DNA from: Planctomycetia bacterium
GTDB taxonomy: Bacteria > Planctomycetota > Planctomycetia > Pirellulales > PNKZ01
Length of the DNA: 64,000 nucleotides
Assembly (NCBI GenBank): GCA_021413845.1
Contig: JAIOPP010000008.1
Span: 62,001 to 126,000 of the forward strand
Reading direction: 5' to 3'
Positions within the stretch are counted from its first letter, which is position 1. Every line of letters begins with the position of its first letter. Both the position numbers and the translations under genes were made by a program. Below, piece after piece: positions 1 through 64,000 of the stretch. The notes under the pieces are model-generated. The model did no database searches, had not been told where the DNA came from, and was given only the letters and a program-made list of their open reading frames with translations.

Positions 1-1247
1 AAGATGAACGCGCCGGTGCTGTGGTTCTTGCGATAAGGATCGAAGGCGATCGGCGAGCTGAGCGTGATCTTGCAACGCCCGACTTCGTTCATCTTCAGCT
101 CGGCGGCATCTTGGCGATGCAGCGAGTTGACATCGACGCGATAGCGGAGCACGGCGCAAGTCCCCGCGGTCGATTTCGTCGCGTGCTTGATGGAGTATTG
201 CTTGCCCGGCGTCAGGGCTTGGTCGTTCATCCAAACGACCATCGCTTCGAACGAGCGATCGACGCGCGGCTGGTTGTTCGGGTGAACGAGCATGTCGCCG
301 CGGCTCACGTCGACTTCGCTCGTGAGCGTCAGCGTGACGGATTGCGGTGCGAACGCTTCCTCGCGATCGCCGTCGTAGGTGACGATCCGCGCGACCTTGC
401 TTTTGCGGCCCGACGGAAGCGTCATGATTTCGTCGCCGACCCGGACGATGCCGGAGGCGATGGTGCCGCAGAAGCCGCGATAGTCGAGATTCGGGCGGTT
501 CACGTATTGGACCGGCATCCGAAAGTCGATCAGGTTCCGATCGCTCGCGATGTGAATCGTTTCGAGGTAGTGCATCAAAGTGCCGCCGTGGTACCACGGC
601 ATGTTCACGCTCGCGTCGACGACGTTGTCGCCGCGCAGGGCCGACATCGGAATGAACGTGAGATCCCCCATTTCAAGCTTCGTGACGAACCGGCTGTACT
701 CACGTTTGATCTCTTCGAACTTCTCTTCCGAGAAATCGACGAGATCCATTTTGTTGATCGCCACGACGACGTGCTTGATGCCCAACAGCGAGACGATGAA
801 GCTATGGCGGCGCGTCTGCTGCATGACGCCGTGACGAGCGTCGATCAAGATGATCGCGAGGTTGCAAGTGCTCGCGCCGGTCGCCATGTTGCGCGTGTAT
901 TGTTCGTGGCCGGGACAGTCGGCGATGATGAACTTGCGTCGCGCGGTGGAGAAATAGCGATAAGCGACGTCGATCGTGATTCCCTGCTCGCGCTCGGCCT
1001 TGAGCCCATCGACGAGCAGCGACAAGTCGACTTCGCCGCCGGCGGAGCTTTTCTTCGCGCTATCGCGCGTGACCGCGGCCATCTGATCTTCGTAGACCTG
1101 CTTCGAGTCGTGCAACAGCCGGCCGATGAGAGTGCTCTTCCCGTCGTCGACGCTCCCGCACGTGAGCAGCCGCATGAGCTCCTTGCGTTCATGCTGAGCG
1201 AGGTAGGCTTCGATGTCTTTTTCGATTAGTTCTTGTTCGGTGAACAT
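1..1247 (-). CDS. cysN: Sulfate adenylyltransferase large subunit CysN (or CysNC fusion), 3' end outside the window
   Basis: This is the GTPase subunit of ATP sulfurylase. With CysD it makes adenosine 5'-phosphosulfate from sulfate and ATP at the entry of cytoplasmic sulfate assimilation. The reverse-strand translation starts [15 protein letters not shown]. It carries the GTPase P-loop GSVDDGKST (residues 31-39), then DCPGH (G3) and NKMD (G4), followed by an EF-Tu-like beta-barrel domain up to the edge. About 415 codons are visible, so it cannot be told whether a C-terminal APS kinase domain (CysNC) follows. The ATG lies just after a 7-bp repeat array that separates it from a small four-helix-bundle gene. 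Its partner cysD is upstream on the same strand, so the normal cysDN operon is interrupted. No strong ribosome-binding site is seen. Confidence 0.93.
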
Positions 1248-1255
1248 GGGCGGCG

Positions 1256-1297
1256 ATGACTAATGACTAATGACTAATGACTAATGACTAATGACTA
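1256..1297. repeat. Heptamer tandem array, (ATGACTA)x6
   Basis: Six perfect head-to-tail copies of ATGACTA on the plus strand fill most of the gap between cysN and the upstream small gene. The last repeat base triplet (CTA on plus, TAG on minus) is the stop codon of the four-helix-bundle gene. The array at 1695-1722 carries the same word in the opposite orientation. Confidence 0.97.
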
Positions 1298-1681
1298 ATC
1301 GGATTTTGGGTTCTTTGGCGGGTTTTTGCGGTAGATCGCTACGAAGATCAGATGTAGTTCTTTGGCTTCGCTCCATAATTCGCGGCAATCTTCTTTGTGT
1401 TCCGGTTCCGCCGTGGCGAGCATTCGGAGCCAGTATTTCGTTTCTCGTGCTTCTCTCTTGCAGACGCTGATGCGATATCTGAATTCCTTGTTCGAGCCTG
1501 CGTCGTCCGCCTCGCAATAATTTGCTCCGATACTCGTTGCACATCGGACAAGCTGGCGGATCAGCGGATCTGTAATCGAATGAAACGGTAAGCGGCGCAA
1601 AAATCGAATGACCGCCTTACCGAATTTCGCGGTTCGTTCTTCGAGATCGAATCGTTTCGATTCCGCATCCAAAGGAACCAC
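1295..1681 (-). CDS. Four-helix-bundle protein (23S rRNA intervening-sequence / S23 family)
   Basis: A 128-residue protein of the small helical family first described from open frames inside 23S rRNA intervening sequences (TIGR02436-like), related to the accessory Avd proteins of diversity-generating retroelements. Visible marks are the N-terminal DLEERTAKFG, the central IRQLVRCATSIGANYCEAD and the later YRISVCKREARETKYWLRML, all strongly helical. The biochemical role of chromosomal copies is unknown. It sits between cysD and cysN on the same strand, where no such gene belongs functionally. Inverted 7-bp repeat arrays bound it, and one of them provides its stop codon. This looks like an insertion into the cys operon. 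Overlapping frames in the same interval are shadows. Confidence 0.85.
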   Translation of the reverse strand: MVPLDAESKRFDLEERTAKFGKAVIRFLRRLPFHSITDPLIRQLVRCATSIGANYCEADDAGSNKEFRYRISVCKREARETKYWLRMLATAEPEHKEDCRELWSEAKELHLIFVAIYRKNPPKNPKSD

Positions 1682-1694
1682 CGCGAAAAAAGTT

Positions 1695-1722
1695 TAGTCA
1701 TTAGACATTGGTCATTAGCCAT
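1695..1722. repeat. Heptamer array, four degenerate TAGTCAT units
   Basis: Four consecutive 7-bp units read TAGTCAT, TAGACAT, TGGTCAT and TAGCCAT on the plus strand. The array lies between the cysD stop and the start of the four-helix-bundle gene. It is inverted relative to the array at 1256-1297, so the small gene has repeat arrays of opposite polarity on its two sides. Confidence 0.93.
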
Positions 1723-1729
1723 TCAAGTT

Positions 1730-2644
1730 TTAGAAGTACCCCTGTCGTTTCTTCTCTTCCATCGAGCCTTGCTCGTCGTGATCGATCATGCGGCCTTTCC
1801 TCTCCGAGGTCTTGGCAAGCAGCATCTCTTGGATGATTTCCGGTAACGTCGTCGATTGCGATTCGACGGCACCGGAGAGCGGATAGCAGCCGAGCGTGCG
1901 GAAGCGGACCATCTTGATCATCGGGACCTCGCCTTTGTTCAGCGGTAGGCGTTCGTCGTCGACCATGATGAGGTTGCCTTCGCGCACGACGACCGGCCGC
2001 TCCTTCGCCAGATAGAGATCCGGGAGCGGAATTTTTTCGAGATGCACGTATTGCCAAACGTCGAGCTCGGTCCAGTTCGACAACGGGAACACGCGGATGC
2101 TCTCTCCTTTGTTCACCTTGCCGTTGTAGATGTTCCAAAGTTCCGGTCGCTGGTTCTTCGGGTCCCACACGTGGAACTTATCGCGGAACGAATAGACCCG
2201 TTCCTTCGCGCGCGACTTTTCTTCGTCGCGCCTGGCGCCGCCGAACGCGGCGTCGAACTTATGCAGATCGAGCGCTTGCTTCAGCGCCTCGGTCTTCATG
2301 ATGTTCGTGTGCTTCTGGCTACCGTGCGTGATCGGGCCGATCCCTTGCTTCAAGCCTTCGGGATTGCTGTAGACGATCAGATTGAGCTTGTATTCCTTCG
2401 TGATGAACTCGCGAAAGCGGTACATCTCTTGGAACTTCCAAGTGGTGTCGACATGCATGCAAGGGAAGGGGAGCGGCGCGGGATAAAACGCCTTCTGCGC
2501 CAAGTGGAGCATCACCATCGAGTCTTTGCCGAGCGAGAACAGCATCACCGGGTTCTCGAACTCGGCCGCGACTTCGCGAATGATGTGGATGCTCTCGGCC
2601 TCGAGTTGCCGGAGGTGGGTCAGCGTGTAAGACGACGTGCTCAT
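1730..2644 (-). CDS. cysD: Sulfate adenylyltransferase small subunit CysD
   Basis: The catalytic adenylating subunit of ATP sulfurylase, a PAPS-reductase-like PP-loop enzyme working with CysN in the cytoplasm. The 304-residue length matches the family. The PP-loop SLGKDS is at residues 37-42, the conserved [15 protein letters not shown] at about 135-149, and the C-terminus ends in the typical [12 protein letters not shown] chose the ATG giving [13 protein letters not shown], because the frame upstream opens only with a TTG six codons earlier. The leader region is long and contains repeats. An inserted small gene and two repeat arrays separate it from cysN. Confidence 0.97.
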
Positions 2645-2763
2645 GATCGGGCTCGAAACCAAAAAGGAAACCGGCGATAGACGATGCGAATTACTATGGG
2701 AACGACGACCTGCGGCAAGCGGGCTCTATCGACGATCGGATACTGTCGGAAATGGAGCCCCTT

Positions 2764-2797
2764 CGGCAATCGAGCACTGTCGGCAATCGAGCACTGT
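2764..2797. repeat. Two tandem copies of a 17-bp repeat
   Basis: CGGCAATCGAGCACTGT occurs twice in perfect tandem, with degenerate partial copies containing ACTGTCGG immediately upstream from about 2743. It lies about 120 bp before cysD in its leader direction, so it could be a regulatory repeat or a decayed tandem array. Confidence 0.85.
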
Positions 2798-3031
2798 CGC
2801 GAGAAAGCCTGCGGCGCGCGCGTGGCCGTGGCTGGAAGAATCGTCGAGAAGCGGCGACGCGACGACCTAGTCGATGTCGCGGTCTTGGCGGCGGCAATCC
2901 CTCGAGCACTCTACCGGCCTCGGCGAACTTCGGCCTCACCCGCCGCGCGCACTCCGTTTGCTCTGCTGCGGAAACCGAGTATAGAAAAACGGGGTGGAGT
3001 CCACAATGCGGAACGATTACGGGGAAGATTG

Positions 3032-3066
3032 GGGTCAGGGGTCGGGGGCCAGGGGTCGGGGGACAG
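3032..3066. repeat. Heptamer array of GGGTCGG type, five units
   Basis: Five consecutive 7-bp units of consensus GGGtCgG (GGGTCAG, GGGTCGG, GGGCCAG, GGGTCGG, GGGACAG). The same family appears inverted at 23680-23708. Confidence 0.93.
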
Positions 3067-3098
3067 CTGAAGAGAATGCGGGATCGACGAACTCCTAT

Positions 3099-3119
3099 TA
3101 GTCATTAGACATTAGTCAT
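3099..3119. repeat. Heptamer array, three TAGTCAT/TAGACAT units
   Basis: Three units of the same family as the arrays around the four-helix-bundle gene, lying 14 bp beyond the stop codon of the ABC permease gene. There is no four-helix-bundle gene at this copy. Confidence 0.92.
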
Positions 3120-3132
3120 TCGAATTTCGTCC

Positions 3133-4470
3133 CTATGCGACATGCCGTAGCGCTTCGATCGGGTTCATCAATGCCGCACGGCGGGCCGGGTAGAGGCCGA
3201 AGACGACGCCGATGAACATCGAGATGCCGAACGCCAGCGGAATCGACCACGGCACGACGATCGGCGAGACCTCGCGCATCGACTCGGGCATCGTGGCGAC
3301 GACGCTCGGAAAGCCGGTTTCGAGTGCCGAGCGGAGGCCGCGAATCATCGGCCCGCACAGCAGCCCGCCGAGAACTCCGGTCAGGCCGCCGGCGATCGAC
3401 AGCACGATCGTTTCGACGAGGAACTGCCGCGTGATGTCGCCACGCTTCGCGCCGAGCGCGCGACGAATACCGATCTCGCGCGTGCGTTCGGTCACCGTGG
3501 CGAGCATGATGTTCATGATGCCGATGCCGCCGACGACGAGCGAGACCGTCGCCATCAGGCCCATAAAGATCATGAACATCATCCGGGTGTTCTTCGCTTG
3601 TTCCAACAGCTCCATCGGTACGACCACGGCATAATCGTTCGACGGGTGCTTTTGCGAGAGCATCGCCCGGACGGCGTCGGCGGTGGGAAGTACGTCGTCG
3701 GGTACGCGCACTTTGAGCGTGACTTGATTGAGCTCGAGGAACTCGGCCGTGCGCGTGCCGTTGTGCGTGTAGGCATTCTTATCGCCGATGCGGCGGACGA
3801 ACGTGTTGTAGGGAATGTAGACGTCTTGCGCGAAGTCTTGCCCGGAGAGCGAGCCGCCGACCGCGGCCGTGGCGGTCTTTTGCTTAAGGACGCCGACGAC
3901 GCGATAGTAGAACTTCTCGACGTGGATCGTTTGGTTTAGCGGGTTGTCGAAGCGAAACAATTGCTCCGCGACCCCGGCCGACAACACGCAGACGCTATCT
4001 TCGGCGCGCAGTTCGGCATCGGTGATGAAGTGGCCGCTCTCGACGGTGAGCCGATTCAGGTCGAGATACTCGGGATCGCAGCCGACGATGCGCGTGTCGG
4101 CCGTGCGGTCCATGAAGCTGCATTCGCGGCGCGTCTCGCGAATGCGAACGGCCCGCGAGATGGTCGAAATGGTGTGCAGGTTGTCGTAGTCGGCGCGGGT
4201 CAGGCCGTATTGCCGCATCGCCGACGCTTTGCCTCCGCCGGCGTTTCCTTTGCCGACCGGCTGCACGGATCTGAGGATGATGTTGTCGGCCCCGAGTTGC
4301 GCGATCTGCTCTTGCGCTTTGGCGCTGATTCCTTCGCCGATCGCCAGCAACCAGATGACGCTGGCCGTGCCGATGAAGATGCCGAGCACGGTGAGCAGCG
4401 AACGGAGCGGATGCAACACCAGGCTTTTGAAGCCGAGTTGCCAAGTGCGGAATTGAAGGAAGACGAGCAT
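3133..4470 (-). CDS. ABC transporter permease, MacB/FtsX type
   Basis: A 445-residue inner-membrane permease of the MacB class, which couples ATP hydrolysis to mechanical transfer of periplasmic substrates through an adaptor and a TolC-like channel. An N-terminal membrane helix (about residues 18-40, with LLTVLGIFIGTASVIW) is followed by a large periplasmic domain. Three C-terminal helices follow, with the FtsX-domain signature ERTREIGIRRALGAKRGDI. It is the last gene of the four-gene export operon and starts 22 bp after the ATPase gene. The substrate cannot be predicted. Confidence 0.94.
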   Translation of the reverse strand: MLVFLQFRTWQLGFKSLVLHPLRSLLTVLGIFIGTASVIWLLAIGEGISAKAQEQIAQLGADNIILRSVQPVGKGNAGGGKASAMRQYGLTRADYDNLHTISTISRAVRIRETRRECSFMDRTADTRIVGCDPEYLDLNRLTVESGHFITDAELRAEDSVCVLSAGVAEQLFRFDNPLNQTIHVEKFYYRVVGVLKQKTATAAVGGSLSGQDFAQDVYIPYNTFVRRIGDKNAYTHNGTRTAEFLELNQVTLKVRVPDDVLPTADAVRAMLSQKHPSNDYAVVVPMELLEQAKNTRMMFMIFMGLMATVSLVVGGIGIMNIMLATVTERTREIGIRRALGAKRGDITRQFLVETIVLSIAGGLTGVLGGLLCGPMIRGLRSALETGFPSVVATMPESMREVSPIVVPWSIPLAFGISMFIGVVFGLYPARRAALMNPIEALRHVA

Positions 4471-4492
4471 GTCATCGATCGCGAGGGCGGAG

Positions 4493-5179
4493 CTACTTGA
4501 TGCGTTCGTCGGACTGTACGCCGCCGTCGCGAAGGCGAATGATGCGTTTCGCGCGATGGGCGACTTCGTCTTCGTGCGTGACGAGAATGATCGTCTTGCC
4601 GGCTTGGTTCAAGTTGTCGAACAGCGCGAGAATTTCGTTCGTCGTGACGGAGTCGAGGTTGCCCGTCGGTTCGTCGGCGAGGATAAAGCGCGGATTGTTG
4701 ACCAAGCTCCGCGCGATGCCCGCTCGCTGTTGCTGCCCGCCGGAAAGCTGTGTCGGCCGATGGTTCAAACGCTTGCCGAGCCCGACGAGTTCCGCGAGCT
4801 CGCGGCACCGCTCGCGATCTTCCGGCATGATCTTGCCGCGATAGTAAAGCGGCACTTCGATATTCTCCATCACCGTCAGCTGCGGGATGAGATTGTACGA
4901 TTGAAACACGAAGCCGATTTGCGACGCGCGCACTTCCGAAAGCGAATCGTCGTCCATCTGCGCAACGTCGTCATCGCCGAGAAAATAGCTTCCCGAAGAA
5001 GGTCGATCGAGGCAGCCGAGCACGTTGAGAAACGTACTCTTTCCGGAGCCGGAAGGGCCCATCACGGCGACGTAATCCCCTTCGGGAAAGTCGATGGTCA
5101 CGCCGCGGAGAGCGTGAACTTCTTCATCGCCCAAGCGGTAGACCTTGCGCAGGTCGTTGACTCGGACGGCGAACTTCAT
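4493..5179 (-). CDS. ABC transporter ATP-binding protein, MacB/LolD-like
   Basis: A 228-residue cytoplasmic nucleotide-binding subunit. The Walker A motif GPSGSGKST is at residues 41-49, the Q-loop Q at 93, the signature LSGGQQQR at 145-152, Walker B FILADE at 165-170 and the switch histidine at 202 (VTHED). The chosen ATG overlaps the stop of the adaptor gene in an ATGA, indicating translational coupling; a longer open frame upstream is a shadow of the adaptor gene. It energises the permease encoded immediately downstream. Confidence 0.96.
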   Translation of the reverse strand: MKFAVRVNDLRKVYRLGDEEVHALRGVTIDFPEGDYVAVMGPSGSGKSTFLNVLGCLDRPSSGSYFLGDDDVAQMDDDSLSEVRASQIGFVFQSYNLIPQLTVMENIEVPLYYRGKIMPEDRERCRELAELVGLGKRLNHRPTQLSGGQQQRAGIARSLVNNPRFILADEPTGNLDSVTTNEILALFDNLNQAGKTIILVTHEDEVAHRAKRIIRLRDGGVQSDERIK

Positions 5180-6852
5180 AGCCCTGCCCCGTGCGTGGTC
5201 GAGGTGTCGTTGAGCATCGCCTTCGGGCGCTTGATCGGCTCGCGCTTCGGAATGCGCGAGGCGGTTTCCGACTTCGCCAGCCGTGCTTCGGCCGGCGTGC
5301 GCTCCGCCGGATGCGAACGGGCGATCGCGGTCGGCTTCACGCGCGCCGGGAAGTCGATCGGCGTCGGCAGCGCGATGAGATCGACATATTGCTTCGGCGT
5401 CATCACGACTTGCTCGGTCCCTTCGAGACCCGACTCGATCACGACGAGCTTCGAGTTCGTCGGCCCGACTTGCACTTGCTTCGCTTGAAGGCCCTGCGGT
5501 GTGTGAACTAGGCAATAGTACCGGCCGTCGCGCTCCATCACCGCTTGCAACGGGACTTGCGCTGCGCCGTCCCGTTCTTCGGCGATCACGGCGGCTTGGG
5601 CCGTCATGCCGGGCCGCAAGCCGGGCGGAGGATTGAGGATTTCGATCTCGGTGGCGTATTCCTTGATGTGCGCCGAGAACGAGCTCGACTGTTGCAACGG
5701 GTACTCGCTCACCTTCTTCACGCGGCCGCGCAACTCGACATCGGGGAGCGCATCGATCTTCACCCGCGCCAGCATGCCCGGCCGGACGAGATCGATCCGC
5801 GATTCGTTGATCTTCGCTAAGACTTGCATTTGTTTCGGGTTCGGCAAACGAATGATGACTTGCCGTTCTCGAATCATGCGTCCTTCTTCGATCACGATCG
5901 GTTCGCCACTCGAGGTTTGATCGTTGGCATACACGACTTGGCCGGCTTTCGGTGCCGCGATCACGCACTTCGCGATCTGGGTTTTGATGCGGTCGAGCCG
6001 CGCCTTTTCGACGGAGTGGATTTCGAGAGTCGCTTGCAGTTTGGCTTCGGCCGTCTTCACTTCCGACTCCAATTGCTTCATCATCTTCTGCTTCGAGTAG
6101 GTATGCAGCACGACTTGCTTCGTGCGCGCGACTTCGAGTTCCTTGGCGGCTTTGGAAACGGCGAAGCGATCGGCTTCGAGTTGGATCGGCGTGACGTAAC
6201 CCTTAGCCGCGAGCCGTTCGCTGTAGCGCACGTATTCTTGCGAGCGACGATGGGCTTCTTCGGCCACGAAGATCTCGCTCTGGAGTTGTTCTTCTTCTTG
6301 CTTGAACGTGCCCGACTCGTATTCCGAAAGGGCTAGCTTGGCGGTCTCGACCGTCGTTTCGGCCTGGATCACCGAGGCTTGGCTGGCGTTGCAGTTGATC
6401 GTTTGCAACGTGAGTTCGTTTTGCAAGACGGCATCGTCGAGGCGAACGAGGAAGTCGCCTTCTTCGACGAAGGTTCCTTCCGGCACGATCTCCAGGATCG
6501 CCACGCCGAGGCTCGCACTCGCGCTGCTGCGAAGCTGTACTTCGCTCCGGACGTCGACGTTGGCCGAGCTTTGAATGTCGCCCCGTTCGACGATCTCATG
6601 GACGAACTTTCCGACGACGACTTGCCCAGTAAGCGGCGTTTCGACGGTCGCCTTCCAAGCGCCCGGCGCGAGCTTCCAATAAGCCCCGCCCCCCGCAGCG
6701 CCGACCGCCACAACCAGCGCGGCGAGCTTCCAGCGCAGCGCACCGCGCCGACTTTTCCGACGCCTCGAACGAGAACCAGACAATGAAGGGCTCGATGCAT
6801 CGACGACTTTTGATCGATCGAAACGCAAAGACCATGCTCGCAGGAGTCGCAT
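5176..6852 (-). CDS. HlyD/MacA-type periplasmic adaptor (membrane fusion protein)
   Basis: A 558-residue adaptor linking the inner-membrane ABC permease to the outer-membrane factor. The N-terminus is basic (SRSRRRKSRRG) with one membrane anchor at about residues 42-58. It is followed by half of a lipoyl/barrel-sandwich domain, a long alpha-helical hairpin rich in Glu/Ala/Lys, the second lipoyl half (KCVIAAPKAGQVVY) and beta-barrel segments (PGMLARVKIDALPD, RPGMTAQAAV). The C-terminal 80 residues are a charged Ala/Pro-rich tail beyond the usual MacA length. A GAGGTGA ribosome-binding site lies just upstream of the ATG. The 3' end overlaps the ATPase start by four bases. Confidence 0.93.
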   Translation of the reverse strand: MRLLRAWSLRFDRSKVVDASSPSLSGSRSRRRKSRRGALRWKLAALVVAVGAAGGGAYWKLAPGAWKATVETPLTGQVVVGKFVHEIVERGDIQSSANVDVRSEVQLRSSASASLGVAILEIVPEGTFVEEGDFLVRLDDAVLQNELTLQTINCNASQASVIQAETTVETAKLALSEYESGTFKQEEEQLQSEIFVAEEAHRRSQEYVRYSERLAAKGYVTPIQLEADRFAVSKAAKELEVARTKQVVLHTYSKQKMMKQLESEVKTAEAKLQATLEIHSVEKARLDRIKTQIAKCVIAAPKAGQVVYANDQTSSGEPIVIEEGRMIRERQVIIRLPNPKQMQVLAKINESRIDLVRPGMLARVKIDALPDVELRGRVKKVSEYPLQQSSSFSAHIKEYATEIEILNPPPGLRPGMTAQAAVIAEERDGAAQVPLQAVMERDGRYYCLVHTPQGLQAKQVQVGPTNSKLVVIESGLEGTEQVVMTPKQYVDLIALPTPIDFPARVKPTAIARSHPAERTPAEARLAKSETASRIPKREPIKRPKAMLNDTSTTHGAGL

Positions 6853-7136
6853 AGGTCACCTCTTCAAAAATGGATGGGGGCAGGAGTGCGGGCGGCAGTC
6901 GGAACTCGCGGTCAATCTCGACGTTGCGCGCTTGGGGGGCGAGCAACCACGGACAGGGGTCGAGTGGTGCGAGTCGGGTGGGCGATTGTTATTCTATTCG
7001 GCCTCGAAAGGCCGATGTAGCCGCAAATTCCGGTTTCGGGTTCGGCCGGAAGTTAGACGAGCGGCAGGTATTAGGTAAACCCCACTTCCGCCGGCAGGGG
7101 CCCGAGAAAAGCGGCAAATCTTGATTGCCAGGCAGG

Positions 7137-9797
7137 TTACGGCGGCGTCACGAGTTTCAAGGCCGGCCCCGGTTCGGGCTTCGGCCCGGCTGCCGGCGGG
7201 GCGGCGGCATTGGGTTTTTCCAAAACTTTCGGCGCCGGCGGGATCGGCAACGGCTCGAGTACGTCGTTGCGCGGCGGCGGTGCGGCCCCCGGCGGCAATG
7301 GTAGCGGCGCGGCATCGTCGTCGGCCGGGATGCCGTCGACCGTCTCGATCGCGGCCGAGGGATCGGGGGTCACCGGGCCCGGATCGATCCACATACCGTG
7401 GTCGTCGAGTTGCATCGTTCCCATCTCGAAATCGAGATTGATCCGCTGCACTTCGTAGTTGACCCAGACGCCGAGGAAATCGTTTTGCGTGCTGAGCAAG
7501 TCGCTCAAGGCCGAGACCAAGTCGCGGCCGATCGAGGCGCGAGCCGTGGCGTAGGCTTCGGCCGTTTCGTTGATTTTCGGCGGACGATTCAGATTCTCGC
7601 GCGCTAGGTCGACTTGCTGGATCGCGACTTGCACGGCCGAGCGACGGATCTCGAAGTTCAACTGATTGAGCTCGAGCACGCGCAAAATCTGCCTCAAGTT
7701 TTGATTGATGCGATCTTCGAAGAGCATGTAGGCGCGGCGGTTCTGCTGATAGGAGATCAGCGACGCGCGATAGACGTTGCGCTCGACGAGCCGTGTGAGC
7801 GGCGCGTCGAACTCGACTCCCATGCGGAGCCGGCCGGTCGCATCGCGAAAGTTCACCGGGTTGTCGTTCACCGTTCGGACGTCGCCGCTCATGACGAAGT
7901 TCAAGCCGGCCTTGAGTGCGTTGGCGTTGAATTCGATGAGTCGCCAGGTGTCGACGAGCTGTGCCCGAGCGTTCATCCAGTCGCGGCGATTCACGCGGGC
8001 CGTTTCCAGGGCGTCGGGAGCCGAAAGTTCGATCGGCGTCCAAGTGATCGCATCGACGCGGCAGCGGGCCTTCGCCAAGGTCAAGGCGAGCAACTGGCTC
8101 GAAAGATCGGGATGTGCCCGCTTGAGGCGATCGCGGGCCGCTTCCGGCGTGATCTTCGGCAGATCGTCGCGGAGTTTTTCGAGCGTGCTCCAAGTCTCTG
8201 CGAGCCCGACGCGCAGGCCGTCGATATCGCGACGGAGCGTAGCGACTCGATCGCGCAGCGCCGTGATCGAATATGCGACCGGGTCGACCTCGCTTCGCAC
8301 GACCTCGGGACGCTGCAACAGCTTTTGCAGTTGCGCTTCGCGGGCCGGCACGTTCTTCAAGAGTTCCGCGTAATCTTCTTCCAGCAATTCAAGATGGTAT
8401 TCGACCTGCTTGCGGATGCCGCGGTCGTTGTCGATGAGCTCTGCAAGGTCTCCGGGGCCGATCGTGTTGTCGGGCTTATGCGCCTGGAGCGCAATGCGGC
8501 CGGCGAGCTCGGTGAGCCGCGTTACTTGCGGATCGATCAATTGAAACGGCATCAAGAGATCGTCGTTCAACTGCACATCGAGATCGGGCGGAAGCCCAAG
8601 TAGAATCTTGAAATTGTCGAGCGAGGTTTGAAACGCGGCCTTCGAAGAGAGGAGCCGGCTTTGTCCTTGATAGAGGGCTTGGCGCGCGAGCTCGACTTGG
8701 AACTTGTCTTTCAAGCGATTGGCGTCGAACTCGTCTTGCAAGCGCGTGAGGCTATCGCGCAAGGTCGTGACGTTCGCTTCTTGATTGCGAATGAGCACTT
8801 GATCGGAGAGGAGTCCGATGTAGCCGCCGATGCCGCTATAGCTAGGGAGCGGCGTGCCGACGCCGGTGCCGAGCGAGGTCGAAGAGGGGCCGTTGCCCGG
8901 ATCGCGTCCCGTCACCACTTGGGCATAGAACCCTTGTCGATACTGCTCGAACTGTCGGACGTTGTAGATCAGCGTGCGCTCGAACAAAGTAAGCCGTTCG
9001 AGAATGCGAGCCCTGCCGCCGAAGCGCAAGAGGGGCTGAATGAAATTGAAATCGAAGAGAGTCGTGTTGGTGTTCGAGTCGGCCCCGGCGACTTGCCACA
9101 CGATGCTGTTCGCGAGATCGGCGACGAGTTGCCCGCCGCCGGCATACAGCTTATGCACGGTGCCGGTCGTATCGCTGACGATCGTCGTCTGGGAGTTTCC
9201 GTTCGGGCCGCTTCGCAGTCGGCCGTCGGTGAGAATCGAAGTGCTGTTGGTGAGAAAGAATTGGGCATCGAAGCGGAACCGCTCGAACGTCACGTCGAGC
9301 GCCGAAAGGTAGAGGTCTTCGAGTTCCTTTTGATAGTTGCGCGAGTTCACATACGCGAGTTGCACGGCCCCTTCGCGATCGAGCACGACGTTGCCTTGGG
9401 GGTCGCAAGGTAGGAAGGCGCGCCAATGTTGATCGTCGACTTCGTCCGTTCGACCGTATTTGCCCCACCGACGATACGCCTTCTTGCCGTCGACGAAATG
9501 CATTCGCGAATGGGCCGTCGGGTCGTCGGGGGGCATCGGCTCGTGGTCGGGATCGAACGGATCGAACAACCGAGACTCCGGCCGGATCTGGATGCCCGTT
9601 TGCGTCAGCGGCTGCGCGGCTTCGAGAGTGAACTGTTGCCAGAGTTGCGACGTTTGCACGTCGGCCTGGACGCGGTAATGCCGGCGCGTGCAGCCCCCGG
9701 CGAGAATCGCCAAGCAGACGATTCCCCAAAGCCAACGACTGCCGCGGCGGGGAACGCGCCCCGTCGGGAGTTGTGTGTGGGGCCAGGAGCGGATCAT
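7137..9797 (-). CDS. TolC-family outer-membrane efflux lipoprotein
   Basis: The outer-membrane channel partner of the adaptor/ABC system encoded downstream. The N-terminus has a basic region, a hydrophobic stretch and the lipobox LAGGC ending at Cys36. Two long helical OEP repeats can be followed, for example SLTRLQDEFDANRLKDKFQVELARQ and later RASLISYQQNRRAYMLFEDRINQNLRQILR. At 886 residues it is about twice the size of E. coli TolC: there is extra N-terminal sequence before the first repeat, an inserted coiled-coil stretch in the middle, and a Pro/Ala-rich tail after about residue 800. It is the first gene of the operon, with a 284-bp spacer to the adaptor gene in which I see no gene. Confidence 0.9.
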   Translation of the reverse strand: MIRSWPHTQLPTGRVPRRGSRWLWGIVCLAILAGGCTRRHYRVQADVQTSQLWQQFTLEAAQPLTQTGIQIRPESRLFDPFDPDHEPMPPDDPTAHSRMHFVDGKKAYRRWGKYGRTDEVDDQHWRAFLPCDPQGNVVLDREGAVQLAYVNSRNYQKELEDLYLSALDVTFERFRFDAQFFLTNSTSILTDGRLRSGPNGNSQTTIVSDTTGTVHKLYAGGGQLVADLANSIVWQVAGADSNTNTTLFDFNFIQPLLRFGGRARILERLTLFERTLIYNVRQFEQYRQGFYAQVVTGRDPGNGPSSTSLGTGVGTPLPSYSGIGGYIGLLSDQVLIRNQEANVTTLRDSLTRLQDEFDANRLKDKFQVELARQALYQGQSRLLSSKAAFQTSLDNFKILLGLPPDLDVQLNDDLLMPFQLIDPQVTRLTELAGRIALQAHKPDNTIGPGDLAELIDNDRGIRKQVEYHLELLEEDYAELLKNVPAREAQLQKLLQRPEVVRSEVDPVAYSITALRDRVATLRRDIDGLRVGLAETWSTLEKLRDDLPKITPEAARDRLKRAHPDLSSQLLALTLAKARCRVDAITWTPIELSAPDALETARVNRRDWMNARAQLVDTWRLIEFNANALKAGLNFVMSGDVRTVNDNPVNFRDATGRLRMGVEFDAPLTRLVERNVYRASLISYQQNRRAYMLFEDRINQNLRQILRVLELNQLNFEIRRSAVQVAIQQVDLARENLNRPPKINETAEAYATARASIGRDLVSALSDLLSTQNDFLGVWVNYEVQRINLDFEMGTMQLDDHGMWIDPGPVTPDPSAAIETVDGIPADDDAAPLPLPPGAAPPPRNDVLEPLPIPPAPKVLEKPNAAAPPAAGPKPEPGPALKLVTPP

Positions 9798-10259
9798 GGG
9801 AGCATAATTCGGCGGTAAGATGGCGAGAGTTTAACGATTGTGCGGGTTGCATCGGAGGTTTGCGATCGATGCGGGTATTCGCGAGCAAATCCTCGCAGTA
9901 ATGAACCCGAATAGCTCCCTAGACTACGCAGCTTGACACTCCGACAGGGGCAGCCTATGCTCGACCTAAGGGCCTTTGCAGCAAGAAGTTGGCGTCGGGC
10001 ATCGACGGAGAATAGGTTCGTTGCCGAAATTGCCGACAACTAAATTGCCGGACCTTGTCGCGATGCAAGCGATCGGCCTCGGCGGCAACTCTCTGAGGCT
10101 GCTCTCTGAAGCTGCGGCAACGCGATTGTTACGTGATGCGCGGTTTGTCGCGTAAGATAGACAGACGCGCACCTGCGGCGAGCACGTCAGGCAGTTGAGA
10201 TTTAGATGAGATTTTTCGGGCGATAACCCGGCGAAACGGTAACCAAGCGAACGAGCGCG
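9798..10259. other. Divergent intergenic region with a promoter-like site
   Basis: This lies between the leftward export operon and the rightward coiled-coil protein gene. No gene is supported. It holds a good sigma70-like site pointing right and, beyond it, a leader of roughly 290 bp with three copies of AATTGCCG at about 10027-10050. No terminator-like hairpin followed by a T-run was seen. Confidence 0.6.
9933..9961 (+). promoter_or_regulatory. Sigma70-like promoter
   Basis: A perfect -35 TTGACA and a -10-like TATGCT are separated by exactly 17 bp. If used, transcription would start near 9968 and give a leader of about 290 nt for the coiled-coil membrane protein gene. Housekeeping promoter preferences in this organism are unknown, so this is a sequence match only. 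Confidence 0.4.
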
Positions 10260-11444
10260 ATGAGCATTCTCACGAAGATCATGTTGGGCCTCGTATTGAT
10301 CGCGACCTTTCCGACGATTTATTTCGCCGCCGGAGTGCTCAATCTGCAAGGGGCGTGGCGGACCAAAGTAACCGAGTTCGAAGCGGCTCGCGATAAAGAG
10401 CAAAAGCTCGGTGCGAAACTCGAATACGGCAGCGACGAAGCGCAGCGGTTACCGTATGTGCCGGGGAAGCCGTTGAAGCCCGAGCAGGTTCTCGGCGTCG
10501 CGCAGCTGGAGACGGCGCGTAACAATCTCATGCTCAGCACGGGCCGTGTGTGGTACGCCACGCGCGTTACCGAGTCGGTGAATCCCGAAACGAACTCGTT
10601 GAAGATGATGGTCTACGACACCGACGTCGACAACGTGCAGTTCGGCGTTGCCGCGGATTCGGGCGGAAGAAAAGAGCAGGCCGACCACGGCTTCACCGAC
10701 AAGACGATTCTCTACATCTTTCAAATGGCCCACAACGGCACCCGTGCGCCGGAAGACCGCTACGTGGGAGAGTTCGTCATCAGCGGCTTGATCGAAACGA
10801 ACATCCCGCTGAAGCCGGCTCGTCCGCTGACGCCTGCGCAATGGGACGCTTTGAGACAAGGAAGCTCGCAGTGGGTCGTCTACGATAAGATGCCGCTCGA
10901 CTCGCGCGATTTGTTCGTCGGCTATACCGATGAAGAGATCCAGCAGCGCGTGCCGGCCGCCGTCGCCGCCGAATACATCAACGACAATCAAAAGCCGACC
11001 GAAGCGGTGTTGAACGACGAACACTTGAAGCAGTACGTCGAGGAAGACAAGGCGAGCAAGACGAAGCGCTTCCTCCGCCCGCTTCGCGACTACGATCAGA
11101 TCTTCCGTACCGGTGCGGTTAGTTTGGCCGACATGGTCGACAAGCTCCAGATCTTGAAGAAGGAAAAGGAATACGCCGACCGCGGCAAGGAGAACGCCGA
11201 GAAGATCCTCACGGCGCTCGATGCGCGTAAAGTGAAGTTGGAAGCGGAGAAGGCCGTCGTCGAGGCGGAGCTCGCGGTCATTAAAGAGCACAGCGAAAAG
11301 CTGACGGCTGCGGTCGAGCAAATGAAGCAAGAGTTGTCCCGTTTGCTGGCGGATCATAAGCGCCGCAACGAACCGCCGGCCGCCGGCGGCAAGACCGCCG
11401 CGGTTCCGTCGCCCGCTGCCGGCGCTTCGCTACGGTCGAACTAA
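10260..11444 (+). CDS. Membrane-anchored coiled-coil protein, family not recognised
   Basis: A 394-residue protein with one N-terminal membrane helix (about residues 7-26, IMLGLVLIATFPTIYFAAG). A globular region with beta-rich stretches follows (SLKMMVYDTDVDNVQFGVAADS). The C-terminal coiled coil runs from about residue 300 to 365 (LKKEKEYADRGKENAEKILTALDARK), and the tail is Pro/Ala-rich. The N-terminal topology suggests the bulk is periplasmic. It resembles hypothetical proteins conserved in planctomycetes, but I recognise no functional family. A rhomboid protease gene follows after 89 bp on the same strand. Confidence 0.8.
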   Translation: MSILTKIMLGLVLIATFPTIYFAAGVLNLQGAWRTKVTEFEAARDKEQKLGAKLEYGSDEAQRLPYVPGKPLKPEQVLGVAQLETARNNLMLSTGRVWYATRVTESVNPETNSLKMMVYDTDVDNVQFGVAADSGGRKEQADHGFTDKTILYIFQMAHNGTRAPEDRYVGEFVISGLIETNIPLKPARPLTPAQWDALRQGSSQWVVYDKMPLDSRDLFVGYTDEEIQQRVPAAVAAEYINDNQKPTEAVLNDEHLKQYVEEDKASKTKRFLRPLRDYDQIFRTGAVSLADMVDKLQILKKEKEYADRGKENAEKILTALDARKVKLEAEKAVVEAELAVIKEHSEKLTAAVEQMKQELSRLLADHKRRNEPPAAGGKTAAVPSPAAGASLRSN

Positions 11445-11533
11445 TTCGAGCCCGCGCGAAACGAAGACGGAGAGCGGAGGCGGGCATGGTCGTCGAGGCC
11501 GGTCGCAAATAACGGAGTGAGGCGTCGACAGTC

Positions 11534-12403
11534 ATGGGATTAGACAATCGCGACTATGCTCGCGACACCGAGCGAGGCTTTCAGCTTCATGCTCCGCAGA
11601 CGATGATCGGCACGCTGATTCTGGTCAATGTCGCCGTCTGGGTGCTCGACATGCTGGCCGATGGCCGGATCTCGCAAACGATGGCCCTTTCGACCGACGT
11701 GCTGCGCCGGCCGTGGAACTGTTGGCAACTTCTGACCTACGGCTTCCTGCATAGTCAGACCTCGCTGCTGCACATCGTCGGCAACATGTTCGGGCTTTGG
11801 TTCTTCGGCTCCGATCTCGAAAACATTTACGGCAAGCGCGAGTTTCTCAGGATCTATCTCGTCGCCATCGTCATAGCCGGGCTCGCTTGGCTCGGGATCG
11901 AAGCCATGAGCGGCGGCGGTCGGGTCTCGATGGTCGGCGCGTCGGGAGCCGTAACGTGCGTCACCGTGCTGTATGCGTTGCGCTACCCGTATCGCACGAT
12001 CTTAGTTATGGGCATCCTGCCCGTTCCGGTCTGGCTGCTCGCCACGCTGTTCGTCATGCAAGATATGGCGGGCGCTTATCGCAACGTGCATGGAGCCGGC
12101 AACGGCGTGGCCTATGTGGCCCATCTCGGCGGCGCGGGGTTGGCTTTGTTCTACTTTCATTTCGGCTGGAACTTCGGCCGTTGGGTGCCGCAAAAGCTCG
12201 CGCTGCCGTCGCTCCCGAAGATGTTCGCTCGAGGGCCGAAGCTGAAGTTGCACGAACCCACGGTCGAGCAACCCCCGAGCTTGGAAGCGGAGATGGATCG
12301 GATCTTGGTGAAGATCAACGAGACCAGCTTCGATAGCCTTACGCCCGAAGAGCGTCGCACGCTCGAACGCGCCAGCGCGCGCTTCCAAAAACGCCGCCAG
12401 TAA
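11534..12403 (+). CDS. Rhomboid-family intramembrane serine protease
   Basis: A 289-residue polytopic protease that cleaves membrane proteins within or near the bilayer. The catalytic serine is in GASGA (residues 135-139, Ser137) and the catalytic histidine in AHLGG (His197). The conserved HxxxN pair is at His80/Asn84. Six membrane segments can be placed between about residues 22 and 212. The cytosolic C-terminal tail contains EAEMDRILVKINETSFDSLT, a short helical motif seen in many planctomycete and other rhomboids. Substrates are unknown. Confidence 0.95.
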   Translation: MGLDNRDYARDTERGFQLHAPQTMIGTLILVNVAVWVLDMLADGRISQTMALSTDVLRRPWNCWQLLTYGFLHSQTSLLHIVGNMFGLWFFGSDLENIYGKREFLRIYLVAIVIAGLAWLGIEAMSGGGRVSMVGASGAVTCVTVLYALRYPYRTILVMGILPVPVWLLATLFVMQDMAGAYRNVHGAGNGVAYVAHLGGAGLALFYFHFGWNFGRWVPQKLALPSLPKMFARGPKLKLHEPTVEQPPSLEAEMDRILVKINETSFDSLTPEERRTLERASARFQKRRQ

Positions 12404-12435
12404 GTCGTGCCGGCGGTCAACAGAGCGACTCAACT

Positions 12436-13995
12436 ATGCCGGACGAAACTCCCCACGCTTCGCGTCGCGATCTATTGAGGGGGGCACTCGCCGCTTCGCT
12501 CGCCGCCGCCACGACCACGAACGGCGTTTCGGCAACCGGCGATACCGTGTCGGCAGCGGCATCGCAACCGTCGAATCCGATCGTCGCCGAGAACAAGCTC
12601 CCCGGCAGCCGCGATTGGCAACTGACGCGCGTGCGCCTCGATAAGTCGGGCGGCTATCGTTCGCCTGCGATCGAAGGCTACTGCTCGCGGCAGAGCGTGA
12701 AGGCCGGCGAGAAGATCGAGTTCAAAGTCAGCACGTCGCCGGCTGCGAAGTTTCAGATCGAGATCTTCCGCATGGGCTACTACGCCGGCCTCGGCGCTCG
12801 GCGCATGACCGTGCTCGGCCCGTTCGACGGCACGCCGCAACCGGTGCCGGAGGTGGGCGCAGCGCGGCTTCGCGAATGCCGTTGGACGACGAGCGCCGAA
12901 CTCACGATCCCTGCCGATTGGACGAGCGGCGTCTATCTCGGTCGCCTCACCACGCTTACCGAGAGCGGCGGCTCCGGCTATTGGCAGAGCTACGTCGTCT
13001 TCGTCGTGCGCGACGATCGCAAAGCCGGCCTCCTCTTTCAAACGAGCGACAATACCTGGCAAGCCTACAATCGCTGGCCCGACGACTATTCGCTCTACAC
13101 CGCGCCGGGCGGCGCGCATGTGCCCGGCGTTTCGGTATCGTTCGATCGGCCGTATGCGAGGTACCCGCAAATCGTCGAAGCGCCACAGTCGGTCGGCTCG
13201 GGCGAATTTCTATTGTGGGAATTTCCGCTTTGCTATTGGCTCGAGAAGCACGGCTACGACGTGACGTACTGCGCCAACATCGACATGCTCGAGGCCGCTC
13301 AACCGCTCCGTGCGAAGGCCGTCCTCAGCATCGGCCACGACGAGTATTGGGATCTGCGGCAATTCGAGACCTTGCAGAAAAGCGTTGCGGCGGGAGTGAG
13401 CATTTTGTTTCTGTCGGCGAACACGGCGTACATGGTTTCGCCGTTCACTCCCAGCGCCGACGGCCGTGCCGATCGCGTCATCACGCGCACCGCCAGCTTC
13501 GGCCCGATGTCGGAGCTCGAGACGAAGGCTTACGGCCACATGATGGGTCCGTTTCCTTCCGCCGGGCCGGATGAAGCCACGCTCATCGGCGCGCGGACGA
13601 CGGTGCCGTTCAACGGCTGCGGCGATTGGGTTTGCGCGAAGCCCGAGCATTGGGTCTTCGCCGATTCGGGGATGCAGCGCGGCGATCGGATCCCCGGCCT
13701 GGTCGGTTGGGAGTACCACGGCGACCCCGCCGACATCGCGGGGCTCGAAGTCGTCGGGGAAGGAACCGTACTCTCGGGCGGCACGAAACCGGGACATTGG
13801 GTCGCTACAATTTACCCAGGCCCGCACGGCAACTTCGTCTTCAACGCTTCGACCATTTGGTGGGCCCAAGGACTCGCGACTCCCCCCGGACACATGCTAC
13901 CTTGGTCGCATTGGTCGCGACCGCATGGTCCCGACGATCGGGTCGAACGGATCACGCACAACTTGCTGCGCCGCGCGCTCGGATCGTCGAGCTAA
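12436..13995 (+). CDS. Tat-exported N,N-dimethylformamidase beta-subunit-like protein
   Basis: A 519-residue protein of the DMFase large-subunit family. The N-terminus has a twin-arginine signal (SRRDLLRGALAASLAAA). The core includes GYCSRQSVKAGEKIEFKVST, EIFRMGYYAGLGARRM and SIGHDEYWDLRQFETL. In the known enzyme this subunit carries the active site for formamide hydrolysis, but most relatives are uncharacterised, so amidase activity is an inference. It stands alone without a small-subunit gene. The ATG is 32 bp after the rhomboid stop. Confidence 0.85.
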   Translation: MPDETPHASRRDLLRGALAASLAAATTTNGVSATGDTVSAAASQPSNPIVAENKLPGSRDWQLTRVRLDKSGGYRSPAIEGYCSRQSVKAGEKIEFKVSTSPAAKFQIEIFRMGYYAGLGARRMTVLGPFDGTPQPVPEVGAARLRECRWTTSAELTIPADWTSGVYLGRLTTLTESGGSGYWQSYVVFVVRDDRKAGLLFQTSDNTWQAYNRWPDDYSLYTAPGGAHVPGVSVSFDRPYARYPQIVEAPQSVGSGEFLLWEFPLCYWLEKHGYDVTYCANIDMLEAAQPLRAKAVLSIGHDEYWDLRQFETLQKSVAAGVSILFLSANTAYMVSPFTPSADGRADRVITRTASFGPMSELETKAYGHMMGPFPSAGPDEATLIGARTTVPFNGCGDWVCAKPEHWVFADSGMQRGDRIPGLVGWEYHGDPADIAGLEVVGEGTVLSGGTKPGHWVATIYPGPHGNFVFNASTIWWAQGLATPPGHMLPWSHWSRPHGPDDRVERITHNLLRRALGSSS

Positions 13996-14048
13996 GCGCG
14001 AGTCGCCCGTCTTATTGCGCGCGGTCCGTTTCGTTTACTTGGCGGAAG

Positions 14049-16268
14049 ATGATCTCGAGCGAGCCGATCTCCGAAGCTTCTTCGATCGCCGCAGAGCCGG
14101 CTCTGGCGCCGTCGTCGAAAGGCGAAGCCGCAAACGGTGAAGCCACGAACGGCGAAAACGAAATTCAGCGAACCACGAACCAAGAACCACGAACCAAAAG
14201 CTCGCGCCGCATGGCGATCTTGCTCGGCCTCGTGTTGGCGGGTGTCGTCGTCGCGGTCTTCTACCCGACCCTCGGCTACAAGCTGCTCACCTGGGACGAC
14301 GATCAGCACATCACCGAAAACCGGTATTTCAACCCGCTGACATGGATGAACGTGCTCCACTTTTGGGGCTACTCGCACATCTATTTGTACATCCCGGTGA
14401 GCTACAACTTCTATGCCTTCGAGGTTTGGATCGCGGGCTGGTTTCCGAGCGCCGATCCCGCCGATAAGTTCAACCCCGCCGTGTTTCATGCCGGAAACTT
14501 GTTGCTGCATCTCGGCTGCACGCTCTGGGCCTATCGCCTGATGCTGCGGTTCGTGCGTTATGCGCCCGCGGCTCTGTGCGGAGCGGCGCTGTTCGCCGTT
14601 CATCCCTTGCAGGCCGAGAGCGTCTGCTGGGTCGGCGAAACGCGCGGGACGCTCGCCACGTTCTTTTCGTTTGCGGCGATCTGGTTTTATTTGAATCGTG
14701 TCGGAGTCGATCCCGAAGCAGGCATCTTCGCCGCACGGCCTTACACGCCCCCGACGACGCGAACTCGCGACGCCGTGTTCGCGTTTCTACTTTACGGCTT
14801 GGCGCTATTGTCGAAGCCGTCGGCGTCGTCGCTGCCGTTGTTGGTGTTCGTCATCGACGTCGTGTTGCTGCGGCATTCTTGGAAGCAGTCGCTCCTGCGA
14901 CTCGCGCCGTGGTTCGTCGCCGGTGCCGTGATCATGGGCCTGACCAAGTATTATCAGCACAACGACATGATCTATTGGGCCTCGATCAAGCCGTGGTATC
15001 AGCGACCGTTCGTGGCGGGGGATGCCTATGCGTTTTATCTCGGCAAGCTCCTCTGGCCGTTCGATCTCGGCTTCGACTACGGTCGCACGCCGCACTACGC
15101 CGGCGAATCGCGCATGTTCTATCGGGCTTGGCTGGCGCCGCTGCTGCTCGTCGTCGCTTCGATCGCGCTGCCGCGCCGCCGCATTTGGCTCGGAGCGTAT
15201 GGATTGTTTCTCGTCGCGCTGTTGCCGGTCTCGGGCATCGTGCCGTTTATCTACCAGTCGATCTCGACCGTCGCCGACCGATATATGTATGTGCCGATGT
15301 TCGGGCTCGGGCTGCTGCTCGCGGCGTGGATCGCTTCGCGCCGCTCGCCGGTCGTGCCGATGGCGGTAACGGCGCTCGTGCTCGGGTTCTTCGCGCAGCG
15401 GACGATCGAACAATGCGAGACCTGGCGCGACGATTGGGCTCTGTATACCAACGGTTTGCGCGTCAACCCGGCCAGCTATATGTCGCACCTGAATCTCGGC
15501 AATCGCTATAAGGATGCCGGGCACTACGAAACGGCGATCGAGCAATATCGGGGCGTCCTCGCGATTCGCTACGACTACGCGTGGGCCTACCTGCACATGG
15601 GCACCTGCTACGCCAAGCTCGAAAACTACGAACAAGCGATCAAGCAACTCGATACGGCGATCAGACAAGACCCTAAGTTCGTCGAAGCGCAGATCGCACT
15701 CGGCGAGGTGTATCTGATACAAGGCCGTGAGGAAGACGCCGAAAAGTGGTTCCGCGAAGCGTTGAAATCGGCACCGGATGAATCGAATCCGAATCTCAAA
15801 CTCGGTGAGTTCTTGCTCGACAAGAGTCGCAAGACGGCCGACGGAAGCTCTAAGGCCTCTTACCTGCAAGAAGGAAAGCAAGACTTCGAAGCAGGGCTGA
15901 AGATTGCGCCGGATGCGGAGTCGCACCGTCGCTATGGACGGGCGCTTGTCGGAGCCGGAGAATTTGCCGCAGGGACCGTGCAACTAGAGAAGGCGGTTGA
16001 GTTGTCTCCCGACAATGCGAAAGCGCTCGCCGATCTCGGAAGCAGCTATCTCTCGGCCGGCAAGATTGCGCTCGCCGTGGAAATGAGCGAGCGAGCGGTG
16101 CGCAGCGATCCGAACTCGGTAGACGCCCGGGCGAATCGGGCTCTCGCGCTCGCCGCAGCGGGAAAGACTCATGCGGCCCGGGTGGAATATGAGCGAGCTC
16201 TCAAGCTGCTCTCACCGGGCTCCGCTCGCGCCGCCGAAATCCGCAAGGCGATGCAAGAGCTTAAGTGA
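14049..16268 (+). CDS. TMTC-like polytopic membrane protein with C-terminal TPR repeats
   Basis: A protein of up to 739 residues. The N-terminal half holds about ten membrane helices with the TMTC/DUF1736-type motif HPLQAESVCWVGETRG, resembling the O-mannosyltransferase-related TMTC fold. The C-terminal half holds about seven TPR units (for example ASYMSHLNLGNRYKDAGHYETAIEQY). It may modify or bind envelope proteins, but activity is unproven. The start is uncertain: the ATG used here follows GGCGGAAG, but the first 54 residues are low-complexity and partly encoded by a heptamer array (14169-14196). The ATG at 14211 (MAILLGLVLAG), right before the first helix, is a serious alternative. Confidence 0.88.
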   Translation: MISSEPISEASSIAAEPALAPSSKGEAANGEATNGENEIQRTTNQEPRTKSSRRMAILLGLVLAGVVVAVFYPTLGYKLLTWDDDQHITENRYFNPLTWMNVLHFWGYSHIYLYIPVSYNFYAFEVWIAGWFPSADPADKFNPAVFHAGNLLLHLGCTLWAYRLMLRFVRYAPAALCGAALFAVHPLQAESVCWVGETRGTLATFFSFAAIWFYLNRVGVDPEAGIFAARPYTPPTTRTRDAVFAFLLYGLALLSKPSASSLPLLVFVIDVVLLRHSWKQSLLRLAPWFVAGAVIMGLTKYYQHNDMIYWASIKPWYQRPFVAGDAYAFYLGKLLWPFDLGFDYGRTPHYAGESRMFYRAWLAPLLLVVASIALPRRRIWLGAYGLFLVALLPVSGIVPFIYQSISTVADRYMYVPMFGLGLLLAAWIASRRSPVVPMAVTALVLGFFAQRTIEQCETWRDDWALYTNGLRVNPASYMSHLNLGNRYKDAGHYETAIEQYRGVLAIRYDYAWAYLHMGTCYAKLENYEQAIKQLDTAIRQDPKFVEAQIALGEVYLIQGREEDAEKWFREALKSAPDESNPNLKLGEFLLDKSRKTADGSSKASYLQEGKQDFEAGLKIAPDAESHRRYGRALVGAGEFAAGTVQLEKAVELSPDNAKALADLGSSYLSAGKIALAVEMSERAVRSDPNSVDARANRALALAAAGKTHAARVEYERALKLLSPGSARAAEIRKAMQELK
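14169..14196. repeat. Heptamer array, CGAACCA type, four units
   Basis: Four units with consensus CGAACCA (third unit AGAACCA). The same four-unit pattern recurs at 30481-30508 with 26 of 28 bases identical. Weaker 7-bp periodicity extends left to about 14117. It lies in the disputed 5' end of the TMTC-like gene. Confidence 0.93.
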
Positions 16269-16322
16269 TCGGGCTCGGTGCTTTCAATCGATCCCCGACC
16301 TCCGAACCTCGGCCTCGGCGCT

Positions 16323-17234
16323 CTACTTCTTCAACATCCCTTTGATCGGCTCGCGCAGATCTTCCGGCAGCTTATCGAGCTCGTTTTCGGAAACTTCCCA
16401 TTTGTCTTTGCCGCGCGAAACCGAAACCTTAGCCGGCTCGTTGCCGTTGCGGAAAATGACGATGTTCGCACCGTCCGGCAAAGCGGCATTGCCGGGCATC
16501 AAAACTCCCGGCCCGAACAACTGCATCCTCAGCGGTTGGTTCTCGCCTTGTTGCACGCGTTTGATCCACTCTTGGATCCGCTCGGCATCCCCGTTGGGTA
16601 GCTGATTGCGCATCGCTTCCAGTTGCGCTTGAAGTTGTCGAGCGTAGGCTTGGTGCTGTTGCGGATCGAGCGCGGTGCCCGTTTGAGGAAGGCCTGGTTG
16701 AGGCAGGCCGGCACGAATGGATAAATCTCCCTCCGGGCGCTTCGCAGGCACGACCGTCACCGCTTGCGTTTTCGCAACGCGGACGATCTCGAGCTTCAGC
16801 CCGGCGCCGTTGCCGTCTCCGGCTTGATCGACGGCCAGCATCAGAGTTGCGAGATCCACGGCCGGTTTGCCCTCGATCGTCGCAAGGACGTCGTGGACTT
16901 TCAGGCCGGCTTTGTCGGCCGGGCTTTCGGGCATCACGCGCACCACGACCAGCCCGACGCCGTCGGCCAACCCGAGCTGCGCACGGAGCGTAGGATCGGC
17001 AGGCACGCACATCGCACCGATCCAAAACGGGCTCACCCCGCGCCGGTCGCCGGCGCGCAACGGCAGCACCCGTTGCAAGTCGCGCGGCGAATCCGAACGC
17101 GGTTCCTCACTCACCCTCTCCGACGGCTTCTCTTCCGACTTAGTTGCCTCGGGCTTGTTCGTGATGTCGTCGGCAGACGCCGTGCCGCTGGAGAGGAGCG
17201 CACAGCTGAAGATGCCGACCCAGAGCCGCTTCAT
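16323..17234 (-). CDS. Exported PDZ-domain protein
   Basis: A 303-residue protein with a cleavable signal peptide (MKRLWVGIFSCALLSSGTASA). A charged linker leads into one PDZ domain (LRAQLGLADGVGLVVVRVMPESPADKAGLKVHDVLATIEGKPA). The second half is helical with Gln-rich and charged segments. There is no protease domain, so it is a binding or scaffold protein rather than a DegP-type enzyme. I used the ATG at the signal peptide, since the longer frame overlaps the anti-sigma gene. It is the last gene of a sigma/anti-sigma/PDZ operon, 28 bp after the anti-sigma stop. Confidence 0.88.
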   Translation of the reverse strand: MKRLWVGIFSCALLSSGTASADDITNKPEATKSEEKPSERVSEEPRSDSPRDLQRVLPLRAGDRRGVSPFWIGAMCVPADPTLRAQLGLADGVGLVVVRVMPESPADKAGLKVHDVLATIEGKPAVDLATLMLAVDQAGDGNGAGLKLEIVRVAKTQAVTVVPAKRPEGDLSIRAGLPQPGLPQTGTALDPQQHQAYARQLQAQLEAMRNQLPNGDAERIQEWIKRVQQGENQPLRMQLFGPGVLMPGNAALPDGANIVIFRNGNEPAKVSVSRGKDKWEVSENELDKLPEDLREPIKGMLKK

Positions 17235-17262
17235 ACCCGAATCTCCGCTATGGGAAGGCTTA

Positions 17263-17979
17263 CTATTGAAAAGCTTGGTTGCCGAGCGGCCGAATCTCGA
17301 CTTGCTCGACGGGCACGACCACGCGGCGACCATCGCCGAGCGTGATCGGCATCAAGCGCCGTTCCCGCACCACGCGATTGCCGTTTTGCTCCAATGTCTT
17401 GACCATCTCGGGCGTCAACTGTTGCCCGATTTGCCCGAAGAGCGCTTCGTTCATTTTGTCCGGCTCGATCAACGGCACGTCGACCACGCGCTGCTCCCCG
17501 CCGGGACCGGGAGCGACGACCAGCCGCACGTTCTCCGAACCACGCCCGGAGTTCGCATAAGCCGGCGCACCGGCAGGCAACTGCGGATCGCTCTGCCGGG
17601 CGACGGGCACGTACGTTTCCTTATTCCACCGACCGTTCCACTGCGGATAGATGACCGCGATCAACACCCCTGCGGCCAGCACGCTGGGAACCCACACGGA
17701 GAGACCGTTCCAAGTCTTGCGGGCCAAGCTTGCGGGCTGGATCCTCGAATCGCTCGTCGTCGAGCTTTTCGGCGTCGCAGGGGCCGGCTCGGTAACGACC
17801 GCGCGGGCTTCGAGCTTCCAGGCTTGCGCTTCGAGAAACGCCAACGCACACCGACGCCAACCGTCGGGCGAGTGCTCGAGCCGTAAGAGGATCGCGCGCC
17901 GTTCCCCTTCGTTCAGTTCGCCGTCGACCAAGCGGTCGAGCGTGCGTTGATCTTCGGGCGTTAAGAGGTCTTCGTTCAT
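17263..17979 (-). CDS. Putative anti-sigma factor, single-pass membrane protein
   Basis: A 238-residue protein. The N-terminal cytoplasmic domain (EDQRTLDRLVDGELNEGERRAILLRLE) matches the start of RsiW/RseA-like anti-sigma domains, but the zinc-binding His-x3-Cys-x2-Cys motif is not visible. One membrane helix lies at about residues 92-112 (VWVPSVLAAGVLIAVIYP), and the C-terminal domain is predicted periplasmic. It starts 60 bp downstream of the ECF sigma gene on the same strand, the usual order for a sigma factor and its regulator. The function follows mainly from this context. Confidence 0.8.
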   Translation of the reverse strand: MNEDLLTPEDQRTLDRLVDGELNEGERRAILLRLEHSPDGWRRCALAFLEAQAWKLEARAVVTEPAPATPKSSTTSDSRIQPASLARKTWNGLSVWVPSVLAAGVLIAVIYPQWNGRWNKETYVPVARQSDPQLPAGAPAYANSGRGSENVRLVVAPGPGGEQRVVDVPLIEPDKMNEALFGQIGQQLTPEMVKTLEQNGNRVVRERRLMPITLGDGRRVVVPVEQVEIRPLGNQAFQ

Positions 17980-18039
17980 AGCCTAACCCTTGCTTCGAAA
18001 CGGCATCGTAACTCTCGACCCATCGTTCTCGATTCGCAT

Positions 18040-18585
18040 CTAACTCTCGACCACCTGGAGCTCGGCGAGCGCGGCACGCATCTTCGCTCGAGCTCTGTGC
18101 AATCGTGTCTCCACCGCGCTATGGCTGATTCCGAGTCGCGCGGCGATTTGATGGTATCCCCAATCTTCGACGTACTTCAGCAACAAGATTTCCGCATCGC
18201 GCGGCGGCAATTGCTTCAGCGCGACGCGGATCAATTGCCGCCGCTCGTCTCCCAATAACCAGTCGAGCGGATCTTCGCAGCGTGCTTGATCTTCGCTCGG
18301 TCGGATGCGCTCGGCATAGCGCTCGACGAGCTTCCGCTTCCGGCCCATCTTGCGACGATAAAGCAGCGACTGCGTGACCGCCAAGCGATAGAGCCAAGGC
18401 CCGGTCTTCGCCGCGTCTTGGATCGGCGCTTTCTGACGCACGGCCGCGAGCGACACTTCTTGCAGCACTTCTTCCACTCCTTGGCGTTCACCAAGCCGCG
18501 CCATGACGACGCAGCGTAGCCAACGGTCGTGCCGGGAGAGCTCGGCCGACCAATCAATCGCCGGTTGTGGAGTGGGGAGTGCCAT
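18040..18585 (-). CDS. ECF-type RNA polymerase sigma factor
   Basis: A 181-residue sigma70-family factor. Region 2 is visible as VEEVLQEVSLAAVRQ...GPWLYRLAVTQSLLYRR, and region 4 as LKQLPPRDAEILLLKYVEDWGYHQIAARLGISHSAVETRLHRARAKMR, whose helix-turn-helix recognises the -35 element. It should direct transcription of an envelope or stress regulon and is probably held by the membrane protein encoded next. The first three genes leftwards (sigma, anti-sigma, PDZ) form one unit. No confident autoregulated promoter was identified upstream. Confidence 0.95.
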   Translation of the reverse strand: MALPTPQPAIDWSAELSRHDRWLRCVVMARLGERQGVEEVLQEVSLAAVRQKAPIQDAAKTGPWLYRLAVTQSLLYRRKMGRKRKLVERYAERIRPSEDQARCEDPLDWLLGDERRQLIRVALKQLPPRDAEILLLKYVEDWGYHQIAARLGISHSAVETRLHRARAKMRAALAELQVVES

Positions 18586-18874
18586 CGAAGAAGTTTTCCC
18601 GTCGTCGTCCGTCGGAGGGATAGTTACCGCTGCGGCGCAGAATCTTGCCTAAACAATTTCGGCAACGCATAAACCATTGCTACGGCGAAAGTTAGCATAA
18701 GAAGTGGGGCGGCGAGCCGGCGCCGATTTTAGCTTATACGCAGCCGGCTGTCGCATAGTTCCGCACGGCTACGAATTGTCTCGGGCGAACGATTACAATT
18801 TCCAGCCGAGAGCACCGCCGCATGTGCGGCGGGCTAGGGAATGAAGAGCGTACGCCTTAAGGAATCTCGCTGCC

Positions 18875-19438
18875 ATGTCTGCTGCTCGCTATTGGCTTTT
18901 GAAGAGCGAACCGGATTGTTTTTCGATTCAGCATCTCGCCGCCGCGAAAAACCAAACGACCTATTGGAGCGGCGTGCGCAACTATCAAGCGCGGAACTTC
19001 ATGCGCGACGACATGCGCCCCGGCGACCAGGTGCTCTTCTACCACTCCAGCGCCGATCCGCCGGCCGTGGCGGGTACGGCGACGATCGTGAAGCCCGGCT
19101 ATCCCGACCACACGGCGCAAGACTCGGCCGACGATCATTACGACCCGAAGCACACGGCGCTCAACCCGATCTGGTACATGGTCGACATCAAGCTCGACGA
19201 GATCTTTCCGCGCGTGCTGCCGCTCGAAGAGCTGCGCGGCGTGGCGGCGCTTGCGCAAATGGAACTTCTCAAGCGCGGCTCGCGCCTTTCGGTGCAACCG
19301 GTAAGTAAAGCGGAGTACGACGCGATCGTGCAACTCGCGCATCGGAAAGGTCCCGCCACGGATGTAAAGAAGCCGTCGGTCGCTGCCGCCAAGACGACGA
19401 CGAAGCCCGTGAAGAAGCCTGCCGGTCGCAAAGGATGA
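18875..19438 (+). CDS. EVE-domain protein
   Basis: A 187-residue protein. The EVE domain (PUA-like fold, residues 4-160) begins RYWLLKSEPDCFSIQHL and includes WSGVRNYQARNFMRDDM and GDQVLFYHSS, as in thymocyte nuclear protein 1 and bacterial homologues. The family is thought to read modified bases in nucleic acids. The tail is Lys/Ala/Pro-rich, typical of a nucleic-acid-binding extension. Its last four bases overlap the bioF start (ATGA), so the two are translationally coupled, an unexplained pairing. Confidence 0.95.
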   Translation: MSAARYWLLKSEPDCFSIQHLAAAKNQTTYWSGVRNYQARNFMRDDMRPGDQVLFYHSSADPPAVAGTATIVKPGYPDHTAQDSADDHYDPKHTALNPIWYMVDIKLDEIFPRVLPLEELRGVAALAQMELLKRGSRLSVQPVSKAEYDAIVQLAHRKGPATDVKKPSVAAAKTTTKPVKKPAGRKG

Positions 19439-20601
19439 GCCCGCCCGATCGCCTCGCTTGGATCGACGAAGAATTGCGCGGGCTCGCGGCTGCGGACCTT
19501 GATCGGCATCTCCGCACGCATGCAGGTCCGCAGGGGGCTGAGTTACGCATAGCCGACTGTAAGTTCATCAACTTCGGCTCGAACGACTACCTCGCCCTCG
19601 CAGCCGATCCACGTCTCGCCGCCGCTGCCGCTACGGCGGCCGAGCGCGAAGGGTGGGGGAGTGGTGCGAGTCCGCTCGTCGTCGGGCATGCGGCATCGCA
19701 CGCGTGCTTGGAGCAGCTGCTCGCCGAGTTCGAAGAAACCGAAGCAGCGCTCTTGTTTACGACCGGCTACGGGGCGAACGTCGGTACGATCACCGCTTTG
19801 GTCGGTCGAGGCGATGTCGTCTTCAGCGACGCGCTGAACCACGCGAGCATCGTCGATGGTTGTCGATTGTCGAAAGCCGAAGTTCGCGTCTATCCGCACG
19901 GAGATGCTGCGGCGCTCGAAGCGATGTGCGCCGACGCCGCGAAGTTTCGGCGCAGGTTGATCGTCACGGACGGCTTGTTCAGCATGGACGGCGATTTCGC
20001 CCCGCTCGGAGCACTCGCCGAAATCGCCGACCGGTACGACTGCATGCTCGCCGTCGATGAAGCGCATGCGACCGGTGTTTTCGGGGCGGCAGGTCGAGGC
20101 TCTTGCGAGGCGTTCGGCATCGAAGATCGAGTCGACGTGCGAATCGGCACGCTGAGCAAAGCGCTCGGCAGCATCGGCGGCTTCGTCGTCGGTCGGCGTT
20201 CGCTCATCGAGTGGCTCGTCAATCGAGCTCGGCCGTATGTATTCTCGACCGCGCTCCCTAGCGCCGCCGCAGCGGCTTCCGCGGCGGCAGTGGAGATCGT
20301 GTGCAAGGAGCCCGAGCGGCGCCGCGAATTGCTGGAGCGAGCCGAGGGCTTACGGCGCGCGCTCGCCGCCGCTGGTTGGGATATCGGACCATCGGCAAGT
20401 CAGATCGTTCCGCTCATGACCGGCTCCGCGGAACGGACGCTGCATCTCGCCGCGGCGCTTCGCGAGGCGGGCTTTCTCGTCCCGCCGATTCGGCCACCGT
20501 CGGTCCCTGCCGGAGCGTCGAGGCTGCGGCTGAGCCTGAGCTTCGGGCACACACCGGCGATGATCGACGAACTACTTGCCGCACTCCGGCGCGTGCGCTA
20601 G
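19435..20601 (+). CDS. bioF: 8-amino-7-oxononanoate synthase (BioF) or related alpha-oxoamine synthase
   Basis: A 388-residue PLP-dependent enzyme that condenses pimeloyl-thioester with alanine in biotin synthesis. The PLP lysine is K242 in GTLSKALGSIGGF, the DEAH motif at 208-211 (VDEAHATGVFG), and the glycine-rich segment SNDYLALAADPR at 49-60. It is of normal family length. No other bio gene is in the window, so the alternative of another alpha-oxoamine synthase (KBL-like) cannot be fully excluded. It overlaps the EVE gene by four bases. Confidence 0.9.
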   Translation: MSPPDRLAWIDEELRGLAAADLDRHLRTHAGPQGAELRIADCKFINFGSNDYLALAADPRLAAAAATAAEREGWGSGASPLVVGHAASHACLEQLLAEFEETEAALLFTTGYGANVGTITALVGRGDVVFSDALNHASIVDGCRLSKAEVRVYPHGDAAALEAMCADAAKFRRRLIVTDGLFSMDGDFAPLGALAEIADRYDCMLAVDEAHATGVFGAAGRGSCEAFGIEDRVDVRIGTLSKALGSIGGFVVGRRSLIEWLVNRARPYVFSTALPSAAAAASAAAVEIVCKEPERRRELLERAEGLRRALAAAGWDIGPSASQIVPLMTGSAERTLHLAAALREAGFLVPPIRPPSVPAGASRLRLSLSFGHTPAMIDELLAALRRVR

Positions 20602-20603
20602 CG

Positions 20604-21233
20604 CTAGAGCCCTTTGCGGTAGTGCAATTGCAATTGCTTGGCGATCGAAACATCGTGCGGCGTAATCATCGGTCGCTCGAGGGGCAAGCCGCCGCGCTCG
20701 ATTTGCCGAATCACCGCCTCATGCGGTTTCCAATCCAGCTCGCCGAGTTTGCGAATCGTGCCGAGTTCTTCTCCCGTCACGTCGCGAAACGCTTTAAAGA
20801 TGAGCTCCGAGCAGTAGATCTTCTCGTCGTCGAATTCGTAATGAATATCGTACGGTTTGCCGAGCTGCTTACGTGCCGCTTGGACGACCGCGTCGATTTT
20901 GGGCGAATACTTTTCGTCGAACCGATAGACGGCGAAACGATTACCCCGGCCGTTGTAGATCCAGGGGTCGAGCCTTGTCTCGACGACCACGGGGCCCGTC
21001 GCTTCGATGACGACCCAAGCGCCACCCTTATCGGCCACGATACCGCAATGCGAATACGGCGACTTGCTCGCCCCTTCGATCGCGTCGACCAAAGCGTTGT
21101 GCGGCAACGATTGAAACAGAATATCGCCGACGCGCGGCTCATAGTCGCCGCGCGGGGTTTTCGAGTCGCGCTCGTTGCAACCGCTGAGCGCGAAACAGCA
21201 AAGCGCCGCGAATAGTAGCCGAGTGAACGTCAT
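20604..21233 (-). CDS. YiiX/YebB-like NlpC/P60-superfamily lipoprotein
   Basis: A 209-residue lipoprotein: signal peptide MTFTRLLFAALCCFALSGC with the lipid-acceptor cysteine at residue 19. The papain-like fold of the YiiX group shows as RVGDILFQSLPHNALVDAIEGASKSPYSHCGIVAD (catalytic His, with Cys nearby) and later KPYDIHYEFDDEKIYCSELIFKAF (catalytic Cys). Members are predicted amidases or peptidases acting on cell-wall peptides or lipids. It is convergent with bioF, only two bases from its stop. Confidence 0.9.
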   Translation of the reverse strand: MTFTRLLFAALCCFALSGCNERDSKTPRGDYEPRVGDILFQSLPHNALVDAIEGASKSPYSHCGIVADKGGAWVVIEATGPVVVETRLDPWIYNGRGNRFAVYRFDEKYSPKIDAVVQAARKQLGKPYDIHYEFDDEKIYCSELIFKAFRDVTGEELGTIRKLGELDWKPHEAVIRQIERGGLPLERPMITPHDVSIAKQLQLHYRKGL

Positions 21234-21281
21234 GATCGCACAATCGTACGGGAATGCCGGGATCGTCTATTTCGCGTCGAC

Positions 21282-21977
21282 TTATTTTGCATCGTCGCGC
21301 GCAAACCACATGACGTGTTGCCAAGGCAAGCCGTCGAACTGCTCGACGAGCTTGAAGCCGTTTGGCGGCAGTTCCTTGAGGATCTGTTCCTTGCTCATCT
21401 TGTGTTCCATCTTGATCGGCACTTTCGGATCTTCCATGCGGAACTCGACGAGCACCAGTCTCCCGTCGGGCTTGAGCGCCTTGCGCATGGCCCGCAGCAT
21501 CTGCTCGGGATGCGAGAACTCATGGTAGACGTCGACGCAAATAATCAGATCGCATGAATCGGCCGGCAGCAACGGATCGACGACCGTGCCTAAGATCGGC
21601 TTGACGTTCTTCAACCGCTCCGCCGCGGCCCGCTCGTTGAGCAAGCTGAGCATCTCGGGCTGGATGTCGACCGCGTAGACGAGTCCCTTCGGCCCGATGC
21701 GCTTGGCGACTCGGAGTGTGTAGAAACCGTTGCCGCAGCCCATATCGCAGATAACTTGGTCGGGCTTCAGCTTGAGCTCGCGCATGAGCTTCAAGCAGTC
21801 TTCTTCGCGGTCGCGCGATTCGCGGGTCAGCCAGTCGGCTCCGGCGTAGTGCATCGTCTGCGCGATCTCGCGCCCCTTATATTCATCGAGGGCCGGCGGA
21901 ATCTTTTCGGCGACTTGGGCCTGCGCCGGCAGAGCGGCGAATACGGAAAGTCCGATGACAAGCAGCGAGCGAAACAT
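21282..21977 (-). CDS. Exported class I SAM-dependent methyltransferase
   Basis: A 231-residue protein starting MFRSLLVIGLSVFAALPAQAQ, a clear signal peptide, which is unusual for a methyltransferase. The SAM-binding motif I is VICDMGCGNGFYTLRVAKRIG and the acidic motif II is YAVDIQPEML. CDLIICVDVYHEF follows. Exported homologues of this shape are common in planctomycetes; their methyl acceptors are unknown. The open frame extends a further 65 codons upstream, but that part is basic and lacks family similarity. It is transcribed divergently from the S41 protease gene. Confidence 0.88.
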   Translation of the reverse strand: MFRSLLVIGLSVFAALPAQAQVAEKIPPALDEYKGREIAQTMHYAGADWLTRESRDREEDCLKLMRELKLKPDQVICDMGCGNGFYTLRVAKRIGPKGLVYAVDIQPEMLSLLNERAAAERLKNVKPILGTVVDPLLPADSCDLIICVDVYHEFSHPEQMLRAMRKALKPDGRLVLVEFRMEDPKVPIKMEHKMSKEQILKELPPNGFKLVEQFDGLPWQHVMWFARDDAK

Positions 21978-22158
21978 CGAAGCCTCATAAAATAAGCGAG
22001 CGAAGCGGCGTTCATGCGTTCGGTTCATCATGCGGGTCTGCGAACGGCGAGGCAAGAGTCTCGGGAGCGAATTGCGTCGCCTTGCCCGGTTTGCTCCCGG
22101 GCGGATACCATGATACGGGTCTCTTCGTTCGGTTCCCGGAATTCGGAACGCTCGTCTT

Positions 22159-23643
22159 ATGCCGCGCCGCAACTTGCATATTCTGTTCCTGATCTTCGTG
22201 GTGTCGTTCGTCTGCTACCACCGGGCCGACAGCGCGCATCGCAGTCGCTACGGTTCGATGTTCGACACGTTCGTTACGGCGCTCGGCGATATCAAAGACC
22301 GTTATCTGTATGAAGTCGACGAGCGCAAGCTCTTCGAGGGAGCGATGGACGGGCTGGTCGAAAAGCTCGGCGATCCGTATTCCGGCTACCATGGAGAGTC
22401 GGAAACGAAGGAGTTTCGGGAACAACTCGGGCAAGAATTCGGCGGCATCGGCGTCGAGATTACCTTGGATCGAGAAACGAAGATCCTGTCGGTGTTGAGT
22501 CCGCTCGTCGGTTCGCCGGCATACGAAAACGGCATGATGGCCGGCGATAAGATCCTGAAGATCGGCGACAAGGAAACAAAAGGCTTCACCACCCACGACG
22601 CGATGCGGCTGTTGCGCGGCAAGCCGGGAGAGATCGTGAAGCTCACGATCTTGCATCAAGGAGAAACCGAACCGAAAGAGATCGAGATTCGTCGCGCGAT
22701 CATCAACGTCGACAGCGTACTCGGCGATCGACGTTCGCCCGACGGCAAATGGGACTACACGCTCGCAGCCGATCCGACGATCGGTTACATCCGGATCGCG
22801 CACTTTGGCGAAAAGACGATCGAGGAACTACGCAAAGCGCTCGAGCAATGCCGCGACAAACACGTGCGCGGGCTCGTGCTCGACATGCGCAACAATCCAG
22901 GCGGTTTACTGACGGCAGCGAATGAAGTCTGCGATCAGTTTATCAAGCAAGGGGTGATCGTAACGATCCGCGAGCGCGGAGGCCGGGAACGAGAGCGTTA
23001 TGAAGCGACCGGCGCGGCTCCCTATCCGGATCTGCCGTTGGCCGTGCTCGTCAACGGCGACAGCGCGAGCGCCAGCGAAATCGTCGCGGCGTGTTTGCAA
23101 GACAACCAGCGGGCCATCGTCGTCGGCACGCGAACGTTCGGCAAAGGGACGGTGCAAACTCCCATCGAGCTCGAAGGGGGCAAGAGCCTGTTGCGACTCA
23201 CCATCGCCAGCTATTGGCGGCCGAGCGAAAAGAATATCCATCGCCGACCCGACGCCAAGGAAGACGAGGAGTGGGGCGTACAACCTTCGCCGGGCTATGA
23301 AGTGAAGCTCGATGAGAAAACGGAGTTGACGATGATGCAACGCCGCCGCGATCGCGACATCGTCCATCGGCCAGGCGAAAAGCCGCCGCTGACGAAACCG
23401 AGCGCCACGCCGAGCGCGACTCCGAATGCCACACCTCTCGCCGTGCCGAGCGCTACGGCATCGCCGCCGCTGCCGTCCGGGGCACCTTCCGCGACTCCGT
23501 CGGCCGCGAAACCGGTTGATGGAAAGCCAGCCGATGCAAAACCGGCGGTTGAGCCCGCGATCGATGCCATTAACGCCGATCCGCAGTTGCAGAAGGCGGT
23601 CGATGCGCTACGGGAACAGATCGCGAAACCGCAAGCGGGGTAA
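22159..23643 (+). CDS. S41-family carboxy-terminal processing protease (CtpA-like)
   Basis: A 494-residue periplasmic serine protease. It has an N-terminal hydrophobic signal or anchor (residues 7-20), a PDZ domain (about 95-180, GGIGVEITLDRET) and an S41 catalytic domain with VLDMRNNPGGLL. The nucleophile motif is GDSASASE (300-307) and the general-base lysine is K329 in FGKGTVQ. After the catalytic domain come about 60 residues of Ala/Thr/Pro/Ser repeats (SATPSATPNATP-like) and a short helical tail, an extension beyond typical CtpA. The likely role is tail-specific trimming of envelope proteins. Confidence 0.95.
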   Translation: MPRRNLHILFLIFVVSFVCYHRADSAHRSRYGSMFDTFVTALGDIKDRYLYEVDERKLFEGAMDGLVEKLGDPYSGYHGESETKEFREQLGQEFGGIGVEITLDRETKILSVLSPLVGSPAYENGMMAGDKILKIGDKETKGFTTHDAMRLLRGKPGEIVKLTILHQGETEPKEIEIRRAIINVDSVLGDRRSPDGKWDYTLAADPTIGYIRIAHFGEKTIEELRKALEQCRDKHVRGLVLDMRNNPGGLLTAANEVCDQFIKQGVIVTIRERGGRERERYEATGAAPYPDLPLAVLVNGDSASASEIVAACLQDNQRAIVVGTRTFGKGTVQTPIELEGGKSLLRLTIASYWRPSEKNIHRRPDAKEDEEWGVQPSPGYEVKLDEKTELTMMQRRRDRDIVHRPGEKPPLTKPSATPSATPNATPLAVPSATASPPLPSGAPSATPSAAKPVDGKPADAKPAVEPAIDAINADPQLQKAVDALREQIAKPQAG

Positions 23644-23679
23644 CGGCTGCGATGGTGGGGCCGGTGTCGTCGTGTTTGA

Positions 23680-23708
23680 CTGACCCCCGACCTCCGACCC
23701 CTGGCCCC
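23680..23708. repeat. Heptamer array, inverted GGGTCGG type, four units
   Basis: Four 7-bp units (CTGACCC, CCGACCT, CCGACCC, CTGGCCC) lie between the convergent S41 protease and zinc dehydrogenase genes. Read on the minus strand they match the GGGTCGG family at 3032-3066. Confidence 0.92.
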
Positions 23709-23713
23709 TTCCT

Positions 23714-24736
23714 CTATTCTCCCACTTCCACGACCGCTTTGATGACGCCGGTTTCCGGTTTCACGTACGATGGGAAGACATCGATTAAGTCTTCGAACTT
23801 CGCTCGGTGCGTGATCCAAGGTCCGGTGTCGATCTTACCGGCCTCGATCAACTGGATAATGTTCGAGAAGTCGGGCGAGAGTGCGTTGCGGCTGCAAAGC
23901 AGAGTCCCTTCCGGTCGATGAAAAAGCGGATGCCGGAACTTCACCTCTTCGGTGGTGATGCCGACGAAGACGAGCCGGCCGCCGTGGCAAATGAGCGTGA
24001 ACGCATTCGACATCGAGGCTACGCTGCCCGAGGCGTCGATGACGACGTCGGGCAGATGGCCGTCGGTCAGTTCGCGCAGTTCTTTCTCCAGGTTTTCGCT
24101 CGGCTTCAGCGTGTGTTCGATCCCCATCGTGCGTCGGCAGAATTCGAGTCGGCCGTCGTTCACGTCGAGCACGATCGTCTTCGCGCCGGTGAGCTTCACG
24201 AACTCGAGCGTCGCTAAGCCGATCGGCCCGGCACCGATGATGAGGCACGATTCGTCGGCCTTCAGCGCCGACCGTTCGACGGCGTGGTAGCCGATCGCCA
24301 ACGTCTCGACGAGCGCGAGTTGCTCGAAGGCCAGCTTCTTCGAGATGTGCAACTTGCGGGCAGGGACGAGAAAATAAGGCCGCAATCCGCCGTCGCAATG
24401 GACCCCGAGCGTTTGATGCTTCTCGCAGCAGTTGTTGCGACCGCGCAAGCAGGCGTAGCATTTGCGGCAATTGATATACGGCTCGACCGCGCACCGATCG
24501 CCGGGCCTCACGTTCGTCACGTCGCTGCCGACCTCGACGACTTCCACGCCGAGCTCATGGCCGGGAATGCGCGGATAGCTGAAGAACGGCATCTTACCGA
24601 GATAGCCGCTCAGATCGGTTCCGCAAATGCCGACGTTGTGTACCCGCACGAGCGCTTCGTCGGCGGCGGGCTTCGCAGGCTCGGCGATCTCGATGCGCTG
24701 CCAATGTTTCGGTTCGGCGAGTTGGAGAGCTTTCAT
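23714..24736 (-). CDS. Zinc-dependent medium-chain alcohol dehydrogenase
   Basis: A 340-residue NAD(P)-dependent oxidoreductase of the threonine/sorbitol dehydrogenase type. The catalytic zinc ligand C38 is in GICGTD, with H60-E61 in GHE. The structural-zinc cysteines cluster at 90-104 (CRKCYACLRGRNNCC). The Rossmann GAGPIGLAT starts at 168. It is most like sugar-alcohol or threonine dehydrogenases; the substrate cannot be fixed. The ATG at MKALQLAEPKHW is chosen; the upstream frame runs through a repeat leader and is not coding. Confidence 0.92.
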   Translation of the reverse strand: MKALQLAEPKHWQRIEIAEPAKPAADEALVRVHNVGICGTDLSGYLGKMPFFSYPRIPGHELGVEVVEVGSDVTNVRPGDRCAVEPYINCRKCYACLRGRNNCCEKHQTLGVHCDGGLRPYFLVPARKLHISKKLAFEQLALVETLAIGYHAVERSALKADESCLIIGAGPIGLATLEFVKLTGAKTIVLDVNDGRLEFCRRTMGIEHTLKPSENLEKELRELTDGHLPDVVIDASGSVASMSNAFTLICHGGRLVFVGITTEEVKFRHPLFHRPEGTLLCSRNALSPDFSNIIQLIEAGKIDTGPWITHRAKFEDLIDVFPSYVKPETGVIKAVVEVGE

Positions 24737-24747
24737 GGGCGTGCGTA

Positions 24748-24783
24748 GAAAAGGGAGAAGTCGGAAACTAGAAACCAGAAAAG
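24748..24783. repeat. Heptamer array (TTCTGGT/TTCTAGT type on the minus strand)
   Basis: Read leftwards, the leader of the zinc dehydrogenase gene contains 7-bp units TTCTGGT, TTCTAGT, TTCCGAC and TTCTCCC. It is part of one arm of a long inverted repeat (24757-24827 with 26002-26071). Confidence 0.88.
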
Positions 24784-24827
24784 GAACGTAGTCGCTATCG
24801 AGACCGTGGCCACGCTTGCGATTTCGC
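24757..24827. repeat. Left arm of a ~70-nt inverted repeat around the aldo/keto reductase gene
   Basis: The 50 bases at 24757-24806 match the reverse complement of 26022-26071 at 47 positions. After a 5-6 nt variable gap a further 15 bases (24813-24827) match 26002-26016 exactly. The arm ends 21 bp before the dehydrogenase start codon and about 29 bp from the reductase stop. Confidence 0.93.
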
Positions 24828-24855
24828 GGGCCAGCCGCTGCGGAGCGCAAAGCCG

Positions 24856-25794
24856 CTAGAGCGGATCGTTATTCTCCGGCCGGCCTTCGATGTAAAACCA
24901 GTTGTGAATCGGCTGGAGGATCTCCAACGTATCGGCCAGGAGCTTTCGGTCGATCGGCTGTTCCGACCACTGGACCCATTTGCGCACGTTCGCCGGATTC
25001 GCCGAGCCGACGACGCAGGTCGTCAGGTCTTCGTTGTCGATCGAATACTGGAGCGCCAGCTGTGCGATGTCGATGCCGTGCTTCGCGCAATGGTCCGAGG
25101 CCCGTTTTGCGCAGTCGCGCACCTCGGGCGTGGCCTTGTGCCATTTCGGGAGCGGCTGGTTCGTGAGCAGGCGGGCGGAGAACGGGGCGGCGTTCATGAT
25201 GCCGACGTGCTTCGATTTCAAGTACGGCACCAAGTCCGCGAGCATCGTGTTTTGCAGCGTGTAATGGTTGTACGATAAAATGACATCGAGCTCGGCATGA
25301 TCGAGCACATAGCGAAACATCTTCATCGGATAGCCGCTGACGCCGATGAACCGCACTTTCCCTTGATCGCGAATCTTGCGGAGCGCGGGAAGCGTCTCTT
25401 CGACGATCTGGCTCATTTCAACGAACTCGAGGTCGTGGCAGAGCATGATATCGAAATGGTCGACTCCCAAGCGATGCAAACTGACGTCGACGCTTTCGAC
25501 GACCCGCTTGGCGGAGAAATCGAAATGCGCGGCATCGTAGCGCCCGAGCTTGGTGCCGAGATAATAGCTCGAGCGCGGGACGTCGCGCAGGGTGAGCCCG
25601 AGCAAGACCTCGCTCATGCCGCGACCGTAGAAGGGCGAGGTGTCGATGAAGTTCATGCCGAGATCGAGCGCCGTATGCACGCTTTGCATCGCTTCGTTGA
25701 TGTCGACGCCGCGAAACTCGGCGCCGAGCGACGAGGCCCCGAAGCTGAGCCAAGAGAGATCGAGCCCTGTACGACCGAGCGGACGAAACTTCAT
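24856..25794 (-). CDS. Aldo/keto reductase
   Basis: A 312-residue NAD(P)H-dependent TIM-barrel oxidoreductase. The catalytic tetrad is visible: D51 (NFIDTSPFYGRG), Y56, K82 (YLGTKLGRYD) and the histidine in DIMLCHDLE. The sequence is closest in feel to the L-fucose/L-galactose dehydrogenase-like branch (GRTGLDLSWLSFGASSLG), but the substrate is uncertain. Translation from MKFRPLGRTG gives the usual length. The gene alone is enclosed by a long inverted repeat. Confidence 0.93.
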   Translation of the reverse strand: MKFRPLGRTGLDLSWLSFGASSLGAEFRGVDINEAMQSVHTALDLGMNFIDTSPFYGRGMSEVLLGLTLRDVPRSSYYLGTKLGRYDAAHFDFSAKRVVESVDVSLHRLGVDHFDIMLCHDLEFVEMSQIVEETLPALRKIRDQGKVRFIGVSGYPMKMFRYVLDHAELDVILSYNHYTLQNTMLADLVPYLKSKHVGIMNAAPFSARLLTNQPLPKWHKATPEVRDCAKRASDHCAKHGIDIAQLALQYSIDNEDLTTCVVGSANPANVRKWVQWSEQPIDRKLLADTLEILQPIHNWFYIEGRPENNDPL

Positions 25795-26001
25795 ACGGCT
25801 TCGGCTCCGAATACGAAGGAGAGAGGGTGCGGCAGGCCGGTGAGGCGCGTGATCCGCAGAGGGTGAATCTACCGCGCCGGCCACGTCCGTCTACGGCAAA
25901 AGAGCCGCACCTTCGCGACGCCGGCGAGCGGGGCCGGGATTGCTATAATGCATCGCCGGATGCTTGCGCGAGAGGTGCATACGCCGCGATCCGGTGTGTC
26001 T

Positions 26002-26071
26002 GCGAAATCGCAAGCGAAGAGCGGTCTCGATAGCGACTCGGTTCCTTTTCTGGTTTCTAGTTTCTGACTTC
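26002..26071. repeat. Right arm of the ~70-nt inverted repeat
   Basis: This is the partner of 24757-24827. It includes the shared segment CGGTCTCGATAGCGACT and the TTCTGGT heptamer run. It ends 18 bp before the start of the small membrane protein gene, so both arms sit at nearly the same distance upstream of an outward-facing gene. Confidence 0.93.
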
Positions 26072-26075
26072 TGCC
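26048..26075. repeat. Heptamer array, TTCTGGT/TTCTAGT/TTCTGAC/TTCTGCC
   Basis: Four consecutive 7-bp units immediately upstream of the small membrane protein gene, overlapping the right inverted-repeat arm. Confidence 0.92.
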
Positions 26076-26089
26076 TTTCTTAGCGCCTC

Positions 26090-26302
26090 ATGCACCAGCG
26101 TACGCTTACCAAGCTCATCATCCTCGGCGTTCTCGGTTGGGGGGCGTTTCATGCCGTCGGGGCATACCGATTGAATCACAATCCGTCTCGCGCCGCGGTC
26201 GTGTTTGCCTGTACATTGCTGTTTCTCGGGTGTTGGCTGGCCGTGTTACGCGTGAGTAGCAGGCGCGTGGCTCGACGCAAGCTGGATGAAGCGCAGGATT
26301 AA
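26090..26302 (+). CDS. Small two-helix membrane protein, unknown
   Basis: A 70-residue hypothetical protein with two hydrophobic segments (about residues 9-24, IILGVLGWGAFHAVGA, and 35-53, AAVVFACTLLFLGCWLAVL) and a basic C-terminus (SSRRVARRKLDEAQD), suggesting both ends in the cytoplasm. No family is recognised. The ATG is 27 bp upstream-adjacent to the following peptidase gene's leader, so co-transcription is plausible. Confidence 0.6.
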   Translation: MHQRTLTKLIILGVLGWGAFHAVGAYRLNHNPSRAAVVFACTLLFLGCWLAVLRVSSRRVARRKLDEAQD

Positions 26303-26329
26303 GAATCACGAGTCTCGGGAGTTTTCGAC

Positions 26330-27055
26330 ATGCGTCTCGTTCCGCTGGTGATGTTGCTGTCGTCGATGTCGGTCTTTGCCGCGCGCGGGGCTGCGCCGGT
26401 CGAAAGGGATACGCCGCCGAAGATCGAGCGCACGGAGAAGAAGCCCGAAGGGTGGCGGCTATTGATCGATCAGCGCTTGCTCTCGGGAGAACATGCCGAG
26501 CTCGGTCGCCGCGCCGAGCGATTGCTGGCCGCGAATCTCTATGAGTTGAGCGAGATCATGCCTGCCGACGCGCTTGCCAAGCTGCGCGCGGTGACGATCG
26601 TCGTCGATCTCGATCATGGCCGGCTCACCAATATGCAGTACCATCCCGGCGCCGGTTGGCTCAGCGATCATGGATACGATCCGAAGTTGGTGAAGATGGT
26701 TCACATTCCGGCCGCCGGTCGGTTCGTCGACCTGCATCATCGGCGCGTGCAACCTTGGTGCGTGTTGCATGAGCTGGCCCATGCGTACCACGACCAGGTT
26801 CTCGGTTTCGACCACGCCGAGGTGCGCGCGGCCTACGATTCCGCCAAGCAGGCCGGCATCTACGACAAGGTGCTCCACATCCAAGGGAACACGACGAAGC
26901 ACTACGCCCTCACGACTCCGATGGAATACTTCGCCGAGTTGTCGGAAGCGTACATCGGCACGAACGATTTTTATCCCTTCGTCCGTAGCGAGCTCAAGCT
27001 GCACGACCCGCGCGCTTATGCGCTGTTGGAAAAGCTTTGGGGTAAACTGCCGTAA
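26330..27055 (+). CDS. Exported HELAH zinc metallopeptidase-like protein
   Basis: A 241-residue secreted protein with a signal peptide (about residues 1-20). The zinc-binding helix is VLHELAHAYHD (HELAH at 147-151), and a downstream glutamate in MEYFAELSEAY (E203) is a likely third ligand, the gluzincin arrangement seen in lethal-factor-like peptidases. The remainder (RLTNMQYHPGAGWL, KMVHIPAAGRF) fits a compact single-domain peptidase. The substrate is unknown, and relatives in planctomycetes are unstudied. Confidence 0.85.
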   Translation: MRLVPLVMLLSSMSVFAARGAAPVERDTPPKIERTEKKPEGWRLLIDQRLLSGEHAELGRRAERLLAANLYELSEIMPADALAKLRAVTIVVDLDHGRLTNMQYHPGAGWLSDHGYDPKLVKMVHIPAAGRFVDLHHRRVQPWCVLHELAHAYHDQVLGFDHAEVRAAYDSAKQAGIYDKVLHIQGNTTKHYALTTPMEYFAELSEAYIGTNDFYPFVRSELKLHDPRAYALLEKLWGKLP

Positions 27056-27106
27056 GCTAATCAATCGCGCGCGTCTCCTTTTCCGTTTCTCGCAAACTCG
27101 TTTCCT

Positions 27107-28213
27107 ATGCCACTCTCTGCGCTCACGACTCCGACCACCGATCCCACGCCGATCTTCGAGCACTTCCGCGGCTCTTACGGCAGTGAGTTGCTGACGGCCG
27201 CCGTGGCGCATTTCAACCTCTTCGAGCATGCCGCGGCGCAGCCGAGCAGGCCCGCGGAACTGGCCGCGAAGCTCGGTCTGGCGGCTCGTCCGGCCGTCGT
27301 GCTGTTCACGGCATTGCGTGCGATGAACTTGCTCGAGCTCGACGGCGCTGGACGAATCTTGCCGACGGTCGTTGCGCGCGAACATCTCATGGCCGGTGGT
27401 TCGTTTTACGTCGGCGACTATCTCGGCCTCGCCGCGGAAGCGCCGGGCGTCGTCGGGATGGTCGAACGACTCCGCACGAACCGACCCTACGGCGTTGCGC
27501 CGCCATGCGAACCGGCTCTGCCGACGGCGAGCGCCGGCGACGGTGCCGCGTTTATTTATCGCGAGGGAATGCCGTCGGCAATGGAGCAAGAAGCGTCGGC
27601 TCGGCATCTGACGCTTGCGCTCGCCGGTCGGGCAAAGAACGTCGCTCCGGCCGTCGCCGCGCAGTTGAACTTAGACGGCGCGAAGATCCTCTTAGATCTC
27701 GGCGGCGGCACCGGAATCTATTCGATCGCCTTGGTGCAGAAGAATCCCGAGTTGAAAGCGATCGTGTTCGACAGGCCCGAGGTGCTGAAGGTGGCTGCCG
27801 AGATGACCGCGGCGTATGGGGTGAACGAGCGGGTCGAGCTTGTGCCCGGCGATATGTTCGCCGATCCGTTGCCGACCGGCTGCGACGTGGTGTTGCTGTC
27901 GAACATCTTGCACGATTGGGACTTGCCGGAATGCACGACGTTGCTGGCTCGCGCCGCCGATGCGCTGCCGCCTGCTGAACAGGGAGCCGGACAGGGGGCC
28001 GGCGGGCGAATCGTGATTCACGACGTGTTCCTCAACGATGCCCTCGACGGCCCGTTGCCGATCGCCCTGTATTCGGCGGCCCTCTTCACGCTCACGGAAG
28101 GACGGGCCTACAGTGCGAACGAATACCGTGCGATGCTCCGGTCGATCGGCTTCACGGCCGGCGAGGTCGAGCCGACGGCGATCCACTGCGGTCTGCTGAC
28201 CGGCACGCGGTAG
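27107..28213 (+). CDS. SAM-dependent methyltransferase, O-methyltransferase (AcnD/hydroxyneurosporene-like) fold
   Basis: A 368-residue enzyme. The N-terminal helical dimerisation domain is of winged-helix type (RPAELAAKLGLAARPAVVLFTALRAMNLLE). The Rossmann methyltransferase domain has motif I ILLDLGGGTGIYSIALVQ, motif II KAIVFDRPEVL and LLSNILHDWDLPECTTLL. This two-domain layout is that of small-molecule O-methyltransferases. The substrate is unknown. A short Gly/Ala/Gln insertion (EQGAGQGAGG) precedes the last strand region. Confidence 0.9.
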   Translation: MPLSALTTPTTDPTPIFEHFRGSYGSELLTAAVAHFNLFEHAAAQPSRPAELAAKLGLAARPAVVLFTALRAMNLLELDGAGRILPTVVAREHLMAGGSFYVGDYLGLAAEAPGVVGMVERLRTNRPYGVAPPCEPALPTASAGDGAAFIYREGMPSAMEQEASARHLTLALAGRAKNVAPAVAAQLNLDGAKILLDLGGGTGIYSIALVQKNPELKAIVFDRPEVLKVAAEMTAAYGVNERVELVPGDMFADPLPTGCDVVLLSNILHDWDLPECTTLLARAADALPPAEQGAGQGAGGRIVIHDVFLNDALDGPLPIALYSAALFTLTEGRAYSANEYRAMLRSIGFTAGEVEPTAIHCGLLTGTR

Positions 28214-28330
28214 AGCGAGTCTGCGAAACATAAATTCATTACAAATCGTTTTGTTTCGCGAGCGCGATGAGCTAAATTTACTTGCCGCTTCCGGCGAAAG
28301 TCGAACCTCCGGTTAAGAATCGAGCCGAGC

Positions 28331-29242
28331 ATGTGTGCCGAAGAATACGAAGACGATTATCGTTCCGAGCTTGAAGACGACGCCGCGGACGACGGCTCGC
28401 AGGAAGCCGAGCACGAAGAAGTCGCACCCGAGCATGTGATCGAGCCGGAGCTGCAGCAGCCTACGCCGCGCACCGTGAAGCAGCGGATGGGCGTGCATGT
28501 GGTGCGCTGGATCCTTCTGCTGGTGTTGATCTTGGTGCCCGGCGGCCTGACGCTGCTCGGGAGAAACAGCCAAGCCAATTGGACGGCGCTGCGCGATCAC
28601 GGCGTCGACGCGATCGCGCGCGTCGTAGGTAAGACGGCGCGCAAGACGGGAAAAAACGGGCACGCACCGCGGGCGAATTACGCCTATTTCGTCGACGGAA
28701 TGCCGCATAACTTGAGCATCGATCTCTCCGATCATGAATATAACGAACTGCGGATGGGGACCGAACTGAAGGTGGCCTATCTGCCGGAGAAGCCCGGCGT
28801 GGCGAAGCCCCGCGCGACGCTCGATGGAGGAGGCACTTATGCGTCGGAAGCGATCGGGCTGTGGGTCGTGGCCGGTGTCGTAGCTTTGATTGTTTTAGGT
28901 GGCTTGATCTATGCCGAGCGGCTTCGTTCGCGACGACTCGCCCTCGCTCGCGACGGCACGGCGATCGCCGCCTCGACGCTCGACATCGCCCGAGTGTCGC
29001 TCAAGAAGAACAACACGCAATGGAAGATCGCTTATACGTTCGAGCATCAAGGGGAGACGCTGGAAGGGAAGGCGACGCTGGAGCAGAAGGTCGTTCAGCC
29101 GCTGCTGACCGTAACCAACCCCGGCGCAACCGTGCTCTACGACCCTTACGACCCGCGACGCCACGAGCTGTATCTCGGGGTACAGCAATCGGTGACCGTC
29201 TTGAAGCGCGACCAGGGCATGTCGGGCTACGGAAACGGTTGA
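28331..29242 (+). CDS. DUF3592-type membrane protein
   Basis: A 303-residue protein. A very acidic N-terminus of about 45 residues leads to a first membrane helix (about 59-77, WILLLVLILVPGGLTLLG). Next is an extracytoplasmic beta-domain (DAIARVVGKTARKT...NYAYFVDG, typical of DUF3592) and a second helix (about 178-196, LWVVAGVVALIVLGGLIYA). A second similar beta-domain (WKIAYTFEHQGETLEGKATLE) follows, so the domain appears twice. Function unknown. Confidence 0.82.
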   Translation: MCAEEYEDDYRSELEDDAADDGSQEAEHEEVAPEHVIEPELQQPTPRTVKQRMGVHVVRWILLLVLILVPGGLTLLGRNSQANWTALRDHGVDAIARVVGKTARKTGKNGHAPRANYAYFVDGMPHNLSIDLSDHEYNELRMGTELKVAYLPEKPGVAKPRATLDGGGTYASEAIGLWVVAGVVALIVLGGLIYAERLRSRRLALARDGTAIAASTLDIARVSLKKNNTQWKIAYTFEHQGETLEGKATLEQKVVQPLLTVTNPGATVLYDPYDPRRHELYLGVQQSVTVLKRDQGMSGYGNG

Positions 29243-29304
29243 CATCGGCAGAGCTCGCGGACCTGCGCAAGAGTGCCCGTTCGTCGGAGCGAGGACCGCG
29301 CCTC

Positions 29305-30465
29305 ATGATTCTCCACGTCGACATGGACGCCTTTTACGCTTCGGTCGAAGAGCGCGACGATCCGTCGCTCGTCGGCAAGCCGGTCGTCGTCGGAGGGACG
29401 GCGGAAGGGCGCGGCGTCGTCGCGGCGGCCAACTACGAAGCGCGGAAATACGGCGTGCATAGCGCGATGGCGTCGTCCGTTGCGCGGCGGCTCTGTCCGC
29501 ATGCGGTTACTTTGAAGCCGCGCATGGATCGCTACGCCGCGGAGTCGCGGAAGATTCGGACGATCTTCGAGCAATTTACGCCGCTGGTCGAGCCGTTGTC
29601 GCTCGACGAGGCGTTTCTCGACGTCACCGGCAGCGAATCGATCTTCGGTTCCTCGGCCGAGATCGGGCGGCAAATCAAACGCCGCATTCGCGCAGAGCTT
29701 GGGCTCGTCGCGTCGGTCGGCACGGCGCCGAATAAGTTTCTCGCGAAGATCGCGAGCGACGTCGGCAAGCCCGACGGGTTCGTGGAAGTCCATGCCGCCG
29801 GCGTGCAGGAGTTTCTCGATCCGCTTCCGGTCGGTCGGTTGTGGGGCGTGGGGAAGGTGACGGGGCAAGCGTTCGAGAAGATCGGCATTCGGACGATCGG
29901 ACAACTCCGCTTGCTGTCGGCCGACTCGTTGACCACGCTGTTCGGATCGGCCGGCGAACACTATCGCCGCCTCGCGCACGGGATCGACGATCGGCGCGTC
30001 GTGCCGGACAGGGAAGCGAAATCGATCTCGAACGAAACGACCTTCGCCGCGGACATCGCCGAAATGGAACTGCTGCGGGCGTGGCTCGTCGAGCTCGTCG
30101 AACAGACGGCCCGACGTTTGCGCAGGCACTCGCTGAAAGGACGAACCGTCGATCTCAAGGTCCGGTTCGCCGACTTCAAGACGATCTCGCGCTCCGTCAC
30201 GTTGCCGCAACCGACGAACATCACGCAAGAACTGCTCGACGCAGGCCTGGCACTGCTCACCGAACGCTTGCCGCCGCGGCACTTGCCCGTCCGGCTGCTC
30301 GGCTTCGGCGTGACCGGCTTCGACCATTCGGGCAGTTCGCAACGACAACTGTTCGACGAGCCGGATCGAGAGCGGCTGAAAAGTTTAGACCGGGTGGCGG
30401 ACCAAATCGCGGCGAAGTTCGGCTCGGCGGCGCTGCGCCGCGGCACGCGCCCGAGCGACGAGTAA
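29305..30465 (+). CDS. dinB: DNA polymerase IV (Y-family translesion polymerase)
   Basis: A 386-residue error-prone polymerase. The N-terminus MILHVDMDAFYASVEERDDP carries the first metal-binding aspartates, and SLDEAFLDVTGS the second acidic pair. The thumb and little-finger regions follow (GIRTIGQLRLLSADSLTTLFG; KTISRSVTLPQP). It ends SSQRQLFDEPD..., close to a beta-clamp-binding QLF motif. The ATG is 62 bp after the DUF3592 stop. A longer in-frame extension exists but lacks family similarity. No LexA-type operator was recognised. Confidence 0.96.
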   Translation: MILHVDMDAFYASVEERDDPSLVGKPVVVGGTAEGRGVVAAANYEARKYGVHSAMASSVARRLCPHAVTLKPRMDRYAAESRKIRTIFEQFTPLVEPLSLDEAFLDVTGSESIFGSSAEIGRQIKRRIRAELGLVASVGTAPNKFLAKIASDVGKPDGFVEVHAAGVQEFLDPLPVGRLWGVGKVTGQAFEKIGIRTIGQLRLLSADSLTTLFGSAGEHYRRLAHGIDDRRVVPDREAKSISNETTFAADIAEMELLRAWLVELVEQTARRLRRHSLKGRTVDLKVRFADFKTISRSVTLPQPTNITQELLDAGLALLTERLPPRHLPVRLLGFGVTGFDHSGSSQRQLFDEPDRERLKSLDRVADQIAAKFGSAALRRGTRPSDE

Positions 30466-30473
30466 GCGCGCTC

Positions 30474-30508
30474 CCGACCACGAACTACGAACCAAGAACC
30501 ACGAACGA
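30474..30508. repeat. Heptamer array, CGAACCA type, five units
   Basis: Five units (CCGACCA, CGAACTA, CGAACCA, AGAACCA, CGAACGA) fill the gap between dinB and the next gene. The last four match the array at 14169-14196 at 26 of 28 positions, unit for unit. Confidence 0.93.
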
Positions 30509-30516
30509 GAATCGTC

Positions 30517-30969
30517 ATGCAGATTTGGGTCGATGCCGATGCTTGCCCGACGATGATCAAGGAGTTGTTGTATCGCGCCGTGAAGCGGACGAAGGTGAAG
30601 CTGACGCTCGTCGCGAATCAATCGCTGCGGACGCCGAAGTCGGAATTCATCGACACGATTCTCGTGCCGTCGGGGATGAACATCGCCGATCGGAAGATCG
30701 TCGAACTCGTCGGACCCGGCGACTTGGTCATCACGGCCGACATTCCGCTCGCGGCCGATGTCGTCGCTAAGGGAGGCTTGGCGCTCGATCCGCGCGGCGA
30801 GCTTTACAGCGATGCGAACGTCGGGCAGCGCGTCGCGGTGCGGAATCTGTTCGATGGGCTGCGCGGCGAAGGGCAAATCATGGGAGGCCCTGCCAACTAC
30901 ACGTTGAAGGATCGACAGGCGTTCGCGAACCAACTGGACCGTTGGCTTGCGAAAGTTCCGAAGAGCTGA
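30517..30969 (+). CDS. YaiI/YqxD family protein (DUF188, PIN-like)
   Basis: A 150-residue protein of the DUF188 family, whose fold is related to PIN-domain nucleases. It begins MQIWVDADACPTMIKELLYRAVKR and has the conserved GDLVITADIPLAADVV and GGPANYTLKDRQAFANQLDRWL. The biochemical function is not established. It follows dinB after 51 bp filled by a heptamer array. Confidence 0.95.
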   Translation: MQIWVDADACPTMIKELLYRAVKRTKVKLTLVANQSLRTPKSEFIDTILVPSGMNIADRKIVELVGPGDLVITADIPLAADVVAKGGLALDPRGELYSDANVGQRVAVRNLFDGLRGEGQIMGGPANYTLKDRQAFANQLDRWLAKVPKS

Positions 30970-30983
30970 ACTCGTCGGCAGGC

Positions 30984-33419
30984 TTAGTCGACGACCGTGA
31001 GGTTCGTTTCGGCGACGATGCGGCCTTCCCCTTCGCCATGCGTCGCGCGGACCATGAGCGGCATGTTGAACGGCCCGGCACCCCCGGCGAAACGGAGCTT
31101 GAGCACGGCGTCGTTCTCGCCGGCCGGCACGACGAACGGCTCCGACGTCAGGCCCATGATGTGCGGCGGCGGCAGGAGCTCGACTCGGATCGGGCCGTTG
31201 AGCCCGGCATCGCGATCGATCTTTACGTGGATTTCGGCCGGCATTTCCGAGGTCGGCACGATCGTCTCGGGCGTGAGCGTGAGGTTCATCCGGCCCGGCG
31301 CGATGATCAGCGAAAGCTGCTCGTTCTGATGCTGCGACGTAAAGCTCACTTTGTGCTTGCGACCGGTGCCGTCGTCGACGATGCCGACCAGCGTGACGAC
31401 GCTCCGACTTGTGCGCGCGAGCTCCATCCACGGCGGAAGATAAACGGCATAGTCGAACGAGTCGACTCCCGGAGCGATCGTCATCTTGCGGCCTTGCACA
31501 CCTTGCAGGTGCCGCATTTGTTTCTCGGCCAAGGCGACTTCGAGCGGGCCGGTGTAGCCGTTGCGCTCGATGTTGAAACGCTTGATGAACACGCTGCCGC
31601 GCGTGGCGAACGGCAAGCCGAACACGGCGACCGACTTGAACGGCGTCGGAATGCCGACGGCGAGCATGAGCCGCTGCTCGGCTGGATCGCCGAACTTCGT
31701 GGCGATGACGCGCGGGCCGGGTTGTTTGTTTTGCGGCGGTGCGATCTCCAGCGTAGCGACGGCCGTCTTCTCGACCCCTTCGTTTTCGACGACCATCTTT
31801 CCCTTTTCCAGCTTCTCGACGCGGCCGATCCTCGCCTTGCCTCGGATTAGAACGTTGCCGAGCTCGATCGGGGCCGCTTCCGCCGCTTGAAACGTGAGGT
31901 CGAGATCGTTGCGGCCTTTCGGGATCTGCTTCGCCGAAGCGGTGATGCCGACGGGTAGCCCCTCGAACTCGAGATCGACGGCCTCGGCGAAGCCACCCAA
32001 GCGTTCGAGCTTGAGCTTGAGCCTGCCCGACGCTCCGCGCAGCGCCGTGACGACATCGCTGCCGAACGTGAGTTGAAAGTCGGGAGCGGCGGCGGTGGTA
32101 ACGTAGAGCCGATAGCCGAACTCCGGGCCGCCGCGCTGCGCCGAGCGTTCTTGAATCCGAACGCGGTACGTGCCGTCGGCCGGAGGGACGAAGCGAAGTT
32201 TGGAATCGGAATCGTTGCCGCTGAGGTCGTCGTTTTCGATCACGAGCTTGCCGGTTTCATCTTCGACCGTCAACACGGAATCGAGCGCCGAACCGAGTCG
32301 GCCGGCGCGGACTTCAAGATCGAGCGGCTCGGCCTTTTTGGCATCGAGCAGCCAGTAGTCGATGTCTCCCGGCGCGGCGATCCGTCCGTTGGCGACGGTC
32401 GGTGCGCTTAGCTTCGGCTGGCTCGACTTCCCTTGGTCGTTCGGTTCCGCCTCCCGTCGTTCTTCGTACATCGAGGTCTCGAACACGAGCGGATTCGTCA
32501 CGGCGCCGGCGACGGCAAACGTGCCGTGAAACGCCACGCCGGCCTCGGCCGGAATCTTGAGCGGTTGAGCGACGCTGGGGACATTCACACCGACGAGTTC
32601 GATGTCGGTCGTCGCGCCCCGTTTGCCGCCGAGCGGGTACGTGCTGAAAACGTGCGGACGATCCGAGATGGTGAGGCGATAGACGTGCGTTTGCAGACCG
32701 AGATACGCGGCGTCGTAGATGCGGGCACGATAGGTTCCGTCGGCAGGGGGCGTGAAGACGATCAGCGGGTCTTCGTCGAAGTGATCGCCGGAGAGAGCCA
32801 GTCGGCGACCCGTGGCGTCGATGATCTCAAGCTGAGCGTCGAGCGGCGAGCCGATCCGCGCGGCGTTGACTTCGACCCGAACGGCGCGCCCTTTCTTGGC
32901 CGTGAACGACCACTCGTCGATGTCTTCGCGCGGGAAGACGCGACCGTTGATCGTCACAGGCATCGTGACGGCGACCGGGATCGGCGCGCCGTCGATCTCT
33001 TGCTCGATCACTTCCGGCTCGTCGCCGACGACGAAGCGCATCGCCGAAGTAATTCCTTGGCTGGAGGAGACCCGCCAGAGTCGCTCACCGACGGCGGCGT
33101 CTTTCGCGATCGGAAGCTTCGCGGCATACTCGCTCGGGTAATCTTCCTGACGTTGCGAATCGGGGAGCGGAATCACCGGCCCTTCGAACCAAATTCCCTT
33201 CGTGCGGCGGATCACGGTCGGAGCGGCGATGCCCGAGCCTTGCCAATGGAGCGGGCATTCGTCGTGCAGGTTCATGCCGCCGATGCGGACGTCGACCGTC
33301 GTGCCGCGCTGCCCACCGGCCGGGAAGATATATAGGGCCGCAGGCTCATCGGCGCGAAGCGACGAGGCGGTGCAGCAGAGGGCCGCTGCGATCACGAGAG
33401 TCCACTGGGCACGAACCAT
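30984..33419 (-). CDS. Exported PPC-domain (bacterial pre-peptidase) protein
   Basis: An 811-residue secreted protein with a signal peptide (residues 1-23, ending SSLRADEP). An N-terminal IPT/TIG-like domain (YIFPAGGQRGTTVDVRIGGMNL) is followed by two PPC-like beta domains, each with a DIDxW core and an FTPPADGTYRARI/FVPPADGTYRVRI segment (around residues 150-250 and 360-440). Long beta-rich Ig-like regions with PLMVRA-type strands complete it. It is the third gene of the DUF1549-DUF1501-PPC operon, a recurrent planctomycete arrangement, and is probably a cell-surface or periplasmic partner of those proteins. Confidence 0.87.
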   Translation of the reverse strand: MVRAQWTLVIAAALCCTASSLRADEPAALYIFPAGGQRGTTVDVRIGGMNLHDECPLHWQGSGIAAPTVIRRTKGIWFEGPVIPLPDSQRQEDYPSEYAAKLPIAKDAAVGERLWRVSSSQGITSAMRFVVGDEPEVIEQEIDGAPIPVAVTMPVTINGRVFPREDIDEWSFTAKKGRAVRVEVNAARIGSPLDAQLEIIDATGRRLALSGDHFDEDPLIVFTPPADGTYRARIYDAAYLGLQTHVYRLTISDRPHVFSTYPLGGKRGATTDIELVGVNVPSVAQPLKIPAEAGVAFHGTFAVAGAVTNPLVFETSMYEERREAEPNDQGKSSQPKLSAPTVANGRIAAPGDIDYWLLDAKKAEPLDLEVRAGRLGSALDSVLTVEDETGKLVIENDDLSGNDSDSKLRFVPPADGTYRVRIQERSAQRGGPEFGYRLYVTTAAAPDFQLTFGSDVVTALRGASGRLKLKLERLGGFAEAVDLEFEGLPVGITASAKQIPKGRNDLDLTFQAAEAAPIELGNVLIRGKARIGRVEKLEKGKMVVENEGVEKTAVATLEIAPPQNKQPGPRVIATKFGDPAEQRLMLAVGIPTPFKSVAVFGLPFATRGSVFIKRFNIERNGYTGPLEVALAEKQMRHLQGVQGRKMTIAPGVDSFDYAVYLPPWMELARTSRSVVTLVGIVDDGTGRKHKVSFTSQHQNEQLSLIIAPGRMNLTLTPETIVPTSEMPAEIHVKIDRDAGLNGPIRVELLPPPHIMGLTSEPFVVPAGENDAVLKLRFAGGAGPFNMPLMVRATHGEGEGRIVAETNLTVVD

Positions 33420-33446
33420 GACCGAAAATCTCCGCGAACACGAATG

Positions 33447-33487
33447 CTCAGACCACTTGCTCAGACCACTGACTACCGACCACTTTC
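33447..33487. repeat. Heptamer-like array (ACTGACT/ACCGACC type)
   Basis: Short units resembling CTCAGAC, ACTGACT, ACCGACC and ACTTTCC occupy the 73-bp gap between the PPC gene and the DUF1501 gene. The 7-bp phase is good only in the right half. Confidence 0.65.
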
Positions 33488-33492
33488 CTCAA

Positions 33493-34827
33493 CTACATCA
33501 ACGGCGTAATCGGCTTACCGCTGTTGACGATCTTAATCGGCCGACCTTCGGGCGTATGGAACTCCGCTTCCGGATCGATGCCCATCAGGGTGCAGATCGT
33601 CGCCCCGAGGTCTTCCGGGCCGTGCGGCAGATCGGCCGGCTTCTCGGCGCGCGAGTCGCTTTTGCCTTCGACCCGCCCTCCCTTGATGCCGCCGCCGGCC
33701 ATCATGACGGTATACACCGGGCCCCAGTGATCGCGTCCGGCGTTCTTGTTGATGCGCGGAGTCCGGCCGAACTCGCCGCTGATGACGACGAGGGTCGAAT
33801 CCAACAGGCCGCGCGTCGCGAGGTCTTCGAGCAGCGTGCTGAGCGCGGAGTCGAGCTTCGGCAGCAGGTCGGTTTTGAGGACGTTGAAGTTGTTGTCGTG
33901 CGTGTCCCAGTTGTGATGGTCGATCGTCACGCAGCGAACGCCTGCCTCGACGAGCCGACGAGCCATGAGGCACGATTGGCCGAGAGTATGGCGACCGTAA
34001 GCATCGCGCAACGCGGCCGGCTCGGCATGAATGTCGAACGCTTGCTTCGCGGCCGGCGAGGTCATGAGATCGAACGCCCGGCGACGGAACTCGCTCGTCG
34101 CGCCGGCTTGGGCATTCGCGCGGACTTCGCCCGCTTTCTGGAAACGGTCGATCTTCGCCAGCATGGCGTGCCGAGCTTCGAGGCGGTCGGCGGCGATGTT
34201 CAGCGGCGGCACCACGTCGGGCACGGAGAAGCGCGGAGCGCTCGGATCGGCTTCGATCGTGAACGGAGCGGCCGAAGCGCCGAGGTAGGCCGAGCCGCCG
34301 CTCGCCGCTGCGCGCGGCAAGCAGACATACGGCGGCACCGAGCCGCGGGCACCCAGACTTTGCGCAACAATCGAACCGAACGACGGGAAGTGGTTGTTCG
34401 GGCTAAGGCCGCCGTTGAAGCCGGCTTGCGGGAAGTAGCCGGTGAGCATGTAGTGATCGGCCGCGCCGTGGTCGCTGCTCTTTTGGTTGAATGAGCGGAT
34501 CAGCGCGAGCTTGTCCATCTGCTTCGAGATGCGAGGAATATGCTCGCCGACTTGAATGCCCGGCACGTTGGAGTCGATCGGGCGGAAGTCGCCGGCGAAT
34601 TCGCTCGGAGCGTTCGGCTTCATGTCGAACGTGTCGATCGTGCTTAAGCCCCCTTTGAGAAACACGTAGATGAACGACTTCGCCTTGGCGCGACGTTGTC
34701 CTTCCGTGCCCGACTTCGCTTCCGCCGCGAGCAGGCCGGACAACGTCATCGGCATGCCTACGAGGCTCGCGGCACCGATACGCAAAACATCGCGGCGAGC
34801 GATTCCATCGCAAAATTGACGATTCAT
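33493..34827 (-). CDS. DUF1501 protein, Tat-exported
   Basis: A 444-residue protein of the DUF1501 family, sulfatase/alkaline-phosphatase-like in fold. The N-terminus carries a twin-arginine-like signal (ARRDVLRIGAASLVGM). Family marks are KSFIYVFLKGGLSTIDTFDMKPNAP, ALIRSFNQKSSDHGAADHYMLTG and VVISGEFGRTPRINKNAGRDHW. It is translated after the DUF1549/DUF1553 gene with a 79-bp gap. I chose the ATG at MNRQFCDG; the frame extends three codons to a TTG. Function unknown; probably extracytoplasmic. Confidence 0.93.
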   Translation of the reverse strand: MNRQFCDGIARRDVLRIGAASLVGMPMTLSGLLAAEAKSGTEGQRRAKAKSFIYVFLKGGLSTIDTFDMKPNAPSEFAGDFRPIDSNVPGIQVGEHIPRISKQMDKLALIRSFNQKSSDHGAADHYMLTGYFPQAGFNGGLSPNNHFPSFGSIVAQSLGARGSVPPYVCLPRAAASGGSAYLGASAAPFTIEADPSAPRFSVPDVVPPLNIAADRLEARHAMLAKIDRFQKAGEVRANAQAGATSEFRRRAFDLMTSPAAKQAFDIHAEPAALRDAYGRHTLGQSCLMARRLVEAGVRCVTIDHHNWDTHDNNFNVLKTDLLPKLDSALSTLLEDLATRGLLDSTLVVISGEFGRTPRINKNAGRDHWGPVYTVMMAGGGIKGGRVEGKSDSRAEKPADLPHGPEDLGATICTLMGIDPEAEFHTPEGRPIKIVNSGKPITPLM

Positions 34828-34906
34828 AGGAACCAAATCCGTGTTCGAGATTTCGTGCAGGGCAGGTGTACTAAGAGCGCGTGTTCTAAGCAGGCTTCCG
34901 GCGGCA

Positions 34907-37219
34907 TCAATGGTTGAAAGTAAATTCGAGCGTGTTCAGCAAACTCCAAGCGAGATCTTCGACCGACTCTTGCCGCTTGACGTTCGGCCGACGGAAGAAG
35001 TCGAGAGCCGCACGGCGTTCGTCTTCGCTGGGGTAGCGGGCATAGAAGGTCAGGTAGAGCTCGTCGACCAGTTGCTTGTCGTCGCTGATCGTAGCGACGA
35101 GGTGCTTGATCCGGCCGCCGGCGTGGTCGAGCTTCTGCTCGATCTCCGGAGAGTTCATCAGGTGCAATACTTGCGACACATTCGGAGCGACGCTCCGTTC
35201 GCACGAGCAAGCGGTAGCTCGCAACGGGCGGCCGAAGATGCGGAGGAAGTAGTGCGCTGCGCGGCTATCCCAAAGCTGGATGGCTCGGCTTCCTTGCGGA
35301 GTGCCGGCGAATTTCTCGGGGACACCGGTCGTCTGACAAACGGCGTCGAGCAGCACTTCGGCCGGCATCCGTTTGAAGAGAGCCCGCGAGTAGTTCTGCT
35401 CGTCGCGCTCGTTGCCGGCGCTCGGTTCGGTCGAACGTTGATAGGTGGCCGAAGCGATGATGACGCGCATCAGTTGGCGCACGTCGAACTGATGGCTCGA
35501 CAGGTGCTCGGCCAGCGCGGCGAGAAGTTCCGGATTGCTCGGCGGGTTCGTCGCCCGGACGTCGTCGACCGGCTCGACGAGTCCTCGGCCGAGGAAGTGA
35601 GCCCAGAGGCGGTTCGATAAGTTGCGGGCGAACCAAGGGTTGTCGCGCTTCGTCATCCAGTCGGCGAGCCCGACGCGGCGGTCTTCCAGCAGCTTCGCGG
35701 CCTTGGCTTGCGCGACGAGCGGGTCGACGGGAGCGGCAGGCGTTGCGGCGTCGGCCTTCGATTCGACGAGCGGCAGAGGCTCGCCGAGCGCGTGCGCCGG
35801 AACAACTTCACCCGTGCGCGGGTGCTTCGTCTCGGGGTTGCCGCGGGCGGCGAGTGCAAGGCCGCGCGGCGTCGGCTTCTGTGTGAGCTGCGCGAAGTAC
35901 GCCGTCATGCCGTAATAGTCGGTTTGGCTCCAGCGATCGTGCGGATGGTGGTGGCAGTCCGCGCACGCGATACGCATCCCGAGAAACACTTGCGACACGG
36001 TGCTGGCCCGATCGCCCGGACGTTTGACGACTTGGTAGAACGCCCCTTGCGGCTGTTCGGCCAACGGGCCGTCGGCGGTCAGCAACTCGCGCGCGAATTG
36101 ATCGAACGGTTTGTTGTCGGCGAAGCTGGAGCGGATCCACTCGTAGTAATCGTGCGCCGGCTTGTGGCCGAGCGTTTCTCGATCGACCCGCAGCAAGTCG
36201 GACCACTGGAGAGCCCAGAAGTCGGCGAACTCCGGCCGCTCGAACAATTCCTCGACCCAACGGGCTCGCTTATCGGGACGTGTGTCGGCGAGGAACAGTC
36301 GGGCTTCTTCCGCGGTCGGCAACGTGCCGATCAGGTCGAGCGTGATGCGGCGCAGATAGGTGGCGTCGTCGCAGTTGCCGGCCGCCGAGATGTTCAGCCG
36401 TTGAAGCTTCGCATTGACGAGCTCGTCGATGAAATTATTGGCCGATGGTTTGGTTGCGCTGCTTTGCGGCAGCGGGGCTTGCGGCACCAGCGCCGAGAAG
36501 ACGTCGACCTGTCCGTTGTAAGCGGCCATCACGGCGGCTTGGCCCGGCACGTCGCCGATCGAGACCACGCCGGCTTCGTCGACCGTCGCGACCGCCTCGT
36601 TGTTCGATTGGTAGCGGGCCAGCTCGGTGACGTCTTCTTCGCGGCCGTCGGTATAGCGAACGACGACCCGCAACGGTTGCTTAGCGCGCGGCTCGAGCAG
36701 GCGCTCCTTAGGCTCGAGCCGAATCGAGGCGACTTTAGGATCGTCCGAAGTGCCGAACGGGATGCCGGCCGCGATCCAATCGCGAAGCACCTTATACTCC
36801 CGCGATCCGACCGGGATGCGCACGCCGCCGCCGTGAGGCACGGCGCCGCTGGCTTTCGTGAGCAGAAGGCTCTTGTCGGGATCGGCGAGGAAGAGCCTGC
36901 GACCACGACCTTCTTTCGAGAGGGCGTCGTAGTCGGCCTGCGCATCGAAACCGAAGACGCTGAGCTTAAAGCCGTTCTGGCCTTCGGCTTTCCCATGGCA
37001 ACCGGAGTAGTTGCAGGAGTAGCGCGACAGGATGGGAGTGATGTCGTTTTCGAAGTTGAAGCGACGAGCAACCGGAGCGTTCGGCAAGGCGGCTTCGATG
37101 TGCGAGGTCGCAAGCAAGGCCACGACACCGCAAAGCATAGCGAGGGTGTTGGGAGTGCCGACCGATAGCATGCGACGGAAGCGCATGGCGAGACGGCGAA
37201 GTTCGACGACGGAAGGCAT
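34907..37219 (-). CDS. Exported DUF1549/DUF1553 protein with cytochrome-c-like and Big2-like domains
   Basis: A protein of about 770 residues. After a signal region comes a cytochrome-c-like segment with CNYSGCHGK (a CxxxCH variant of the haem motif) and VPHGGGVRIPVGSREYKVLRDWIAAG. A Big2-like domain (about 165-260, RYTDGREEDVTELARYQSNNEAVATV) follows, then DUF1549 (LRRITLDLIGTLPTAEEA; RIACADCHHHPHDRW with a CxxCH motif) and DUF1553 (NRLWAHFLGRGLVEPVDDVRATNPPSNPELL). It heads the operon with the DUF1501 and PPC genes. The family is abundant in planctomycetes; its role is unproven, with a redox or carbohydrate link suspected. Confidence 0.93.
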   Translation of the reverse strand: MPSVVELRRLAMRFRRMLSVGTPNTLAMLCGVVALLATSHIEAALPNAPVARRFNFENDITPILSRYSCNYSGCHGKAEGQNGFKLSVFGFDAQADYDALSKEGRGRRLFLADPDKSLLLTKASGAVPHGGGVRIPVGSREYKVLRDWIAAGIPFGTSDDPKVASIRLEPKERLLEPRAKQPLRVVVRYTDGREEDVTELARYQSNNEAVATVDEAGVVSIGDVPGQAAVMAAYNGQVDVFSALVPQAPLPQSSATKPSANNFIDELVNAKLQRLNISAAGNCDDATYLRRITLDLIGTLPTAEEARLFLADTRPDKRARWVEELFERPEFADFWALQWSDLLRVDRETLGHKPAHDYYEWIRSSFADNKPFDQFARELLTADGPLAEQPQGAFYQVVKRPGDRASTVSQVFLGMRIACADCHHHPHDRWSQTDYYGMTAYFAQLTQKPTPRGLALAARGNPETKHPRTGEVVPAHALGEPLPLVESKADAATPAAPVDPLVAQAKAAKLLEDRRVGLADWMTKRDNPWFARNLSNRLWAHFLGRGLVEPVDDVRATNPPSNPELLAALAEHLSSHQFDVRQLMRVIIASATYQRSTEPSAGNERDEQNYSRALFKRMPAEVLLDAVCQTTGVPEKFAGTPQGSRAIQLWDSRAAHYFLRIFGRPLRATACSCERSVAPNVSQVLHLMNSPEIEQKLDHAGGRIKHLVATISDDKQLVDELYLTFYARYPSEDERRAALDFFRRPNVKRQESVEDLAWSLLNTLEFTFNH

Positions 37220-37514
37220 GGGCGATCTCAATCGGCGAGGCAGGAGGGAGGCGAGCGGCAGGGTGGGCGCAGAGGGATGCGCCGAGTCTGGGGTAGGAAA
37301 AATCTATCAGCGCTAGTTTATGTTGTTTAAGAGGGGGAAAACAAGTCTATTTCAGTGCGAATGACCGCATGCCGGCTGCTATCTGCACTCACTTTCTTAG
37401 ATGGTTTTCCGGAATAGACCTTCTCCTAGAATAAATGTCGGCGATACGGCGAGCGGAAAGTCTTCAATTTCGCCCGGGCCGGCGTTCTCGGCACTCAAAG
37501 TAAGGAATGTGGAT

Positions 37515-37850
37515 ATGACGTACATGGCAGAGAGCATGCCCGAGCCGACCCGTGAGGCGCTCGACGGGCTGGGGGGCTCGATTGTCGTCGAGTTCGGAGC
37601 CGAATGGTGCCCGCATTGCCAAGCGGTGCAACCGGCACTAAAGGAACTTCTTACCGCCGCGCCGCAGGTGCGGCACCTCAAGATCGAGGATGGCCGGGGG
37701 AAACCGCTCGGAAGATCGTTTGCAGTGAAGCTCTGGCCGACCCTCATTTTTCTGCGCGACGGCGAGCAAGTGGCTCGCGTTACCCGACCAAGCGACCTCG
37801 AACTGCGCGAAGCGTTCTCTAAAGTAATAGGCACGTTCCACGTGCCGTAA
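37515..37850 (+). CDS. Thioredoxin-like protein with a repeat-derived C-terminus
   Basis: A 112-residue thioredoxin-fold protein with the active site WCPHC (AEWCPHCQAVQPALKEL) and the cis-proline strand KLWPTLIFLRDGEQV. No signal peptide is evident from this start, so it is probably a cytoplasmic dithiol oxidoreductase. The ATG (MTYMAESMPEP) follows AAGGA with nine-base spacing; the 38 codons of open frame upstream look non-coding. The last eight residues and the stop codon (VIGTFHVP-stop) are encoded by the left arm of a 170-bp inverted-repeat element, so the native 3' end has probably been replaced. Confidence 0.9.
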   Translation: MTYMAESMPEPTREALDGLGGSIVVEFGAEWCPHCQAVQPALKELLTAAPQVRHLKIEDGRGKPLGRSFAVKLWPTLIFLRDGEQVARVTRPSDLELREAFSKVIGTFHVP

Positions 37851-37992
37851 CCACCAGCGGCATGGCCGCGCATTCCGGAGCGCGCGAAGAATCCCCCGCT
37901 CGCCGAAGAGGGGGCTCGATGCGGCGGAGCGATACGGCTGAGCGATCCCGGCGGCGCTCGTGGCTGACGGCACGTGGAACGTGCCTGCTACT
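37823..37992. mobile_element. 170-bp MITE-like element with 26-bp inverted ends
   Basis: The ends 37823-37848 and 37967-37992 are inverted copies matching at 24 of 26 positions. Each arm also contains the self-complementary GGCACGTTCCACGTGCC. The interior (about 118 bp) has no open frame of note. The left end lies inside the thioredoxin gene. No transposase is near, so it would be non-autonomous. No target-site duplication could be confirmed by eye. Confidence 0.65.
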
Positions 37993-38143
37993 AACAGTTC
38001 GACGAGCGGGGCGTTTGCCGCCGCTTGAATTCGGCGCTTGAATTACGCAAGGGGGGACGTGACACTAGCGGACGCTCCCGCTGGTCGCCGCGACTTCGTC
38101 GACCTCCGCTTCCGCACTCGTCCCTCCTCCCCAAGGCCCACCG

Positions 38144-40225
38144 ATGAGAATCGCCTTCTCGCTGCCGCTGTCGCTCGCGCTGGTTCTTCCCTTCGCGATC
38201 TCAACTTCGTCGCTCGTCGCCGCCGAGCCTGCGAAGGCCGAAGTTTTAAAAGCCGGCGATAAGCCGACGCTCGCGAGCGTGTTCACCGATCATGCCGTGC
38301 TGCAGCGTGAGCTCGTCGTGCCGGTGTGGGGCAAAGGAACGCCGGGTGAGAAGCTCACGGTCGAGTTCGCAGGGCAATCGTTGCCGGCCACGGTCGATAA
38401 GGACGGGCGTTGGCAAGTGAAGCTCGCGCCGCTGTCGGCCTCGGCCGAGAGCCGCACCTTGGTCGTGAAGGACGAGCAGGGTGCGGAAGTCGTCGCACGC
38501 AAAGACATCCTCGTCGGCGAAGTGTGGCTTTGCAGCGGTCAATCGAATATGGGTTTCAAACTCTTCGGCAGCAACAACGGCCTCAAGGCCGCCGAGGCCG
38601 CCGGCGACGCGCAGCTGCGGCTGTTCAACGCGCAGGCTCGGGTCGCCGTCGAACCGAGCGACTCGATCGGCGGTGGTTGGGCCATCGACTCAAAAGAGAA
38701 CGCCGGCGCGTTTTCCGGGGTCGCCTACTTCTTCGGGCTTGAGCTTCGTAAGAAGCTCGGTGTGCCGGTCGGGCTCATCAAGTCGTCCGTCGGTGGAACG
38801 GTTGCCGAGGCCTGGACTTCGCGCGGCGATCTGGAATCGAACCCCACGTTGAAGCCGCTCTTGGACAAGTATCTGCAGCATCTCGGTTGGCATCCCGAGA
38901 ACTTGGCGAAGTATCAAACGAACGAACCCAAGGTCATGAAAGAGTATGCGGAAGCGGTCGCCAAGGCGAAAGCCGAAGGGAAGCCGGAGCCGCGAAAACC
39001 GGCCCCGCCGGTCGACCCTTCCACGAACATCAACAGCCCGACGTTGCTCTACAACGGCTCGATCGCGCCGTTCATTCCGTATGCGATTCGAGGTGTGATT
39101 TGGTATCAGGGAGAATCCAATTCGCACCGCGGCAAGGAATACCAAACGTTGTTCCCTGCGATGATCACCGGCTGGCGCAGGGCTTGGGGACAAGGGGACT
39201 TCCCGTTTTTGTTCGTACAGATCACGCCGCACGATCAGATGTCGCCCGAGGTGCGCGAGGCGCAACGCATCACGACGGAAACGACGCAGAACACGGCGAT
39301 GGCCGTCACGATCGACGTCGGCAACGCCGGCGATATTCATCCGACGAATAAACAACCCATCGGTCAGCGGCTGGCGATCGCGGCGCGAGCGCTGGCATAC
39401 GGCGAACCGATCGAATACTCCGGCCCGACCTACGACACGATCACGGTCAACGGCAACCAAGCGACCCTCACGTTCAAGCATCTCGGCGGAGGGCTCGTGG
39501 CGAAGGACGGCGAATTGCGCGGCTTCGCGATCGCCGGCGCCGACGGCAACTTCGTGCCTGCGATAGCCAAGATCCAAGGAGACACGATCACGGTCGCGAG
39601 CGAATCGGTCGCCGCGCCGGTCGTGGTCCGCTATGGTTGGACGAATACGCCCGACGTCAACCTTTGGAACAAAGCCGGGCTGCCGGCGTCGCCGTTTCAA
39701 ACGGACAAAGTCTTCACGCTCGAACCGGGCTACGAACTCTTGAACGGTCCCGACCTCACCGGCTGGCACTACGCCGGCGGCGCGCCCTTCGACGGCAAGC
39801 CCAGTGCCGACGATGGTCGCTATACGGCCCGCGATGGGAAGATCGTCGTGAACCCGGGCAAGGGGCTGGCGCAGTTGTGGACCGTGCGCGAGTTCCCACA
39901 CGATTTTCATCTCAAGCTCGAGTTCCGCGCCGGCGTGAATGCCGACAGCGGCGTGTTCGTTCGCAAGCCGCAGTTGCAATGCCGCGACTATCTCGTCGCC
40001 GGGCCCTACAAGGAACTGAAGAAGTATAAGCCGCAAGATTGGAACGAGCTCGAAGTGATCGTGAAGGGGAACATCGCCACCTGCACCTGCAACGGCGAGC
40101 CGCTCGAGTTCCCGAAGCAACCGTCGAAGACGCCGCCGGAGCTTCCGGCGACCGGGCCGATCGGGCTCGAAGCCGACCGCGGGCAGATGGAGTATCGCCG
40201 CATCCGGATTAAGGAGTTGAAGTAG
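38144..40225 (+). CDS. Sialate O-acetylesterase-like enzyme fused to a DUF1080 domain
   Basis: A 693-residue exported protein with a signal peptide ([21 protein letters not shown]...). The N-terminal part is a SASA/SGNH esterase: the nucleophile Ser134 in CSGQSNM, and the Asp/His pair in DIHPTNK (D397, H399), with [14 protein letters not shown] between. From about residue 530 a DUF1080 (3-keto-disaccharide hydrolase-like, concanavalin-like) domain follows: [12 protein letters not shown]...[21 protein letters not shown]. The enzyme would deacetylate and process periplasmic glycans. A separate DUF1080 gene follows after 58 bp, supporting a joint role in polysaccharide use. Confidence 0.93.
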
Positions 40226-40283
40226 GCGAGCTTGCGATCGAGCGACGTTCCTTTCACCTTTTCGCGATCAACGAGAGTTCATC

Positions 40284-41003
40284 ATGCTTCGACATTCGTT
40301 CTTTGTTTGCCTAGCGCTGCTCTGCGGTAGTTCCGTCGCGAAGGCCGATGAGTTGCTCCCGTGGCGCGACTTGTTCAACGGCAAAGATCTCACCGGTTGG
40401 GTCGATGTGAATACGAGCCCGGAAACGTGGAGCGTGAAGGACGGGCTCTTAGTCTGCAAGGGTCTGCCGATCGGCGTGATGCGTTCGGATAAGCAGTATG
40501 AAAACTTCCTCCTGAACGTCGAATGGCGCCACATGCAAGCCGGCGGCAACTCGGGCGTGTTCGCATGGAGCGAAGGTTCCGTGCCGGCCGGCCGGCAGTT
40601 GCCGAAGGGGATGGAGATCCAAATGCTCGAGCTCGACTGGGTGAACCAGCACAAGCTGAAAGACGGCTCGCTCCCGCCGATCGCGTACGTGCACGGCGAA
40701 CTCTTCGGCGCGAACGGTCTGACGACGACCCCCGACAACCCGCGCGGCACGCGCAGCAAGTCGATCGAGAATCGTTGCAAGGGAAAGGGAGAGTGGAATG
40801 AATACGTGGTCGTGTGCGTCGACGGCACCGTGAAGCTGTCGGTGAACGGCAAGTTCGTCAATGGCGTGAGCCAGTCGTCGATGCGCAAAGGCTATCTCTG
40901 CCTGGAATCGGAAGGGGCCGAAATCCACTTCCGCAAGATCCGGATCATGGAGCTGCCGCCGGGCGTCATCACGGCGGAGCAAACCGCGCCGGTGGTGAAG
41001 TAA
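40284..41003 (+). CDS. Exported DUF1080 protein (3-keto-disaccharide hydrolase family)
   Basis: A 239-residue secreted protein with a signal peptide ([21 protein letters not shown]). A single DUF1080 domain covers the rest: [40 protein letters not shown] and [22 protein letters not shown]. Family members are laminarinase-like folds that include 3-keto-disaccharide hydrolases. It is probably co-transcribed with the upstream esterase-DUF1080 fusion. The specific substrate is unknown. Confidence 0.93.
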
Positions 41004-41029
41004 GATCGCGGCTGCTAATGGCAATACGG

Positions 41030-41219
41030 ATCCGTGGATTGAAACCCACGGCTACCATCGGGTCGTCGCTATGCGACTGCTTGTATGCGGCGAGACCGGC
41101 TTGCAGGGCTTGGTGTGGCTACGAGACGATGGTCGCGTAGCGACCGCTTGCTGGTAGCCGGGGACTTTAGTCCCCGGAAACGAAACGACAATCAACAAGG
41201 TGCGTCGCGTAGCGACGCA
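41030..41219. repeat. ~190-bp element of nested hairpins
   Basis: Five short perfect hairpins follow one another: 41032-41051 (CCGTGG/CCACGG), 41065-41077 (GTCGC/GCGAC), 41131-41145 (GGTCGC/GCGACC), 41158-41177 (CCGGGGACTTTAGTCCCCGG) and 41201-41219 (TGCGTCGC/GCGACGCA). Long-range pairs GGCTACC (41050-41056) with GGTAGCC (41153-41159) and CCATCG with CGATGG enclose them. It resembles a folded repetitive intergenic element. The last hairpin spans a GTG that would extend the next gene. Confidence 0.75.
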
Positions 41220-41226
41220 TGAAACT

Positions 41227-43224
41227 ATGCGGCATCAAATGCAAGAATGGTTTGATTCGAAGCTCAAATGTTGTTCGTGCCATCGCTTCGTCGTTTTTAT
41301 CGTCGCTATGTTGGGACATGTGGCCTCGGCGTCCGCCGCAGGTTTCACGCAGCCCGATGCGAAGGCCTTGCCGAACGTCTATCTCTGGACCGACACCTGC
41401 AACGTCTGGGTCGTGCGCGATGGGGACTCCGCGCTTCTGATCGATCTCGGCGACGGTTCGGTGCTCGAGCATTTGCCGGAGATCGGCGTGAAGCGAGTCG
41501 AATGGGTTTTGTTCACGCATCATCATCGGGAGCAATGCCAAGGCGCGCCTCGCTTGGCCGGCACCGGGGCGAAGATCGGCGCGCCGGCTGCCGAGCGGGC
41601 CCTCTTCGAGAAGCCGACCGACTTCCGCAAGATGCAGGTCCGTCTGCAAGATGCCTACACGATCCACGGCGCGAGCTACGTCCGCCCGCCGATCGTGCCG
41701 ATCGCGATCGACCAAGCCTTCGAGAAGATGGACACCTTCACTTGGCACGGCAATGAATTTTGGTGCATCGACACGCGCGGCAGTAGTCCCGGCGCGATGT
41801 CGTATTTGGTGAAGTTCGGCGATCGCTGGGCGGCCTTCAGCGGCGACGTGATGCTGGAAGGCGCGAAGCTCAACAATTGGTTCGACTCCGAATGGGACTA
41901 CGGTTTCGCAGCCGGAATATGGGCCCTCTCGAACTCCGCCGCGCAAGTCGCCGGATACGATCCGCTGTGGCTGCTCCCCTCGCACGGCCCTGCGATTCGC
42001 GACCCGCAAGCGCAGCTCACGGAATATCGCAAGCGGCTGCACAAGTTCGAGAAGCTCTATCTGCGCGGCTACGGCGTGTCGACGTTCGCCGGCTCGTCGC
42101 AAGACCCGCTTTCACGACCGACGAGGGTGCCGCACGTGTGGCAAGTGTCGCCGCACGTCTACAAGTTTCGCGGGCCCGATTACTATCCGAACTTCTATCT
42201 CATCATCGCCGATAGCGGCCGGGCGCTCGCGATCGATTGCGGGCTCATCAAGCCCGAAGTGCTCGATCGGGCGATCGTCGGGATGCGCGAACATCTCGGC
42301 TTGAAGGGGATCGACGCGATCATTCCGACGCACATGCACGGCGACCACTTTCTGCAAGCCCCGCAACTCAGAGAGAAGTGGGGTGCGCAGATTTGGGCGC
42401 TCGAGCGCATGGCCGACGTCTGCGCGCATCCCGAATGGTTCGACTACGCTGCGCCGATCCAAGCGTACGGCAAGGGAATCGACGGCGTGAAGTTCGATCG
42501 GTTGTTTAAGGACGGCGAGGCGTTGAAGTGGGAAGGGTGCGAGTTCACGATCGATTGGATGCCCGGCCAAACGGAGTTTGCGCTCGGCGTGCAAGGCGTG
42601 GTCGACGGGAAGCGGATCGTGTTCACCGGCGACAACATCTTCGGCGACCCGAGCGACCCGGTGCAGACGGGTCACGAAGCGGTCGTGTGTCACAACAGCG
42701 CGATCCTCGACGAAGGATATATTCTCGGTGCGGAGTACCTTTCCCGAAGTAAGCCCGACTTGCTGCTCGGCGGACACTCGTACGTGATGCCCGAGCCGGC
42801 GGCGTTTATCGAGCGCTATCGGAAGTGGTCGTACGCGATGCGCGATGCCTTTCGCGAGTTGATTCGCGAGGAAGATTATCGCTACGGCTTCGATCCGTTT
42901 TGGGTCCGCGCGCAGCCGTATCGCTCGACCGCGATCGCCGGCGGCGAAGCGGTCGAGCTGACCGTGCATCTGCGGAACTTCTTGAATCGGCCCGAGTCGC
43001 GGAAGATCGAGATGCACGCGCCGCCCGGGCTCACGATCGAGCCGAAGACGTGGGAAGGAACGCTTGCGCCGGAGTCGCGCAGCGAATTCAAAATCCGCGT
43101 GCGAGCCGGCGCCGAAGCACCGGCCGGCACGCGCATGATCGCCTTCGACATCACCCGCGACGGCCGCCGCTACGGCGAACTGTTCGACGCGATCGTGGAG
43201 ATCAAGCCGGCCGCGGCGAAGTAG
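41227..43224 (+). CDS. Exported protein with two metallo-beta-lactamase domains
   Basis: A protein of about 665 residues. After a hydrophobic N-terminal segment ending near SASAAGF come two metallo-beta-lactamase-fold domains. The first has THHHREQ in place of HxHxDH, so its metal site is degenerate. The second has the intact THMHGDH, GQTEFALG, FTGDN and LLLGGHSYV. A C-terminal beta-sandwich (GEAVELTVHLRNFLNRPES..., NEW3/Ig-like) closes the protein. The role is unknown; the second domain is the likely hydrolase. The start is uncertain between GTG 41200 (inside a hairpin), ATG 41227 and ATG 41308. Confidence 0.88.
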   Translation: MRHQMQEWFDSKLKCCSCHRFVVFIVAMLGHVASASAAGFTQPDAKALPNVYLWTDTCNVWVVRDGDSALLIDLGDGSVLEHLPEIGVKRVEWVLFTHHHREQCQGAPRLAGTGAKIGAPAAERALFEKPTDFRKMQVRLQDAYTIHGASYVRPPIVPIAIDQAFEKMDTFTWHGNEFWCIDTRGSSPGAMSYLVKFGDRWAAFSGDVMLEGAKLNNWFDSEWDYGFAAGIWALSNSAAQVAGYDPLWLLPSHGPAIRDPQAQLTEYRKRLHKFEKLYLRGYGVSTFAGSSQDPLSRPTRVPHVWQVSPHVYKFRGPDYYPNFYLIIADSGRALAIDCGLIKPEVLDRAIVGMREHLGLKGIDAIIPTHMHGDHFLQAPQLREKWGAQIWALERMADVCAHPEWFDYAAPIQAYGKGIDGVKFDRLFKDGEALKWEGCEFTIDWMPGQTEFALGVQGVVDGKRIVFTGDNIFGDPSDPVQTGHEAVVCHNSAILDEGYILGAEYLSRSKPDLLLGGHSYVMPEPAAFIERYRKWSYAMRDAFRELIREEDYRYGFDPFWVRAQPYRSTAIAGGEAVELTVHLRNFLNRPESRKIEMHAPPGLTIEPKTWEGTLAPESRSEFKIRVRAGAEAPAGTRMIAFDITRDGRRYGELFDAIVEIKPAAAK

Positions 43225-43270
43225 CGCCTTTGAGGCGAGCGGGGTGCCGTGAGGCCCCCGTTTTCCGGAA

Positions 43271-43391
43271 ATCACAAAAGACAAATTCCAAACAAAAAGC
43301 AAAACTCAAATCACAAACAAAAGCTTGCGCTTCCGCGTTTGGAATTTCGTTTCCCTTGGAACTCGTTTGTAATTTGTCTTTTGGAATTTGG
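43271..43391. repeat. Inverted A-rich/T-rich heptamer arrays between convergent genes
   Basis: Units like ACAAATT, CCAAACA and ACAAAAG on the left face their complements on the right. Perfect inverted pairs are CAAAAGACAAATT (43275-43287) with 43371-43383, and AAATTCCAAAC (43284-43294) with 43337-43347. A hairpin here could end transcription from both flanking genes. The overlapping open frame is a shadow. Confidence 0.85.
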
Positions 43392-43440
43392 AGCTTAGCG
43401 CGTAAAACCGTGTCCCTGACGGCACCCCACCCGCCTCGGC

Positions 43441-44703
43441 TTAGCCCAGCACTTCGGCAAGCTCTACGAAGCGGCTCTTTTCGTCGCGCGATTTTAGCGC
43501 CGCGTGGACGATCGCCGTGACTTCGAGAATCTCTTGGTGCGGCACTGGTTCGATGCCGGTGCGGCACATGCCGACGAAGGCGTTTTGCAGGCGCATCATT
43601 TGGTAGTGGTGGCCGAGCCAGTACTCGCCGTCGATCGCCGGGGTCCATTGGTAGAAGCCCTTTTCCTGCGTTTGGAAATGGACCTGCGTATGGCAATAGC
43701 GATGGGTCATGTCGGGCCGGCCGCACCAGATCTCGGCCGGGGCGCGATTTTCGTACGTGAGCATCACATGGCACATGTCGCCATGCTCGATCATGTTCAC
43801 GGCCTTCACGCCCGGGCCGCAGAGCGTCATGATCATCCAAGTCGGATGCTGACCGTAGACGAGCCAGCGATCGGTGTTGTGGCCGCCGGCTTGGCTGCAC
43901 ATTGCGAATGTCATCTCGCCGAATTCTTTCGAGTCGCGATAGCGCAGCGCTTGTTCGGTGCCCCATTGATGGCGGTAGAGGCTCGACGACATGAGAGGCG
44001 TCTTGCGGCTCTTCGCGAGTTCGAGAATCTTGCGCGTTCCGGCGATGGTGCCGCCGATCGGCTTGTCGCAGAAGGTCGGCTTGCCGGCTTCCAGGCCGGG
44101 AGCGACGAGGTCGTAGTGGTCTTCGCCGTAGCCGGAGGCGTCGCCCATAAAGATCGCGTCGACTTGCGGCATCATGTCTTCCAACGTCTTGACGATCTTC
44201 ACGCCGGGGAACGCCTGGCAATACATTTCTTGCGCCGTCGGGTCGGCATCGTAGACGCAGGTGATGCGCGTATCGGGAAACGGCACGGTGTCGAAGTTCG
44301 TGCGCGGGTTGCGGAAGTAGGTCTCGAAGATCTTCGCGCTGCCGGGATCTTTGAACTTCTTGATGGCGGCGAGGTCGCACTCCGGATGCATGCCGTTGGC
44401 GAAGTGCCAAGTGTGGCCGTTGAGTTTTTGGGGTTTGCCTTTGATGGCTGCGGAGACGACGCCGATGCGGAAGGTCTTGCCGGGAGTCGGGTGATGCGAT
44501 GTCGGGAACGGAGTAGCAGCGGCCGGCGAGCTCGCGGCTTTCGGGTCGGCGCCGGCGACCGGCGCTCCGCCGGCGGCGAGGCCGAGCGCGGCGAGGCTCG
44601 CTCCACCGGCGGCTCTCAATAGGTCTCGGCGCGTGGCGGTCGGAGGGAGTTGTGAAGCGTTGAGGTTCTGCGACTCCGGCGAAGCATTCAGATCGGGGTG
44701 CAT
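43441..44703 (-). CDS. Tat-exported Gfo/Idh/MocA family oxidoreductase
   Basis: A 420-residue periplasmic NAD(P)-type oxidoreductase. The twin-arginine signal is TRRDLLRAAGGASLAALGLAAGG (residues 24-46). After it come a Rossmann start FRIGVVSAAIKG and the conserved FCDKPIGGTIAGTRKIL (family CEKP-like motif). The C-terminal alpha/beta domain contains GGHNTDRWLVYGQHPTW. Planctomycetes carry many such exported copies linked to sugar oxidation. It faces the double metallo-beta-lactamase gene across the inverted repeat array. Confidence 0.92.
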   Translation of the reverse strand: MHPDLNASPESQNLNASQLPPTATRRDLLRAAGGASLAALGLAAGGAPVAGADPKAASSPAAATPFPTSHHPTPGKTFRIGVVSAAIKGKPQKLNGHTWHFANGMHPECDLAAIKKFKDPGSAKIFETYFRNPRTNFDTVPFPDTRITCVYDADPTAQEMYCQAFPGVKIVKTLEDMMPQVDAIFMGDASGYGEDHYDLVAPGLEAGKPTFCDKPIGGTIAGTRKILELAKSRKTPLMSSSLYRHQWGTEQALRYRDSKEFGEMTFAMCSQAGGHNTDRWLVYGQHPTWMIMTLCGPGVKAVNMIEHGDMCHVMLTYENRAPAEIWCGRPDMTHRYCHTQVHFQTQEKGFYQWTPAIDGEYWLGHHYQMMRLQNAFVGMCRTGIEPVPHQEILEVTAIVHAALKSRDEKSRFVELAEVLG

Positions 44704-45366
44704 ATTGCGAGGTGCTTTCGGAAGGAGGGAGGAGGCGAGAGGAACGAGCGAGCGCGAGTCTACCCGCGGCGGCGAGGGGCGTGTTTTGCGCGGCGTTGCC
44801 GGCCGTCGTGGGCGAGCCGGTTCTCAGGTTGGTATTTATGGTCACCCAATCGGCGAAAAGCTAGTTGCCGGCAACGGCAGCGGGCCGGCTTCCGCTTTCA
44901 GGCGTGTCGCGGCCGACGCGGTTGGGGAGTTGACAGGCTCAGGCTGCACTGCCGGAGCGACTGTTGCGACCCACCCGGTGGGTCGACCGAAGCCGGGGGC
45001 GGGCGAATTTTTCCTTAAATCGCTTTCATTTATCGCTTTAGGGCGAAAGCGGACGGTTTTTGTTCCGATTGCTATCAAAAAAGATGAAAACTTTGTTCTC
45101 GTCCGCGTAACCCTTTCGCCCGGCCGGACAATACAGCGTGCTGAGCAAAGTCTGGGAATCCATTTTCTTATCGCTTTACTTGGCTGCGCAAACAGATCAA
45201 GATTCACTTTCGCTCGAACGATCCGTTTGCGCTCGGAAGCCTTGCTTCACGACTGCTGAAGTCCGCCCACCTGAAGTATCCCGCCGGCAGAATTCGATCG
45301 CAGCGTTTCAAGCGACGATAAATCTAACTAACTTGCAGTTTCTCGGTGCTCGAGGAGATTAACGAC
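44704..45366. other. Divergent intergenic region upstream of the second DUF1549/DUF1553 gene
   Basis: No gene is supported; a 74-codon frame at 45138-45362 has no recognisable features. It contains the palindrome CGACCCAC-CCG-GTGGGTCG at 44967-44985, a CGCTTTC/GAAAGCG inverted pair at 45021-45051 and two copies of TTATCGCTTTA (45030-45040, 45168-45178). The promoter of the well-expressed downstream cassette should be here, but no convincing -35/-10 was identified. Confidence 0.6.
44967..44985. promoter_or_regulatory. 19-bp palindrome, possible operator or hairpin
   Basis: CGACCCAC and GTGGGTCG form an 8-bp perfect inverted repeat around CCG, between the oxidoreductase and DUF1549/DUF1553 genes. 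No T-run follows, so it is not a standard terminator. Its role is unknown. Confidence 0.35.
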
Positions 45367-47490
45367 GTGGCAACAGTTCACTGTTGGTCGGTTCGCCTGG
45401 TCTTGGGCTGTGTATTCTCCCTCGCGGTGGCTTCGGCACATGCCGAAACTCCACTCGATTCGATCTTGAACGGCGAAAACGCGTCGCGCAAAGTGACGAC
45501 CGCCGGGAAGGTTGACGACTTGGCTTTCTTGCGTCGGCTTTCGGTCGACATGATCGGTCGGATTCCGACCCTCGCTGAAATCAGCGAATACGAAGCTTGG
45601 CCGGTTGCCGAGCGCCGCAATCTTTTGATCACGAAGCTCCTGAAGCACGAAGGCTTCGCCGATCGTTGGACCGTGTTCCTTGCCGACATGCTTCGCGTTC
45701 GTTCCGGTGCCGACGGCGGCGCGGCGATGCAAGCGTTTGTTCACAAGTCGGTTCAAGAAGGAATGCCTTACGACACCCTCTGTCGCCAGTTGATCGTCGC
45801 GACGGGCCGCGCGGGTAAGGTGCCTGAAGTGGGTTTCGTGCTCGGCGACAATGCCGATCCGATGGCTTTGGCCGGCACGACCGCTCAGGTGTTCATGGGC
45901 GTGCGCATCGCGTGCGCTCAGTGCCACGATCATCCGTTCGACGTGTGGAAGCGTGAGCAGTTCTACGGTATGGCCGCTTACTTCGGTAAGACGGGCCGCC
46001 GCGAAAGCGAATTGACCAAGGCGATCTTCGCCATCGAAAACAAAGAAACGAACGTCAAGTGGCCGCCGGAAGGTTTGGCCCCGGAAGACAAGCGTAAGGC
46101 GATGATTCCGAACTTCCCGTTCGCGCTCGAAGCCGAGCAGCCGGAACCGAAGCACGTGATGCGTTTGACTTCGCTCCGTAAGGCGATCGAAGAAGCGAAA
46201 GTAAAAGCGTCGTCGCAAAAGGATCTCTCCGTCGACGACTTGTTCGCCGCCGCCTCGAAGAAGGCCGGGACGAGTTCCGCGAAAACGGCCGAGACCTTCG
46301 ATGTTACGAATGAAGCGAAGCAACAAGCTCGCAATCTTCAAGTCGAAAAAGACTTGTATACGCAAAGCCAGTTGCGGCAAGAGTTGGCCGACTTGGTAAC
46401 GAGCCCGCGAAATCGTTACTTCTCGCGAGCCTTCGTAAATCGTGCTTGGGCTCACTTGATGGGTCGCGGCATCGTCGAGCCGATCGATGATTTCAGCGAA
46501 GCCAATTCCCCGTCGCACGAAAAGACGTTGGACTTCTTGGCCGATGAGTTCGTCGCTGGCGGATACGACATTCGCAACTTAGTCTCGTTGATCGTCTCCA
46601 GCGACGCTTATCAACGGGACCATGTGTACGGCCTCGAGACGCAGCAACGTAAGGCTGCCGAAGAAGCGTTCACCGCCATGCCTGCTCGCCGGATGGCTGC
46701 CGAAATGATGTTCGACAGCATTGTGACCGCCGGTCACTTGTTCGAGGTGAAGCATGCTCCGGGCGAAAACAAGAAGACGATTCGCGAAATCATCCAAGTG
46801 GCCGTCAGTCTCGACGGCACCATCAGCGCTCCGGTCGCCTCGTTGACCGGTGCCGCAGGTGGCGCGGGCATGGGTGCCGGAATGGCCGGCGGCGGTGCGG
46901 GCGGCACCAGCTACGATCTTGAATCGGCAATCGAAGTCGACTTCAAGGAAGTGCTCGCCATGGCTAAAAAAGATGAGCCGAAGGTCGAGATGATGGCGAT
47001 CTCGAACGAAGATATGGAAGCCCGTCAGATGATGGAAGCTCGCGCTCTGCGACGTAAGTACGTCGACAAGGTCGTCGAGCGAGAAATCGACGACAATCCG
47101 AAGTTCGCCAGCGCCATGCGGATGCCGAGCCCGGCACCACCGGCTCACTTCTTGCGAGTGTTCGGCCAGCCGGCCCGCGACGTCTTGGGCGATCACCGCG
47201 ATCACACGCCGTCGATGCGTCAGGCCTTGATGATGCTCAACGGTAAGATGACGCACGAAGCTTCGCGCGTCGGTAAGTTGGAGCCGGTCTATGGCCTGCT
47301 CACCGGTCCGAAGGCCGATCTCGATGCCGCGATCCGGTTGACCTATCGCGAAGCTTTTACTCGCGAGCCGTCGAAGGATGAGTTGACCGATGCTCGTGCC
47401 GTTCTGACTGAATCGCCGACGCCGCTCGAAGGTATGTCTGACCTCCGTTGGGTGTTGTTCAACAGTCACGAATTCCGTTTCATTCCGTAA
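45367..47490 (+). CDS. Exported DUF1549/DUF1553 protein, short form
   Basis: A 707-residue protein starting at a GTG nine bases after an AGGAG ribosome-binding site (MATVHCWSVRLVLGCVFSLAVASAHA, signal peptide). DUF1549 (FLRRLSVDMIGRIPTLAEI; haem-like RIACAQCHDHPFDVW) and DUF1553 (NRAWAHLMGRGIVEPIDDFSEANSPSHEKTL; PPAHFLRVFGQPARD) are intact. Unlike the copy at 34.9-37.2 kb, it lacks the N-terminal cytochrome-c-like and Big2-like regions, and it carries a Gly/Ala/Met-rich insert (GGAGMGAGMAGGGAGG). A DUF1501 gene follows in the same direction. Confidence 0.93.
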   Translation: MATVHCWSVRLVLGCVFSLAVASAHAETPLDSILNGENASRKVTTAGKVDDLAFLRRLSVDMIGRIPTLAEISEYEAWPVAERRNLLITKLLKHEGFADRWTVFLADMLRVRSGADGGAAMQAFVHKSVQEGMPYDTLCRQLIVATGRAGKVPEVGFVLGDNADPMALAGTTAQVFMGVRIACAQCHDHPFDVWKREQFYGMAAYFGKTGRRESELTKAIFAIENKETNVKWPPEGLAPEDKRKAMIPNFPFALEAEQPEPKHVMRLTSLRKAIEEAKVKASSQKDLSVDDLFAAASKKAGTSSAKTAETFDVTNEAKQQARNLQVEKDLYTQSQLRQELADLVTSPRNRYFSRAFVNRAWAHLMGRGIVEPIDDFSEANSPSHEKTLDFLADEFVAGGYDIRNLVSLIVSSDAYQRDHVYGLETQQRKAAEEAFTAMPARRMAAEMMFDSIVTAGHLFEVKHAPGENKKTIREIIQVAVSLDGTISAPVASLTGAAGGAGMGAGMAGGGAGGTSYDLESAIEVDFKEVLAMAKKDEPKVEMMAISNEDMEARQMMEARALRRKYVDKVVEREIDDNPKFASAMRMPSPAPPAHFLRVFGQPARDVLGDHRDHTPSMRQALMMLNGKMTHEASRVGKLEPVYGLLTGPKADLDAAIRLTYREAFTREPSKDELTDARAVLTESPTPLEGMSDLRWVLFNSHEFRFIP

Positions 47491-47557
47491 AGACAAGTCT
47501 TAGTAATACTTTCCTAGATCAAGCCCCGTCTTCATTCCGTCGCGAAGGAGTTCATTA

Positions 47558-48817
47558 ATGTCGTCAGGTTGTCGCGGATACGCCGTTAGTCGTCGAGCCA
47601 TGCTGGGCGCAAGCGCCGGCACGTTGCTCGGTTTGAACGTCCGCAGCTTAATTGCCCGGGCAGGCACCGATCGCAAGGCCACGGCCGAGCACGTCATTCT
47701 GTTCTGGAACGGCGGCGGTATGAGCCATATCGACACCTTCGATCCGAAGCCGGGTCGTCCGACGCAAGGCGACTTCTCGCCGATCGCGACGTCGGCCTCC
47801 GGCGTTCAGATCTCGGAAATTCTTCCGCAGCTCTCGAAGCAGATGCACCACGCCGCTCTGATTCGCTCGATCGCCGGCACCAACGGCGATCACGGTCGTG
47901 CGACGTACCAGCTGCAAACCAGCTACAACACCTTCCCGAACCTCCAACACCCGGGCCTCGGCAACGTCGTCACGCACGAAATGTCGCAAATCGGCGACCT
48001 TCCTTCGTTCGTGTCGATCTCCGGCCAAGGAACCCGCTCGGGCTACCTCGGTCAAAAGTGCGAAGCCTTCTTCGTCGGTCGCCCCGGCGAAAAAGACCCG
48101 TACTTGGCTTTCCCGGAAGGCGTTGCGGCCATGCGTGGTCACAAGCGCTTGGAAGCCCTCGAACGCGTTAATGCAAAGTTCGTCAGCCGCTCGCCGAGTG
48201 CGGAATTCGACGCCACGCAAACCGCGACGAAGGAAGCCGTTCGCTTGATGCAAAGCCCGGCGCTTGAAGCCTTCGAGTTGGAAAAAGAATCCGACGCCAC
48301 GCGCGATCGCTACGGCCGTACCGAATTCGGTCGCGGCTGCTTGCTCGCTCGCCGCTTGGTGGAGAAGGGCGTTCGCTTCGTGCAAGTCAACCGCGGTGGT
48401 TTCGACGTCCACTACAACGCCTTCCCGGCCATGCAGGCCCACGGCGAAGTGATGGACCCGGCCCTCGCGTCGCTCGTTTCCGATCTCGCCGCTTCGGGCA
48501 TGCTCTCGAAGACGCTGATTATCATGATGAGCGAGTTCGGTCGTACGCCGAAGATCAATAAAGACGCCGGTCGCGATCACCATGCGGGTGTGTTCACCTG
48601 CTTCATGGCGGGTGGCGGCATCAAGGGTGGAACCGTCATCGGATCGTCCGATGCCGATGGTTACCTCCCGAAGGATCGTCCGGTCCAGGTTGCCGATCTC
48701 CACGCGAGCGTCTGCCACGCGTTGGGTATCGACGGCAATAAGGAAGTCATCACTCCGCTTCAACGTCCGTTGAAGTTGATCGATGGCGGCAAGCCGGTCA
48801 TGGAATTGTTCGCCTAG
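47558..48817 (+). CDS. DUF1501 protein, Tat-exported
   Basis: A 419-residue partner of the preceding DUF1549/DUF1553 protein. The signal has SRRAMLGASAGTLLGL. Family marks are HVILFWNGGGMSHIDTFDPKPGRP, ALIRSIAGTNGDHGRATYQLQT and IIMMSEFGRTPKINKDAGRDHHAG. The ATG follows AAGGAG by seven bases, 67 bp after the upstream stop. An intrinsic terminator begins 39 bp after the stop, so the two genes form a closed transcription unit. The function is unknown, and no catalytic assignment is made. Confidence 0.94.
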   Translation: MSSGCRGYAVSRRAMLGASAGTLLGLNVRSLIARAGTDRKATAEHVILFWNGGGMSHIDTFDPKPGRPTQGDFSPIATSASGVQISEILPQLSKQMHHAALIRSIAGTNGDHGRATYQLQTSYNTFPNLQHPGLGNVVTHEMSQIGDLPSFVSISGQGTRSGYLGQKCEAFFVGRPGEKDPYLAFPEGVAAMRGHKRLEALERVNAKFVSRSPSAEFDATQTATKEAVRLMQSPALEAFELEKESDATRDRYGRTEFGRGCLLARRLVEKGVRFVQVNRGGFDVHYNAFPAMQAHGEVMDPALASLVSDLAASGMLSKTLIIMMSEFGRTPKINKDAGRDHHAGVFTCFMAGGGIKGGTVIGSSDADGYLPKDRPVQVADLHASVCHALGIDGNKEVITPLQRPLKLIDGGKPVMELFA

Positions 48818-48855
48818 TCGCCGGTTTACGGCAACTTTCGCGAAAGCATAAAATC

Positions 48856-48893
48856 CCGCGGGGCAGATCAATATGTCTGCCCCGCGGTTTTTT
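48856..48893 (+). terminator. Rho-independent terminator
   Basis: A perfect 12-bp stem, CCGCGGGGCAGA with TCTGCCCCGCGG, closes an 8-nt loop and is followed by TTTTTT. It lies directly after the DUF1501 gene and is the clearest terminator in the window. Confidence 0.95.
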
Positions 48894-49321
48894 AGACGGT
48901 CTTTTGCGTTCGATCGTGACGACACGAACGCATAAGCATTCTCCACGCATGCACGAGCACGAGGCTCGCGCCGATGACGTCTCACGTGGCCCGCGGAGCG
49001 GCCTGCGTCGGACGACTGCGGTTCGCTGATGGGCTGTGTTTGGTTCTTGCTGCGTTCGTCTCTCGTCGGGAAGCTTTCGAATACGAATTGCGATTTGTGC
49101 GCAACGAACACTTGAGTGTTGTGCGATTCGCGATTAACGTGGAATAGCTTCCTGCTCGGCCGGTGCGCCTTAGGCGTATGTCGGCCGCTTCCCGCCGGAT
49201 CGTCCTCCCGCCTTAGCATCGCCATCGAAAGAGTTCGCCTTCACGGGCTTCGCACGATCGTAGCGCTAGGTTCAATCGCTTTTTTACGTCCTTGCTTTTT
49301 TCGGTTGCTGAAAGACTCGCC
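48894..49321. other. Intergenic region upstream of the large TPR/ExbBD operon
   Basis: No gene is supported between the terminator and the first TPR gene. The palindrome AACACTTGAGTGTT (49107-49120) lies in the middle. Two short T-runs occur just before the start codon. No confident promoter was identified, though one for the downstream operon is expected here. Confidence 0.6.
49107..49120. promoter_or_regulatory. Palindrome AACACTTGAGTGTT, possible operator
   Basis: A 14-bp perfect palindrome about 200 bp before the first gene of the TPR/ExbBD operon, flanked by TGCGCAACG and TGTGCGATT. Operator function is only a guess from its position. Confidence 0.3.
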
Positions 49322-51889
49322 ATGCGACGAAATGTTTTCGGATTGTCGATGTCGGTTGTCGCCGCATCGTTCACCCTCTGTTCGGTCTTCGCCGGTGCCT
49401 TGGTCCACGGCCAAGCTCCCGCGGCTGCTCCCGCCGGAACCGAGCCCGCCGTCCGCGGTTCGCTCGTCGAAGATCGGGCCGCCGTTAAGTTGGTCGAGGC
49501 GGGCGACGCTCGTTTCGATGCCGACGAATTCTCGAAGGCCCTCGAAGTTTGGGAATCGGTGATCGAGCGCTATCCGCGCAGCAAGATTCGCTTCACCGCG
49601 CACATGCGCTTAGGCGATTACCTGCTCAAGCGCGAACGGGCCTTCGATCGGGCTCGCATCCACTTCGAAGCCGCCTCGCGCGAAGAGAATCCGGAAGAAG
49701 AACAACGGGCCGAAGCCACGCTCAATCTCGGCATCTGCTTCTACGAAGCTCGCAACTACGGCAAGTGCTTCACCGTGATGCGCGATGTCGTCGAGAAGTT
49801 CCCGGTGAGCCCGCAAGTCAATCAAGCTTACTACTACATCGGCCTCGGCCACTTCCAACTCGGCCACTTCAGCCGCGCGATCGACGCCTTAGAGAAGGTC
49901 GGCACGACGATGTCGGGCGGGGCCGGTCGTTTGGAAAAAGTCGAAGCCGGCAAGCGCCTGTTCATCAAGATCGACGACGCGGACCTCGCCGCGTTGGAAG
50001 TCGGTCGGGCCGTACGCGTGCAATTGGAATCGGTCTCCGGCGATAAAGAACAAATCGATTGCTTCGCCGTCGGACGCAACGTGCGCGTCGTGCTCGGTTC
50101 GATTCTTACGTCGCTCGGCAAGCCGCAAATCGGCAACGATCGGTTGGAAGTGCGCGGCGACGAAATGATCAAGGTCACGTACCTCGACGAGCACACCGGC
50201 GACAAGTTGTTCAATCGTCCGCGAGAAAAACAAATTCCGGTCGTCGGCAACGCCATCGCTCAGATCACGGACGGAGCTTTCAGCGAAACCCTGCGGGGCG
50301 TCGTGTTGGAGAAGTCGGTTAACCTGCAAATCACCGACGCCGATTTCGACAAGACCGATGCCGCCGATACGCTCAAGGCGTTCGTCGACATCCTGCGTGA
50401 AAAGACTCCGGAAGAATTGGAAGCCGATGCGGCGAAAGCCCCCGCGGCCACTGCTACCGAGCCGGCACCCGAAGTGAACCGCTTCAAGCGGATCGATCGC
50501 ATCGAGGTGGTCTTCACCGAAGCGAAGGTGAAGCACGACTTGCCGATGTTGCCGAAGAGTGAAGAGGAAGGTAAAACTCCGGAATCTCCGAAGAAGGCTC
50601 CGGCCAAACCGGCGGATCCTGCCGCTGCGAATGCCACCCCGGCCGCTTCGCCGACGACTCCGGCTACGACGGCTGCTCCGAATGCCGCTGCTCCGGCAAC
50701 CGCAACCCCGGCAACTGCCGCTCCGGCCGATGCTCCTAAGGCCGACGCTGCGAAGAGTGAGAAAAATGAGAAGGGGGAAGCGGCTTCCGCAGATCCGACG
50801 GTGAAGGCGAAGCCGGCTGTCGAGAAGTCGGTCGAGCCCGCTCCGCCGGTCGACGACGGCACGATCCATTCGGGCGTGTTCCGCGCGACGATCGAACTGG
50901 CGAAAGCCGAACTGCCGGTCGAAGGGGATGCGTTGCTGCAAGCTCTGCCGGGCGACGTGCTGCAATTGACCTACAACGACGAACGCCATACGGGCGAAGG
51001 CCCGCTGCTCGTGAACGTGCAAGCCAAGGTGATCGAAGGCAACCTCGGCGGCGTCCGCGTGACTCGCGCCCAGATTTCCGATCAAGAGCTGCGGATTCAA
51101 ACGCAATTGAAAACCGCCAGCGCGCTGACGAACATCGGCAACCGCTACAAAGAGTTCGGCTTGAAGACCAATGCGACGGGCAAGTACGAACAAGCCCTCG
51201 CCGTGTGCGAAGACATCATGGTCGACGCTCGTGCTTTGGGTGGTCGCTTGCTCGAAGACACCTACGTGCAACTCTGGCAGATCTACTACGAAATGGACAA
51301 GTTGGAACTGGCCGCGGCCATGTGCCAACGATTGCAACGTGAGTTCCCGGGCTCCGGCTTCGTCGACGACGCTCTCTTGCAAATGGCCGACGTCGTCCGC
51401 AAGCAAGGCAACTTGCAACGGGCCATCGGTCTCTACACGCAACTCGTGAACATGCAGACGAGCCAGCTGCGCGGTGAAGCCCAGTTCGGCATCGCGGAAT
51501 GTTACGAGTCGATGGCGACCGCCGCCGCCGCTACTCCGGCTTCTGCGGCACCGCTCTTCGATCGTGCGTTCCAAGAATACAAGCGTGTCTTCGATGCCTT
51601 CCCGGAGAGCGGTCGCGTCGGGGAAGCGGTCGCCAAGATGGCGAACTACTATTATCAGCAAAAAGATTATGCCCGTGCCGTCGATATCTTCGAGACGGTG
51701 TTGGCCGATCATCCGGATGCGAAGTTCCTCGACGTCATTCTGTTCAACTACGGTCGCTGCTTGTACCGAATGGAACGGAAGGCCGAAGCTCGCAAGCAGT
51801 TCGATCAATTGATCGCCGAGTTCCCGGAGAGCCCGCTGGCCGGCGATGCGAAGAACATCACCGAAGCGCTCGCTAAGGCCGGTTTCTAA
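49322..51889 (+). CDS. Exported TPR protein with beta-modules, first gene of the ExbBD/DUF4159 operon
   Basis: An 855-residue protein with a signal peptide (MRRNVFGLSMSVVAASFTLCSVFAGALVHG). TPR-like helices at about 50-200 (ALEVWESVIERYPRSKIRFTAHMRLGDYLL) precede two beta-modules (about 210-360), with KIDDADLAALEVGRAVRVQL and LQITDADFDKTDAADT. An Ala/Pro/Thr-rich linker runs from about 420 to 510, followed by another beta-strand region ending GDVLQLTYNDERHTGEG. The C-terminal TPR array is at 600-855 (CQRLQREFPGSGFVDDALLQMADVVRKQGN). Predicted periplasmic. The layout recalls CpoB/YbgF partners of Tol systems, but is much larger. Confidence 0.88.
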   Translation: MRRNVFGLSMSVVAASFTLCSVFAGALVHGQAPAAAPAGTEPAVRGSLVEDRAAVKLVEAGDARFDADEFSKALEVWESVIERYPRSKIRFTAHMRLGDYLLKRERAFDRARIHFEAASREENPEEEQRAEATLNLGICFYEARNYGKCFTVMRDVVEKFPVSPQVNQAYYYIGLGHFQLGHFSRAIDALEKVGTTMSGGAGRLEKVEAGKRLFIKIDDADLAALEVGRAVRVQLESVSGDKEQIDCFAVGRNVRVVLGSILTSLGKPQIGNDRLEVRGDEMIKVTYLDEHTGDKLFNRPREKQIPVVGNAIAQITDGAFSETLRGVVLEKSVNLQITDADFDKTDAADTLKAFVDILREKTPEELEADAAKAPAATATEPAPEVNRFKRIDRIEVVFTEAKVKHDLPMLPKSEEEGKTPESPKKAPAKPADPAAANATPAASPTTPATTAAPNAAAPATATPATAAPADAPKADAAKSEKNEKGEAASADPTVKAKPAVEKSVEPAPPVDDGTIHSGVFRATIELAKAELPVEGDALLQALPGDVLQLTYNDERHTGEGPLLVNVQAKVIEGNLGGVRVTRAQISDQELRIQTQLKTASALTNIGNRYKEFGLKTNATGKYEQALAVCEDIMVDARALGGRLLEDTYVQLWQIYYEMDKLELAAAMCQRLQREFPGSGFVDDALLQMADVVRKQGNLQRAIGLYTQLVNMQTSQLRGEAQFGIAECYESMATAAAATPASAAPLFDRAFQEYKRVFDAFPESGRVGEAVAKMANYYYQQKDYARAVDIFETVLADHPDAKFLDVILFNYGRCLYRMERKAEARKQFDQLIAEFPESPLAGDAKNITEALAKAGF

Positions 51890-51965
51890 TTGCCGTTGGT
51901 TCGCTCTGAGAGTCGTTTTACCGCCCAAGTTCGCCGAATTCGTATTCATCGCTAGGAAGTTCGCC

Positions 51966-54900
51966 ATGCGAAGTTTGATAGGAACGTTGCTTGTTCTCGT
52001 AACCGCTTTCGCGAATTCGGCGAAGGCTCAAACCCCCGCCCCGGCCGCCGCCGCGCCGACTCCTCCGCCTGCCGCGGTGGAAGACCCGCGCATCCGGCAG
52101 ATGGAAGGCAGCTTATCGAAGCTGCGCGACACGTCGCCGGAAGCGGCGGCGTTGATGGTGGAGTTGATCGATGCGTACTACGCCGAAGGGCGCGTGTTCG
52201 GCATCATCCGTGTCGGGCAGACGTTCGTCACCGGCTTTTCTTCGCATCCGAAGCATAAGGACGTGATGCTCAAGCTGATCGACGGCTTGCTCGCGACCTC
52301 GCGCAACAAAGAAATCATCACTCTCGCGCGGCAATTCTTGCAGCGCTATCCGGAAGATCCGGCCTGCCCTCGCATCGAGCAGGTCCTCGCTACGACGTTG
52401 GAACAAGTCGACGATCGGCCGCGCGCCGCCGAAGCTCTCGATGCCGTGTGGCGCCGCCTGGGCGATACCTTCGTCGGCCGCGAAGCTGCGTTGCGGGCCT
52501 TCGGCTATTACAACGGCATGAACAACAAAGACGGCTTCACCAAGGCCGCGATCTTGGCCGAGTCGGTTGCCGACAAAGTCGCCGCCCCGGAGTTCGCCAC
52601 CCGCTTCGGGTTGGATGCGGTCATCAACTGGCAGCGGATCGCCGATTATGCCAAGAGCAACGCCGTCGGCTCGAAGCTCTTGAAGAAGAATCTTCCGGCC
52701 GATCCGGCCATTCGCGCCTACATGCATACGCTCTTGGCGCAAAACGACATCAGCTTAGGTCAGCGCGCCAACGCCGCCGAAAACTATCGCAAGGCTCGCA
52801 CGCTGGTCGATAATCGCGAATCGCTTTCGCGGCTGATCGTCGAACTCGCCTCGGCCAGCGCTCCGCCGGAGCAAATGCAACCGCTCATCGATGAATACAT
52901 CAATAAATACCCGTTCGCGACCGATCGGTTCGTGTTGAAGTCGTATTTGCCGGCGGCTTATATCCGGGTGAAGAACTACACTCGCGCCGTGCAGCTTCTC
53001 AAGGAATTGTTGCTGGAAGACCCGTCGTCGAACAGCGTCGCCGCACTATTCGTGCAGTACAACACGCATGATTGGGTGAAGAACGTCACCGACGCGCCGA
53101 AGTACCCGGAAACGGAGCAACTTCTCCTGCAAGCGATCGGAAAGAACCCGATCAACGATCCATATCTACGCTATGTCTTAGCGTTCACCGTTTATCGCGA
53201 CTTGATCAAGGACCCGACGAAGACGAAGCAAATCCTCCGCGACATGCTCGCGAAGTCGCCGTCGAGCAATCACTACTCGAACGAAGCGCTCGTCTGGTTG
53301 TTGAACAACGCCGAGAACGATCAAGCGTTCACGGCCGAGCTGCAACTGGCGTTGAAGTCGCGTGAAGAAAATCTGAACTTGTCGTTGTACCGCACGTTCC
53401 TCCCGACCTGGGCTCAGCAGAACCGCAACAACAAGGATCTCAAGGCCCGTGCGGCGCAAGTGAAGGACGCGATCGATAAGGCCGATCAGACTCCGCTCGC
53501 GCTGGCCTGGGTCGCTTCCGAATCGCCGACCGTGCGCACGGCGCAAGAAGGTCGGGCCAAGCTGCTCGCCGCCGGTGAGTTCGAGAAGCTCAACGACGCT
53601 CAAGCTCGCCAAGTCGTCGTGCAACAAGCGGAAAGCTACCGCTATCAAGCCGCCGCCGAAATGCGGATGAAGGGGATCGAACTCTACGGCAAGGCCGCGA
53701 AGCGCTTCCCGACCGACTACCTGATCGCCGTCGCATACCTGGAAGTGGCAAGCGACTACGGCACGCCGGAAGTCGGCAAGGAAGCAGCCTTGGCGTTGTT
53801 GAAGTTGGAGCCGACGGGCAATAACTCCGACACTTGGCGCCGCTTGTTCATCGTCGCCGATAAGAACAAAGACGCCGCGCTCGTCAAAGCGTCGTTCGAT
53901 TGGATCACGAAGGCGCAACTGAAGTTCGGCCCTGAGATGGGGAACGCGTCGGTCATCGCCGACGTAATGGATCGCAACGGCATGCCTACCGAAGCGATGG
54001 CCCTGTTGAAGAAATGCTTGGACACGGCCCCGAACACGTACGAAGCGCGCAACTGCGTCGAGCGGATGTACCTAAAGCTTCCGCCGACGGAAGTTGCGGC
54101 CCGGATCGCAGTTCTCCGCGATGTGTTGACTCGCAAATCGGACTACCACGGCCAATACGCCGGCTGGTTGGCGATGGAACTTTACAAGACGAACGACATC
54201 GCCGGCTTCGAGCAAGTCTTGCGCGATAGCCGCGCGTTGCAGAACGATCGCGCGAACCGACCTTGGGGCCTCGACGACTCGGTGCCGCAGCAATTCCTCG
54301 AAATGGTGCGCACGGATAAAGATGCCGACCTCGCTAAGAAACAACGTGTCGCCGCCGTCGTGCGCGACATGCAGTTGACTACGTCGCAAGCTTCCGCTCG
54401 TTTGCTGCTCTTGGAACTCGCGCCCCAAGATGCGATGAAGCCGATGGATCGCCTGCTCGCTTATCAAGCCGCGACGTCGATCGCCGGCAACGCGAGCCAC
54501 GAATGGGACTACCTGATGACCTACGCCCAAGCGGCGATGATTCGTAAGGACTATCCCGCCGCCGCCACGCTCGTGACCGGCATGATGGCGAACATGAGCA
54601 GCGTCGAGGTAACGCGTCGTCAAACCGGCCGCGATCTCGTCGGTCAAAGCTACGCTCGCATGGGTGCCGCCGGTCTGTCGATCGACGAATCGAGCCCGAT
54701 CGCTCCGCTGTTGCAAGCCGCTTTGTACTTGCGACTCGGCGATGATCGCTTGGCCTTCGAGAGCTACTCGGCCAACAAAGCCCTGTTCGATGAGAATCGG
54801 GCCCAGATGCCGATCGACCTGATCCTGTTCGTTTGCGAAAGCCACATCGCCGCCGGCGGCGACGCGAACCACGACCGGGCCGAAGACATCCTTCGAGGCT

Positions 54901-57900
54901 GGTTGATCAAGAACGGCGAGTCGAAAGATATCGACGATCCGACCAAGGCGAGCGTGCAGCTGCTGCTCGCGAAGAACTTCTTCAAGAGCCAGCGCTACGA
55001 CGTCGCTCGCAGCGAGTTCTCGACGGTCGTCAACCGTTGGCCGTCGACGCCGCAAGCCATCGAAGCGCAGTTCGGCATCGGTGAAAGCTACATGGCTCAA
55101 AAGGTCTACGACCAAGCCGAATTGGTGTTCGAGAAGCTCGTCAACAGCAAGGAACGCGACGTCGTCATTCGCGCCGAATTCCTTCGCGGCGTGCTCGCCA
55201 ATCGCCGCGGCGACCGTGATGAAGCCCGCGACATCTTCAAGGCGGTGCTCGATCGGGTACCGAGCGTCGAGTTGGCGAACCAAGCCCTCTTCAATCTCGC
55301 CGAAGTCTATGGTGCCGAAGAGCGGTACATCGACCAGCTCGAACTGCTCCGCACGGTCGGTCGCCTCGGCCGAACCAGCCAACGTTGGCACGCCCCGGGC
55401 ACCGCGCTCGCGATCGTCGTGCAAGACTCCGACCTGGGCATCAGCCGCGGCCACGCTCGGATTCCGGTCCGCGTGACGACCATCCCCGGTGGGGATGAAG
55501 AGACGATCTTTCTCTATAGCGGCGGCGCAGGCAAAGGCCTGTTCCGTGCCGATCTCGAAACCCGTCTCGGCACCGTGGCGAAGAACGACAAGGTTCTTCA
55601 ACTGTCGGGCCTCGACGTCATCAAGTGCGATTATCCGGCCGAGTTCAAGGCCGAGTTCAAGAGCGTTCCGCTTTCCGATGCCGAGATCCACATCGCGGCC
55701 GACGCACGCTTCGAAGTCGCCGGCAGCAAGATCATCGACGAGCGCGAGGAATCGTTCAGCGAGAAGCTCGAGCGTGAAGCGCGCGAACGTGATCGAAGCC
55801 GCGGTAGCACGGCCGCCGATCGTCCGAAGAATCAAATCAAGCCGGGCAATCCGGTTTATATGCGAGTGCAAGATGCCGACCGCGACCTCACGGAAAAGCC
55901 GGACTCGATCACGGTGAAGTTGGTTGCCACGAGCGGCGACCAAGTTCAAGCCAAGCTGATGGAGACCGGTCCGCACACGGGCATCTTCGAAGCAACGGCG
56001 ATGACCGGCGATCTGCCTGCCGGTGCCGTGGCGAGCGACACCTCGATCGAACACAGCCCTCTGATGGCGATCGACAAAGATCCGGCCACGTTCTGGCTCA
56101 GCGAGCCGGATGGCGCGACGCCGAAGATGCTCAGCATCGACATGAAAGATCTGAAGATCGTCGATCACGTGACGATCAGCTCGCCTAAGCCCGATCAACA
56201 ATTCGCTGTTCGGGGCGATATCGAAGTGAGCAACGACGGTCGCTTCTGGTTCCGCATCGCTTCGCAACCTCCGCAAGCCCCGGCGCCGAAGGTCGCCGAG
56301 TCGTACGGCAAGATGACCCGCAGCGTGTTCGAAGGCAACTACACGAACCTGACGACTTGGGAACAGATCGTCGCTTTGATGAAGAATCAAAAGCCGACGG
56401 AGCAAACCACGGTCAACGACATCAGCTACACCGCTCCGAACACCTCGGAAGGAGACGCCATTCGTCAACGTCCGCACGCGGCGGTTTGGCACGGCAAGCT
56501 CGTGCAACAACGGGACGGCGCGGCGCGCATCGCCATCCAAGGGAATCGCACTGCGTTTTCGATCGACGGTCGCTTGGAGCTGCTGCCGGGCGACGGGAAT
56601 CGATTCGTCGACGTTTGGCTTGAGAAGGGGACGCACGATCTGACGATCTTCGCAGCGACGAACAACAACGCACCGCTCGCCGGCGCGACGATCGCCCGCG
56701 AAGACCATTCGGCCTTGCGATTGGACATGCTGCCGTTCACGGCTGCCGATTTCGACCTGGCGCGTCTTGAAGCCCAACCGGCTCAGCTTCGCGCTCCGGC
56801 GACGTTGGAAATTAAAGAAGGTCGTTGGGAGGCGAAGTTCGCTCCGATCGCGGCGCGGCACGTTCGCTTTATGATTCGCGAATACTTGGGCGAAGCGGTG
56901 GCGGTGAATAATTTCATCATCGGCGATTCGCAAGTGAAGGCGCAACACATCCCGACCGCGGCCGACGTCTTGTCGCTCGCCGTAAACGATGTGCTCGAAA
57001 TCGCCGCAGGCGACAAAGTCACGGCTTCTTATGCCGACGAAATGACGCAAGCCGGCACCGGTCGCAGCCAGCTTCTTTCGGCCTCGTTGACCGCGACGTA
57101 TTACAACGCCGAGACGACGTCGATCGCTTACGACTTCGAACGGCAGAGCAACGGGGCGATGCAAGAGATCCGCAAGGAGCTCGTCCGTATCGATCCGGGC
57201 CAACGGGTCGTCGTCGAAATCACCGACTACGATCTCGACATCACGGCCGGTCTCGACCAGTTGAAGTTCCAAGTCTCGGTGAACGACGGCACGCCGCTCG
57301 AGTTGGTCGCTCAAGAAATCGAACAACGTCCGGGCGTTTTCACGAAGGAAGTCGACACCAGCGCTACGCCTGCGGAAGGCAAGCTGACCGTCAAGGTCGG
57401 CGATCGGGTCGTCTGCAGCTACACCGACTTGCAGAACACGTTCCCCGGTCACGCGGTTCCTCGCGAGGCGACGGTTTACATCGCCGAGCCGAGCGCTGCG
57501 AAGATCCGGATCGTCGAAACGCGCGTAATTCGTCCGCCGGTAGGGAGTGCCGCTCCGCCGCGCATCACCTATCTGCCGATGACCGATGTCCCGGTCTCGA
57601 CGGTTGCCTTCGAGGCCCCGTTGACGATCGAAGTCATCGATCCGGATGCGGCTCGCGATAGTCGGAGCAAGACCTTGGTCAAGCTTACGACCCCGGCCGG
57701 TGCGGCGATCGAAGTCGAGTGCGTCGTCGCTCGCGATCCGAGCACGACCTTGGGCGGCTTCAGCCGTAAGACGATCGAAGAAGGTCGCTTCATCGGGCAG
57801 GTCATCCTGCAACTCGGCGGTAAAGATAGCCCGGACATCGTGCCGCTGGTCGCCGGAATGCCGCGCAATCTGCTCGGCGGCGGCAAGCTGGCCGAGGCCG

Positions 57901-59261
57901 ATCAAGCTGCCGGCGAAGAGATCGTGGTCACGCGCGTTCTCAACGTGTCCGGTAAGGACATCATCGACGCGCAATATAAAGACGAGTTGAAGCCCGAGGC
58001 CGCCGCGGCTTTGATCAACGCCAAGGGACGTCTGATCGCCAACGCTACGCTGGCGTGCGTCGATCGCGACTATGAACGAGACGTGACGCAACTGCACGTC
58101 GGCGAAAAGTTGTTCCTCAAGATCGTCGATGCCGATCTCGATACTTCCGATCAGCGTGATCATGCCCGTGTCGTTCTGACGACGGCTCGCGGCGATCGTG
58201 AAGAAGTGGAATTGGAAGAAACGTTGACGCATAGCGGTGTCTTCACCGGCAGCGTCTTGTTGAAGGCTCAAGAGAAGGCCACTCCGGGCAACTCGTCGCC
58301 GGTCGAAGCGCAGCTCGAAGCCTACTTCGGCGACTTGGTCATGGTCGAGTACGTCGACAAGGCCGCGAGCACGGAGTCGGGCGAATTGGCGTTGAAGATC
58401 GAATTGCCGGTCGTGGTCGGCACCGACGGCCTCGTCGCCGCGTTCAGCAAAACCTTCGGCGACGAAACCCTCGCCGTCGAAACGCAGTTCCACGTCGCCG
58501 AGAGCTACTTCGAGCTCTTCAAGAGCCATCAAAAGCTCGAGCGCAAGGGGGAGCAACGCACCGACCTCGAAGCCGGTCGTCGCGTGTTGCGCGAAGTGAT
58601 GGAAGATTATCCGAATCCGAAGTACATCGCTCGCATCGCTTACCTCTTGGGCCAGTTCGCCCAAGAGTTGAAGGACTTCGATGAAGCGATCGACAACTAC
58701 CAATTGATCGTGAAGCAGTATCCGGACAGCACGCTGGCTCCCGACGCGCAGTACAAGCTTGCTCAATGCTACGAAGAGCAAGGAGACTTCGACCAAGCCC
58801 TCGAAGCCTATGTGACGCTCGCCGCCACGTACCCGAAGAGTGCGCTCATCGCCAACGTGATGATTCGGATCAGCGACTACTTCTATAAGGGTGAAAACTT
58901 CGAAGTCGCCGCGCAGGTCGGCGAGAAGTTCCTCGAGCGTTTCGATGGTCACGAGTGGGGGCCGCAGATGGCCTTCCGTATCGGTCAATGCTATTACAAA
59001 GGCAAGGACTTCACTCGGGCCGGCAAGGCGTTCGACAACTTCACGAAGGTCTTCCCCGACCACGCGCTCTGCTCCGACGCTTGGTTCTGGGCCGGCGAAA
59101 GCTGGCGGATGGGGAACAGCATTCCCGAGGCATTCCGGCGTTACAACTGGTGCCGCTGGAAGTTCGCCGAAAGCGAAGCGGCCAAGTATGCCCGCGGTCG
59201 CTTGGCACTCCCCGAGATGTTGCAGCAGTTCGAGGCCGAGGCAAACAGCGTCGATCCGTAA
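51966..59261 (+). CDS. Giant exported TPR / beta-module protein (2431 residues)
   Basis: The largest gene of the window. The signal peptide is MRSLIGTLLVLVTAFANSAKA. Residues 50 to about 1130 are almost entirely TPR-like helical repeats. From about 1150 to 2135 come at least four or five beta-modules of the type VxDxDxD...GDxxxVxLxETxxxxGxFxG...GDxVxxxYxD. A discoidin-like segment (near 1355-1440, MAIDKDPATFWLSEPDG) and a PA14-like segment (near 1500-1590, FVDVWLEKGTHDLTIFAA) lie among them. C-terminal TPRs follow (2170-2431, SRIAYLLGQFAQELKDFDEAIDNYQLI-like). Probably periplasmic or surface-associated. It sits 76 bp after the first TPR gene and 115 bp before the ExbB gene. Confidence 0.88.
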   Translation: MRSLIGTLLVLVTAFANSAKAQTPAPAAAAPTPPPAAVEDPRIRQMEGSLSKLRDTSPEAAALMVELIDAYYAEGRVFGIIRVGQTFVTGFSSHPKHKDVMLKLIDGLLATSRNKEIITLARQFLQRYPEDPACPRIEQVLATTLEQVDDRPRAAEALDAVWRRLGDTFVGREAALRAFGYYNGMNNKDGFTKAAILAESVADKVAAPEFATRFGLDAVINWQRIADYAKSNAVGSKLLKKNLPADPAIRAYMHTLLAQNDISLGQRANAAENYRKARTLVDNRESLSRLIVELASASAPPEQMQPLIDEYINKYPFATDRFVLKSYLPAAYIRVKNYTRAVQLLKELLLEDPSSNSVAALFVQYNTHDWVKNVTDAPKYPETEQLLLQAIGKNPINDPYLRYVLAFTVYRDLIKDPTKTKQILRDMLAKSPSSNHYSNEALVWLLNNAENDQAFTAELQLALKSREENLNLSLYRTFLPTWAQQNRNNKDLKARAAQVKDAIDKADQTPLALAWVASESPTVRTAQEGRAKLLAAGEFEKLNDAQARQVVVQQAESYRYQAAAEMRMKGIELYGKAAKRFPTDYLIAVAYLEVASDYGTPEVGKEAALALLKLEPTGNNSDTWRRLFIVADKNKDAALVKASFDWITKAQLKFGPEMGNASVIADVMDRNGMPTEAMALLKKCLDTAPNTYEARNCVERMYLKLPPTEVAARIAVLRDVLTRKSDYHGQYAGWLAMELYKTNDIAGFEQVLRDSRALQNDRANRPWGLDDSVPQQFLEMVRTDKDADLAKKQRVAAVVRDMQLTTSQASARLLLLELAPQDAMKPMDRLLAYQAATSIAGNASHEWDYLMTYAQAAMIRKDYPAAATLVTGMMANMSSVEVTRRQTGRDLVGQSYARMGAAGLSIDESSPIAPLLQAALYLRLGDDRLAFESYSANKALFDENRAQMPIDLILFVCESHIAAGGDANHDRAEDILRGWLIKNGESKDIDDPTKASVQLLLAKNFFKSQRYDVARSEFSTVVNRWPSTPQAIEAQFGIGESYMAQKVYDQAELVFEKLVNSKERDVVIRAEFLRGVLANRRGDRDEARDIFKAVLDRVPSVELANQALFNLAEVYGAEERYIDQLELLRTVGRLGRTSQRWHAPGTALAIVVQDSDLGISRGHARIPVRVTTIPGGDEETIFLYSGGAGKGLFRADLETRLGTVAKNDKVLQLSGLDVIKCDYPAEFKAEFKSVPLSDAEIHIAADARFEVAGSKIIDEREESFSEKLEREARERDRSRGSTAADRPKNQIKPGNPVYMRVQDADRDLTEKPDSITVKLVATSGDQVQAKLMETGPHTGIFEATAMTGDLPAGAVASDTSIEHSPLMAIDKDPATFWLSEPDGATPKMLSIDMKDLKIVDHVTISSPKPDQQFAVRGDIEVSNDGRFWFRIASQPPQAPAPKVAESYGKMTRSVFEGNYTNLTTWEQIVALMKNQKPTEQTTVNDISYTAPNTSEGDAIRQRPHAAVWHGKLVQQRDGAARIAIQGNRTAFSIDGRLELLPGDGNRFVDVWLEKGTHDLTIFAATNNNAPLAGATIAREDHSALRLDMLPFTAADFDLARLEAQPAQLRAPATLEIKEGRWEAKFAPIAARHVRFMIREYLGEAVAVNNFIIGDSQVKAQHIPTAADVLSLAVNDVLEIAAGDKVTASYADEMTQAGTGRSQLLSASLTATYYNAETTSIAYDFERQSNGAMQEIRKELVRIDPGQRVVVEITDYDLDITAGLDQLKFQVSVNDGTPLELVAQEIEQRPGVFTKEVDTSATPAEGKLTVKVGDRVVCSYTDLQNTFPGHAVPREATVYIAEPSAAKIRIVETRVIRPPVGSAAPPRITYLPMTDVPVSTVAFEAPLTIEVIDPDAARDSRSKTLVKLTTPAGAAIEVECVVARDPSTTLGGFSRKTIEEGRFIGQVILQLGGKDSPDIVPLVAGMPRNLLGGGKLAEADQAAGEEIVVTRVLNVSGKDIIDAQYKDELKPEAAAALINAKGRLIANATLACVDRDYERDVTQLHVGEKLFLKIVDADLDTSDQRDHARVVLTTARGDREEVELEETLTHSGVFTGSVLLKAQEKATPGNSSPVEAQLEAYFGDLVMVEYVDKAASTESGELALKIELPVVVGTDGLVAAFSKTFGDETLAVETQFHVAESYFELFKSHQKLERKGEQRTDLEAGRRVLREVMEDYPNPKYIARIAYLLGQFAQELKDFDEAIDNYQLIVKQYPDSTLAPDAQYKLAQCYEEQGDFDQALEAYVTLAATYPKSALIANVMIRISDYFYKGENFEVAAQVGEKFLERFDGHEWGPQMAFRIGQCYYKGKDFTRAGKAFDNFTKVFPDHALCSDAWFWAGESWRMGNSIPEAFRRYNWCRWKFAESEAAKYARGRLALPEMLQQFEAEANSVDP

Positions 59262-59376
59262 CGAACGGATCGCGACGCTCGGCCGAATTCGAACGGTTGT
59301 GTTGCTTTGATATTTACCGCGCCTCGCGCGCCGGCGTTCGCCGGTCGGCGCGGCGCATTACGAAGGATAGCTCGGT

Positions 59377-60237
59377 ATGTTTTATTTGTTCGCGCAAGCA
59401 GCGGCGACCGCTACCCCCTCGGCTACGGCAGCGGCGACCGCCGCCGCCGCTCCCACCGCAACCGCTACCGGCACGGCCGCCGCGCAAGCGGCGATCGATA
59501 CGGTCGTCGCGACCGGACCCGCTTGGTATGAAAGCGGCGCGATGGGCTACATGATCGAAGGGGGCTTCTTCATGTGGCCGATCTTCATCCTCGGCGTGTT
59601 GGCGTTCGGCGTCATCATCGAGCGCTATCGCAGCTTGAAGATGTTGTCGACCGATACGGACGAGCTTCGTCGTGAAGTGCTCGACCTGTTGCAAGCAGAT
59701 CGCGTGGAAGAAGCGCTCGAAGTCTGCAACAAGGCGCAAGGCCCCGTGCCGGCGATTCTCGGTACCGGCCTCCGCAAGCTGCTCGTGCTCCGGAAACTGA
59801 ACTACGATCCGGGCCGGATCGAAGAGCAAGTCGTGAAGGCGATGGACGACTACGGCGTACACGTTACGGCCGCGCTCGAAACGCATCTGCCGATCCTTGC
59901 GACGGTCTCCAGCGTGGCACCGATGATCGGGTTCCTCGGCACGGTGCAAGGTATGGTGATCTCGTTCGCCGATATCGTCGCGCAGCACGGCAAGACCGAC
60001 ATCGTGCAAGCGGCGGCCGGCGGTATCATGACCGCGTTGCTCACGACCGTGTTGGGCTTGGTCGTAGGTATTCCGGCGTTCACGGCCTTCAACTACTTCA
60101 CGAGCTTGATCAACAGCTTCGTGCTCGAAGTCGAAGGCTCGGCTTCGGAATTGATCGAAGCCGTGACGTTGCAAACGGTCATCGATCAGCAAGCAGGCGT
60201 GGATCGATCGGCTCCCGAAGCGGTAGCGGCGGTCTAG
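59377..60237 (+). CDS. MotA/TolQ/ExbB-family proton channel subunit
   Basis: A 286-residue inner-membrane protein. The Ala/Thr-rich N-terminus (about residues 8-45) is an unusual extension before the first helix (MWPIFILGVLAFGVIIERY). The hallmark ExbB region is ETHLPILATVSSVAPMIGFLGTVQGMVISF followed by AAAGGIMTALLTTVLGLVVGIPAFTAFNYF, which with ExbD forms the ion-conducting pore. GAAGGAT upstream of the ATG is the ribosome-binding site. With the two ExbD-like proteins downstream it should convert ion-motive force into mechanical work on the large TPR proteins or their partners. Confidence 0.95.
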   Translation: MFYLFAQAAATATPSATAAATAAAAPTATATGTAAAQAAIDTVVATGPAWYESGAMGYMIEGGFFMWPIFILGVLAFGVIIERYRSLKMLSTDTDELRREVLDLLQADRVEEALEVCNKAQGPVPAILGTGLRKLLVLRKLNYDPGRIEEQVVKAMDDYGVHVTAALETHLPILATVSSVAPMIGFLGTVQGMVISFADIVAQHGKTDIVQAAAGGIMTALLTTVLGLVVGIPAFTAFNYFTSLINSFVLEVEGSASELIEAVTLQTVIDQQAGVDRSAPEAVAAV

Positions 60238-60252
60238 GATCCGGTTCAAACC

Positions 60253-60678
60253 ATGAAACTTCGTCGTTCAACCAGCAAGATGCTCATCGAGCCGCCGAGC
60301 GTGGCGACGGGAGATATTGCGTTCAATCTGCTCGTGTTTTTCTTGGTCTGCGCATCGACGCAGCCCGACAAAGGCCGGAAGCAAGACATTCCGCGTAGCG
60401 ACCCGAAGCAACAGACCGAGCAAACTCAAAACATCGAAGTGTCGCTGACGCGCACCACGGCCGAGATCAACGGCAAGAAGAAGACGGCGATGGAGTTCCT
60501 ACCGGACTTGCGCACCTTGCTGTCGTCGAAGACGAAGCAAGAAGATCGGGTCGTGGTCGTGAAAAGCTCGAAGGATACGCCGTACGATCAATGGATTTTC
60601 TACACGGGCCTGATCGGCGATGCCGGCGGGATCGTCACGTTGCAACTCGAAGAAGAACAAACGGTGGTTGCGAATTAG
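60253..60678 (+). CDS. ExbD/TolR-family protein (first of two)
   Basis: A 141-residue protein with one membrane helix containing the pore aspartate in TGDIAFNLLVFFLVCAST (about residues 19-36). A periplasmic domain follows (NIEVSLTRTTAEINGKKKTAMEFLPDLRTLL...RVVVVKSSKDTPYDQWIFYTGLIGDAGG), the usual ExbD/TolR organisation. It starts 15 bp after the ExbB-type gene. Its partner ExbD gene shares the GDIAFNLLVFF motif but differs in the periplasmic part, so the stator may hold a heterodimer. Confidence 0.94.
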   Translation: MKLRRSTSKMLIEPPSVATGDIAFNLLVFFLVCASTQPDKGRKQDIPRSDPKQQTEQTQNIEVSLTRTTAEINGKKKTAMEFLPDLRTLLSSKTKQEDRVVVVKSSKDTPYDQWIFYTGLIGDAGGIVTLQLEEEQTVVAN

Positions 60679-60720
60679 GCTCCGAGCGATCGGGGCGAAT
60701 CCTTCGCATGCAATCTATCC

Positions 60721-61125
60721 ATGAAAGTTTCACGGCGCTCATTCAAGGTCGAAGTTCCCAGCGTGGCGATGGGCGATATCGCCTTCAACCTGCTGGTGTT
60801 CTTCGTCATCTTGGCGAAGGCGCAAGACGATGCCCACTTGCAATGGAACCCCGCCAAGACCACGACGGTCGAAGCGGCGAAGAAGGCGCGCGTCGGCATC
60901 GTCGTCGATGTCGATAGCAAGCTTTATTTGAACGGCCACGCGGTCGATCAGATGAGCCTGGCCGATGCCGTGGAGAAAGCGCTCGGTACGGCCGGCAGCG
61001 GCGAGCGAACCGTATTATTGAAGATCGATAAACAAGCCCAGGCGCTGACCTTCGAAAAAGTCTTGGAAGCGGTCAGCAAAGCCGGTGGCGAGATCATCCA
61101 TATTCTCGACAAAAAAGAAGGATAA
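60721..61125 (+). CDS. ExbD/TolR-family protein (second of two)
   Basis: A 134-residue paralogue of the preceding gene. The membrane helix again has the aspartate in MGDIAFNLLVFFVILAKAQ. The periplasmic part (RVGIVVDVDSKLYLNGHAVDQMSLADAVEKAL...TVLLKIDKQAQALTFEKVLEAVSKAGGEIIHIL) is a normal ExbD fold. The stop is one base from the start of the next gene, so translation is likely coupled. Confidence 0.94.
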   Translation: MKVSRRSFKVEVPSVAMGDIAFNLLVFFVILAKAQDDAHLQWNPAKTTTVEAAKKARVGIVVDVDSKLYLNGHAVDQMSLADAVEKALGTAGSGERTVLLKIDKQAQALTFEKVLEAVSKAGGEIIHILDKKEG

Positions 61126-61126
61126 C

Positions 61127-61645
61127 ATGACCAACGCACCGAAAACCGAAGCCCGACCTCCGCGCGGCCTCGCCGGCGATATTCATCGCGCTCGCAGCGG
61201 CGCCAACGCCACGGCCGAAGAACTGCGCGAGTTCGTGCGTCAGTTGCGCGGCCGCAGCCCGCAAGAGATGCTGGGCGTCGTCGCGGGCAGCAGCTTGGTG
61301 CGCGGCACGGTCGCAGCCTCGGTGATCACGCTGATCTTCATGGTCATCGGCACGCTCTGGCCGTATGCGATGCGAAAGATGAACCCCGTCGTGGCGACGA
61401 AGCCTGCGGTCGTTGAAGCGGCTCCCGCCGCTGCAGCCCCGGCCGCGGCGAATCCGGCCGCCGCACCTGCTGCGGGAACGGGTGCAGCTGCCGCGACCCC
61501 GGCCTCGGGTTCCGCCGCGTCTGACGCCGGCCCCGGTTCGCCCGATGTTCTCGGGAAGCTCGGCATCGGCGATACGAAGATCTCCGATCCGAAGAAGAAC
61601 CCCTTGGACAACAGCAAAGACGACTTGCTGAAGGATTTGAAGTGA
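61127..61645 (+). CDS. Single-pass membrane protein with Ala/Pro-rich periplasmic tail
   Basis: A 172-residue protein not assigned to a known family. A cytoplasmic helical part (ATAEELREFVRQLRGRSPQEMLGVVAGSS) precedes one membrane helix (about 61-80, GTVAASVITLIFMVIGTLWPY). A long Ala/Pro/Gly-rich stretch and a charged C-terminus (NPLDNSKDDLLKDLK) follow. The layout recalls TonB/TolA-like linkers, in which a flexible arm spans the periplasm, but no TonB box or domain is visible. AGAAGGA overlapping the upstream stop is its ribosome-binding site. A coupling role in the ExbBD complex is an inference from position. Confidence 0.8.
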   Translation: MTNAPKTEARPPRGLAGDIHRARSGANATAEELREFVRQLRGRSPQEMLGVVAGSSLVRGTVAASVITLIFMVIGTLWPYAMRKMNPVVATKPAVVEAAPAAAAPAAANPAAAPAAGTGAAAATPASGSAASDAGPGSPDVLGKLGIGDTKISDPKKNPLDNSKDDLLKDLK

Positions 61646-61679
61646 TCCGCACCTACGTCATCGTGCGGGAACGTTCGGC

Positions 61680-63149
61680 ATGAACTCGGCACGTCCTAGT
61701 CGACTGAAGCTGGTCTCGATCGTCGCGGCTTACGCGGTGTGGGTCGTGGTCGTCTGCGCTTGGATGGCCCGAGCCATTCCGACGATCATCCGGCTCGGTT
61801 TCCTCGGGCTCGAAGGGCGCTTCATTCCCGGCGACACCTTCTACGATATCTTCTTCGGCCTCGCCGGCTTGTGCGGCCTGTGGCTCGTGCGACAAGGTCG
61901 CCGGCTGAAAGGGCCCACGCGTTATGCCAAGTACACCTTGGCGTTCCCGCTGTTGTGGCAGGCTTCGGTCTATGCGGCCGATCGATTCGAGTTTGCGATC
62001 GTCCGTGCGAAGCTCGCCGACTTCGGCCTTACCGGCCTGTTCGTCGTCGGCCTCGTCTGGATCATCTGGTACGTCGAGCGTCGTTGGAACGAGCGATTCC
62101 ACCACGGCATCCACTTGGATTCGACGGAGAAGCGGAAGCGAGATTGGAATCCGCTGCATCCCGAAGCTTGGTACTACGGCCGCCACAACGCCAAGCTGCA
62201 TCAGTCGCTGGCGATCTTGGCGAACTATTCGCTATTGTTTTTCCTCGGCTTCATGCTGTCGAGCCAACTCGGCGGCTGCCAAGAAATCTACGAACTTCCC
62301 GCCGGCGGCGGTAAGCACCAGACGATTGCGCAGACGGTGAAGATCCAGAAGGTGATCAAGAAGAAGTTCGTCATCAATCCGTACAGCTCGATCATCATGG
62401 CTACGCGGCCGATCGACGACGTGAAATTACAGCTCGTCGAGAAGACGGCCCATAAGTATTCGATCGGCCAAGGCGAGGGAGACGTTTCCGGATACGCCGG
62501 CGGCACCGCGATGGGCAAGACGCGCTTCATTCGTCTCGAATACGCCGGCGGCGATTGGGATCAAGACTTCGGCATCGGCGCCGATCTCAATATGTTGATT
62601 CAATTCAACGTCCGCACCGGGCAGAAGACGGCCGACCAGACCGAGTCGCGCACCATTTCGCAGCTGGATAACTTCCCGGCCGGTAAGAGCCCGCCGCTGA
62701 TGTATATGACCGGGCAGCGGTCGATCACGCTCTCGAAGAGCGAAATCAAGACGCTGCGCGAATACTTGTTCGACAAGCAAGGGATGCTGTTCATCGACAA
62801 CGGCGGCAGCTCGGGCTTCCATAGCCAAGCCTTCGCGATGATGCGGCTGGTGGCGCCGGAGATCGAGCCGGTGAAGGTGCCGCTCGACGACATCATTCAC
62901 CGCGTCCCTTACCAGATTCCGTTCTTGCCGTATGTCTCGCCGCACGGTGGTCGCGATGCTTGGGGCTGGAAGCTCAACGGTCGTTGGGTTTGCTACTACC
63001 ATCCCGGCGATATCGGCGATGCTTGGAGCGACGGCCACTCCGGCGTCCGCACCGAAGTTTGGGAAGCGTGTTATCAATTGGGCGTGAACGTGATGGCGTA
63101 TGCCAACGACGAATACGCCAAGTGGCTCATGGCCCGGATGGGGAAATAA
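61680..63149 (+). CDS. Membrane protein with a C-terminal DUF4159 domain
   Basis: A 489-residue protein. Several membrane segments lie in the first 200 residues (VSIVAAYAVWVVVVCAWM; FGLAGLCGLWLV; GLTGLFVVGLVWIIWYV; SLLFFLGFMLSS). A DUF4159 domain follows (about 255-489: FIRLEYAGGDWDQDFGIGADLNMLIQFN, LREYLFDKQGMLFIDNGGSSGFHSQAFAM). DUF4159 belongs to the class-I-glutamine-amidotransferase-like superfamily but lacks a known reaction. In planctomycetes such domains often neighbour ExbBD or von Willebrand/MoxR genes. It starts 34 bp after the single-pass protein gene and is the seventh gene of the operon. Confidence 0.9.
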   Translation: MNSARPSRLKLVSIVAAYAVWVVVVCAWMARAIPTIIRLGFLGLEGRFIPGDTFYDIFFGLAGLCGLWLVRQGRRLKGPTRYAKYTLAFPLLWQASVYAADRFEFAIVRAKLADFGLTGLFVVGLVWIIWYVERRWNERFHHGIHLDSTEKRKRDWNPLHPEAWYYGRHNAKLHQSLAILANYSLLFFLGFMLSSQLGGCQEIYELPAGGGKHQTIAQTVKIQKVIKKKFVINPYSSIIMATRPIDDVKLQLVEKTAHKYSIGQGEGDVSGYAGGTAMGKTRFIRLEYAGGDWDQDFGIGADLNMLIQFNVRTGQKTADQTESRTISQLDNFPAGKSPPLMYMTGQRSITLSKSEIKTLREYLFDKQGMLFIDNGGSSGFHSQAFAMMRLVAPEIEPVKVPLDDIIHRVPYQIPFLPYVSPHGGRDAWGWKLNGRWVCYYHPGDIGDAWSDGHSGVRTEVWEACYQLGVNVMAYANDEYAKWLMARMGK

Positions 63150-63240
63150 CTCTTCCTCGTCGAGCGCCGTTGTGTGTCCGGAAGCTGCCATGATGGTAAA
63201 ATTCGCATCGGAACCTGATGGAAATTTTAGAGGTGTTGCG

Positions 63241-64000
63241 ATGATTCGTGTCTGTCGAACTTCAGTCTTGGTCGGTCTCTTGCTGGTCGGCTTTGCGTCG
63301 GCCGCTCCGGTCGAGGCGTATGCGGCGAAGGGCTATGAAAAGCTCGACGAAATGGCGGTCGATCGCTGGGCGAAGCTCCGCGAAACCGAGCGCTATCAGC
63401 TCAACATCGCCGAGAAATACTACCGCGAGCAGAACTGGGCGGTCGCCGCCGGCGAGTACGAAAAGTTCGTCACGCTCTATGAAACGAGCGAGGGCTGCTC
63501 CTACGCGCAAATGAAATGGGCCAACTGCCAAGTCAAAATCAAGAAGCTGAACACGGCCGTGAAGGACGGCTATCAAACGGTTATCGACTACTGGCCCGAG
63601 TCGGCCGACGCCGTCGCTTGCTCCTATCTGATCGGCCGCACCTATAAGGAAATGGGAGAGATACAGCAGGCCAAGGCCGCGTATCTCAAGCTGCTCGATA
63701 AGCACAACGGCGAGATGGTCGCCATCCTCGCGCGACTCGATCTGGCCGACTTGGCCCGCATCGAACAAGACCGCGGTCGGCAAATCGCGTTATTGAAAGA
63801 GTTGGTTCACAGTGCGCCGCGCGTCGGCGATGCCGGCCGGCAGATCGGCGAAATCTCGCGGACCTTGGCGATCTTGCTGTTCGAAGACGGTCTCTTCGCC
63901 GACGGCGTGGCCTCGATGGGCACTACCTGGAAAGAGCCCGAGCTCTCGTATTACCTGTGGCTCTACGTGCGCGAACCGCTCGGGCGTCTGATCGCGGTTC
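63241..64000 (+). CDS. Exported TPR protein, 3' end outside the window
   Basis: A signal peptide (MIRVCRTSVLVGLLLVGFASAAPVEAYA) and TPR-like helices (ERYQLNIAEKYYREQNWAVAAGEYEKFVTLYE; YLIGRTYKEMGEIQQAKAAYLKLL) are visible over about 253 codons with no stop before the edge. AGAGGTG precedes the ATG by seven bases. It starts 91 bp after the DUF4159 gene, so it may be the eighth operon gene or the head of the next unit; the partner proteins upstream have the same TPR character. Confidence 0.9.
   Translation, partial: MIRVCRTSVLVGLLLVGFASAAPVEAYAAKGYEKLDEMAVDRWAKLRETERYQLNIAEKYYREQNWAVAAGEYEKFVTLYETSEGCSYAQMKWANCQVKIKKLNTAVKDGYQTVIDYWPESADAVACSYLIGRTYKEMGEIQQAKAAYLKLLDKHNGEMVAILARLDLADLARIEQDRGRQIALLKELVHSAPRVGDAGRQIGEISRTLAILLFEDGLFADGVASMGTTWKEPELSYYLWLYVREPLGRLIAV

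Follow-up and report, generated by a model that had tools for sequence, protein, structure and literature searches.

A planctomycete thioredoxin gene whose last codons and stop lie within a REPIN

REPINs were defined by Bertels and Rainey (2011; PMC3116915), and passages of that article describe them, together with RAYTs, as two inverted REP sequences forming one long hairpin, dispersed in many copies, with a spacer less conserved than the arms and a RAYT gene flanked by the same REP. GTAG-tagged REPs that give TAG stops to flanking open reading frames (ORFs), and REPs at ORF ends, were reported in 2013 (PMC3733652) in sections that place the GTAG tag outside the stem and cover inverted dimers and intragenic REPs; GTAG repeats are listed there for the PVC superphylum. 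REPtrons and the recognition of GTAG are described in parts of PMC6006769. Rickettsia palindromic elements (RPE), which lie in frame within ORFs, are also palindromic and also add residues, according to sections of PMC3733652 in which RPE-4 and RPE-6 are filed under CGTC repeats, without a dedicated transposase.

The locus described here lies in a 64,000-nucleotide stretch of planctomycete DNA, analysed as a whole and called the window, and shares the features given above for REPINs with their RAYTs and for GTAG REP families. It differs from the REPINs in those passages of PMC3116915 by another hairpin sequence, a planctomycete host, a copy that overlaps a gene end, and distances of 119–144 nt or mostly 61–64 nt between hairpins. 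In contrast to the GTAG REPs of the cited sections of PMC3733652, the stop lies beyond the hairpin (CCG TAA), so that the protein gains eight residues; unlike the RPE described there, the element has a GTAG tag and a RAYT. The string GGCACG at word start was not found in the main text of PMC3733652. With GTAG REPs that supply stops already in print, the kind is known, and this locus is one more member of it.

A sequence-only reading had proposed a 170-bp MITE-like element with near-identical 26-bp inverted ends and small hairpins in its arms. Both structures were recovered: the ends form an inverted pair (37823–37848 and 37967–37992, 26 nt each, 92% complementary, 118 nt between them), and GGCACGTTCCACGTGCC is self-complementary in both arms. 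Within the window, this self-complementary 17-mer (up to three mismatches) is confined to the two arms, and its four matches (two arms on both strands) compare with 0.35 expected in shuffles. The consensus of 71 distinct arms from the genome, AAAGTAGYAGGCACGTTCCACGTGCCGT, conserves GTAG (97–100% per position) with a 2-nt gap to the stem, and a run of A (82–90% per position) precedes it in most arms. It bounds the unit better at 37821–37994 (AAAGTA... to ...CTACTAA), or at 37824–37991 if counted from the tetranucleotides only (Table 1). Folded as single-stranded DNA, the 176-nt segment 37820–37995 reaches −57.2 kcal/mol against −38.2 (sd 3.2) for shuffles (z −5.9), and the corresponding RNA fold gives −94.5 against −71.3 (sd 4.1; z −5.6). 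The pair search and the folds describe one long hairpin built from two GTAG-type REPs in opposite orientation, both of them a short palindrome with a 5′ tag and the hairpin GGCACGTTCCACGTGCC. This anatomy is that of a REPIN, in which two inverted REPs make up a non-autonomous element. Its right arm carries GTAG and its left arm GTAA (37824–37827), the only such tag among the 28 arms within one mismatch of the GTAACC subtype; this copy may perhaps no longer be able to move.

Table 1 Positions of the thioredoxin gene, the REPIN and associated features (window positions unless a locus is named)
Feature	Position	Strand	Remark
Thioredoxin-like gene	37515..37850	+	ATG 37515; open frame back to 37401; PF00085 8.1e-14
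TAA stop of the thioredoxin frame	37848..37850	+	Part of the GTAACC arm subtype, inside the left arm
REPIN, whole unit	37821..37994	.	Bounds follow the arm consensus
Left REP arm: AAAGTAATA + hairpin + GTAACC	37821..37852	+	Tetranucleotide GTAA here, not GTAG
Left REP hairpin GGCACGTTCCACGTGCC	37830..37846	+	
Spacer between arms	37849..37966	.	Own-genome BLAST of the whole unit matched mostly arms
Right REP arm	37963..37994	-	GTAG intact (CTAC at 37988-37991 on +)
Right REP hairpin, inverted	37969..37985	-	
CAGTTCGACGAGCGG (QFDER), probable displaced native C-terminal codons	37995..38009	+	Directly right of the element
Copies of the ~600-bp unit	L015:1671-2285, L003:1773-2391, L010:1682-2287, L030:1697-2322, L037:727-1325		
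Copies of the ~600-bp unit, continued	L193:586-1200, L198:574-1200, L200:555-1200, L202:1368-1982		

Other copies of the ends were searched for in the host's own genome (G000; 7.08 Mb, 167 contigs, 99.59% complete), as the sequence-only reading had suggested. At up to one mismatch, the hairpin GGCACGTTCCACGTGCC occurs 189 times, 95 forward and 94 reverse, while a reversed control pattern gave 0 and 0 matches. At least 62 exact inverted hairpin pairs are present, 39 with 115–145 nt and 23 with 60–90 nt between the hairpins (control 0); the actual distances are 119–144 nt in one class and mostly 61–64 nt in the other. Allowing up to one mismatch, 74 distinct pairs were found among the fetched own-genome loci. 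The repeat is therefore dispersed and high in copy number, and it lies close to many unrelated genes; several contigs also end a short distance from REPINs. A search with the whole element found no match in three genomes of the same genus (G001–G003) at E 0.001 and, with up to 14 candidates scored per genome, weak ones (up to about 46 bits) in at least six of the 56 genomes other than the host's own, as expected of a lineage-specific REP. Rfam gave no match for loci L015, L003, L001 and L036, of which L015 and L003 carry the unit described next. A repeated unit of ~600 bp was also observed between two REPINs in nine fetched places, 72–92% alike, along with partial copies; contigs C64, C139 and C92 start within it. 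The unit possibly represents a composite mobile element of larger size.

A profile search with PF01797 identified six Y1 transposases in the genome. One of them, a probable RAYT gene (G000:C67:63956-64552), lies between two REPINs of the same hairpin (63786-63950 and 64629-64792) and ends at a TAG that belongs to the adjoining GTAG. The protein scores 25.8 bits with PF01797 (Y1_Tnp), above the Pfam cut-off of 23, and 64.2 bits (1.2e-17) with the NCBIfam model REP_Tyr_transpos, whose curated cut-off of 80 it does not reach. Its strings NHVH and YIAENP are similar to motifs tabulated in parts of PMC6006769, and its sequence matched no solved structure at 0.001. Relatives, some of them weak, were found in 23 of the 57 genomes searched, own genome counted. 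Of 28 fetched RAYT loci of relatives, 13 were scanned, and in every one of these the gene has tagged hairpins on one side or both. The GTAG tag occurs in 12 of them and L168 has GTGG tags alone; in L166 and L182 the tagged hairpins are limited to a single side. The stems are mostly of another sequence than GGCACGTTCCACGTGCC. The same scan, a raw search without a chance expectation, also returned single GTGG hairpins at three unrelated Y1 loci (L031, L032 and L034) and a GTAG pair at a fourth unrelated own-genome Y1 locus. A second RAYT of the genome (G000:C167:20720-21304, L180), 66% identical, adjoins a related but different hairpin, GGCACGCTCCGCGTGCC. Overall, these loci agree with the published view that every RAYT is paired with a REP of its own.

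The frame of the thioredoxin gene (ORF 37401–37850, +), which ends in ...LREAFSKVIGTFHVP, traverses the left arm, and its last eight codons (VIGTFHVP) and stop lie inside the element. The sequence-only reading was right on this point. Read in this phase an arm gives GTA-RTA-GGC-ACG-TTC-CAC-GTG-CCG-TAA, with the TAA set by the GTAACC subtype; 76 of 148 arms meet a stop in the same phase, 14 of these at the first codon. VIGTFHVP is thus just what the arm encodes in this phase, and the data give no hint that it was selected. Thirteen open frames of at least 70 codons in the fetched own-genome loci (L017, L027 and L040 merged) end in GTFHVP, and the 12 besides thioredoxin are all without a Pfam match at E 0.01. 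No second gene with an end of this type was found among the fetched own-genome loci; other genes ended this way could be missed, since thioredoxin itself scores below our codon-score threshold (see below). The five plasmid records that matched did so in the coding part of thioredoxin only.

Comparison with orthologues, likewise proposed earlier, found the tail in none of those read. In relatives of the order, 11 loci were collected and nine C-termini read (L055 and L058, translated out of frame, were left out); VIGTFHVP is present in 0 of 9. It is also present in 0 of 80 matches in named genomes, and the exact hairpin in 0 of these 80 loci (80 kept of 86; the last ones are distant thioredoxins, and the set holds no second copy of the host species). 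The element was not seen 3′ of the gene in three orthologues of the same genus, which end in AAFDERPA (G002), KLLDAPAS (G003) and KQFDAE (G001). Native tails differ among orthologues in sequence and length, and the sequence after the gene in relatives is unlike that of the window, with no long empty-site alignment.

Directly right of the element, CAGTTCGACGAGCGG encodes QFDER. Joined to ...GCG TTC TCT it would read AFSQFDER, in register with AFKQFDAE and AFAAFDERPA, and the right flank matches the end of the G002 gene over GTTCGACGAGCGG and that of the G001 gene over CAGTTCGACG. An in-register test was run on six orthologues with ten offsets and two join points, all picked after seeing the sequence; its best match was 12 of 12 nt against G002, a score reached by 4 of 60,000 random window stretches. 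The locus was excluded from this null, and a null that might have contained it gave 3 of 20,000. In unconstrained local alignments, the less sharp of the two tests, the right flank matched the L048 end moderately (15 of 4000 random stretches as good) and the L051 end weakly (112 of 4000); the other four orthologue ends gave no support (683 to 2585 of 4000). The displaced-tail match is only 12–13 nt long. CAGTTCGACGAGCGG is probably a remnant of the native thioredoxin tail, a reading based on this short match, and the REPIN was most likely inserted into the last thioredoxin codons, displacing that tail.

Combined, these observations make us confident that a REPIN, presumably moved by a RAYT, inserted near the end of the thioredoxin gene and gave it a new tail and stop. 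The REPIN would have moved as single-stranded DNA, with the genome's own RAYT as the probable catalyst, which would recognise the arms by their GTAG tag and hairpin. After the Ser codon of ...LREAFS, or a codon later, one copy would have entered an element-free site of the form ...GAAGCGTTCTCT(AAA)CAGTTCGACGAGCGG.... The frame would then enter the arm as AAA-GTA-ATA-GGC-ACG-TTC-CAC-GTG-CCG-TAA and, because of that phase, translation would end after VIGTFHVP at the stop borne by the arm, leaving the native tail QFDER... untranslated downstream of the element. The genome-wide copies and the tail-less orthologues support the earlier proposal of an insertion that created a new C-terminus. That the element replaces the end of the gene needs amendment: the end is new, and the REPIN seems to have been inserted before the last few codons, given the likely native remnant directly to its right.

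The proposal of a MITE-like element stands as far as a mobile repeat is concerned; its type is a REPIN with a matching RAYT rather than a MITE of known DDE origin. A MITE moved by a cut-and-paste DDE transposase could account for the inverted ends around a non-coding core and for the TAA on both sides, which would be its target duplication (37820–37822 and 37992–37994). However, the run of A before GTAG belongs to the family consensus and is common to most arms, so the flanking TAA is probably not a duplication specific to this copy; each arm is itself a GTAG-tagged hairpin, and the transposase gene found between two copies is of the Y1 type. We therefore regard a DDE origin as highly improbable. 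It is scarcely credible that no insertion took place and that the structure is a native 3′ hairpin of the thioredoxin gene, either a terminator or an mRNA-stabilising structure: the predicted fold is strong, but the same sequence recurs near many unrelated genes of the genome and does not follow the gene in any of the three orthologues from the same genus. Many other REPINs do lie directly after gene ends, which makes a secondary role in mRNA possible.

One could add to the RAYT-mediated insertion that VIGTFHVP has a function in this thioredoxin and was favoured by selection. The arm is read through without interruption up to a stop that is in place, but orthologue tails vary in sequence and length, as expected of a dispensable end, and the extension is a mere translation of the arm in a phase in which about half of the 148 arms meet a stop. 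We consider selection for it very unlikely, and the new tail would instead be neutral.

The stops of other genes next to REPINs were compared as well. A simple codon score was derived from 27 long ORFs in the window, with a threshold of 0.28 set after seeing the ranking, and gene ends were counted where a confident gene pointed toward a REPIN, with its stop from 150 nt before the element onward (63 sides of the 74 pairs). As a raw count without a random expectation, 22 of the 63 gene ends have a stop that uses REP bases: at position −1 in 11, −2 in one and 0 in one, and as the TAG of GTAG in nine. The 12 stops at −1 and −2 comprise 11 TAA and one TGA. None of the 63 has its stop deeper in the REP than GTAG. 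Thioredoxin (score 0.23, below the threshold), accepted as a gene from its homology, would be the sole deep case seen.

A frame that enters AAAGTAG...GTARCC would tend to meet a stop soon, be it a TAA completed by a T ahead of the arm, the TAG within GTAG, or the stop that follows ...GTFHVP. In this lineage the REP end could accordingly be viewed as a ready-made gene cap, with RAYT insertion aimed at stop codons or such landings selected, an idea we offer tentatively and think unlikely. If it were true, REPINs could settle on gene ends with little harm. The pile-up of stops at the REP border raises the question of whether RAYT insertion is aimed at stops or just tolerated there. The thioredoxin locus clearly illustrates how a mobile repeat can remodel a protein end, here in a planctomycete, and it probably still holds a remnant of the displaced native codons.
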